A stretch of 29,379 nt of DNA from a virus. Within the stretch, counting starts at the first letter, position 1, and each line of letters starts with the position of its first letter. Made by a program: the position numbers and the translations under genes. The notes beneath the pieces were generated by a model. It searched no databases, had not been told where the DNA came from, and was given only the letters and a program-made list of their open reading frames with translations. The DNA is taken from IMG/VR virus record IMGVR_UViG_3300046804_001839, positions 1-29,379 of that record, one strand, 5' to 3'. Below are positions 1-29,379 of this stretch, one piece after another.

Positions 1-182
1 CCAGAGGTAACGGACAGACGCTGGATCTGACCACGGGTCAGGCCAACGAAGTCACCATAAAAGATGTTCGTGGAGTAGCCGTAGGGAATAGCATATTCCC
101 GAGTGGAACCCGCAAACACCTGCCCACCGATCAAATTGACCGGCTTTAGCCCGTAAGGGGCTGAAACAACAGGGTAAGCCAT
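1..182 (-). CDS. Virion structural protein, probable capsid type (partial, N-terminus only)
   Basis: The gene starts at an ATG (182-180) with an AGGAG ribosome site seven bases upstream and runs leftward off the window, so only the first 60 residues are visible. They begin MAYPVVSAPYGLKPVN and are rich in Tyr, Gly and small residues with no signal peptide or membrane segment. This kind of N-terminus is common in abundant virion proteins of environmental phages. Its position directly after the scaffold-like gene and a 152-aa gene is where a major capsid protein normally lies. Capsid is therefore an inference from gene order; a decoration or other head protein is possible. The remaining sequence is outside the window. 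Confidence 0.6.
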   Translation of the reverse strand, partial: MAYPVVSAPYGLKPVNLIGGQVFAGSTREYAIPYGYSTNIFYGDFVGLTRGQIQRLSVTS

Positions 183-191
183 TTAAGACTC

Positions 192-650
192 CTATGATTG
201 AGGTGTACCGCGACCAAACGTCACCTCAGAGCGGCGCTCTTTAAACAGAGGCATCCGAGGATCGTTGTCGCGCATGAAAGTGTTGTCCACCGATTGCATT
301 TGACCATCTGCCTGTTTTTGGTAGTGGTCATCACGCTGCTCGACGAACTCCTTTGGTGTTTTGCAAAGCAGAAGACCTCCGATCTCAATGCTGTCTGGGA
401 ATCGGTTCTTGGAACCGACGCTCATCAGTTGGATCTCCGGGTGTTCAGAAGCTTTTACAGGCTCCCAGCCTTCGCGGAGTTTTGAGGAAATGTTGCTGGG
501 ATCATCTGATCCGAGCGTGCTGATACGAATCCAACGGAATGCATAACCTTCCTCCGGGTTGGGAGAAGGCAGAGTTTCCGGGGGCATCCATTTTTTTGGA
601 CGCTCCAATTTCGCGCGAGTTTCTTGTTCTCGGGGGGTACGTTCAGCCAT
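192..650 (-). CDS. Conserved phage head-module protein of unknown function (152 aa)
   Basis: This 152-aa soluble protein has a Pro/Arg/Lys-rich start (ERPKKWMPPETLPSPNPEEG), a central segment with RWIRIS and GWEPV, and a charged C-terminus. No catalytic motif, signal peptide or membrane helix is visible. The ATG at 650 has a GAGGA ribosome site, and the gene overlaps the end of the scaffold-like gene by 8 nt, which suggests translational coupling. It sits between the scaffold-like gene and the probable capsid gene. A minor head, decoration or assembly role is likely from position only. I recognise this as the kind of conserved hypothetical protein seen next to capsid genes in aquatic phages, but cannot assign a function. 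Confidence 0.75.
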   Translation of the reverse strand: MAERTPREQETRAKLERPKKWMPPETLPSPNPEEGYAFRWIRISTLGSDDPSNISSKLREGWEPVKASEHPEIQLMSVGSKNRFPDSIEIGGLLLCKTPKEFVEQRDDHYQKQADGQMQSVDNTFMRDNDPRMPLFKERRSEVTFGRGTPQS

Positions 651-1593
651 TTTGATTCCTCATTTGTTCCGCAACCTGTTTGGCATAAAGTTCCAAAGGA
701 ACTCCAAGCCGTTTGGCGATTGATACTTGGGATTGGGTCAGCACGATTTTCTTGGGCGCTGTGCTGCGTGTGGCAGGTGCAACGACTGATTGCTTTACTA
801 CCTTTTCTTTCTTTGCAGGAGGTTCCGCATCCTGCTCAGAATCCGGGAATAGCTGTTTAATACGGCCATTGATCCGGGTGTAGTATTCATCACTCGTTGG
901 GTCTACCCCACTTTCCACAAGTTTTTTATGAACTGCCAGGGCAACCGCCGTCATCTCGTCATTTGATCCAAACCACGGATTGGCTTCTTGCCACGCACGG
1001 GCTTTTGAATCGACTTGAGGAGTTTGATTACTCTGAACAGTCCTTGGGGCGCTTTGTACATCAGTTTGTGACTGCTGTAAAGCGGTGGGTTTGAAATTGG
1101 CAACTCTTTCTGCTTTGATTTTCGCGGCAGTTAGAGCTTCCTGAGCCTCTACCAAACGGTCAGAATCCCCAGATTCATAAGCTTCTTTGTATGATCTTTT
1201 GGCGTCTTCTAACTCGTTTGCAACGACCTTTTTGGCCTGCTCAAGCAATGCAGCCTGACCCTGGCCAAGGCTTCCTTGGAGCTTTTTATTCTCCTCGGCA
1301 AGCTGTTGAGCGATGCGAATAGCCTCTTCCCGCTCACGCAAAGCGGACTCTTTTGCCCGTCTTTCTTCGTGATAACCCTTAGAAAAGTGCTGGATTCGCT
1401 TCTTTACACCCTCTGAATACTGGGCCAACTCGTCGTCAGTCACCTCCGCAGGAGGCTCCTTCATGGGTGATCTGCCCTGATCTTCGGGGGGAGTATCGTC
1501 TACAACTTCAATTTCCAGCTTCTCTTCCTCTGGTTTTTCTTTGGAAGGAGCTTCTACAACCATTTCGTCGGGGAATTTAAAGTCATCTGCCAT
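643..1593 (-). CDS. Putative capsid scaffolding protein
   Basis: The protein is 316 aa, beginning MADDFKFPDE. The reading frame extends upstream to a TTG at 1638, but the ATG at 1593 has a strong AAGGGGA site and is preferred. The first ~60 residues are acidic and Pro-rich, followed by a long charged helix (about residues 60-180, rich in Glu, Lys, Arg, Ala and Gln) that looks like a coiled coil. A Gln/Ser/Thr-rich linker and a basic, Lys-rich C-terminus follow. This acidic-coil-basic layout is typical of phage scaffolding proteins, which shape the procapsid and then leave or are degraded. Its place after the portal and before the capsid-like gene agrees. There is no sequence motif that proves the role. 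Confidence 0.65.
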   Translation of the reverse strand: MADDFKFPDEMVVEAPSKEKPEEEKLEIEVVDDTPPEDQGRSPMKEPPAEVTDDELAQYSEGVKKRIQHFSKGYHEERRAKESALREREEAIRIAQQLAEENKKLQGSLGQGQAALLEQAKKVVANELEDAKRSYKEAYESGDSDRLVEAQEALTAAKIKAERVANFKPTALQQSQTDVQSAPRTVQSNQTPQVDSKARAWQEANPWFGSNDEMTAVALAVHKKLVESGVDPTSDEYYTRINGRIKQLFPDSEQDAEPPAKKEKVVKQSVVAPATRSTAPKKIVLTQSQVSIAKRLGVPLELYAKQVAEQMRNQNG

Positions 1594-1603
1594 GGTTTTC
1601 CCC

Positions 1604-2008
1604 TTAAACGCGGCTAATGCCGCGAGGATCTTGCACAACCGCCTCGACGCTGTCGTCGTTAATCAAGCGGAACTCGCGCCCATGGATCTTGACTCGGGTG
1701 CCCGTGTTCGGACGAACCAAGACGAAATCCCCAACCTTACAGGACGGCCCAGATGGGAATCTGGTTTTGTCTCCATAAGCGTCAGGCCCCATTGCAACCA
1801 CAAACAAAACAGGCGACATCACTTCTTCAAAGTGCATCGTTTGGCCGGATTTAACCAGCCCACTGTCGTATTTGTCCTCAATCTCCGGTAACACGCACAA
1901 GAGATGATAGGTTGCGGGTTGTGGCAATTGTCTTGCCCTTTCCTCCGGGGTTTCCGGTAGGACGGTAGGAATTGCTTCCTCACCGGTTGAGAGTAGGATT
2001 TCACTCAT
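1604..2008 (-). CDS. GroES-like co-chaperonin
   Basis: The 134-aa protein starts at ATG 2008, overlapping the preceding 65-aa gene by 8 nt, with GGAG upstream. After a ~30-aa extension it follows the Cpn10/GroES pattern. LLCVLPEIEDKYDSGLVKSG (37-56) matches the first strand and the start of the mobile-loop region. VVAMGPDAYGD (70-80) matches the conserved V.AVG.G turn. KVGDFVLVRPNTGTRVKIHG (91-110) matches the KVGD strand, and the C-terminus ends in the NDDSVEAVV strand. Bacterial GroES is ~95 aa, so this form is longer at the N-terminus. Phage co-chaperonins such as T4 gp31 help host GroEL fold the capsid protein, and the location inside the head operon fits that job. Family assignment rests on motif pattern; function is inferred. 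Confidence 0.7.
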   Translation of the reverse strand: MSEILLSTGEEAIPTVLPETPEERARQLPQPATYHLLCVLPEIEDKYDSGLVKSGQTMHFEEVMSPVLFVVAMGPDAYGDKTRFPSGPSCKVGDFVLVRPNTGTRVKIHGREFRLINDDSVEAVVQDPRGISRV

Positions 2009-2198
2009 CTTCGTCTTGCTCCATTCTTCGCACGAGGTCGGTGATGTACATATGTGCCTGGGATAGACCCCGGATCTCCCCGCACAAACTCTTGTATTCG
2101 GCGTAATCTTTAGCAGCCCCGTCCACCAATACGTGGGCGATAGATTCGCGCCGTTCTTCAATCTCTTTGATTACCACGGAAAACGCAGTGGTTGCCAT
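2001..2198 (-). CDS. Small conserved phage protein, head module (65 aa)
   Basis: This 65-aa, largely helical protein contains the pattern GEIRGLSQAHMYITDLVRRM near its C-terminus and ends in an acidic DEDE tail. The ATG at 2198 has an AAGGA site. It begins 9 nt after the portal stop codon and its own stop overlaps the co-chaperonin start by 8 nt, so it belongs to the head operon. Small proteins of this kind with an IRGL...A...I.DLV helix occur after portal genes in many environmental phages. The role is unknown. No cysteine pair, membrane segment or enzymatic motif is visible. Confidence 0.75.
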   Translation of the reverse strand: MATTAFSVVIKEIEERRESIAHVLVDGAAKDYAEYKSLCGEIRGLSQAHMYITDLVRRMEQDEDE

Positions 2199-2207
2199 GA
2201 TGATTCC

Positions 2208-4664
2208 TTACTGTTTGGGTTGAACAGACTTGGTCGCATGCTTCACAAGATCAGCCCGGATCTTTTGTTGATGCTGGCGATCTTTGATGGCAGTGTTCAT
2301 TGCCGTCTGTCTTTCTTTGGATGCCGCAGCCAACTGGGCGCTTTGCTGCTGTGCAGCAAGACGCATCTGCTCTTTCTGTGCATCGAGCTGTAAACGCTGC
2401 TGTTCAAGCTGCATCTTCTGTTGAGCAATCTGAAAATCGCGCTGGCTGTCGGCTTCTTTGCGCTGGAGTTCCTGCTGACGAAGTTGAAGTTCTGCCTGCT
2501 GCATCTGCAACATGGGGTTCTGTTGCATTTGCTGCGCTTGTTGTGATTGAGCTTTTTGTTGATTGGTTTGCAACAACTGTTGTGCTGCCTGGGCCACCAG
2601 ACGACTCAGTTGAACCTCGGTTCCTTCGTCCAACTGCGCATCCGGGGGCGTCATCTCTACCCCCAGTTGATCCTCAATCATTGAGCGGTATTTAAACGCC
2701 ATATGCTCTGCAATGTGGGACATGATTGCCCCTTGCATCTGTTGAGCCATCGGGGATTGACCAATCATTCCCATGACCGACGGATCTTGCATCAAAGCCA
2801 TGTGAGTAGCTATGTGGGCGTCGTGATCCTGGTAAATAAACGCTTTGGTCGGTTTGCCCGTGAGGAACGCCATGTTTTCAGATACCGGATCTTTCGGCGT
2901 CTGATCATCCTCAATCGGAACCAGCTTCTCGGCATTCTTGATCCCGAGGACTTCAAGCATCTGTCGATGTAGTTGCGGAAGGTCGTAGATCTGCGGAGCG
3001 CCTTGGGCAAGCTGAAGAGCTGCTTGGTATTGCATGATCCGCTGCGCCATCGTGGCGGCATTAGGATCACTGACCGGGATAACTTCAGTAACGTCATAGT
3101 CGGCCTGCTTCGCAAGTTTGTCCCCACCCTCCGGTGTGTACTCATAGTCCGGCGGCATGAAGTCGCGGATGATGGCCTTAAGGAGACGGAACTCAATCTT
3201 CAAGCTCTCATGCACGCGGGCCTGGACAGCACTCATCGTCTTGAGCGTGCGCTCCAAAATAGCCAGCGTCGTTCCCACCGGAGCCTGGGCAGACATGTCA
3301 CTGATCTTCATGTCAGTGATTGCCCCAAGCCTTCTGCCTTCTTCAGTGATTTGGTTGAGCAACTGAATCAGCGTCTGGCTCGGCTCCTTATACGGAAGCG
3401 GCATGATGTTGTCGCGGATGGTGCCGGACGGAACATCAACATCACGGAACTCACCCGGAGCAATCGGTGTATCGTCTCCCTTTACACGAAGACCACGGGC
3501 CTTCATGCCACCCGGAAGATTGCTCAGAGTACCCGCATCAATCAACTGCCGAATGAGGGAAGTACCAGCGCGGGCATATCCTCCGATGATATGAATCAGG
3601 CCCATGCCATACGCCCCAAACCCTGGGATGTATGTGTACTGGACAAAATGCTGGCGCTTTAAACGCCGGTCATCTTCTTCCTTCCAGTTCCTACGGATGG
3701 CCAGAACATTGCTAGATCCGCGCTCTATGGTGACGACATAAGGAAGGGCAATCCCATCCTCATCCTCATACCCCGGCATGTCCCAGTCCACATGGATCTC
3801 AAGGATTTGAAACCGGTCATCATCTGTCAGGGAATAACCTTGCTCTTCAGCCTTTTTCTTCTCAATGTCTGAGAAGATTCTTACAGGCTCTCCGAGGTCA
3901 ATGTCTCTGTAAAACCCGCTGACCTGAAGCTTCTTGATGTCGTTCTTAGTCTTGCGCATCACGTGGGTTGCACGTTCTGCGCTGTAAATGTTAGATGCCC
4001 CGTATGGGATGATCACATCTTCTGCCGGGATAAATGGGGCAGTCTGCCGCCCAATGGCGGGATCGTAGTAGACCTTTTTAAACGCCGCGCCGGCCAGACC
4101 CAAGTTATAAAGAAGTCTTTCATGTTCCGGGCGGTATTCAATCATCTCTTCCGTCAGGCGGAAGTTCATGTCGTCCCTGACACGCTCGGCAGCCTCTTCC
4201 TTCAACTTGTCCACAGCCCCGACGATCTGGGTCTTCACCGGGCCTTGGGCCGGGAAGGTCTCCGTGATCATCTCGGACTGAAAGCGGATTGCAGCTTCAT
4301 TGAGCATTGAAGAATACACACCACAGGCCCCAGACCACGGTTCGGTGCGCTCTTCATACTTTAATCCCAAGACATCTAAGCCTTTGACGTAGGACTCCGT
4401 CCAGTCTTTGCGGGAGTTGATGTCTGCGTCTACCAGGGATACAAGCTCAGAAGCCAGCGACTGGAGGTCACTTTCATCCATGTATTCGGCTAGATTGGCA
4501 TCAAAGTCATCTGCCGTTTCAGCCTCAGGTTCTAGTTCAATCTCAACCCCACCAGCTTTGATATTGACAGACTCAGGGTCTTCAATTTCAATTTCTAAAG
4601 CTGGTTCAGCGGTCATCATGCCCATATCTATAGGATCCAGAGCGCGATCAATGTTCGTTGCCAT
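2208..4664 (-). CDS. Portal protein (P22-like size, Gln-rich C-terminal tail)
   Basis: The 818-aa protein would form the dodecameric ring at the head vertex through which DNA is packaged and ejected and to which the terminase docks. The portal pattern is clear from about residue 85 onward: a TEPWSGACGVYSSMLNEAAI segment, ITETFPAQGPVKT, then LGLAGAAFKKVYYDP and a long core with YIPGFGAYGMGLIHIIGGYA. The last ~130 residues (about 690-815) are a Gln-rich heptad-like helix (repeats of QQ, LQ, MQ), as expected for a barrel or coiled-coil tail. An acidic stretch lies at 20-70. The ATG at 4664 has AAGGA, and the gene starts 8 nt after the large terminase stop. The size resembles P22-like portals (~725 aa) rather than short HK97-type ones. 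Confidence 0.9.
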   Translation of the reverse strand: MATNIDRALDPIDMGMMTAEPALEIEIEDPESVNIKAGGVEIELEPEAETADDFDANLAEYMDESDLQSLASELVSLVDADINSRKDWTESYVKGLDVLGLKYEERTEPWSGACGVYSSMLNEAAIRFQSEMITETFPAQGPVKTQIVGAVDKLKEEAAERVRDDMNFRLTEEMIEYRPEHERLLYNLGLAGAAFKKVYYDPAIGRQTAPFIPAEDVIIPYGASNIYSAERATHVMRKTKNDIKKLQVSGFYRDIDLGEPVRIFSDIEKKKAEEQGYSLTDDDRFQILEIHVDWDMPGYEDEDGIALPYVVTIERGSSNVLAIRRNWKEEDDRRLKRQHFVQYTYIPGFGAYGMGLIHIIGGYARAGTSLIRQLIDAGTLSNLPGGMKARGLRVKGDDTPIAPGEFRDVDVPSGTIRDNIMPLPYKEPSQTLIQLLNQITEEGRRLGAITDMKISDMSAQAPVGTTLAILERTLKTMSAVQARVHESLKIEFRLLKAIIRDFMPPDYEYTPEGGDKLAKQADYDVTEVIPVSDPNAATMAQRIMQYQAALQLAQGAPQIYDLPQLHRQMLEVLGIKNAEKLVPIEDDQTPKDPVSENMAFLTGKPTKAFIYQDHDAHIATHMALMQDPSVMGMIGQSPMAQQMQGAIMSHIAEHMAFKYRSMIEDQLGVEMTPPDAQLDEGTEVQLSRLVAQAAQQLLQTNQQKAQSQQAQQMQQNPMLQMQQAELQLRQQELQRKEADSQRDFQIAQQKMQLEQQRLQLDAQKEQMRLAAQQQSAQLAAASKERQTAMNTAIKDRQHQQKIRADLVKHATKSVQPKQ

Positions 4665-4672
4665 GTTTGTCC

Positions 4673-6205
4673 TTAATAGTAAACAGCACGCTTGCTTTTA
4701 AAGAATGTAGGTTCATCGCGCTCATCAATCGGCAAACGAACAAACCCACCTTGACGAAAGCGCATCAACGCTAACGTCGTTGCATCAACCAAGTCATCGT
4801 GATCCCCAGAAGGGAATGCTGCTATTTCGTCCACAAGCTCATCTGCCCAGCGAGTTGCCGGCACCCAAACTTTCCCAGACGCTATGATGTCAGAAACTGA
4901 GTTCAAACGGGCAAATTTATCTTGCCCCCTGCTCGGCGTGTACTCCTGAACAGGCACCCCCATCGATCTAAGCTCGTAAATCAACGGCGCACCACTGGCT
5001 TTCTTCTCAACCAGCATGCCATCTGGGTTCCATTGTTTGTACTGTTCAAGCACATCCCTCTTTAAATCAACCCATTCAACCCGTTTTTTGTAAACATCAA
5101 GCAAAATGATGTTCGGTTGATCATTATCCTCCGGGTTGTTCCAAATTCCCCACGTCGTACCAGCCGAATAGTCCGCTCGGTTGTTCTTTTCAAACGCCGT
5201 ATCCCAACTTTGGATGATGTATTCACACGGAGGCGGCGTATCACCCTCCCAAATCTTCCACCACTCCCGTTTTACGATGGCTGAAGAGTCAGAAGTCGGA
5301 CTTTGCTGGTACTGAGCCTGCCATTTCGCGTTCGGCAGCTCCTCACGAAGCGCAGAAAGCTCCTCAATAGACCAAAATTCAGGCCAAAGAGGGTTTCCAG
5401 AGGGCATAATCGCTGGGAATTCAATCACCTCCCACTCTTCCCCACCTCTTTGGGCTGCCGCTTTGATTACTTGACCCGTCAAATCTCGCTTCCCCCACCG
5501 GGTCATCACAATCACAATCGCTCCACCCGGCTGCAAACGCTGTCTAGGCCCCGAGGTGAACCATTCATACACCTTGTCATAGATCGTCGGATCCCCAGCG
5601 GCCAAAGCAGCCTCCTGCTCCGAGTGCGGATCATCAATAATCAACAAATCCGCACCCTTACCCGTCACCGTACCACCTACACCAATAGCAAAATACTCCC
5701 CATTCGCATTCGTAGACCACCGTCCAGCCGCCTTTGAGTCATGCCTCAAAGCTACATTGGGGAAAATCTTGGCATACGTCTCCCCATCCACCAAGTTACG
5801 CACCTTGCGGCCAAACCCAACAGCCAACTCAGCCGTGTTCGACGACTGAATAATCTTCTTGCCAGGGTACTTTCCCAAATACCAAGCCGGCAAAAGATAC
5901 GAAGCAAACTCACTCTTCGTATGCCGAGGGGGCATGTTAATAATGAGCCTCTTCAAATTCCCTGAAGCTATCTCCTCAAACTTCTGCGCCATCACAGCAT
6001 GGTGCCGCCCAGCAATAAAACTCGGCCACACCGTCTTCACAAACGACATAAAGCTCTTTTGCCCGTTCTCCCGCGTTAAAGCTGTTTGCAGGTCAGCAGA
6101 AAGCAACATCAACTGCTCTCTTTGAGAGTGCGGCAAAAAGTCAATGATCTTTACAAGTTCATTTTCTGGAAGACGAGCCAAAACTTCTAGTAAATTGTCT
6201 TGCAC
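4673..6205 (-). CDS. terL: Terminase large subunit (ATPase-nuclease)
   Basis: This motor cuts concatemeric DNA and pumps it into the procapsid. In the 510-aa form I see a Walker A-like loop PPRHTKS (92-98), Walker B LLIIDD (187-192), a coupling motif VMTRW (233-237) and the RNase H-like nuclease with D335 (QSWDTA), E400 (LVEKKASG) and the DHDD pair near 468-471. All key acidic residues are present, so it looks active. The start is uncertain. A GTG at 6217 would overlap the preceding gene by 11 nt, but the GTG at 6205 has GGAG six bases upstream and lies just after that gene's stop, so I prefer it. The gene is followed at 8 nt by the portal, the usual late-gene order. Confidence 0.93.
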   Translation of the reverse strand: MQDNLLEVLARLPENELVKIIDFLPHSQREQLMLLSADLQTALTRENGQKSFMSFVKTVWPSFIAGRHHAVMAQKFEEIASGNLKRLIINMPPRHTKSEFASYLLPAWYLGKYPGKKIIQSSNTAELAVGFGRKVRNLVDGETYAKIFPNVALRHDSKAAGRWSTNANGEYFAIGVGGTVTGKGADLLIIDDPHSEQEAALAAGDPTIYDKVYEWFTSGPRQRLQPGGAIVIVMTRWGKRDLTGQVIKAAAQRGGEEWEVIEFPAIMPSGNPLWPEFWSIEELSALREELPNAKWQAQYQQSPTSDSSAIVKREWWKIWEGDTPPPCEYIIQSWDTAFEKNNRADYSAGTTWGIWNNPEDNDQPNIILLDVYKKRVEWVDLKRDVLEQYKQWNPDGMLVEKKASGAPLIYELRSMGVPVQEYTPSRGQDKFARLNSVSDIIASGKVWVPATRWADELVDEIAAFPSGDHDDLVDATTLALMRFRQGGFVRLPIDERDEPTFFKSKRAVYY

Positions 6206-6206
6206 G

Positions 6207-7004
6207 TTAATCTCCACAAAAGCAGGCTATCGCCTCTTCGTTGGGGTCAAACATGTCTCTTTGTTTCGCCGTGAAGTTGGCTAACTCAGCGTAACTTGGC
6301 AACGCTTGATTAAACCTCGCTCCTATCTTTTGCTCCATGCTTGCCCACCACACCGCACGTTGAGGCTCATCCTTAACAAGCGACAAAAGATGAGAAGGCT
6401 TTTTAAGAAAACACAAGTCACAGTTGCTAAGTAACGAATTTCCTTTAACAGTAACAGTCTCAAGATTAAAAACTTGCTTCTCCCAGAACGACAACACATC
6501 AGCATTACCAACACCGGCAGATGCTAAAGGCGTGTGTTTCTCATCCTTGTTGTCTTTCATCTTGGCAACACGCCGAGGCTCATCAGCTCGTATACCCACA
6601 AACGTCACAAACTCCTCCATACCAATATTCTTCATGTACTTCTTGATGATATTGATCTTTAGTTCAGAAGTACAAAACCTCGCAAAGGTGTTTGGAAGGT
6701 AGTTTTTCTTTTCAATCAACTTTTCAAACGGCTCCCCACACCTGCTGGCCGTCTCATAGCTAACAATCACAAAGCCATCCGGTCTGTACTCAAGCCAAGT
6801 AATAGGAACATCCCACTCTTTACTACATCTGTTCACAAACCTCAACGTCGCCTCATCCTCCTTACCAGTATTGGCAAAACAAACCTTGGCCTCATCAGGC
6901 AACCCACCATTGGACTCAAGCACTCGCCACAACATGTACGCACTCGTGCGCCCACCACTAAAACTAATACACGTCGGCCCATCAATCTTAAAAGGATCAA
7001 TCAT
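6207..7004 (-). CDS. PAPS reductase-family (PP-loop) protein
   Basis: The 265-aa protein has the adenine-nucleotide alpha-hydrolase PP-loop SFSGGRTSA (14-22), a VCFANTGKEDEATL strand (41-54), the RFCTSELKI segment with Cys111, and VGIRADEPRRVAKM (137-150). Cys195-x2-Cys198 and Cys261-x-Cys263 at the extreme C-terminus could bind Fe-S or zinc. These features place it in the phosphoadenosine-phosphosulfate reductase/DndC-like superfamily, whose members activate sulfur or carboxyl groups with ATP. In phages the substrate is mostly unknown; sulfur metabolism, DNA or tRNA sulfur modification are options. It lies inside the packaging operon, overlaps the preceding small gene by 4 nt (ATGA) and abuts the large terminase. 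Family sure, reaction not. Confidence 0.85.
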   Translation of the reverse strand: MIDPFKIDGPTCISFSGGRTSAYMLWRVLESNGGLPDEAKVCFANTGKEDEATLRFVNRCSKEWDVPITWLEYRPDGFVIVSYETASRCGEPFEKLIEKKNYLPNTFARFCTSELKINIIKKYMKNIGMEEFVTFVGIRADEPRRVAKMKDNKDEKHTPLASAGVGNADVLSFWEKQVFNLETVTVKGNSLLSNCDLCFLKKPSHLLSLVKDEPQRAVWWASMEQKIGARFNQALPSYAELANFTAKQRDMFDPNEEAIACFCGD

Positions 7005-7225
7005 TCTATATACCTCACCTTCACATACGACGGCCTTATAGACCTAGCCCGCCTCTTACTACCCTTACACACCCCCAAATCCACCAACGCCCACATCTTC
7101 CTCGACACATTCCCCCTGCCCCTCTCCCCAGTCACCCTCATCACATCATCCACAGTCGGCCCAAACCCAAACCGCTTCCACCACTCATCTATCACCAAGT
7201 AAATCTCTTTCTGCGCTGGTGTCAT
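7001..7225 (-). CDS. Small winged-helix DNA-binding protein (LexA N-domain-like)
   Basis: The 74-aa protein begins MTPAQKEIYLVIDEWWKRFG, followed by GPTVDDVMRVTGERGRGNVS and an RARSIRP wing. This parallels the LexA DNA-binding domain (LTPRQ..I, P..REIA..LG, ...RAIRP) and would contact DNA as a winged helix. There is no protease or dimerisation domain, so it cannot self-cleave. The frame extends to an ATG at 7246, but ATG 7225 has GAGG seven bases upstream and matches the family start. Its stop overlaps the PAPS-reductase-like start by an ATGA. It could regulate the late operon or help the terminase choose DNA; both are inferences. Confidence 0.6.
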   Translation of the reverse strand: MTPAQKEIYLVIDEWWKRFGFGPTVDDVMRVTGERGRGNVSRKMWALVDLGVCKGSKRRARSIRPSYVKVRYIE

Positions 7226-7321
7226 TTTTCGCCTCGTAACATCCATAACGTCTCTAAGGGGGGGTGTTTCTATAAAACACGCTTCACTTCACTACCTAGA
7301 AATTACTTGAGGTACCCCCAC
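7226..7321. other. Short gene-free spacer with hairpin between terS-like and winged-helix genes
   Basis: The ~96-nt gap holds a run of eight G bases (7258-7265), a small perfect hairpin GTGTTT/AAACAC with loop CTATA just after it, and an AGGT/ACCT pair near 7310. On the leftward strand the hairpin is followed by a C-run rather than a U-run, so it does not look like a standard terminator. No convincing promoter was seen. The compositional change between the two phage segments lies just beside it, so it may mark a module border. Confidence 0.35.
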
Positions 7322-8161
7322 CTATGTCATTGATTTAATTACACTTTCTGGGTTTAGTTGGTTGTTAGGGTTTGTACTAGGTGGATCAAGCGTTACACAT
7401 GAATGAGTAACAGGGTGGATCGGATGAGTGGAACACTGTGCATGCGTGGCGCCGGTGGTCGAATCTGCCTCGGGGGGGTGCGGGTGTGGTGGGTTAGTCT
7501 CGCCGGGGTTTTCGTTTCCTGGATCCTGGCCGGGTTTCGCATCCTGGCCGCCTGCGTCGGCGTCGGCGTGCTCGAGCGGTTCGATAACCTCAGCGTCAGC
7601 CCGTCCAAGCTCGGCCAGCAGCGTCGCGCCTGGCGCTGATGCATCGGTGGCCGTGGCCTGAATCGCTTGCCGTAGGGATTGAATGAGCCGCTCGCGCAGT
7701 TGGCCAGCGTCGGTGTGCGTCACCACCTCGCGCCGCTCAGTAAATGCGGCCACTTCAGTTACTTTGCCGAGTAACTCGAGGGCGCGCAGTCGCTGGGCGG
7801 GTTTTATGTCCTCATCGATAGCGTGAGCGGTGAGCCGTTCAATGACTAAGGCTCTCAAAGCTGCGGGGGTGGCGTGTTTCCTCGCCTCATTTGCCAGCAC
7901 CAGGGCGTCGACTTGCGCAGCTATTTTGGGATTCTGCGCTAACCTATGCCCGGCGTGCCCCTGGTGTATTGGCGCGGTGTTTGTGTCATACGCTGCCCGA
8001 TATGCTCCGGCTTTCGTTTCTCCCATGGCTAACGCTTCGGCAAACTTGCGCTGTTTCGCAGTAAGTTTCTTTTCTTTAGCACTAGCTGCGCCCAGTAAAA
8101 CGATATCCATGGGGACGGCCTGCAAGCCTTCGGCTACTTGTTTTCGCGTTAGTTTCTTCAT
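7322..8161 (-). CDS. terS: Terminase small subunit-like protein with divergent Pro/His/Thr-rich tail
   Basis: The first ~150 residues of the 279-aa protein resemble phage small terminases that recognise packaging sites. LTAKQRKFAEALAMGETKAG (33-52) followed by AYRAAY is the characteristic helix-turn-helix. HRLAQNPKIAAQVDALV comes next and then a helical oligomerisation region with AQRLRALELLGKV (122-134). From ~190 to the end the protein is disordered and rich in Pro, His, Thr, Asn and Gly, with no recognisable domain. I start at ATG 8161; a TTG nine bases upstream is in frame, and neither has a strong ribosome site. The body is clearly G+C rich, but the last ~25 codons are A+T rich, suggesting a recombination junction inside the gene. 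It heads the leftward late module, ~100 nt before the winged-helix gene. Confidence 0.75.
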   Translation of the reverse strand: MKKLTRKQVAEGLQAVPMDIVLLGAASAKEKKLTAKQRKFAEALAMGETKAGAYRAAYDTNTAPIHQGHAGHRLAQNPKIAAQVDALVLANEARKHATPAALRALVIERLTAHAIDEDIKPAQRLRALELLGKVTEVAAFTERREVVTHTDAGQLRERLIQSLRQAIQATATDASAPGATLLAELGRADAEVIEPLEHADADAGGQDAKPGQDPGNENPGETNPPHPHPPEADSTTGATHAQCSTHPIHPVTHSCVTLDPPSTNPNNQLNPESVIKSMT

Positions 8162-8193
8162 GGGGTACAAACCGAGAATTTTTCAACCCTGCG

Positions 8194-8222
8194 ATGCTAG
8201 CCGTTTTGCTTTACTGGTGCAA
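8194..8222 (-). promoter_or_regulatory. Weak candidate promoter for the leftward late module
   Basis: On the minus strand TTGCAC (8222-8217) is separated by 17 nt from TAGCAT (8199-8194), 33 nt before the small terminase start. The -10 matches four of six consensus positions and the -35 matches mainly in its first three bases. It lies in the divergent gap opposite the strong rightward promoter. It could be chance, and late promoters are often phage-factor dependent. Confidence 0.25.
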
Positions 8223-8296
8223 GCTATACGCGTCCCTTTTCTCTCTGGAGCGCCAGGGCTGATTGTGCTTCGCACGTTGCCGGCTTCGAGGGGGGG

Positions 8297-8326
8297 TTGA
8301 CCGTCAATCCCAAAACCCTCTACAAT
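8297..8326 (+). promoter_or_regulatory. Sigma-70-type promoter of the rightward small-gene operon
   Basis: TTGACC (8297-8302), an 18-nt spacer and TACAAT (8321-8326) match the consensus in five of six positions at both boxes. Transcription would begin near 8333, about 40 nt before the first gene at 8371, which has a GAGGG ribosome site. No competing promoter is seen before 13969, so this probably drives the whole rightward run using host RNA polymerase early in infection. Confidence 0.7.
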
Positions 8327-8370
8327 GCAACACCTGGCATCGTCGCCATGCAACTGTTACGAGGGAAACC

Positions 8371-8643
8371 ATGCATCAATTCACCTATGAGATTACGTGC
8401 AAGCGCACCGGCCGCGTGGAGCGTGCACGCTGTACCGCACCCCGTGCCGACTGGGCGCGACTGCAATTGCAGTTAGTCTATGAACCGCAATTCGCCATCG
8501 CCGAGCTTTATTGCGACATTGACCCGCCGCATCGCACCCTGGGCGAGATTGACGCCGCCGATATGACCGCTGCCGATGCCAAGCATTGCATTCGCGAGCT
8601 TGCCGAACCCGGCTACCTCTATAAAAATCTTATCCCCCTGTAA
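8371..8643 (+). CDS. Small phage protein of unknown function, first gene of rightward operon (90 aa)
   Basis: The 90-aa protein starts at ATG 8371 with GAGGG upstream; the frame is open further upstream but without a better start and across the promoter. It has an antiparallel-sheet-like start (FTYEITCKRTGRVERARC), a basic middle, and an acidic helix DAADMTAADAKHCIRELAEP near the end. Four cysteines are scattered and do not form an obvious metal site. It is G+C rich like its neighbours. As the promoter-proximal gene it would be made first, a place where host-takeover proteins are common, but nothing in the sequence shows such a role. Confidence 0.7.
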   Translation: MHQFTYEITCKRTGRVERARCTAPRADWARLQLQLVYEPQFAIAELYCDIDPPHRTLGEIDAADMTAADAKHCIRELAEPGYLYKNLIPL

Positions 8644-8661
8644 CCCTTCGGAGCGAACATC

Positions 8662-8970
8662 ATGCAAGACTACCTCACCATCGGCCCCGTCCCCTCGAAT
8701 GAATGCTGCGCTCAATTGGGCGCAGAGAACTACACTCAGCAAGCCCTGATGGAGTGTGGCCGATTCGCCGATCAAATTCGCCGGCACTACCCCGAACCCG
8801 ACGGCGGGTATATCGCCGTGAAGCGTTTCGATCATGAGTTCGGTTCTTATTATGAGTGCGTCGCAGTGTTCGACGATATCGAATGGGAAGCCACCGAGTG
8901 GGCCTATCGCGTCGAATCCGACCCTCTGGGCGTGCTGGCCGATTGGGAAGAAAAGACACTAAACGATTGA
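8662..8970 (+). CDS. Conserved phage protein, full-length member of a duplicated pair (102 aa)
   Basis: The 102-aa protein begins MQDYLTIGPVPSNECCAQLG and continues with MECGRFADQIRRHYPEP, then a sheet-like half GGYIAVKRFDHEFGSYYECV and EWEATEWAYRVESDP. This layout is a recurrent small phage protein of unknown function. The ATG has GGAG nine bases upstream. A second, truncated copy of its N-terminal half is encoded at 11621-11779. It has no membrane segment or known catalytic motif. The conserved YLTxGPxPSxExCAQ opening and the HxFGxYxE centre suggest a compact domain. Function not known. Confidence 0.8.
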   Translation: MQDYLTIGPVPSNECCAQLGAENYTQQALMECGRFADQIRRHYPEPDGGYIAVKRFDHEFGSYYECVAVFDDIEWEATEWAYRVESDPLGVLADWEEKTLND

Positions 8971-9034
8971 CGCCAGCCGCTTGCCCCTCGAGGGGGGCTT
9001 GCGGGTGCCGCCATGGCATCAAACGGAGGAAACC

Positions 9035-9295
9035 ATGCTAGCAATTCACACAAAAATATTACCGCCCACCAACACCAAGGGCAAGCGCATCAAGGCCTAC
9101 ACGTCCAATGGCCATGCATTGATTGTCAGTCCCGATGATTCATTGGGCGACGTAGAGCAACACTTTGCCGCCGCCAAGCGGTTAATTGCCGCCGAGCTTA
9201 AATACGTCCCCGATTATTCGCGTATGGCATATGGTGGATCGGCCGATGGTTCCGGCTATTCGTTTTGCTTTTTACAGTCAATCATCGGGGGTTGA
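9035..9295 (+). CDS. Conserved small phage protein (86 aa)
   Basis: The 86-aa protein begins MLAIHTKILPPTNTKGKRIK, followed by AYTSNGHALIVSPDD, an amphipathic helix HFAAAKRLIAAELKY and a Gly/Ser-rich end with GYSFCF. The KILPPTNTKGxRIKA opening is a recurrent motif in small phage and prophage proteins. The ATG at 9035 has CGGAGGAAACC upstream, a strong site that excludes the in-frame ATG at 8981. Its stop is 2 nt before the next start, so the two are probably co-translated. Role unknown. Confidence 0.75.
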   Translation: MLAIHTKILPPTNTKGKRIKAYTSNGHALIVSPDDSLGDVEQHFAAAKRLIAAELKYVPDYSRMAYGGSADGSGYSFCFLQSIIGG

Positions 9296-9297
9296 TC

Positions 9298-10017
9298 ATG
9301 GCCGGCTTCATTTTCTACGCTGGGCCGTCGGTGTTGGACGGCGCCCCGATTGTGGCCGTCGCGCTACTGAGCGATAAAAACCGCAAAACCGGCGTCATGG
9401 TGCAGACCTATATCCTACGCGCCGATCTTGACCCTATCGCCGCCGCCGCTCTCGGGCTTGATGCGTCGATATGCGGGGACTGTAAACACCGGCCCAGTGA
9501 GGGGGGCGCGTGTTACGTAAATCTAGGGCACGGGCCGCTCGCAGTGTTTACCGGCCTTTTGCGCGGCATATATCCCGACGACCCCGACGCCGCTGCGGAA
9601 CTATGCGCCGATGAAATGGTGCGGATGGGAACCTATGGCGATCCCATGGCCGTGCCGGTGCGTTACTGGCGCGCCTTGTTGAAACGCGCCCGGGGGCACA
9701 CAGGCTATTCGCACGCATGGCTACGGCCTGGGCTTTCCGATGCGCAGCGTCACGGCATCATGGAATTGTGCATGGCCAGCGCTGATACGGAAACCGAGGG
9801 CGAAATGGCCCAGTCCGTGGGCTGGCGCACCTTCAGGGTTCGCGCACCAGGGGCGCCGATGATGCCCGGGGAGTTTATTTGCCCGGCAAGCGCCGAAGGG
9901 GGCAAGCGTAAACAGTGCGCCGATTGTGGCGCGTGCGACGGGGTGAGAAACCGCGCCGCTAGTCCCGTGATCATCGTTCACGGCTCGAAGGCTTCCCGAT
10001 TCGCGGGGGCCGCATGA
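9298..10017 (+). CDS. Conserved phage protein with CGDC and C-terminal Cys cluster (239 aa)
   Basis: The 239-aa protein opens FYAGPSVLDGAPIVAVAL, then KTGVMVQTYIL, ICGDCKHRPSEGGACYVNLG and LAVFTGLLRGIYPDD. This is a widespread phage family without a known activity. The CGDC...C set (about residues 60-78) and the C-terminal FICPAS...CADCGACDG cluster near 200-222 look like two metal sites, zinc or iron-sulfur. A GHTGYSHAW segment lies between them. The ATG at 9298 has GGGGGTTGATC upstream and follows the previous stop by 2 nt; an earlier in-frame ATG at 9265 lies inside the previous gene. Sequence is strongly G+C rich. I infer a DNA- or nucleotide-related metal protein, but the sequence does not prove it. 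Confidence 0.8.
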   Translation: MAGFIFYAGPSVLDGAPIVAVALLSDKNRKTGVMVQTYILRADLDPIAAAALGLDASICGDCKHRPSEGGACYVNLGHGPLAVFTGLLRGIYPDDPDAAAELCADEMVRMGTYGDPMAVPVRYWRALLKRARGHTGYSHAWLRPGLSDAQRHGIMELCMASADTETEGEMAQSVGWRTFRVRAPGAPMMPGEFICPASAEGGKRKQCADCGACDGVRNRAASPVIIVHGSKASRFAGAA

Positions 10018-10053
10018 GCTTTTCAAATCCAATGCACCATGAAGGGGTGACCC

Positions 10054-10281
10054 ATGAAAGTTATGACCGCACGCTATCCGGGCAAATGTATGAGGACGGG
10101 GGCGACAATTCGCCCGGGAGACTTAATCGTTTACTACGGAAAAGGGCGCGCAGAATTGTCCGATTTGATACCGGCCAGCGAATCAATCGTTCTATACGGG
10201 GAGCAAGGCCCGTCGACGTTCTGGCGAAACCCGAGGGGTCGGTGCATCGATGCGCCATGCTGCGGGTGCTGCACGATATGA
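10054..10281 (+). CDS. Small Cys-containing phage protein, possible zinc domain (75 aa)
   Basis: The 75-aa protein begins MKVMTARYPGKCMRTGATIR and continues PGDLIVYYGKG, a pattern seen in small treble-clef-like domains where C..C or C..TG is followed by xPGDxIxY. It ends with CIDAPCCGCCTI, a dense cysteine tail able to complete a metal site. The ATG has AAGGGG eight bases upstream. A frame shifted by one that starts at 10014 covers the same DNA but has no such features, so this frame is chosen. Its stop TGA overlaps the ATG of the tiny membrane protein at 10278. Function unknown. Confidence 0.7.
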   Translation: MKVMTARYPGKCMRTGATIRPGDLIVYYGKGRAELSDLIPASESIVLYGEQGPSTFWRNPRGRCIDAPCCGCCTI

Positions 10282-10400
10282 GGCACCCCTACCGACCGGA
10301 ACGCCTCGAGCGCCGCGCTGAGGCTGCCGCCGGTTTCGTGCTGGCCTTCGGCATCGCCATGAGCATCGTCGCGGGTCTTTTGAAATGGTTCGGAGGGTAA
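10278..10400 (+). CDS. Tiny single-span membrane protein A (40 aa)
   Basis: The ATG lies within an ATGA overlap with the stop of the preceding gene, the usual sign of translational re-initiation. The 40-aa product has a basic N-terminal half (RHPYRPERLERR) and a hydrophobic helix AAAGFVLAFGIAMSIVAGLL, followed by KWFGG. By the positive-inside rule the N-terminus would be cytoplasmic. It is too small for usual gene calling. A second tiny membrane gene overlaps its last 16 nt. Phage proteins of this build include small holins, lysis regulators and superinfection-exclusion proteins; none can be chosen from sequence alone. Confidence 0.55.
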   Translation: MRHPYRPERLERRAEAAAGFVLAFGIAMSIVAGLLKWFGG

Positions 10401-10486
10401 GGCGCCAACTAGGGCCGCCTTCCCTTTTGGCATACGTGGCCGGCCTTTTCTGGCTGGCCCTGGCACTGTTGTTTTTATGGTTCTAA
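10385..10486 (+). CDS. Tiny single-span membrane protein B (33 aa)
   Basis: An ATG at 10385, inside the end of the previous gene in another frame, opens a 33-aa frame. It has a strongly basic start (MVRRVRRQLGPP) and a 20-residue hydrophobic helix YVAGLFWLALALLFLWF at the very end. The probability of such a clean basic-plus-hydrophobic pattern arising as a shadow is low, but no clear ribosome site is present, so expression would rely on coupling to the gene upstream. It ends 12 nt before the next gene. The layout resembles minimal toxin or lysis peptides. Real gene status is uncertain. Confidence 0.4.
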   Translation: MVRRVRRQLGPPSLLAYVAGLFWLALALLFLWF

Positions 10487-10498
10487 CGGAGGTCAAAG

Positions 10499-10714
10499 AT
10501 GAAAACGATCAGAGGATTCGATTACCAGGGGCGCGAATGCCACCTTGTTTTCAAAAGGACGGGGGCGCCCATTCAAAAAGGCGAAGTGCTGGAGGATTTT
10601 CGGGGGAACATCGCCCGAATCCTGTCCGGCAGGCCGCCCCATAAACCCAGTTCAACGGGCAAGGTTTCAACCAGCGCGGGAGAGTACTACCCGGGCGTTT
10701 TTAACTGCGAATGA
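10499..10714 (+). CDS. Conserved small phage protein (71 aa)
   Basis: The 71-aa protein begins MKTIRGFDYQGRECHLVFKR and contains TGAPIQKGEVLEDFRG and GRPPHKPSSTGKV, ending EYYPGVFNCE. This arrangement (RG...TG.P...GE...DFRGE, PHKPSSTG.V, E(Y/F)(Y/F)P.VF) is a recurrent short phage protein; its function has not been defined to my knowledge. CGGAGG lies nine bases before the ATG. Its stop is part of an ATGA with an in-frame start of the next gene's longer form. No cofactor site or membrane segment. Confidence 0.8.
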   Translation: MKTIRGFDYQGRECHLVFKRTGAPIQKGEVLEDFRGNIARILSGRPPHKPSSTGKVSTSAGEYYPGVFNCE

Positions 10715-10728
10715 AAACGAAGGTAAAC

Positions 10729-10935
10729 ATGAATATCACACTTCAAAAACCTAGCGGCGAAACTGTTGCGGTTGTTCCCGTTGTTGCAGACGAGCATGGC
10801 TACCTTTACGCCGAGCATCCGGTCTACGCGTTCGAGGTGGACTGCGCGCTATACGGGTTTCAAGATGGCGGCGTGTCCAGCGATGCTATCGAAGACGCCG
10901 ACGGCAGTGCCTATATGTTTTGGTCTATCGCCTAA
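10729..10935 (+). CDS. Small acidic phage protein (68 aa)
   Basis: The 68-aa acidic protein begins MNITLQKPSGETVAVVPVVA and continues with a sheet-like region and an acidic end (DAIEDADGSAYMFWSIA). ATG 10729 has GAAGG eight bases upstream. An in-frame ATG at 10711 forms an ATGA overlap with the previous stop and would add six residues (MKTKVN); either start is possible. I do not recognise the family. The composition begins to fall toward that of the rest of the window near here. Confidence 0.65.
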   Translation: MNITLQKPSGETVAVVPVVADEHGYLYAEHPVYAFEVDCALYGFQDGGVSSDAIEDADGSAYMFWSIA

Positions 10936-10962
10936 TTTAACCTAACCTAACCGGAGAACATC

Positions 10963-11268
10963 ATGCAACCCACGCACACCCCTGGCCCTTGGCACACAAC
11001 AGAAACCGAACCCGGTATTGATGCCGATATCGATGTTTTCACCACAACCCCACGCTACGCGGGTGGAAAGGGTCTTATCGCTCGCGTGATTGAGGCAGAT
11101 GACGCTTGCCTTATTGCCGCCGCGCCTGAAATGCTGGATGCGCTTCAAGCCCTAGAAACTATGGCTTTGCGTACTGCTAAAGCGTTTCCCAATGCCCCTG
11201 GGGTTGGTGATTGGAAGCAAGCCGCGCTAGTCGCACGCGCCGCCATTGCCAAAGCCACTAACGCCTAA
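10963..11268 (+). CDS. Conserved HTPGPW-type phage protein (101 aa)
   Basis: The 101-aa protein starts MQPTHTPGPWHTTETE, has a central ...GLIARVIEADDACLIAAAPE region, and ends in a helix with MLDALQALETM and ARAAIAKATNA. The HTPGPW opening with LIAAAPEML.AL is a very common small phage and prophage protein, always of unknown function. CGGAGAACATC precedes the ATG. The short gap before it contains three direct CTAAC-type repeats (10937-10952). No enzymatic residues stand out. Confidence 0.8.
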   Translation: MQPTHTPGPWHTTETEPGIDADIDVFTTTPRYAGGKGLIARVIEADDACLIAAAPEMLDALQALETMALRTAKAFPNAPGVGDWKQAALVARAAIAKATNA

Positions 11269-11282
11269 CCTGGAGTCATACC

Positions 11283-11603
11283 ATGCTGAAAGTAATCAAA
11301 ATCGATACTGTCTATCCTGCTCCCGAGGATGATGAAGAGGACTACTGCCCGGAGGGTGACTCTTCAAGCGAGACTATAGAAGTTTCCTTCCGGGAGCTTG
11401 TAGACCTGATGCGTACCTATAACAACCCGTCATGCAGTCGGGCTCTGGGTGAAATTTACGAATGGACACAAGCAGAAACCGAGCAGGACTACCGCACGGG
11501 AGAGTTTACCGAGCGCAGCATTCATTACTCACGCAACAATCCCACCAAAAATGCCAAGTATTGGCGCGCCGCCATGACTGCCGCCGGACTCATCAACCAC
11601 TAA
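11283..11603 (+). CDS. Conserved phage protein with acidic N-terminus (106 aa)
   Basis: The 106-aa protein begins with a sheet and a very acidic stretch (PEDDEEDYCPEGD), then SFRELVDLMRTYNNPS, YEWTQAETEQDYRTGEFTER and SIHYSRNNPTKNAKYWRAAM. The last part, HYSRNNP followed by KYWRxAMxAAGxI, is a recurrent phage motif. The ribosome site is TGGAGT. Strongly acidic early phage proteins sometimes mimic DNA, but only ~15 residues here are acidic, so I do not claim that. Role unknown. Confidence 0.75.
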   Translation: MLKVIKIDTVYPAPEDDEEDYCPEGDSSSETIEVSFRELVDLMRTYNNPSCSRALGEIYEWTQAETEQDYRTGEFTERSIHYSRNNPTKNAKYWRAAMTAAGLINH

Positions 11604-11620
11604 ACCAGGAGAAAACAACC

Positions 11621-11779
11621 ATGCGTGACTATTTAACCCTTGGCCCCACCCCCAGCGATGAAGAATGCGCTCAGGTCGGTGCCCCCGACTACTCCGAACG
11701 CGCCCGTCTTGAGTGCGGACGTTTCGCTGAGCAGATCCGCCGCCACTACAACGGAGAAAACAATGGGCTTTTTTTCTAA
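11621..11779 (+). CDS. Truncated second copy of the 8662-8970 protein (52 aa)
   Basis: The 52-aa frame begins MRDYLTLGPTPSDEECAQVG and continues LECGRFAEQIRRHY, closely matching residues 1-43 of the protein at 8662-8970. It then ends abruptly with NGENNGLFF in place of the second half (the FDHEFGSYYE and EWAYRVES part). The point of divergence is exactly the ribosome site (CGGAG) of the next gene, whose ATG at 11763 lies inside this frame. This looks like a deletion that fused the N-terminal half to the next gene's leader. It keeps its own good ribosome site (CAGGAG), so it may still be translated as a half domain. Confidence 0.7.
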   Translation: MRDYLTLGPTPSDEECAQVGAPDYSERARLECGRFAEQIRRHYNGENNGLFF

Positions 11780-12122
11780 AACGTGCGCAAAGAGCCACCT
11801 TCCAATCATTCACGAAGCGCGGGGATTCCCGCGTCTTTCCAAGGTTGTAGCACTGCTTCCTAGCGGGGAGATCGTCCGGGGCTTTTATGACGGTTACGGA
11901 CGGGTCGGAGGGGTAGACCTCCATGAAGATTGGGACAAGGTAAAGCTGGTCATCGAATCAGAGTATGAGGGCGAATCATACAAAGATCTTCCCAAATCAG
12001 GCAATGAACTCGGTCAGGGTCACTTTATGAGTGATCAGTTTCTACTGTATTGCCTAATCAATAAAAGATTCAAAAGCCGCAGCGAATACACCCGCGCTTT
12101 CAAGCGTTTGGCAAATTGGTAA
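11763..12122 (+). CDS. Conserved phage protein (119 aa)
   Basis: The 119-aa protein starts MGFFSKTCAKSHLPIIHEAR and has a LLPSGEIVRGFYDGYGRVGG strand-turn region, DLHEDWDKVKLV and GQGHFMSDQFLLYCL. It ends with a basic helix. The pattern PSGEIVxGxYDGYGRV...DW..VKLV is a known recurrent but uncharacterised phage family. CGGAG lies eight bases before the ATG, inside the truncated gene upstream. An ORF starting at 11640 in the same frame is rejected because it only overlaps that gene. No catalytic motif is evident. Confidence 0.75.
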   Translation: MGFFSKTCAKSHLPIIHEARGFPRLSKVVALLPSGEIVRGFYDGYGRVGGVDLHEDWDKVKLVIESEYEGESYKDLPKSGNELGQGHFMSDQFLLYCLINKRFKSRSEYTRAFKRLANW

Positions 12123-12138
12123 ACCGGAGGAAAATCAA

Positions 12139-12813
12139 ATGAAACAACTCAAAGCATTTCAAAACGGAGACGGCGCACATTGTGGCCTGTCTGATTGGTA
12201 TGACGACGGCGAAGCCGAACTGAAGGCGGCGCTTGAAGCGCACGAACCCTTTGATACGGGTTGGTATTCGAGCAAAAAGGAGATCGGATCCGCACGCATC
12301 TGGTCAGAGGACGGCATCAAGATAAACGTCGAGGTGTCCGTGTCTGATGACTTTGACACCCTCGGGGGAGGTTACGCCAGCACCGATGAGTGGACGATTG
12401 ATGGCATCCATGCCTGCATCAGCGACGCATGGAACAAGGCGGAGTCGGACAGAAATAAGAATCAGGAATACGAAGGATTTAGAGTCGGGAGAAAGGGGCG
12501 CTGGGAGGAGACTTACCTCGTCAGCATTGGGTGGGGAGAACACTTCTCACCCCCGGGCGACAACTACCATTGGTGGGGTTGGCAATACGATGGCGCTGAC
12601 GACACAGTTGGCGTGCCGCACCCTGACATCCCGGTCGAGATCGTGCAAGCGTTTGAGAAGTGGGCAGATGCCTGGGCGTTCGGTCGCACCGATGAGAAGT
12701 CCCTCACAGTTGGGGAGTGGACGATCACCCCGTGGAGGGATACTCGCCCACAACCCGAAGACCCCAACGACTATGTTGGGATGGGATGGGTCGGCCAGGA
12801 TGGTCGCCCTTAA
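12139..12813 (+). CDS. Phage protein of unknown function, Trp/Asp-rich (224 aa)
   Basis: The 224-aa soluble protein starts at ATG 12139 with CGGAGG upstream. It is unusually rich in Trp, Gly and Asp: EWTIDGIHACISDAWNKAES, GRWEETYLVSIGWGEHF, PGDNYHWWGWQYDGADDTVG and WTITPWRDTRP. The N-terminus (FQNGDGAHCGLSDWYDDGEA) has two possible metal ligands. No signal peptide or membrane helix. I do not recognise a characterised family. The high Trp content and paired WWGW/WGW segments point to a folded, sheet-rich domain. It ends 26 nt before the next gene in the same operon. Confidence 0.7.
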   Translation: MKQLKAFQNGDGAHCGLSDWYDDGEAELKAALEAHEPFDTGWYSSKKEIGSARIWSEDGIKINVEVSVSDDFDTLGGGYASTDEWTIDGIHACISDAWNKAESDRNKNQEYEGFRVGRKGRWEETYLVSIGWGEHFSPPGDNYHWWGWQYDGADDTVGVPHPDIPVEIVQAFEKWADAWAFGRTDEKSLTVGEWTITPWRDTRPQPEDPNDYVGMGWVGQDGRP

Positions 12814-12839
12814 TTAACCACAACCGAAGGGGAAAGCAA

Positions 12840-13175
12840 ATGAAGAAATACACCATGCACTTAGTCAAAGAGATCGTCACCCACGTGGAGGCTGAGTCCA
12901 GGGACGAGGCCGTTGCGATAGCACGAGAGTTTGACGCCAACGGGTGGGACGGACTGTGGTTGTATGCCGAACCACAGATATCTGTAATAGAAGAGTCGGA
13001 GATCCCCGACGAGATCGAGGTGAAGATGATGAAAGACCAATCCTTGATTGATGCGGTGATTGAGCAGATTGAGATTGACCTACGCTCTGGCGACATGACT
13101 GCGCTGGATGAAATGCTCAAGCAAGTGCCCGAGGTGGTGCTGCGTGCGTATCTGTCTGACGTGCCGAATGTTTAG
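12840..13175 (+). CDS. Small acidic phage protein (111 aa)
   Basis: The 111-aa protein begins MKKYTMHLVKEIVTHVEAES then RDEAVAIAREFDANGWDG. This is a ferredoxin-like strand-helix start often found in small phage and bacterial proteins (xYxVxxxxxxxVEAxSxDEAxxxA). The C-terminal half is acidic and helical, with ALDEMLKQVPEVVLRAYL. GAAGGGG precedes ATG 12840. Such folds often bind nucleic acid or another protein, but no residues specify this one. Function unknown. Confidence 0.7.
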   Translation: MKKYTMHLVKEIVTHVEAESRDEAVAIAREFDANGWDGLWLYAEPQISVIEESEIPDEIEVKMMKDQSLIDAVIEQIEIDLRSGDMTALDEMLKQVPEVVLRAYLSDVPNV

Positions 13176-13201
13176 TATGACGCAACCAAAGGAGAGAGCA
13201 A

Positions 13202-13375
13202 ATGAAAACTGAACAAATCCAAAACGCTTTGTTCGCGGCGTATGACTTGCGCAACAGCATGACCAACGAGGACAAAGCCCGACCCATCAACGCTGCATCG
13301 TTTGGTGAGACGTTTGGCAGCAACCTCGATGAACTGATCGATTTTCTGGAACAACTCGAGGAGCAGAGCAAATGA
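13202..13375 (+). CDS. Small helical acidic protein (57 aa), below usual size cutoffs
   Basis: The 57-aa frame starts at ATG 13202 with GGAGAG eight bases upstream and ends at 13375. The product begins MKTEQIQNALFAAYDLRNSM, has TNEDKARPIN and ends in an amphipathic helix ELIDFLEQLEEQSK. It fits neatly between its neighbours (26 nt after the previous stop) and has codon use like them, so it is probably a real gene. Its last bases form an ATGA with a tiny frame that reaches the next gene. Function unknown. Confidence 0.65.
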   Translation: MKTEQIQNALFAAYDLRNSMTNEDKARPINAASFGETFGSNLDELIDFLEQLEEQSK

Positions 13376-13407
13376 AAACGAACGAATTATTAGAGGGGGT
13401 GCAATGA
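13372..13407 (+). other. Possible 11-codon coupling/leader peptide
   Basis: An ATG in the ATGA overlapping the stop of the 57-aa gene opens MKTNELLEGVQ and ends at a TGA that itself overlaps the ATG of the next gene (ATGA at 13404). Both ends are therefore coupled. The GAGGGGG inside it is the ribosome site of the next gene. It may carry terminating ribosomes across the gap, or simply be chance. Confidence 0.25.
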
Positions 13408-13673
13408 TACGGGTCGAACAGTTCAATATCCGCTGGGTCGACACCGGCGACCAGTACGGCGCCGGCCTGACCAACGCCCAGGCACCCATGGTGGAGTTCT
13501 ATCAGCCTTTGCAAGCCCCCGAGGTCGGGGGCCTTTTTCTCGCCCGCTACCTTGCGTCCCGATTGCTAAAGGCAAAGACCGATCAGGGGCTTTACATGGA
13601 ACCGGTCAGTCTGTCGCCCGAAGGTCTAAGGCAGGTTCAGGAATGGATCATTGATTGCGGGGGCAGAGAATGA
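13404..13673 (+). CDS. Phage protein of unknown function (89 aa)
   Basis: The 89-aa protein starts at ATG 13404 with GAGGGGG seven bases upstream. It begins MIRVEQFNIRWVDTGDQYGA, continues with MVEFYQPLQAPEVGGLFLAR and ends with a helix GLRQVQEWIIDCGGRE. I see no characterised domain. Its stop TGA overlaps the start of the following sigma-like gene as ATGA, indicating coupled translation and perhaps a shared function. Confidence 0.65.
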   Translation: MIRVEQFNIRWVDTGDQYGAGLTNAQAPMVEFYQPLQAPEVGGLFLARYLASRLLKAKTDQGLYMEPVSLSPEGLRQVQEWIIDCGGRE

Positions 13674-13969
13674 ATCTCAAAAACTCAAACGGCAAAGTGC
13701 CGATCAGAAACCGCAGGGCCGACACCCCCTGGATCCTGATCGACTTCCCCTCTTTCGAGGTCTTCCAAACACTGTACGAAAAGTCCCACACGCCAGCCAG
13801 TACGGCCAAAATATGGGAAATAGTAAGGTCAAGGGCCGCTGGAGCTACGCTTGAGGATGCAGTAAAACCCTACGGGCTAACCAAGGAAAGGGCGCGGCAG
13901 ATCGAGGCGAAGTTTCTGCGGCGCATGACCGATTACTATTGGAAGACCAAAGATCGCTTGAGCGATTGA
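13670..13969 (+). CDS. Small sigma-70 region 4-like helix-turn-helix protein (99 aa)
   Basis: The start codon is the ATG in the ATGA overlap with the previous gene. The C-terminal third, ATLEDAVKPYGLTKERARQI (59-78) followed by EAKFLRRM, closely follows sigma factor region 4.2 (xxYGLTxERVRQIExxxLRKL), which contacts the -35 box. The first half has a WILIDFPSFEVFQTLYEKSH region and no region 2 or 3, so it cannot act alone as a full sigma factor. It may bind promoters or host RNA polymerase, as a phage transcription regulator or anti-sigma-type protein; this is inference. The last 34 nt overlap the tail of the primase-like gene on the other strand. Confidence 0.7.
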   Translation: MNLKNSNGKVPIRNRRADTPWILIDFPSFEVFQTLYEKSHTPASTAKIWEIVRSRAAGATLEDAVKPYGLTKERARQIEAKFLRRMTDYYWKTKDRLSD

Positions 13970-14751
13970 GATGCTTTGAAAAGGCCGACTCGGATATGGT
14001 AATCATTGAAATCTTCACCAACTGTATCGGAGATCCAGTAAGGCTTGCCTGCTTCCCGAGCGGCCTTTTCCCCGGTTCCGTTCGGGTCGTTGTCTGCGAC
14101 CACGATCCCGCCGGGGATTTTCTGCGCTACCGCTTGCAAGTTGGATGCGCTGAAGCAGACGTAGATGCTGTATCGAATCTTTATAGCTTTCATGGCGACC
14201 CGGATCGAGAGGGCCGTAGCGTAGCCTTCGCAAAAAATTGGCATTCCGCGTGCATCAATCATAAAAGCTGCACCCTTGGTCGATTGACCATAGAGGAACT
14301 TCTTCTGCCCCTGTTCATCGATGAGTTGAACCCCGACAAGCCGGTTATCGCACCGCATCGGTATAACTAAGGTCTGGGCGCCTTCGTTGTCCCAGACATT
14401 TCCAACCTCATCAGGAAACCCCTTTTTCACAAGGTAAGGATGCGTGTCCGAGCGGGTCTGATGCATGATCCAGGCCGCTTTGGCAGCTGCTTTTTCTGCC
14501 AACTCCTGGCGGTCTTTGTCGGAGTCACCCACCAGTTTCTTGAACACGGGCCTGGGCAGAGGCTTGTCCGACCTCCACATGGCCGGCGAATCCATGGTCG
14601 CCCAGTTCTGCACCCAACCAACATCACCCAGGAATTTGTATCTGCCGTTGCGTTTGTGCGGATGATCTTCTGTCGGCGTGGACATCCAGCGGTTCGGAAC
14701 AAGATCTCTCAAAATCAACCCGTGCAGTCTGGCAAAGTCCTCAAACCTCAT
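13936..14751 (-). CDS. Toprim-domain DNA primase-like protein
   Basis: The 271-aa protein starts at ATG 14751, an ATGA overlap with the previous gene, with GAGGAAG upstream; a longer frame to 14865 only runs through that gene. Residues ~15-50 (LRDLVPNRWMSTPTEDHPHK) and THPYLVKKGF (103-112) are typical of phage primase N-regions. Toprim follows: PIFCEGYATALS with Glu175, and GGIVVADNDPNGTG with Asp220 and Asp222, all three metal-binding acids present. There is no helicase domain and no zinc-finger motif, so it is a stand-alone catalytic half that may work with the SF2 helicase of the same operon. It ends the leftward operon and converges on the rightward one. Confidence 0.8.
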   Translation of the reverse strand: MRFEDFARLHGLILRDLVPNRWMSTPTEDHPHKRNGRYKFLGDVGWVQNWATMDSPAMWRSDKPLPRPVFKKLVGDSDKDRQELAEKAAAKAAWIMHQTRSDTHPYLVKKGFPDEVGNVWDNEGAQTLVIPMRCDNRLVGVQLIDEQGQKKFLYGQSTKGAAFMIDARGMPIFCEGYATALSIRVAMKAIKIRYSIYVCFSASNLQAVAQKIPGGIVVADNDPNGTGEKAAREAGKPYWISDTVGEDFNDYHIRVGLFKASQSLKRSLVFQ

Positions 14752-14939
14752 TTGCGGGCTTCCTCTTGGGCTTTCATAATCATCAAAGTTGCTCGCAGGG
14801 TTTCTGACTCTGCGTCTATCAGCTCCAACCAATCCAGTGCAGCCTGATAGTCTTTTGCCAAGCATTCGTCGCTGGCCATCCGCAGATACCGCTCCAAACG
14901 AATGAGGGGGCGGGCGTAATCAATGAGTTCGTCGTTCAT
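14748..14939 (-). CDS. Small acidic phage protein, replication operon (63 aa)
   Basis: The 63-aa helical protein (MNDELIDYARPLIRLERYLR ... AALDWLELIDAESETLRATL) has no known domain. Both ends are ATGA overlaps: its ATG lies in the stop of the 107-aa gene and its stop lies in the primase ATG, so it is translationally coupled on both sides. Acidic helices with a repeated Leu pattern suggest a protein-binding role, possibly with the primase downstream. Function unknown. Confidence 0.65.
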   Translation of the reverse strand: MNDELIDYARPLIRLERYLRMASDECLAKDYQAALDWLELIDAESETLRATLMIMKAQEEARK

Positions 14940-15259
14940 TTGTCGTCTCCTGAAAAGTTTGGCAAACGCGTGTCGTTCGTCATGTCTTTGTATGTCTCGT
15001 AAACCCTATCAATCTTTGCGTCCTCAACGAATGTTTTTCTAAAGCTGCGCATCAACATGCTTTGCGGGTTATCAATGTCATCGCCCGTTTCCCTGATGAG
15101 TCCATTTAGGATTGCAAAAAGTGTTTCGTCACCAAAACGGTTGCAGTAGTAATTAAGTGTTTTGTATACATCACGGATTGAGACATTGCTGACATCTGTT
15201 TTGAGCAGCAGGGAGAGCAAACGCAATGCAATCCAATCTGCCTTGGTAATTTTTTTCAC
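14936..15259 (-). CDS. Phage protein of unknown function with GTG start (107 aa)
   Basis: The start is a GTG at 15259, in a GTGA overlap with the previous stop, with TGGAGA upstream. The 107-aa product begins MKKITKADWIALRLLSLLLK, then SIRDVYKTLNYYCNRFGDET and an acidic middle, ending TNDTRLPNFSGDDK. It is mostly helical, with no membrane segment long enough to be certain; residues ~8-20 are hydrophobic but amphipathic. No family recognised. It is part of the tightly packed leftward operon. Confidence 0.65.
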   Translation of the reverse strand: MKKITKADWIALRLLSLLLKTDVSNVSIRDVYKTLNYYCNRFGDETLFAILNGLIRETGDDIDNPQSMLMRSFRKTFVEDAKIDRVYETYKDMTNDTRLPNFSGDDK

Positions 15260-15447
15260 TTCTCCATCTCCAGTTTGTCAGGGCACGGGCCATGGCCTTC
15301 CCAGGGTGATATGTGATTCTGTCTACCACTCATAACGATCATCCTGCGAATGCAGTTGATGCAATCTGTATGCCATAGAGGGTACAGGGGATCGTTTGAC
15401 TTGCGGCCTTCGCACTTGGCGATGTTGTTGGGGATGTGATCGTTCAT
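15256..15447 (-). CDS. Small Cys-rich protein, possible zinc knuckle (63 aa)
   Basis: The 63-aa protein has Cys12, Cys29-x2-Cys32 and Cys55 with His26 and His52 nearby (KCEGRKS, WHTDCINCIRRM, GHGPCPDK). This is enough for one zinc site, as in small phage zinc-binding proteins that touch DNA or RNA polymerase. The ATG at 15447 has AGGAGG upstream, and its stop overlaps the next start as GTGA. No further domain is visible. Zinc binding is inferred from the cysteine spacing only. Confidence 0.65.
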   Translation of the reverse strand: MNDHIPNNIAKCEGRKSNDPLYPLWHTDCINCIRRMIVMSGRQNHISPWEGHGPCPDKLEMEK

Positions 15448-15728
15448 TCCACCTCCTCATAAATCACTGTGTTAAGGGCATCCCAAGAAACCTTGGTTGT
15501 CTCAATGACGCGGGGTTCTTCGTACTTTGCTGGCGCTAGGCCATACCGCATCCTGCACACGAACTCTGTTTCGCTTTCTTTGCGATACATGGGCTTGACC
15601 CGGATGACCACGTCGTGATGTTTGGCCAAATGGTTGAGCATCTCTTCCATGACGATGACGGTGTACTTGGCAGCAAGTTCAGTCTTGGCGATGGACTCAA
15701 ACGTGGTGATCTTGATGGTGCGGATCAT
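15444..15728 (-). CDS. Conserved small phage protein (94 aa)
   Basis: The 94-aa protein begins MIRTIKITTFESIAKTELAA and continues with a helix (VIVMEEMLNHLAKHHDVVIR), a basic VKPMYRKESETEF strand and an acidic end YEEVE. The ATG at 15728 has AAAGGAAAAG upstream and overlaps the previous stop by 4 nt; its own stop overlaps the next ATG by 4 nt. No known domain is recognised and no metal site or membrane segment is seen. Confidence 0.65.
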   Translation of the reverse strand: MIRTIKITTFESIAKTELAAKYTVIVMEEMLNHLAKHHDVVIRVKPMYRKESETEFVCRMRYGLAPAKYEEPRVIETTKVSWDALNTVIYEEVE

Positions 15729-15985
15729 CCGTTCTTTTCCTTTAGTTTGGCCTCAATAGCGCGGTAGATGTCTTCAGTTTTGTAGCTGCCCATGCCCTTC
15801 GCTTTGATCTCAGAGTGAATCTCGTTGATGTCTTCATCCGTCAGCCCGTGCCATTCGCGCTTGACTTCATGCTGTGCCTTCATTTTTTCCATGTATTCCT
15901 CTGACATACGGCAAACATACTCATTGCCTTCTCGTATCCAGCGGATGAACCCGTTTGGAAATTCAATTTCCTCGTAAGGTTTCAT
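15725..15985 (-). CDS. Conserved small phage protein (86 aa)
   Basis: The 86-aa protein begins MKPYEEIEFPNGFIRWIREG, followed by YVCRMSEEYMEKMKAQHEVK, GLTDEDINEIH and a C-terminal helix EDIYRAIEAKLKEKNG. The pairing of GLTDEDI..I with TEDIYRAIEAKLKEKN is common in small proteins of environmental phages, but the function is not known. The ATG at 15985 has AGGAGATG upstream and lies in an ATGA with the end of a broken frame just upstream (see 15982-16082). Confidence 0.7.
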   Translation of the reverse strand: MKPYEEIEFPNGFIRWIREGNEYVCRMSEEYMEKMKAQHEVKREWHGLTDEDINEIHSEIKAKGMGSYKTEDIYRAIEAKLKEKNG

Positions 15986-16082
15986 GTGTTCATCTCCTCT
16001 ACAACACTAAGCAGCCGCAGTTTCATACGCTCAAGCAGCCATAAAATCTCTCCGCCATCTGCATAGCTTCACGGTCAGTCAT
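15982..16082 (-). pseudogene. Possible frameshifted small gene
   Basis: An ATG at 16082, overlapping the end of the 64-aa gene and with GGAG upstream, opens MTDREAMQMA, like the MTTDRELLEMALEALE start of its upstream neighbour. This frame stops after 19 codons (16023). In the adjacent frame translation continues as GEILWLLERMKLRLLSVVEE and ends at a TGA that forms an ATGA with the next gene. Joining the two frames by one base would give a ~33-aa coupled gene. It is therefore either a decayed copy of the MTDRE family or, less likely, a programmed frameshift. Confidence 0.4.
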
Positions 16083-16269
16083 CTGATTTCTCCATTGGTT
16101 CAACTTGTAAGGATTGCTTACCAGTTGCCTCTTGCTCAGGCCTTGCAAGCCGAGCGCGTAGGTTTTTTATGACAAGCCGCACATCTTCCTCAACAGCCCA
16201 TTGAGCGCGATAAACATCTGGCTCCAATGCCTCCAGCGCCATCTCTAGCAGCTCACGGTCAGTGGTCAT
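16075..16269 (-). CDS. Small MTDRE-type phage protein (64 aa)
   Basis: The 64-aa protein begins MTTDRELLEMALEALEPDVY, a start shared by many small phage proteins, followed by a charged helix with VRLVIKNLRARLARPEQ and a polar tail. It overlaps the preceding gene by 11 nt and the broken frame that follows by 8 nt. No catalytic motif. The N-terminal ..ALEALE helix is often repeated among neighbours in such operons, which suggests local duplication. Function unknown. Confidence 0.65.
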   Translation of the reverse strand: MTTDRELLEMALEALEPDVYRAQWAVEEDVRLVIKNLRARLARPEQEATGKQSLQVEPMEKSDD

Positions 16270-16924
16270 GCTTTACCTCATAGTCTTTGAATACGACGCC
16301 TTTTCTGGCGTCACCAACTTTGCAAGATTTGACCCATCCTTTTTTGCCTGATGGATATGTTCTCCAATGACCACGCCGATCATGTAAACGCGGGCTTGCG
16401 TGAGTTCCTCCTTGCGACTCAGACTTCTCAGCTTTTGGCCCAATCTCTACCGTGTGCCAATCAAATGTCAATGCAGGCTTTCCTTTGGCGGCTCGTTTGC
16501 GATTGATGAATGTCTTTTGCGGAGTCGGTTTATAAGCCTGTCCACCTTCTGACAACTTGGCAAGAACCGCGCAAACCATCCTAAGAACTGGATCAATCTG
16601 CTGCCGAGTCACCTCTTTGTTGTTGTTGTAATACTTAAGACCATCATCAGTTTCTAGGTAGGCAAATGGCTCAAAGTATTGAAGCGGCTCCATCGTGCAG
16701 CCAGCCGTGGTCACGCTCTTTTCGCCAGCAGTCATCCATAGGCTGAACTTGCGTCCTTTGGAATCAATCCCTGCGATGCCTGTGCGCTTAAATGGCGGGT
16801 GCATCAAAACATCTACCGGATACCGATGCGTTTCAAGCAACGGGGTTAATCTACCAACATCAAACCACATTGCTGTTTCCGGTTGTGGTGCCACTTTGAC
16901 AGCTTGTTGAACTAGCGGAGTCAT
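16259..16924 (-). CDS. Conserved phage protein with PRLHDRRGHWR motif (221 aa)
   Basis: The 221-aa protein starts at ATG 16924, which forms ATGA with the previous stop; an in-frame ATG four codons earlier is less likely. The N-terminal part has TAMWFDVGRLTPLLETHRYP and GIAGIDSKGRKFSLWM. The end has THASPRLHDRRGHWRTY, GKKGWVKSCKVGDARKG and VVFKDYEV. That C-terminal block is a recurrent signature in phage proteins of unknown function; its Arg/His/Trp-rich core with a following KVGD strand looks like a small nucleic-acid-binding or hydrolytic domain, but no active site is known. It is the largest of the small-gene cluster. Confidence 0.75.
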   Translation of the reverse strand: MTPLVQQAVKVAPQPETAMWFDVGRLTPLLETHRYPVDVLMHPPFKRTGIAGIDSKGRKFSLWMTAGEKSVTTAGCTMEPLQYFEPFAYLETDDGLKYYNNNKEVTRQQIDPVLRMVCAVLAKLSEGGQAYKPTPQKTFINRKRAAKGKPALTFDWHTVEIGPKAEKSESQGGTHASPRLHDRRGHWRTYPSGKKGWVKSCKVGDARKGVVFKDYEVKHDH

Positions 16925-17061
16925 ACCTGCCCCCATGTAATTTCAAAAACCAGCGGCCAGACAATCACGGTAAAAGACCGATACCATTTGCTTGGGGAAG
17001 CGCGAGAAAAGCCAATCGCAAAGCATGGCCAACGAGGCTCCCAGCGTGCATTGAATTTCAT
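16921..17061 (-). CDS. Small hydrophobic/aromatic protein (46 aa)
   Basis: The start ATG at 17061 forms ATGA with the previous stop and has AAGGGGG upstream; an upstream ATG at 17106 in the same frame is inside the previous gene. The 46-aa product is rich in Trp, Phe and Arg (RWEPRWPCFAIGF, SKWYRSFTVIVWPLVFEITW). Residues 27-43 could form one membrane span. The same GGGGCAGGTATGA junction occurs at both ends of the gene. It is too short for confident assignment, but the coupling on both sides supports it. Confidence 0.5.
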   Translation of the reverse strand: MKFNARWEPRWPCFAIGFSRASPSKWYRSFTVIVWPLVFEITWGQV

Positions 17062-17342
17062 ACCTGCCCCCTTGCTCGGATGGCCTCCGCAAGGGAATGC
17101 TCCCAAGCATTGATTCGCTCATTTATCTGCCACTCCAACTCTTTCAGCAAGTCTTCTATCGTGTCGCCGTGGCCCGTGGCATAGCTGTGCTGGATCATCC
17201 ACTGCGCCAACTTGTTGCGCTCGGCAGCGGCGACAAGGGCGGCAAACTGGTAAATATCAAAGTCGTCCATGTACCGATGACCGCTTTTCCAAATTTCCAT
17301 CCCTGCCTCCCGCGCCATGCGGATGATGTCATCGCGGTTCAT
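17058..17342 (-). CDS. Conserved MNRDDIIRMAREAG-type phage protein (94 aa)
   Basis: The start ATG at 17342 is in an ATGA with the previous stop and has GGGAGGAAGA upstream. The 94-aa product begins MNRDDIIRMAREAGMEIWKS, then IYQFAALVAAAERNKLAQWM and an acidic helix, ending INAWEHSLAEAIRARGQV. The RDDIIRMAREAG ... F.ALVAAAERE pattern is very common in small proteins of phages of Beta- and Gammaproteobacteria. The function is unknown. It is a good marker that the host is a proteobacterium. Confidence 0.75.
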   Translation of the reverse strand: MNRDDIIRMAREAGMEIWKSGHRYMDDFDIYQFAALVAAAERNKLAQWMIQHSYATGHGDTIEDLLKELEWQINERINAWEHSLAEAIRARGQV

Positions 17343-17527
17343 TCTTCCTCCCACGCGCCTTCGTCAAAGGCAGATTCATTCTCCTTTGCGAACGTCATTA
17401 GTTTTTGAACCACAAACGGTGTGATCTTGATGGTGGTGTTGTCGTTGTCTGTAAATTTCACCCACTCACCAAACACTTCTATGTTGTTTGCGCTCTCGAT
17501 CTCTGCAACTCCAACCTCGATGTTCAT
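17339..17527 (-). CDS. Small acidic phage protein (62 aa)
   Basis: The start ATG at 17527 lies in ATGA with the previous stop and has GGGAGGAAGA upstream, the same 10-base leader as at 17342. The 62-aa product (MNIEVGVAEIESANNIEVFG ... KFTDNDNTTIKITPF) is acidic and begins with beta strands, ending in an Asp/Glu-rich tail (FDEGAWEEE). No domain recognised. The tail resembles that of the gene before it (LPWEEE), because both genes end within the same GGGAGGAAGA junction sequence. Confidence 0.65.
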   Translation of the reverse strand: MNIEVGVAEIESANNIEVFGEWVKFTDNDNTTIKITPFVVQKLMTFAKENESAFDEGAWEEE

Positions 17528-17700
17528 TCTTCCTCCCATGGCAGTGCTTGCAACGCCTTGAGCGCGGCGCTTACTTTCTGGTCTTCAAAGTCCCGCACAA
17601 GGTACTCACGTCCGTTGCGGTCGTCGTACACCCAATCATCACAGCAGGACTCCAGCGCATCAATGGCCAGCAGAATGGCCTGTTTGACTTCGTCGTTCAT
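17524..17700 (-). CDS. Small phage protein (58 aa), below usual size cutoffs
   Basis: Reading leftward from ATG 17700, in ATGA overlap with the previous stop, gives a 58-aa frame that ends exactly at the ATGA of the next gene. The product begins MNDEVKQAILLAIDALESCC, then DDWVYDDRNGREYLVRDF and ends KALQALPWEEE. The N-terminal MNDExxxAIxxAIxALE helix is typical of the small genes in this cluster. It fills what would otherwise be an unexplained gap and is very likely real. Function unknown. Confidence 0.7.
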   Translation of the reverse strand: MNDEVKQAILLAIDALESCCDDWVYDDRNGREYLVRDFEDQKVSAALKALQALPWEEE

Positions 17701-17852
17701 AACAATCCATCCTCCCCATCACCGCGCTTTGCGTAGCGGCGCTTTGCTTTGTTTAAATACCAACGGTTGTCATCCAGCGAAAACTTGAACGGCCAGTTCT
17801 CAAACCGTCTTACTTCAGGATCCCCAAGCGACGAAGCGTTTTCCTTGCCCAA
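17697..17852 (-). CDS. Small basic phage protein with TTG start inside the preceding gene (51 aa)
   Basis: The useful part of this frame is the C-terminal FENWPFKFSLDDNRWYLNKA followed by KRRYAKR, which ends in an ATGA with the next gene. No ATG or GTG lies close upstream. A TTG at 17852 has a perfect AGGAGG five bases before it, within the coding sequence of the zinc-ribbon gene, and is my preferred start. The alternative frames (93 aa from 17978 or from an internal ATG) would fully overlap the zinc-ribbon gene. The product would be small and basic. Function unknown. Confidence 0.5.
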   Translation of the reverse strand: MGKENASSLGDPEVRRFENWPFKFSLDDNRWYLNKAKRRYAKRGDGEDGLL

Positions 17853-18001
17853 GTTAGCCTCCTGAGTTCCTCCAGATACCCCATGTGGTTCGCGTCGATC
17901 TCCACTGTGTAAAACTTGTGTCCGTTTGCGCATTCCCTTTTCCTCCTTGTGTCTCTTGTTTCTAGCACCCTGCTCCATGCATCACAGCGAGGACATTTCA
18001 C
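17810..18001 (-). CDS. Small zinc-ribbon protein (63 aa, GTG start)
   Basis: The 63-aa product begins MKCPRCDAWSRVLETRDTRR, then KRECANGHKFYTVE. Cys3, Cys6, Cys24 and His28 form a zinc ribbon like the N-terminus of NrdR (CPxC...RRRxCxxCxxRFTTxE), followed by a basic helix EELRRLTWARKTLRRL. There is no ATP-cone domain, so it is not NrdR. I start at the GTG at 18001, which overlaps the previous stop as GTGA; a GTG at 18013 is also possible. The ribbon plus a basic helix suggests nucleic-acid binding. Confidence 0.65.
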   Translation of the reverse strand: MKCPRCDAWSRVLETRDTRRKRECANGHKFYTVEIDANHMGYLEELRRLTWARKTLRRLGILK

Positions 18002-18198
18002 ATCAACACCCACGCTCCTGCAAGCGCTACGAATAACGCTGCCAAATAAATACCAAACACAAATCCAAATTTGAGTTCTTTGCGTTGATTTATCAGCGCA
18101 TGTTGAAGTCTCAACATATCTCTGGACATTTGAATGTTGACTTTTGGTTCATAAGCAAGACCGATTTGCACTTTTCCAGTGTTGTACGTGTGTTTCAT
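17998..18198 (-). CDS. Small membrane protein with C-terminal span (66 aa)
   Basis: The 66-aa protein has a soluble, basic N-terminal region (KHTYNTGKVQIGLAYEPKVN) with a helix MSRDMLRLQHALINQRKE, and ends in a hydrophobic segment FGFVFGIYLAALFVALAGAW. It would sit in the inner membrane with the N-terminus in the cytoplasm. The ATG has CTAGGAGG six bases upstream, located in the end of the helicase gene, whose stop is 2 nt away. Its role in the replication operon is unknown; membrane anchoring of a partner or an exclusion function are possibilities. Confidence 0.7.
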   Translation of the reverse strand: MKHTYNTGKVQIGLAYEPKVNIQMSRDMLRLQHALINQRKELKFGFVFGIYLAALFVALAGAWVLM

Positions 18199-18200
18199 AA

Positions 18201-19697
18201 TTACCTCCTAGCTACTGACGGGAAACGATTACGACTCTTAGCCCAAGCAATGTTGCGACTTCTTATCCAGCTCAAGGTTTCCTTTGACGGTGGTGCGGTC
18301 GCATCCATTAGGCCCCTTGGCCACATGCCAAACTTTTCTCTAAACTTGTGAGCGGCCCAGTGTGGGTTGTAGCTACGCTGCTGTGCGTACCAAAGCAGTT
18401 CAGAGTAAAAGCCCTGTTTGTCCGAACGAGGCACGCGACTGCCGTTAGAAAGCTCAATCATCTCGCCGGCCACCGCTTCGACTTGGTTGCGACGCAGCCT
18501 GACGTGGCCACAAGCAGGACAGGTATCCGAACTGCGCGGCCACAGATGCCCGCAAGCTGGACATTTGGATTCGGCCTTCTCTTTGTCAGTCGGTTCTTTC
18601 TTGGCCTTCTCTACTTTTTTGTCCAGCTCTGACACGCCGCCTTCGTAGAGTTCGTCCCAATCCTCTCTGAAGCGAAGGTAGTTACCGCTGTGATCGAGCC
18701 ACAAAGCGAAGTCTTTACCGTCAAACGGACGCATGACGCGGCCCATTTGCTGGACGTGTGATGAAAAGCTCTTGGAGAACGGCCTGGCGCTCACACCAAT
18801 CATCACATCGGGCACATCAAATCCACGGGTCAGGATGTCTGTTGCAATCAGTCCATGGATCTCGGTGTCTGGCTTGGCGAAGTCTTCAATCGCAGCCTTC
18901 TTCAGCTCGTCGTTGTCTTTGTAGCTGATGGAAACAAAGTTGTATCCATGACGGGCAAACTTCTCGACCAGATCAGCACCGTGCGCTACGCCAGCACAAA
19001 ACACAATGGTCTTGCGCGGACGACCAAAGATCTCGTGCGTCTTCTTGATCCACTCTTCAACAATGTCACCGGTGATACGCATCCCGCGTTCGGTAACTTC
19101 ATCCTGCGCCCACTCGCCTGCAACCTTTTTGGCGCCCTTCATGTCGATCTCTTTGGCCACATAGACCTTCAAAGGTGTGAGCCACTTATTCTCGACCAAC
19201 CATCCATTGGTCGCACCGCACACCACGTTGTTGTATAGGTCACCAAGACCTTTGGTAAACGGCGTGGCAGTCAGCCCGACTACTTTGATGTCTGGATTGC
19301 TTTTTATAAACTCGGAGGTCTGCTTGCGTGTGATGTGGCACTCATCAACGATCAACAGATCCATCTTGGGAAAGTTGTCGCGGCGCTCAAGCGTTTGCGC
19401 AGAGCAGACTTGAAGTCTTTGGCTTGGTGAATACTTCCAATGGCCAGCTTGATAGACCCCGTGATCGAGGCCGTACTTTGAAAGGCGAAGACTTGTCTGG
19501 TCTACAAGCACGATGCGGTCAAGCACCATGGCTGCCTTCTTGTAGTTGTCCTTGGTGGCCTTCATCAACGCGATGGCCACCTCGGTCTTGCCAAATCCCG
19601 TGGGCGCGTACAGGAGCTGCGTCCTGTGCCCTTGCTTAAATCCCTCTCTCAAAGCATCAATGACCTTGGCCTGATGCTCGCGCAAGTTCAATTCCAT
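18201..19697 (-). CDS. SF2 DNA helicase (DECH box) with zinc ribbon
   Basis: The 498-aa protein carries all main superfamily 2 motifs: Walker A APTGFGKT (31-38), DECH (118-121), TATP (143-146), ATDILTRGFDVP (285-296) and motif VI QQMGRVMRP (316-324). A four-cysteine ribbon follows, Cys379-x2-Cys382 and Cys393-x2-Cys396 (CPACGHLWP, CPACGHVR), then a helical C-terminus with WAKSRN. It resembles phage and type III restriction-like DNA helicases that unwind duplex DNA with ATP; its zinc ribbon likely grips DNA. ATG 19697 is chosen because CTAGGAGAT lies seven bases before it; ATG 19712 is inside that site. It follows the ParB-like gene and precedes the small-gene chain, so a replication role is likely. 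Confidence 0.88.
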   Translation of the reverse strand: MELNLREHQAKVIDALREGFKQGHRTQLLYAPTGFGKTEVAIALMKATKDNYKKAAMVLDRIVLVDQTSLRLSKYGLDHGVYQAGHWKYSPSQRLQVCSAQTLERRDNFPKMDLLIVDECHITRKQTSEFIKSNPDIKVVGLTATPFTKGLGDLYNNVVCGATNGWLVENKWLTPLKVYVAKEIDMKGAKKVAGEWAQDEVTERGMRITGDIVEEWIKKTHEIFGRPRKTIVFCAGVAHGADLVEKFARHGYNFVSISYKDNDELKKAAIEDFAKPDTEIHGLIATDILTRGFDVPDVMIGVSARPFSKSFSSHVQQMGRVMRPFDGKDFALWLDHSGNYLRFREDWDELYEGGVSELDKKVEKAKKEPTDKEKAESKCPACGHLWPRSSDTCPACGHVRLRRNQVEAVAGEMIELSNGSRVPRSDKQGFYSELLWYAQQRSYNPHWAAHKFREKFGMWPRGLMDATAPPSKETLSWIRSRNIAWAKSRNRFPSVARR

Positions 19698-19739
19698 TCC
19701 ATCTCCTAGCAACCAGAATCCCTCTGGCGTGGGCTTGCT

Positions 19740-20621
19740 CTATTTCTCGAGCTTCTTGAGCTTATTCTGCAACGTCTTGACCGTTTTCATCAAGTCTGCA
19801 TTCGTGGTCTGGTACGTGTCGCGGCTCTCACGCAATGCTTTGTTGTCGATCTCAAGCACTCTGACCTGCTCGCGCAAATCATTAACGGTTTCTTGGATAT
19901 CGATCTTCTCAATCTCTGATGCGTCCCACTGGCCGACTGCAATCTTGTCTCGCAACAACTCGTTCTCTGCCTTCAGGGATACAACCGTCTCGCTCAATTC
20001 TTGAATCAACTGCTGGGCTTCTGCTAGCTCATCGCTTGGCTCTTCAGTTTTTTCAGGCTTCTGCTTTGTTCGCTCCTTGTTTGCTTTCTTGATGCCAGCA
20101 GTGTTGATAGTATTTGTCTTGCCGTGTTTGTTTGTGTACTCTTTAATATCGCTTTCGTCTTTTAGCTCGCCTTTTGCTTGCAGATCTGCTTTCACGCGAG
20201 TGACCATCATCTTTGAAGCGCCCACATGACGAGCGATCTCAGCGTTGGTTTTGCTTTTCCATTTTTCGTGCTCGATGATCTTGCAAATTGCAGCGCGCTT
20301 GTCCTCAACGCTCAAAGGCAACCCGTGCTGTGCATTTGCACCCAAAGCAAACCAGATCGCATCAAGCAACGTACCAGTGTGAATGTTGCACTCGATGGAT
20401 GCTTTACCCAGGCTCTTAACCGCAAAGTACCTGTGGAAGCCGCTAGACAGCCAGTAGGTCGAGCCGTCGTGGAACACGTCGATAGGAGGGAACACATCCC
20501 CGTCCTTCATGTTCTCTGCGAACAGCGTGATGCGCTCTTGGTCAACGCTCTTGCGAACCTGCGTTCCACCTGACAAGTCAACTAGATCGACGTTCAGCTT
20601 CTTGGTTGTTGTCTTACTCAA
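19740..20621 (-). CDS. ParB-like nuclease/DNA-binding protein with coiled-coil tail
   Basis: The 293-aa protein begins at a TTG (20621) with AAGGGAG seven bases upstream. Residues ~10-95 match the ParB/sulfiredoxin-like fold: PPIDVFHDGSTYWLSSGFHR (45-64) with the GxHR box at 61-64 and an acidic or aromatic patch after it. A helix-turn-helix follows at ~125-145 (NAEIARHVGASKMMVTRVKA). After a Lys-rich linker the C-terminus (~200-293) is a coiled coil rich in Glu, Leu and Lys. No ParA partner is nearby, and phage proteins of this type act in replication or transcription rather than partition. It is the first gene of the replication operon. ParB-like fold clear, activity inferred. Confidence 0.8.
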   Translation of the reverse strand: MSKTTTKKLNVDLVDLSGGTQVRKSVDQERITLFAENMKDGDVFPPIDVFHDGSTYWLSSGFHRYFAVKSLGKASIECNIHTGTLLDAIWFALGANAQHGLPLSVEDKRAAICKIIEHEKWKSKTNAEIARHVGASKMMVTRVKADLQAKGELKDESDIKEYTNKHGKTNTINTAGIKKANKERTKQKPEKTEEPSDELAEAQQLIQELSETVVSLKAENELLRDKIAVGQWDASEIEKIDIQETVNDLREQVRVLEIDNKALRESRDTYQTTNADLMKTVKTLQNKLKKLEK

Positions 20622-20649
20622 TTCGTATCTCCCTTATCGGTTACCATAC

Positions 20650-20678
20650 ATCATATCGCGCCCAATTCATCTCTTGTA
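20650..20678 (-). promoter_or_regulatory. Candidate promoter of the leftward replication operon
   Basis: TATGAT on the minus strand (20655-20650) matches the -10 consensus in five of six bases and lies 29 nt before the TTG start of the ParB-like gene. The -35 region at 20678-20673 (TACAAG) is poor, so the promoter would need an activator or an extended element that I do not see. It is proposed because an operon this long needs its own promoter after the terminators at 21117-21150 and 20950-20955. Confidence 0.3.
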
Positions 20679-20696
20679 TCAGTGTTTTCACTACCT

Positions 20697-20940
20697 GCAA
20701 GGGGTGGGGGGAGGCCCCAGACCCGGCCCAGGCAGCACACACAGGCACTACCCCAGCCAACCATGGCGGCAGCGATTCATTCATCACGGGCCTTGCGGAT
20801 ACCACCCTTGTAACCCGTGACTACTCCAGTCCCTCGCTGACAGGCTGGAACGGCAAGTCCGGGGTGTCGAGACTACCGTGTCTTTCCTTCCGCGCCACCG
20901 ATTCAGGTGCTTGCTATCGTGCGGAGTACGACTGCGGGTA
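20697..20940. other. G+C-rich intergenic segment without a gene
   Basis: The segment is G+C rich, starts with a run of G (20701-20712) and contains an inverted repeat TCACGGG (20784-20790) / CCCGTGA (20814-20820) around a 23-nt loop. Open frames on both strands cross it, but they have no ribosome site, no domain and unlikely composition, so I do not accept them. It could be a regulatory region, part of a replication origin, or the remains of a host sequence. I see no tRNA and no AT-rich unwinding element. Confidence 0.4.
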
Positions 20941-20944
20941 GTGG

Positions 20945-21070
20945 AAAACAAAAAAGCCGTTAAGTCTGACCCCGGTGGAATGACGCAGATGTTTTTGGCA
21001 TCTACGCAACCCCTGGCGGGGTCGGGATCAGGCTTAACGGCTCTTTGCTGGACATTCCACTGCCAACAAT
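20945..21070 (-). ncRNA. Candidate phage small RNA with long hairpin and intrinsic terminator
   Basis: Read leftward, a transcript starting near 21070 would contain AGCCGTTAAG (21042-21033), pairing perfectly with CTTAACGGCT (20964-20955). Next to these are CCTGA and CCCCG blocks that pair with TCAG and CGGGG on the other arm. An inner hairpin AGATG/CATCT sits around positions 20988-21004. The outer stem is directly followed by six U (20955-20950) and UGUUUU, as in an intrinsic terminator. An outer GTGGAA/TTCCAC pair (21060-21055 and 20946-20941) extends the symmetry. A promoter lies just upstream (21077-21107). No open frame with a ribosome site is present. I therefore read this as an independent structured RNA of ~125 nt. 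Confidence 0.5.
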
Positions 21071-21076
21071 GGGCGT

Positions 21077-21107
21077 ATTGTAACCACACAATCGCATGGC
21101 GTGTCAA
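21077..21107 (-). promoter_or_regulatory. Near-consensus promoter for the candidate small RNA
   Basis: On the minus strand a perfect TTGACA (21107-21102) is followed after 19 nt by TACAAT (21082-21077), five of six consensus. The spacer is two bases longer than ideal. It lies just after the terminator of the recombination operon, so it would restart transcription there, and just before the hairpin element. It could also feed the ParB operon if the downstream terminator is leaky or controlled. Confidence 0.55.
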
Positions 21108-21116
21108 TACCCCTAC

Positions 21117-21150
21117 AAAAAAAATCCCCCCAGGGGAGGGCCTGGGGGGA
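21117..21150 (-). terminator. Rho-independent terminator of the recombination operon
   Basis: On the minus strand a perfect 10-bp G+C-rich stem (21150-21141 with 21134-21125, loop of six) is followed by eight consecutive U (A-run at 21117-21124). It lies 57 nt after the stop of the HNH-like gene. This is a textbook intrinsic terminator for leftward transcription, and it has no U-run for the rightward direction. Confidence 0.92.
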
Positions 21151-21206
21151 ACTCGGAGGAGAGAGATGTCGCAACCATTGCTAGGAGATTGGACAGTCGG
21201 ACTGTA

Positions 21207-21512
21207 TCACTGTTGCCCTTTGGGGTCAACTTTGAGGTAGCCGTTGTCAAAAAGCCACGCCACTGTGCGGCGGTGCGCTCCCTCCCAAAACTCGATGCGT
21301 CCGTATCGCGACATCTTGGATCCCTGGTCAAGCTCTGCGTGGCAGTTGTAGCACAGGGCCGCTATCCGATAGTCGTGGGCCTTGATGCCTTTGCCTTTAC
21401 CGTCGCGCAGCTGGTTGGAATGAGCGGCCACCACCGTCCCATCCTGCCGGCCACAGTTTTGGCAAGGCGAGGCCCTGACAATCTCAAGCAGATGTTTGTT
21501 GCGGTAGTTCAT
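21207..21512 (-). CDS. HNH-like nuclease (DUF1364-type)
   Basis: The 101-aa protein has Cys17-x2-Cys20 (SPCQNC), AAHSNQLRDGKGKGIKAHDY (29-48), Cys54-x2-Cys57-His58 (CYNCHAELDQG) and a C-terminal WEGAHRRTVAWLFDNGYL. The two CxxC pairs hold zinc and the AHSNQ...CxxCH core follows the treble-clef HNH pattern of the DUF1364/Ref-like phage recombination nucleases. These nick or cut DNA during recombination. Its place as the last gene of the ERF operon fits. The ATG at 21512 overlaps the previous stop (ATGA). Activity is inferred from family. Confidence 0.8.
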   Translation of the reverse strand: MNYRNKHLLEIVRASPCQNCGRQDGTVVAAHSNQLRDGKGKGIKAHDYRIAALCYNCHAELDQGSKMSRYGRIEFWEGAHRRTVAWLFDNGYLKVDPKGQQ

Positions 21513-21787
21513 TGCTTTAACGCATCAATCTTTTCTGCCAGGACAACTCCCAAATCCCGCCGGTTCACAGCAATCATCTGCGCTTCCTTGCAGTCATAGA
21601 TGACCTGGGCAGCGTCAGCCAATGCCTTGTTGTAACCCGACTTGTAAATGTCCCCACCATCCATGATCATCATCAAGGCATCTCGAACCAAGCTGGAAGC
21701 TTTGCGTTGCTTTGCCGCCTCTTTGAGCTTGTTGTGATACTCCTCTGGGATGTACACAGAGTAGGGGATCAGTTTTTTTGTTGCCAT
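21509..21787 (-). CDS. Ribbon-helix-helix DNA-binding protein (92 aa)
   Basis: The first part, KKLIPYSVYIPEEYHNKLKE (4-23), AAKQRKASSLVRDALMMIM, matches the ribbon-helix-helix fold (strand with alternating residues, helix, turn, helix with SxxVRxAL). It would bind DNA as a dimer and could regulate the operon. The C-terminal half is a helix AVNRRDLGVVLAEKIDAL of unknown use. ATG 21787 has GGGAG upstream and overlaps the end of the preceding gene by 19 nt. Repressor or activator cannot be decided. Confidence 0.75.
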   Translation of the reverse strand: MATKKLIPYSVYIPEEYHNKLKEAAKQRKASSLVRDALMMIMDGGDIYKSGYNKALADAAQVIYDCKEAQMIAVNRRDLGVVLAEKIDALKQ

Positions 21788-22191
21788 GCTTGGAACTCCC
21801 TGTTCAATGAATCGAGCCGCTGCCGTGCCTCGTGGTTTGTTTTTAGGTCAGACCGCGACTGGACTCCGAGATACTCTCGCATCCAATCGGTGGCATCTTT
21901 TTCTGTGGCTTCTATGATCTGCGCGTCATCGTTGAGATACTGCCAGAACAAAGGCTCCCGGCAAAGAATCCCAGCGATCTTGACGGCCCGATCTCCTTGG
22001 AACTCTTCCTGGCGATCCATCGGCTGGTCAATGCCATCCAAGCGAACCATGACCACCTGATAACGGGCGCCGACGAAATCACGCAGGATCTCCTCGGGCA
22101 CGTCATCAGGGTGGATTCGCAAGGTCAGGACATATCCTTCCTTGTCCTGTTTGATGGCCAGCTTCATAGCCTCAAACTGTGAGGTCTTCAT
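21769..22191 (-). CDS. Conserved recombination-operon protein (140 aa)
   Basis: The 140-aa protein contains YVLTLRIHPDDVPEEILRDF, VGARYQVVMVRLD, and a C-terminal MREYLGVQSRSDLKTNHEAR then a helix ending WQQKN. It is a conserved hypothetical of phages that also carry ERF or SSB-like genes, and it always lies in such an operon as far as I know. The ribosome site is weak and the start is set by the 2-nt gap after the SSB-like stop. A helper in replication or recombination is likely from context only. Confidence 0.7.
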   Translation of the reverse strand: MKTSQFEAMKLAIKQDKEGYVLTLRIHPDDVPEEILRDFVGARYQVVMVRLDGIDQPMDRQEEFQGDRAVKIAGILCREPLFWQYLNDDAQIIEATEKDATDWMREYLGVQSRSDLKTNHEARQRLDSLNREFQAWQQKN

Positions 22192-22193
22192 GG

Positions 22194-22520
22194 TCAGAAG
22201 GGGATGTCCGAGTCGTCGTAGTCCGCACGCTCAGGCTGCGGTTTGGCAGCCGGCTTTGGAGGCTGAGGTCGGTATTGCGACTGAGGAGGCTTGTCATACG
22301 GTTCAGATGCGGACAGGGTGATGCAGTCCTTGCCTGCAATCACTTTGTTCCAGCCGGCCACGGAGACCTTGATCAACTGATCTTTGTTCTTTGTGGCAAG
22401 CGTGCGCAGCAGTTCTCTGTCAAGGAATAGATCTCCGCGAACATCAGGATGGTTCTGGGAGTTCTTGCGGTCGTTGGGCCAAAGGGTTCCGCTGTTGGGT
22501 TTCGGTTCGTAAGCCATCAT
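22194..22520 (-). CDS. SSB-like small protein with acidic DDSDIPF tail (108 aa)
   Basis: The 108-aa protein begins MMAYEPKPNSGTLWPNDRKN, with SQNHPDVRGDLFLD following, a pattern of phage proteins placed next to ERF. A Pro/Gln-rich linker leads to the end ADYDDSDIPF, which copies the conserved acidic tip of bacterial SSB (DDDIPF) that recruits partner proteins. The body is too short for a classical OB fold. It may bind ssDNA or pull host SSB partners to the recombination site. ATG 22520 overlaps the ERF stop (ATGA) with AAGGAGC upstream. Confidence 0.65.
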   Translation of the reverse strand: MMAYEPKPNSGTLWPNDRKNSQNHPDVRGDLFLDRELLRTLATKNKDQLIKVSVAGWNKVIAGKDCITLSASEPYDKPPQSQYRPQPPKPAAKPQPERADYDDSDIPF

Positions 22521-23203
22521 TGCTCCTTAAATTGCTTTCTGATGGCACCAAACTTGTCCATCAGGGTTTTAAAAAATGTCGCGTTAGTCGCCTTGACTGA
22601 ATCAAACAACTGCTTGTTCTTGCGGAAGATCTGCATCACATCCTCTTCTGATTGAGCCATGCTCAGGCAAATATCGGAAGCATCTTCCACCAGCTTGAGC
22701 CACTCATCTGGATCAACGCCCTCTTGACTGGTAACAGTGATCTGCCATTTGCCCTCTTTGCCCTCTACCTTCTTCGGTGGTTTGGAAGCCGGAGGGCTGG
22801 CCACGGGTGGTTCAGGAGCGGCCTTTACCTCCTGCGGGCTGGAATCGATGGCGTCATGCTCCACAATCTCCATGGCCGTCATCCAAAGATAGCGACGTTG
22901 ATATGTCTCAACGGCCCCCAGGTTCTGGATCGGATGACTTCCCTTGAGTTGAGCCTCGGCCATGGGTGAGGTAATGGTAATCGCAGATCCATCCTCCACA
23001 TCGGTAATGCACAAACGCGCATACTCGATGTCGTAGGAAACGATGCCACACAAACCGATCTCGTTGAAGATCTGCTGAATGGCTGGTAAGAAATCTCCTA
23101 GTTCGAAATAGTTGTAGCCGGCAAACTTGTTGTTGCCTGACTTCTTCAACTCCGTGGCTTGCAGCTTGACACGCGCAGCCATCAACTTTTTATAAACACT
23201 CAT
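22517..23203 (-). CDS. erf: ERF-family single-strand annealing recombinase
   Basis: The 228-aa protein has the ERF core: NNKFAGYNYFELGDFLPAIQ (24-43), ITDVEDGSAITITSP (66-80), GSHPIQNLGAVETYQRRYLW (88-107) and MEIVEHDAID. ERF proteins (P22 Erf, phage SAK-like) form rings that anneal complementary strands during recombination and genome circularisation. A Pro-rich linker (about 125-145) leads to a helical C-terminus. The ATG has a normal site and overlaps the DUF3310 gene stop by 4 nt. It is flanked by the nuclease and SSB-like genes, the usual partners. Confidence 0.92.
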   Translation of the reverse strand: MSVYKKLMAARVKLQATELKKSGNNKFAGYNYFELGDFLPAIQQIFNEIGLCGIVSYDIEYARLCITDVEDGSAITITSPMAEAQLKGSHPIQNLGAVETYQRRYLWMTAMEIVEHDAIDSSPQEVKAAPEPPVASPPASKPPKKVEGKEGKWQITVTSQEGVDPDEWLKLVEDASDICLSMAQSEEDVMQIFRKNKQLFDSVKATNATFFKTLMDKFGAIRKQFKEQ

Positions 23204-23622
23204 AGAACTGGCTCCCCGACAACGTGTTTAAGTACGATTCTTTGCTTGGCACCCGGTTTGGCGCGTTTCTTCTTATCTTTGCGTCCAAGCGGACGACCCG
23301 GCTTGCGACGAGGCTTGCCGTCTTTGGTGAGGCCATAAGGATTGGCTTGTGGTTTAACCAAGACAGGAACACTCTGATCCAACTCATTAACCCACTGAGA
23401 AATCTGTTCATTGATCTCAGATTGATGAACCTCGATAAGCTTTTCAAGGTAATGCTTTGCCTTCATCAGGTCATCGATACCGCCTTTGTCTTTGTAGCGG
23501 CAGATGTACTTGATGGCATTTCCCTCTAGGAATCCAAGACTGTTACCGACAATAAAGTCCCATGGTTGAATGACCTTGTTCTTGTAGTGATCTCCACCGA
23601 TTTGATTTTCGTTAGCACTCAC
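23200..23622 (-). CDS. DUF3310-family protein with basic tail (possible nucleotide kinase)
   Basis: The 140-aa protein contains IGGDHYKNKVIQPWDFIVGN (8-27), LGFLEGNAIKYICRYKDKGG (29-48) and a helix DLMKAKHYLEKLI. This is DUF3310, the family of T7 gp1.7, a dTMP/dGMP kinase. The tail (KPRRKPGRPLGRKDKKKR...) is highly basic and has a KPGRPxGRK AT-hook-like motif, which is unusual. I start at GTG 23622, preceded by AGGAGG and overlapping the previous stop (GTGA); the frame to 23688 is internal to the nuclease gene. Nucleotide metabolism is the family inference; the basic tail may bind DNA. Confidence 0.8.
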   Translation of the reverse strand: MSANENQIGGDHYKNKVIQPWDFIVGNSLGFLEGNAIKYICRYKDKGGIDDLMKAKHYLEKLIEVHQSEINEQISQWVNELDQSVPVLVKPQANPYGLTKDGKPRRKPGRPLGRKDKKKRAKPGAKQRIVLKHVVGEPVL

Positions 23623-24494
23623 GATTGAGCCTCCTGGTATTTGCGCCACTGAGCGCAGTAAGTGTTGACAGGGCAAAAGTTCGCGCACCTAGCTCGCTCC
23701 CCTTTGCGCACCTCGATTTCATATTCCTTGGACAGTTTCTCCAAGGCGGCATTTGCAGCCTCTTGTGTTGCATGAACTGACTTTGCTCTAACTCCTCCCT
23801 TCTTCTTGACGGCCCAAGTCGTTGGCCTCTCCCACATTTCCTCTGGCGTGCAGTCAGGAAGCTCGCCGTCGGTCTCCATTGAAAACTCACAAGCCGAATG
23901 CTGGGCGATGCGATGGAGGACAAACTTCTCCCTTTCCTCCATCGTCCACAGCTTGATCGGTATTTCCTTGATCGGGGCCTCTGGATAGCCCTCTCGCGTT
24001 GCGGCCTCTCTGCGGCTCCAATCACGAATAATGGCCACGATTCCAAGGTCAGTCACCTTACAGTTTTTGACCTTTTCGACCAGGAAAGCGTACATGTTGA
24101 GCTGCTGTTCCCACTCGATCTTCTCGTTCATCACCGCCCAGGCCGAGGTGGTCTTGTAGTCTCGGATGCCAATCCCGTCCTCATTGAGGAGCTGAAGATC
24201 GACGGCTCCAGAGATCCTCCAGCCATCTATTTCGGTGAAGATCCGCTCCTCCACAACGTGGTGAGGGTCTTTGCCGTGTTCAAGGACTTGGTGGACAGCC
24301 GAACCAAAGAGCGACCAGACCATCTCTGATACGTCTTGCTCTAACTCACTCTCAAACTTTGCCGTTAACGCGACAATTTTTGGGCTATTGATCAACTGGG
24401 TAACAGAGAGATGGGCCTTGCCTTTTGTGTAGGTTGGCCGCTTGACGACGTTGACAATCGTCTCAGGGATATTGAACTTGTTTGTGTACTTCAC
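23619..24494 (-). CDS. PD-(D/E)XK exonuclease, RecB/Cas4-like
   Basis: The 291-aa protein starts at GTG 24494 with AGGAGGT five bases before it (ATG 24509 is part of that site). Motifs of the RecB-type nuclease are present: FGSAVHQVLE (63-72), GAVDL (96-100, Asp99), DYKTT (112-116, Lys114), and QLNMYAFL (131-138). Cys215 and the C-terminal Cys270-x3-Cys274-x5-Cys280 could hold a [4Fe-4S] cluster as in Cas4 and AddB. Such nucleases resect DNA ends to give ssDNA for the annealing protein. It is the first gene of the recombination operon, ~30 nt after a promoter. Catalytic residues are intact. There is no CRISPR nearby, so it is a phage recombination nuclease. Confidence 0.88.
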   Translation of the reverse strand: MKYTNKFNIPETIVNVVKRPTYTKGKAHLSVTQLINSPKIVALTAKFESELEQDVSEMVWSLFGSAVHQVLEHGKDPHHVVEERIFTEIDGWRISGAVDLQLLNEDGIGIRDYKTTSAWAVMNEKIEWEQQLNMYAFLVEKVKNCKVTDLGIVAIIRDWSRREAATREGYPEAPIKEIPIKLWTMEEREKFVLHRIAQHSACEFSMETDGELPDCTPEEMWERPTTWAVKKKGGVRAKSVHATQEAANAALEKLSKEYEIEVRKGERARCANFCPVNTYCAQWRKYQEAQS

Positions 24495-24521
24495 AGCACC
24501 TCCTAGCATTGAGGGACAGTG

Positions 24522-24550
24522 ATTGTCATGCGATCTTTATCGTTTGTCAA
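24522..24550 (-). promoter_or_regulatory. Promoter of the leftward recombination operon
   Basis: On the minus strand a perfect TTGACA (24550-24545) is followed after 17 nt by GACAAT (24527-24522), four of six. Transcription would start near 24515, about 20 nt before the GTG start at 24494. The -35 box shares its bases with that of the rightward promoter (24544-24549), so binding to one should block the other. Confidence 0.55.
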
Positions 24551-24572
24551 CTGTTGCTTTTATTTCTATATC
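24544..24572 (+). promoter_or_regulatory. Promoter of rusA, sharing the -35 with the leftward promoter
   Basis: TTGTCA (24544-24549), a 17-nt spacer and TATATC (24567-24572) form a plausible promoter. TATGAT at 24581-24586 is an alternative -10 whose own -35 is poor. Transcription would start at about 24579 or 24593, placing the hairpin 24609-24654 in the leader of the rusA message. Confidence 0.45.
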
Positions 24573-24608
24573 ATCTGTTGTATGATTACACACACGCAGG
24601 GCATCACT

Positions 24609-24654
24609 AGGGTTTACCCCATGTGGCCCACCTGATCCACATAGTAGAAACCCT
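24609..24654 (+). promoter_or_regulatory. Leader hairpin ending directly at the rusA start codon
   Basis: AGGGTTT (24609-24615) pairs perfectly with AAACCCT (24648-24654), and inside it ATGTGG (24621-24626) pairs with CCACAT (24637-24642). The internal loop is symmetric (5 by 5 nt) and the end loop is 10 nt. The ATG follows at once at 24655 and there is no ribosome site between. The nested symmetry makes it likely to be a functional RNA structure, or a DNA operator, that controls rusA expression. Confidence 0.6.
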
Positions 24655-25011
24655 ATGACACAACATATTCAATTGCTGCTTCCTTGGCCTCCCAGTGTCA
24701 ATCATTACTGGGGACAAATGGGCAATCGTCGTTTCATTGGGAAACGTGGCAAAGAGTTTCGTATGGCCGTTGCGGAAGAATGCGCGTTAAAGCAGGTCGT
24801 TGCCCTCGAAGGACGGCTAGCCGTACACGTATCTCTATTTCCCCCTGACAAACGCAAAAGGGATGTGGATAACGTGTTGAAAAGTCTGTTGGATGCCTGT
24901 GAACATGCAGGCTGCTACGAGTCAGACAGCCAGATTGATGAGCTGCACATCGTGCGCCAGGAAGTTCGAGCTGGAGGAGGCTGTACGATACTCATCCATA
25001 CGCTAGAATGA
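24655..25011 (+). CDS. rusA: RusA-family Holliday junction resolvase
   Basis: The 118-aa protein has the RusA signature: LPWPPSVNHYWG (9-20) and DKRKRDVDNVLKSLLDAC (65-82), with Asp70, Asp72 and Asp91 at the positions of the catalytic metal-binding aspartates of E. coli RusA. It cleaves four-way junctions left by recombination or replication and would serve the ERF system on the opposite strand. It is alone on the plus strand, between its own promoter and a strong terminator. It lacks a clear ribosome site; a hairpin ends exactly at the ATG, suggesting translational control. Length is normal for the family (~120 aa). Confidence 0.92.
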   Translation: MTQHIQLLLPWPPSVNHYWGQMGNRRFIGKRGKEFRMAVAEECALKQVVALEGRLAVHVSLFPPDKRKRDVDNVLKSLLDACEHAGCYESDSQIDELHIVRQEVRAGGGCTILIHTLE

Positions 25012-25035
25012 TGGAGTTTTAGCAGTTGTTATTGA

Positions 25036-25063
25036 GGGGAGCCGCGCGCTCCCCTTCTTTTTT
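25036..25063 (+). terminator. Rho-independent terminator after rusA
   Basis: GGGGAGC (25036-25042) and GCTCCCC (25048-25054) form a 7-bp stem with loop CGCGC, followed by a T-rich tract TTCTTTTTT (25055-25063). It stops rightward transcription 25 nt after rusA. The T tract runs into the stop codon of the convergent giant gene (25064-25062), so the two convergent transcripts end on top of each other. It lacks a U-run in the other direction. Confidence 0.9.
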
Positions 25064-28000
25064 AGAAGCCAGCCTCTTTGCGCATTTCGTAGATATCGTC
25101 AAGGACTTCAATCTTCTCTTTCTTGAGATTGTCAATTTCCTTGCGGCGCTCTTCAGGGGTAAGACCGGTATCAATGCCAAGGCTCAGTGACCTGATCTCA
25201 GCGTTGACCTTTTGAAGCTGTTCAGATTTCTTGGTCACGTACTTGTGCAAGTCAAGCAGCTGCTCATTCTTGTCCGAATACTTGTCAGCCTCTTCGTCCC
25301 GGTCTTCTTTCTTAAGAGCCTGGAGCGTATTCCACTTTTTCATCACTTCTTCTTTGAGGTCGTAGAACAGCTCTTCGCGGCCACGAGGAACCTCTGGCGT
25401 TTGGAAAGTTCCAAGGAACGGCGTTTCCTTTTCGGTGGGCGACGGACGCACGCCATACGCTTCACCAATCTTATTGGATGCCCACTGCGTCATGACGCCA
25501 ATCGATCCCAGAAGGCCGCGCATCAGATGATCAGCTTCAATTGGGGAAAGCAATCGCGTTTCTTCAGTACCAGTCAGACGGCTCAAGAATTTGCCGGCCT
25601 CTGACGTAGATGCTGTGTATTGCTCAAAAGCATCACGTTCTTTGATGTTCTTGGGCGTAAGTTGTTTGCCTGTCAAAAAGCTGTGATCCAGTTTGATTTC
25701 AACAAACGGACGCACCCCTGATGGGATTGGCGGCGGCCCAAGCAGCATGTCAGTCGCAGCGTCTTTAAGCGCGGTACGCAGACGTTTGTTATCAAAGTCA
25801 TCCTTGGTGGCGCTGTTGATGTAGCGGTTATAGATAAGCTCAGGAAGGGCCTTGTAGAAGAATGCCGCGCTGGTGCTCATTGGGATTGCGTAGTCAGTGC
25901 CAGGGATGATGATGTTGCGCAATCGCGTCTTGTCATCCATCTCTTTGTACTTTTCGTCATCGCCAACCAAGAAGCAATACAAAAGTACCCATGCTGCTAA
26001 CTGGGTGCCAGTAGCGGCAAGTCTTGCAAGCACTTCTGCCCGCCTTTTTCCTTTTAGTCCTCCACCTGCCAATGCCGAAACCAGCACATCAGCTTGTTGT
26101 ACCCAAGCATTGATGAATGAAACTGTTTTAACCACAGCTTGCGATACTTTGCCGCTACCGTGCCGCAGGAAGTTGATGACGTTTTGGGCCTGATAAGCAG
26201 CCAGTGCGGCATCGCCTGTTTCTTTGAGGACTCGCTCATACGTTGCGATACGTTGAGCCACGTCTGATGCATCGCCGACATGATCCAATGCTTTAAGCAC
26301 ATAGTTATAGGTAGACCGATTCATCACCCCAAGTTCACGCTTGACTTCAAGTTCAGGCGTTCTTGAGGGAGTGTAATAGCCTCCAATACCAGACGCTTTA
26401 AGGATCTTCGCGGTCTCACTTTGGTTTGCGACTGCCTTAAGAAAGTCTTTATAGACGGCCAGCACAAACGTAGTCGGGTTCTTTACTCCAGTTACCAAGG
26501 CCGCAGTGGGCGCATCCATGATCACTTGCTTCAGTTGGAAGTCAGGCATGATCGTGATGGAGCGCCGAACAAAGTTGGCCACTAAAGCCAAAGGCTTCCA
26601 AACTGCGAGGTCTACGTTATCAAGACCAAGCAATGCCTGGGCAATCAACGGATCTTTGATCTCAATAAAGACAGACCGGCCCTGTGATTTGAACTCATAG
26701 CGGTCTTTGTCTTTGCTTGGGAATGTCATCACATTCCCGTTCGAATTTCGAGTTGCATACTCCGAAACAATTCGAGATGCAGCGTAGTGGCGAATTGACT
26801 CCATGGTGTTGCGCATAACGCTACGCGTCATGTTGTCAATGATGTTTTCAATCTCACGGTTGGTCTTGAAGACAACCAGATCACCCTTCTTGATGTCGGC
26901 GTTGATCTTGATGTTGCCTTCTGGGGTAGCCTCTATGAGATCTGGGTCAACTTTTTTCCCATTGATCTCTGCCTTCACCACAGACGACTGCTGGATGTGG
27001 AACTCTTGCTGGCCATCTTCAGCTTCAAACGTGGTGATGACCTGCGGCTTGCCTTTCTTAAATTTCTTGAGCAACGGAATGTTGGTAAAGGTACGGGTCG
27101 TCACCTGACTAGGCGCTTTGACGACCTCTTCCTCTTCCATGACTCGCTGCCATGGCACGTAGTCTTTGATCTTGGACAGCACATCGTACTGGGCCTGACT
27201 CATCAGCCCCACATCCCGGCGCACACGCAAGAGGTTCTTGTTAACAGCCGTCCAGTTATCCATGATCTCACGCAGCTCTGGATGCTTTTCTTCCATGGCA
27301 ATGAAATCATCGATCTCATCTTCGGACATGTTGATCTTGCTGCGTGCTATCTCAATAGCCTTGAGTTCTGACTCAAGTTGATCATTCAAAGCCCGCTCTT
27401 GCTTCAGTTCGGCACTTGCTCTTCTCAAACTCTTTTCAATGGTTGATTTTTGAGAATCAGGTGCTTGCTCAAACGAAGCTCGCAAGTTTTTAACTTGCTC
27501 TTGCAATTCGTCAACCCGACCGTTTGATTCTTCAAACTCAGCTTGGCGAGACAGGAATTCGTTTTCAATGCTCCGAGACCGCTTGGCTTCCAAATAGCCT
27601 TGGATGATGTTGGTTCCCAACTGGTCACCCAACTTTTCTTTCAGGGCGCTCTCAGCTTTGTATACGCCAAACATCCCCTTATCGGTTTGAACAGCCGTAT
27701 AGGTCAGATGATTCGGGTCGTACTCAAGGCCGCCCATGAAGATGACGCGAGCAGCAATGTTGCCGCTGCGCAGGGCGTTGTCCAAAGCAAGAGACGCGGT
27801 AGCAATGTCATCAGCAGTACGCACCTCGCCGGCATAGCGCTGGAAGTCAGCCACCTCAAGAGCTTTGCCAAAGAAGACCGCGTTATTGCGGATGTTCATC
27901 AAACCACGGTCAAGACCCGTAAACATCGCAGCCGCTGTTCTAACAGGGAAGTTGACCGCCTCTTTGAAGACATCTTTGCCAAACTTGATGGTGTCGACAA

Positions 28001-29379
28001 AGATTTCTTTCAAATCACGCACATTGGTTGAAAGCGGAGTGTTGGCCCGGTTGTACTTCTTGACCAGATCTTCTTCGTCTTCAATGTTCTCCAACGTAGT
28101 CCAGGGCATCTCGCTGGACTTGACCATGTCTTGGAGACTGTCGTAAGACACGCGCTCCTTTGATCCATTCATTATTTGATCAAAGGTCTTGTGGATTGCG
28201 TAGTTATTATCAAAGCCAAAGATGTTCTTCAGGCCTTCAAACAACTTGCGGATGGCTTTCTTGAACTGCTCCCAGCGCGTGCCAAGAGTTGCAGCCATAA
28301 GCGGCTCGCCATTGACAGCCCAGTATTCAGACGGGCTGATGTATTGGTACATGTCGTAGCTAGGCAAAGCAGCTATGGCAGCACGATAGGTTTTATCGCT
28401 CGGGTTATCAATGAAGTCCAGAACCTTGTTGAAGTAGTTCTGATATTTCTGATCGTCATACTTCTCAATTGCTTTAGACAGCGAGTCTGCCCAGGCCGTG
28501 ACAACAGTCTTGCGCTGGTCGGCATCCATCATCTGCTCAAGCGCATGAGTCAGTTCATGGCGGATCGTCCCTGGGCTTTCAACACCAGTCGTGCCTTTAT
28601 ACAAGGCAATGATGCGTTTGATCGCGTCAAATGTTCCAGCAACTCCCTCTTGCTTGCCTTCCTTCACAGAAAGCAATAAGCCATTGAGCAAGCTTGGTTG
28701 TTTGGCGTAAGCAGCTTGAATGACGGCCAGCACGTCGGCACTTATGTTGCCGCTGTCGTACTCCTTCAAAGCTCGGGCCAAGAACGCTCCAGGACTATCC
28801 TTGCGCTCACGCGACATATCAATTGCCGCTTTGAGAGTCTTTGCCTCTCTATCTAAAACTGTCAGCTTGCGTTGCAACGTCAAATCGGCTTTGCCCTCTT
28901 TGACTTGTTGCATCAAGCGCTCTTTGCCCTGACGAAGCTTGGCGTACTCTCTGATAACTTCCCGTCTGGTCTCTTTGTCTTTACGAGCCAAAGCGAGCGC
29001 GGTGTATGGCCGAGTTGTATCTATGTTGTAGAGAAAGTTTGACTTATCCCCGTAGGTCACTCCACGAGCCAAAATCATGTTACCGATCTGTAGTACCTCA
29101 TCGGCCTTGACTACGGGGACGGTAGTGCGTCGGTCAAAGAAATATGCGTGTCGTGTTGGATCAATACCAACTTGAATCCACGCAGGATTGTTGAATACGT
29201 CTTTGGCTTTGGAATAGATCTGCTCGGCTGTCATGGGGACATATGTGCCCTCCATGGTTTGCAGCACATCTTTAGATGCCCCGGACGCAATTTTTAACGC
29301 TTCTTTTTGATTTCCAATAGCAAACGAGACGTTTGTAATGCTGGCTGCATTACTGTAACCAAGACTCTTTCCAACCTTA
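25062..29379 (-). CDS. Giant polyvalent virion protein with HELTH metalloprotease-like motif (partial, N-terminus missing)
   Basis: The frame has no stop up to the right edge, so the gene enters from outside; a GTG at 29267 is only an internal codon. At least 1,438 residues are visible. Near the start of the visible part is GTIRHELTHALEQMM, with HELTH encoded at 28545-28559, the zinc-binding HExxH of metallopeptidases. Long charged helices and coiled coil follow (about 570-680 when counted from 29267). The last third has a LPD38-like part: hydrophobic LAAWVLLYCFLVG and NVINFLRHGSGK... segments with SAAFFYKALPELIYNRYINS, as in large polyvalent proteins carried into the cell. Such proteins are packed in the virion and ejected with DNA. 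It ends at the rusA terminator. Confidence 0.8.
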   Translation of the reverse strand, partial: KVGKSLGYSNAASITNVSFAIGNQKEALKIASGASKDVLQTMEGTYVPMTAEQIYSKAKDVFNNPAWIQVGIDPTRHAYFFDRRTTVPVVKADEVLQIGNMILARGVTYGDKSNFLYNIDTTRPYTALALARKDKETRREVIREYAKLRQGKERLMQQVKEGKADLTLQRKLTVLDREAKTLKAAIDMSRERKDSPGAFLARALKEYDSGNISADVLAVIQAAYAKQPSLLNGLLLSVKEGKQEGVAGTFDAIKRIIALYKGTTGVESPGTIRHELTHALEQMMDADQRKTVVTAWADSLSKAIEKYDDQKYQNYFNKVLDFIDNPSDKTYRAAIAALPSYDMYQYISPSEYWAVNGEPLMAATLGTRWEQFKKAIRKLFEGLKNIFGFDNNYAIHKTFDQIMNGSKERVSYDSLQDMVKSSEMPWTTLENIEDEEDLVKKYNRANTPLSTNVRDLKEIFVDTIKFGKDVFKEAVNFPVRTAAAMFTGLDRGLMNIRNNAVFFGKALEVADFQRYAGEVRTADDIATASLALDNALRSGNIAARVIFMGGLEYDPNHLTYTAVQTDKGMFGVYKAESALKEKLGDQLGTNIIQGYLEAKRSRSIENEFLSRQAEFEESNGRVDELQEQVKNLRASFEQAPDSQKSTIEKSLRRASAELKQERALNDQLESELKAIEIARSKINMSEDEIDDFIAMEEKHPELREIMDNWTAVNKNLLRVRRDVGLMSQAQYDVLSKIKDYVPWQRVMEEEEVVKAPSQVTTRTFTNIPLLKKFKKGKPQVITTFEAEDGQQEFHIQQSSVVKAEINGKKVDPDLIEATPEGNIKINADIKKGDLVVFKTNREIENIIDNMTRSVMRNTMESIRHYAASRIVSEYATRNSNGNVMTFPSKDKDRYEFKSQGRSVFIEIKDPLIAQALLGLDNVDLAVWKPLALVANFVRRSITIMPDFQLKQVIMDAPTAALVTGVKNPTTFVLAVYKDFLKAVANQSETAKILKASGIGGYYTPSRTPELEVKRELGVMNRSTYNYVLKALDHVGDASDVAQRIATYERVLKETGDAALAAYQAQNVINFLRHGSGKVSQAVVKTVSFINAWVQQADVLVSALAGGGLKGKRRAEVLARLAATGTQLAAWVLLYCFLVGDDEKYKEMDDKTRLRNIIIPGTDYAIPMSTSAAFFYKALPELIYNRYINSATKDDFDNKRLRTALKDAATDMLLGPPPIPSGVRPFVEIKLDHSFLTGKQLTPKNIKERDAFEQYTASTSEAGKFLSRLTGTEETRLLSPIEADHLMRGLLGSIGVMTQWASNKIGEAYGVRPSPTEKETPFLGTFQTPEVPRGREELFYDLKEEVMKKWNTLQALKKEDRDEEADKYSDKNEQLLDLHKYVTKKSEQLQKVNAEIRSLSLGIDTGLTPEERRKEIDNLKKEKIEVLDDIYEMRKEAGF

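Follow-up and report, generated by a model that had tools for sequence, protein, structure and literature searches.

The window analyzed here, a stretch of 29,379 nucleotides corresponding to an IMG/VR virus record (IMGVR_UViG_3300046804_001839), contains an element that we call RNA A, flanked by an HNH gene on one side and, on the other, by a ParB-like gene that is followed by a helicase. On the minus strand, positions 21107–20950 read as a promoter, then a folded RNA roughly 120 nt long, then a U-run. The promoter is composed of a −35 element, TTGACA (21102–21107), and a −10 element, TACAAT (21077–21082), separated by a 19-nt spacer exactly as described in the initial annotation, which was made from these letters alone; judged against the consensus only, it matches at 11 of 12 positions. 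Transcription would start near 21070, such that the structured, self-terminating RNA delimited by its fold, homologues, and pair counts probably spans 20950–21070 and ends in six T (20950–20955). Upstream, a second intrinsic terminator (21117–21150) is formed by a 10-bp stem with 8 GC pairs (TTTTTTTT, 21150–21125) followed by a T-run, and this predicted terminator would insulate the RNA A gene from the upstream HNH gene. Elsewhere in the window, a 1401-aa protein with a C-terminal LPD38 domain, of the large polyvalent protein type, is encoded on the minus strand at 25062–29267.

To place RNA A among other phages, we collected relatives from IMG/VR. An exact pattern taken from the stem matched 32 viral stretches, and a generic core pattern, unconstrained in the lower stem and in most of the pseudoknot described below, identified relatives in at least 119 phage stretches; the U-run formed part of how these were collected, and opposite-strand matches were palindromic echoes of the same places. 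A covariance model was built from the 28 first relatives, and all newly fetched relatives that were searched matched it. Five phage records searched whole each contained one RNA A place. In INPHARED, blastn of the region returned nothing at 1e-5, and a relaxed search recovered one real relative, in the annotated phage MW202545.1 (Manatee Spring), right behind six tRNA genes. A plasmid search yielded no convincing match, and model R1 found none in 399 Burkholderiales genomes, a weak negative given that these cover part of the order, were searched with strict filters, and include no known-positive genome. Ten genome-collection matches to CCGGGGTCAGNCTTANCGGC were discarded as chance, since none has the RNA A hairpin and U-run. 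ARAGORN found no tRNA or tmRNA.

The promoter recurs across these relatives. Among 89 distinct relatives, a best −35/−10 score of at least 10 was found upstream of 69%, versus 0.3% of shuffles, and the −10 element was mostly located 12–17 nt ahead of the first conserved helix (the pseudoknot strand). Promoters that combine a 19-nt spacer with TGTG ahead of the −10 element, a type overlooked by a scan for spacers of 16–18 nt, were seen in the window itself (21107–21077, minus strand) and in L021, L030, L098, L117, L145, and L156. In four scanned loci, RNA A comes immediately after phage tRNA genes encoded on its own strand (the tRNA genes at L098, 6341–6916; L030, 1900–2170; L108, 8315–8469; L139, 3266–3340), and even there RNA A keeps its own promoter (L098 and L030). 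Consensus match and family-wide enrichment thus both point to a promoter belonging to RNA A itself, as in an independent small RNA gene.

We then examined the fold. The initial annotation had proposed folding 20941–21075, and this segment, folded alone, reached −65.9 kcal/mol versus −36.75 ± 3.46 for shuffles (z = −8.4), with 0 of 200 shuffles as good. At the 5′ end is a hairpin, P0 (TTGTTGG…CCAGCAA, 21045–21069), whose stem varies among relatives and whose loop motif, GTGGAA (21055–21060), is constant. Behind it comes a long hairpin in which P1, interrupted by a 1 × 1 mismatch position, pairs a 5′ arm (GCCGTTAAG-C-CTGATCCCG, 21023–21041) with a 3′ arm (CGGGGTCAG-A-CTTAACGGC, 20956–20974) and encloses both P2 (ACCCC-GCCA-GGGGT, 21009–21022) and P3 (20983–21007), the last variable in length and sequence. 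The loop of P0 would pair with the junction inside this long hairpin, where TTCCAC is found at 20975–20980. The base of P1 doubles as the terminator stem: the outer stem that had originally been described (21042/21041–21033 with 20964–20956/20955) is indeed followed at once by six U, encoded by the six T at 20955–20950, and the stem covaries among relatives, the anatomy of an intrinsic terminator.

Compensatory base changes in homologues, which the initial annotation had named as a test, are abundant. In an alignment of 65 distinct RNAs (A3), standard pairs occupy 99.4% of pair cells, and 206 cells show changes on both sides, versus 53.7 ± 6.4 in shuffled and 6 to 31 in slid controls. Both-side changes affect 10 of the 18 pairs of P1 and 4 of the 7 pairs between the P0 loop and the junction (99.8% paired); P2 and upper P1 were fixed by the search pattern, and their invariance carries no evidential weight. 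In 89 of 91 distinct relatives, the loop of the 5′ hairpin contains the exact complement of the six letters that precede CGGGGTC within the long hairpin; by these letters the 91 relatives are divided into TTCCAC (67), TCTCAC (14), TGCCAC (8), and TTCTAC (2) types, and the complement of a different type is nearly absent (0/77, 0/83, 0/24, and 1/89). This pairing is a pseudoknot, as it joins a strand 5′ of the long hairpin to one within it. As the rows of A3 were anchored on a hexamer found by complementarity, the weight of the pseudoknot comes from the cross-type control and from the divergent class described below, rather than from the A3 counts alone. The predicted fold, including the loop-to-junction pseudoknot, is in our view well established from sequence comparison.

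The pseudoknot also revises two elements of the initial annotation, which had extended the symmetry of the hairpin to about 120 bp by pairing GTGGAA with an outer TTCCAC (20946–20941) and had proposed a simple branched form. The conserved, covarying partner of GTGGAA is instead the inner TTCCAC at 20980–20975, and the fold contains a pseudoknot. A copy of TTCCAC behind the U-run is enriched among relatives (19 of 89, versus 2.7 expected); it matches the pseudoknot type poorly, and the outer symmetry was set aside.

Searching with a conserved segment of the neighboring RNA B1, along with the ParB search (L041), led to loci in which a different terminated RNA occupies the place of RNA A, and nine of these form a second, divergent class. 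They share the architecture of RNA A—a hairpin at the 5′ end, a long hairpin that serves as terminator, an inner hairpin, and a junction, with P3 missing—in new sequences, and all nine contain an exact pseudoknot of 7–9 nt, in eight different sequences. Across the two classes, then, the predicted shape of RNA A is conserved and its sequence is replaced. We also observed two more kinds of apparently terminated structured RNA in the same position upstream of B1, both unlike RNA A in sequence: class C (L193, L200, L206, L207, L210, L214, and L226) and class D (L194, L203, L220, and L227).

Several properties of the family bear on what RNA A might produce. The lengths between fixed points are spread across all three mod 3 classes (40/30/21), implying that no reading frame runs through RNA A; a coding explanation was rejected on this basis, and the conserved frame that the initial annotation had listed as evidence against its own proposal is absent. 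A conserved single-stranded seed was likewise lacking in A3, where unpaired parts differ in both sequence and length, the 5′ end lies within P0, the P0 loop is engaged in the pseudoknot, and P3 and its loop vary. The suggestion that the RNA pairs with host mRNAs is therefore not favored, given that the fold leaves no such stretch free. Complementarity of the 5′ arm of P1 to upstream, middle, and downstream segments was about that of shuffles, and an attenuator was rejected for want of a detectable, mutually exclusive antiterminator pairing. Other candidates considered were an integron attC-like palindrome, rejected by eye on the inverted orientation of the core sites; a CsrA/RsmA decoy presenting GGA in the loop, dismissed since GGA is missing from the GUGAGA and GUAGAA types; and an HDV-like double pseudoknot, in which the order of helices differs.

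The genes around RNA A are diverse. The first downstream open reading frames of 76 loci fall into 50 protein clusters, and relatives adjoin terminase/glycosyltransferase/portal genes, primases, thymidylate synthase, and RuvC-like or RusA-like genes (names assigned from reading representative proteins). This diversity indicates that RNA A is an independent gene and not part of a ParB operon, and it speaks against the earlier suggestion that the RNA controls the ParB/helicase/primase operon. The core proposal of the initial annotation, an independent small RNA gene, appears by contrast to hold, supported by the promoter and terminator, by covariation, and by the predicted upstream insulation at 21150–21125. 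It had also placed this gene in the only long gene-free stretch of the window; the segment just downstream (20936–20755) is not empty and holds another conserved structured RNA.

This second RNA, B1 (20755–20936, minus strand; outer limits uncertain), was recognized in a 46-sequence alignment in which 20 of 29 predicted pairs show changes on both sides. Its structure is visible in the alignment only, the single-sequence fold of the region having a z of −0.5. By eye, B1 also shows an apparent long-range pairing of the AGCGA/UCGCU type, with UGCGA/UCGCA in other loci. In nearly all loci a recognized or structured-looking RNA (hereafter, B) is located directly behind the U-run of RNA A, and in most it starts only 20–30 nt past the U-run, leaving no space for a promoter. 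In two loci the B position is occupied by Betaproteobacteria-1 RNA (RF02932), which matches the Rfam model on the same strand as RNA A with 100 bits in L098 (7091–7208) and 98 bits in L019 (6404–6521, minus strand); in both, the model appears to span just the first 120 nt of a longer conserved RNA. RF02932 is also present in Burkholderiales genomes without an upstream RNA A. In many loci recovered by an independent search with the B1 core, B1 is preceded by a promoter and by another structured RNA with a terminator.

Three loci from one phage group with a common upstream flank (L012, L020, and L023) were particularly informative. They carry an identical RNA A followed by B2, B3 (assigned by motif to the RF02932 type), and a variant of B1, respectively, and their downstream parts are only 45–49% alike. 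That an identical RNA A precedes three unrelated B types at one site indicates that both slots behave as exchangeable cassettes and that RNA A is independent of the kind of B behind it. Other observations add to the variety of the second slot: a recurring B2 module (ATGCGGTACGTCGGTGGTGGCAT...CCCCGTTACACGAGCGAGCCAGAGCGGGG) sits behind RNA A in L002, L007, L018, L084, L103, and others; further RNA-like B types are found in L028/L104/L107, L108/L110, L155/L159, and L181/L186; and extra hairpin-like modules occur between the U-run of RNA A and the start of B in L021, L030, L145, and L156.

On balance, we favor, with some reservation, the interpretation of RNA A as an autonomous phage RNA, ending at its own terminator, that acts in trans through its shape, probably on a protein, within a modular non-coding RNA locus. 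The promoter and terminator anatomy and the modularity of the locus are the firm, sequence-level part of this proposal; transcription as drawn, action in trans, and a protein target are its more conjectural part. The RNA A gene would be transcribed from its own sigma-70-type promoter into a compact fold closed by its own intrinsic terminator, and the selected product would be this shape rather than an exposed antisense seed. RNA A would most likely bind a protein in trans, either a host factor or a defense protein, and would fill the first slot of a locus whose second slot receives interchangeable structured RNAs, B1 in this phage. Action in trans and a protein target are suggested by the lack of a conserved free seed, the lack of an antiterminator pairing, and the independence of RNA A from the identity of B; among relatives, no protein partner or constantly linked gene was found that would name the target. 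The swapping of cassettes in two slots resembles that of anti-defense genes, and we raise tentatively the possibility that these RNAs are counter-defense or host-takeover factors.

The main rival is that RNA A is instead a cis-acting leader, its terminator metering or (like HK022 put RNA) permitting readthrough into B and possibly into the genes beyond, a reading that we consider improbable though deserving of serious attention. The near-constant position of B directly behind RNA A speaks for it, as do the missing space for a promoter of B's own, which makes some readthrough of the RNA A terminator likely and a cis role then possible, and the promoter and other terminated structured RNA that precede B1 in many loci of the B1-core search. 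Against a leader stand the undetectable antiterminator pairing for the 5′ arm of P1, the identical RNA A ahead of unrelated B types, the occurrence of one B type, Betaproteobacteria-1, in Burkholderiales genomes with no RNA A upstream, and a U-run behind RNA A in every relative used, though the U-run was part of the collection criterion. A conventional antisense small RNA pairing with phage or host mRNAs would share the promoter, hairpin, and free U-run of Hfq-type small RNAs; we judge it unlikely, as P0, the pseudoknot, and the variable P3 leave no conserved single-stranded stretch, and selection acts on pairing, with the sequence wholly replaced in the divergent class.

Two further explanations dispense with a functional RNA. 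A DNA-level element, such as a site of replication or recombination that folds as a single strand and whose activity is reflected in the exchange at the A/B border, would account for cassettes being swapped right behind RNA A and for the replication genes often nearby, but the conserved placement of the promoter, the one fixed orientation, and the Rfam RNA in the second slot on the same strand as RNA A make this very improbable. Least plausible of all, RNA A could be nothing but a strong palindromic terminator that yields no noteworthy RNA. In favor, P1 and the U-run do form a textbook intrinsic terminator, and another (21150–21117) lies ahead of it, where it would end the HNH transcript; a terminator, however, needs neither a covarying pseudoknot between the P0 loop and the junction, nor a second hairpin, nor a promoter at a fixed distance.

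A stand-alone RNA A can be compared with several known phage and bacterial RNAs. P4 CI RNA, to which the initial annotation had likened the element, is a small, processed stem-loop RNA near phage replication genes that brings about termination by pairing with its own leader; RNA A has its own promoter, and the parallel is sound for anatomy and extends no further. HK022 put RNA is a promoter-proximal folded phage RNA that acts through its shape, suppressing termination through a cis effect on polymerase, and it is not known to end in a terminator, whereas RNA A does. RydC combines a pseudoknot and an intrinsic terminator with a free seed for mRNA pairing; RNA A differs in having no conserved free seed and no Rfam match. 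The Rfam search that had been proposed as a check recovered no family for RNA A: at the gathering cut-off, release 15 gave no match in the window, permissive searches of 20900–21200 and 20600–20960 returned only far sub-threshold matches, and neither RNA A nor the B1 of the window matches the RF02932 model. Similarly, we found no description of RNA A, B1, the terminator-hairpin pseudoknot, or the two-slot locus in Rfam or the open-access literature, although an earlier description in a subscription paper is possible.

Phage-borne structured RNAs as such are a known kind, exemplified by ROOL, GOLLD, and Betaproteobacteria-1, within which the RNA A family and B1 appear undescribed in the sources searched. 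RNA A adds a covariation-supported family, common among environmental phages but not represented in Rfam, in which two sequence classes share a single architecture; B1 adds a second family adjoining it. ROOL and GOLLD are phage-borne structured RNAs of unknown function that often occur near tRNA islands (PMC12286853). RNA A resembles them in lying behind tRNA genes in four scanned loci, but they are cages of 600–800 nt or more, whereas RNA A is about 120 nt long, carries its own intrinsic terminator within the fold, and has no Rfam match. Betaproteobacteria-1 RNA is a structured non-coding RNA found in the second slot of the RNA A locus in relatives, though it is a B-slot RNA that occurs without RNA A in Burkholderiales genomes. 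If our interpretation is right, many environmental phages carry a two-slot non-coding RNA locus, combining a self-terminating pseudoknotted RNA with unrelated structured RNAs that are swapped between close relatives. The exchange of cassettes at one fixed position opens function to testing, and the orphan family Betaproteobacteria-1 gains a context in phages, as one of the exchangeable modules of such a locus.
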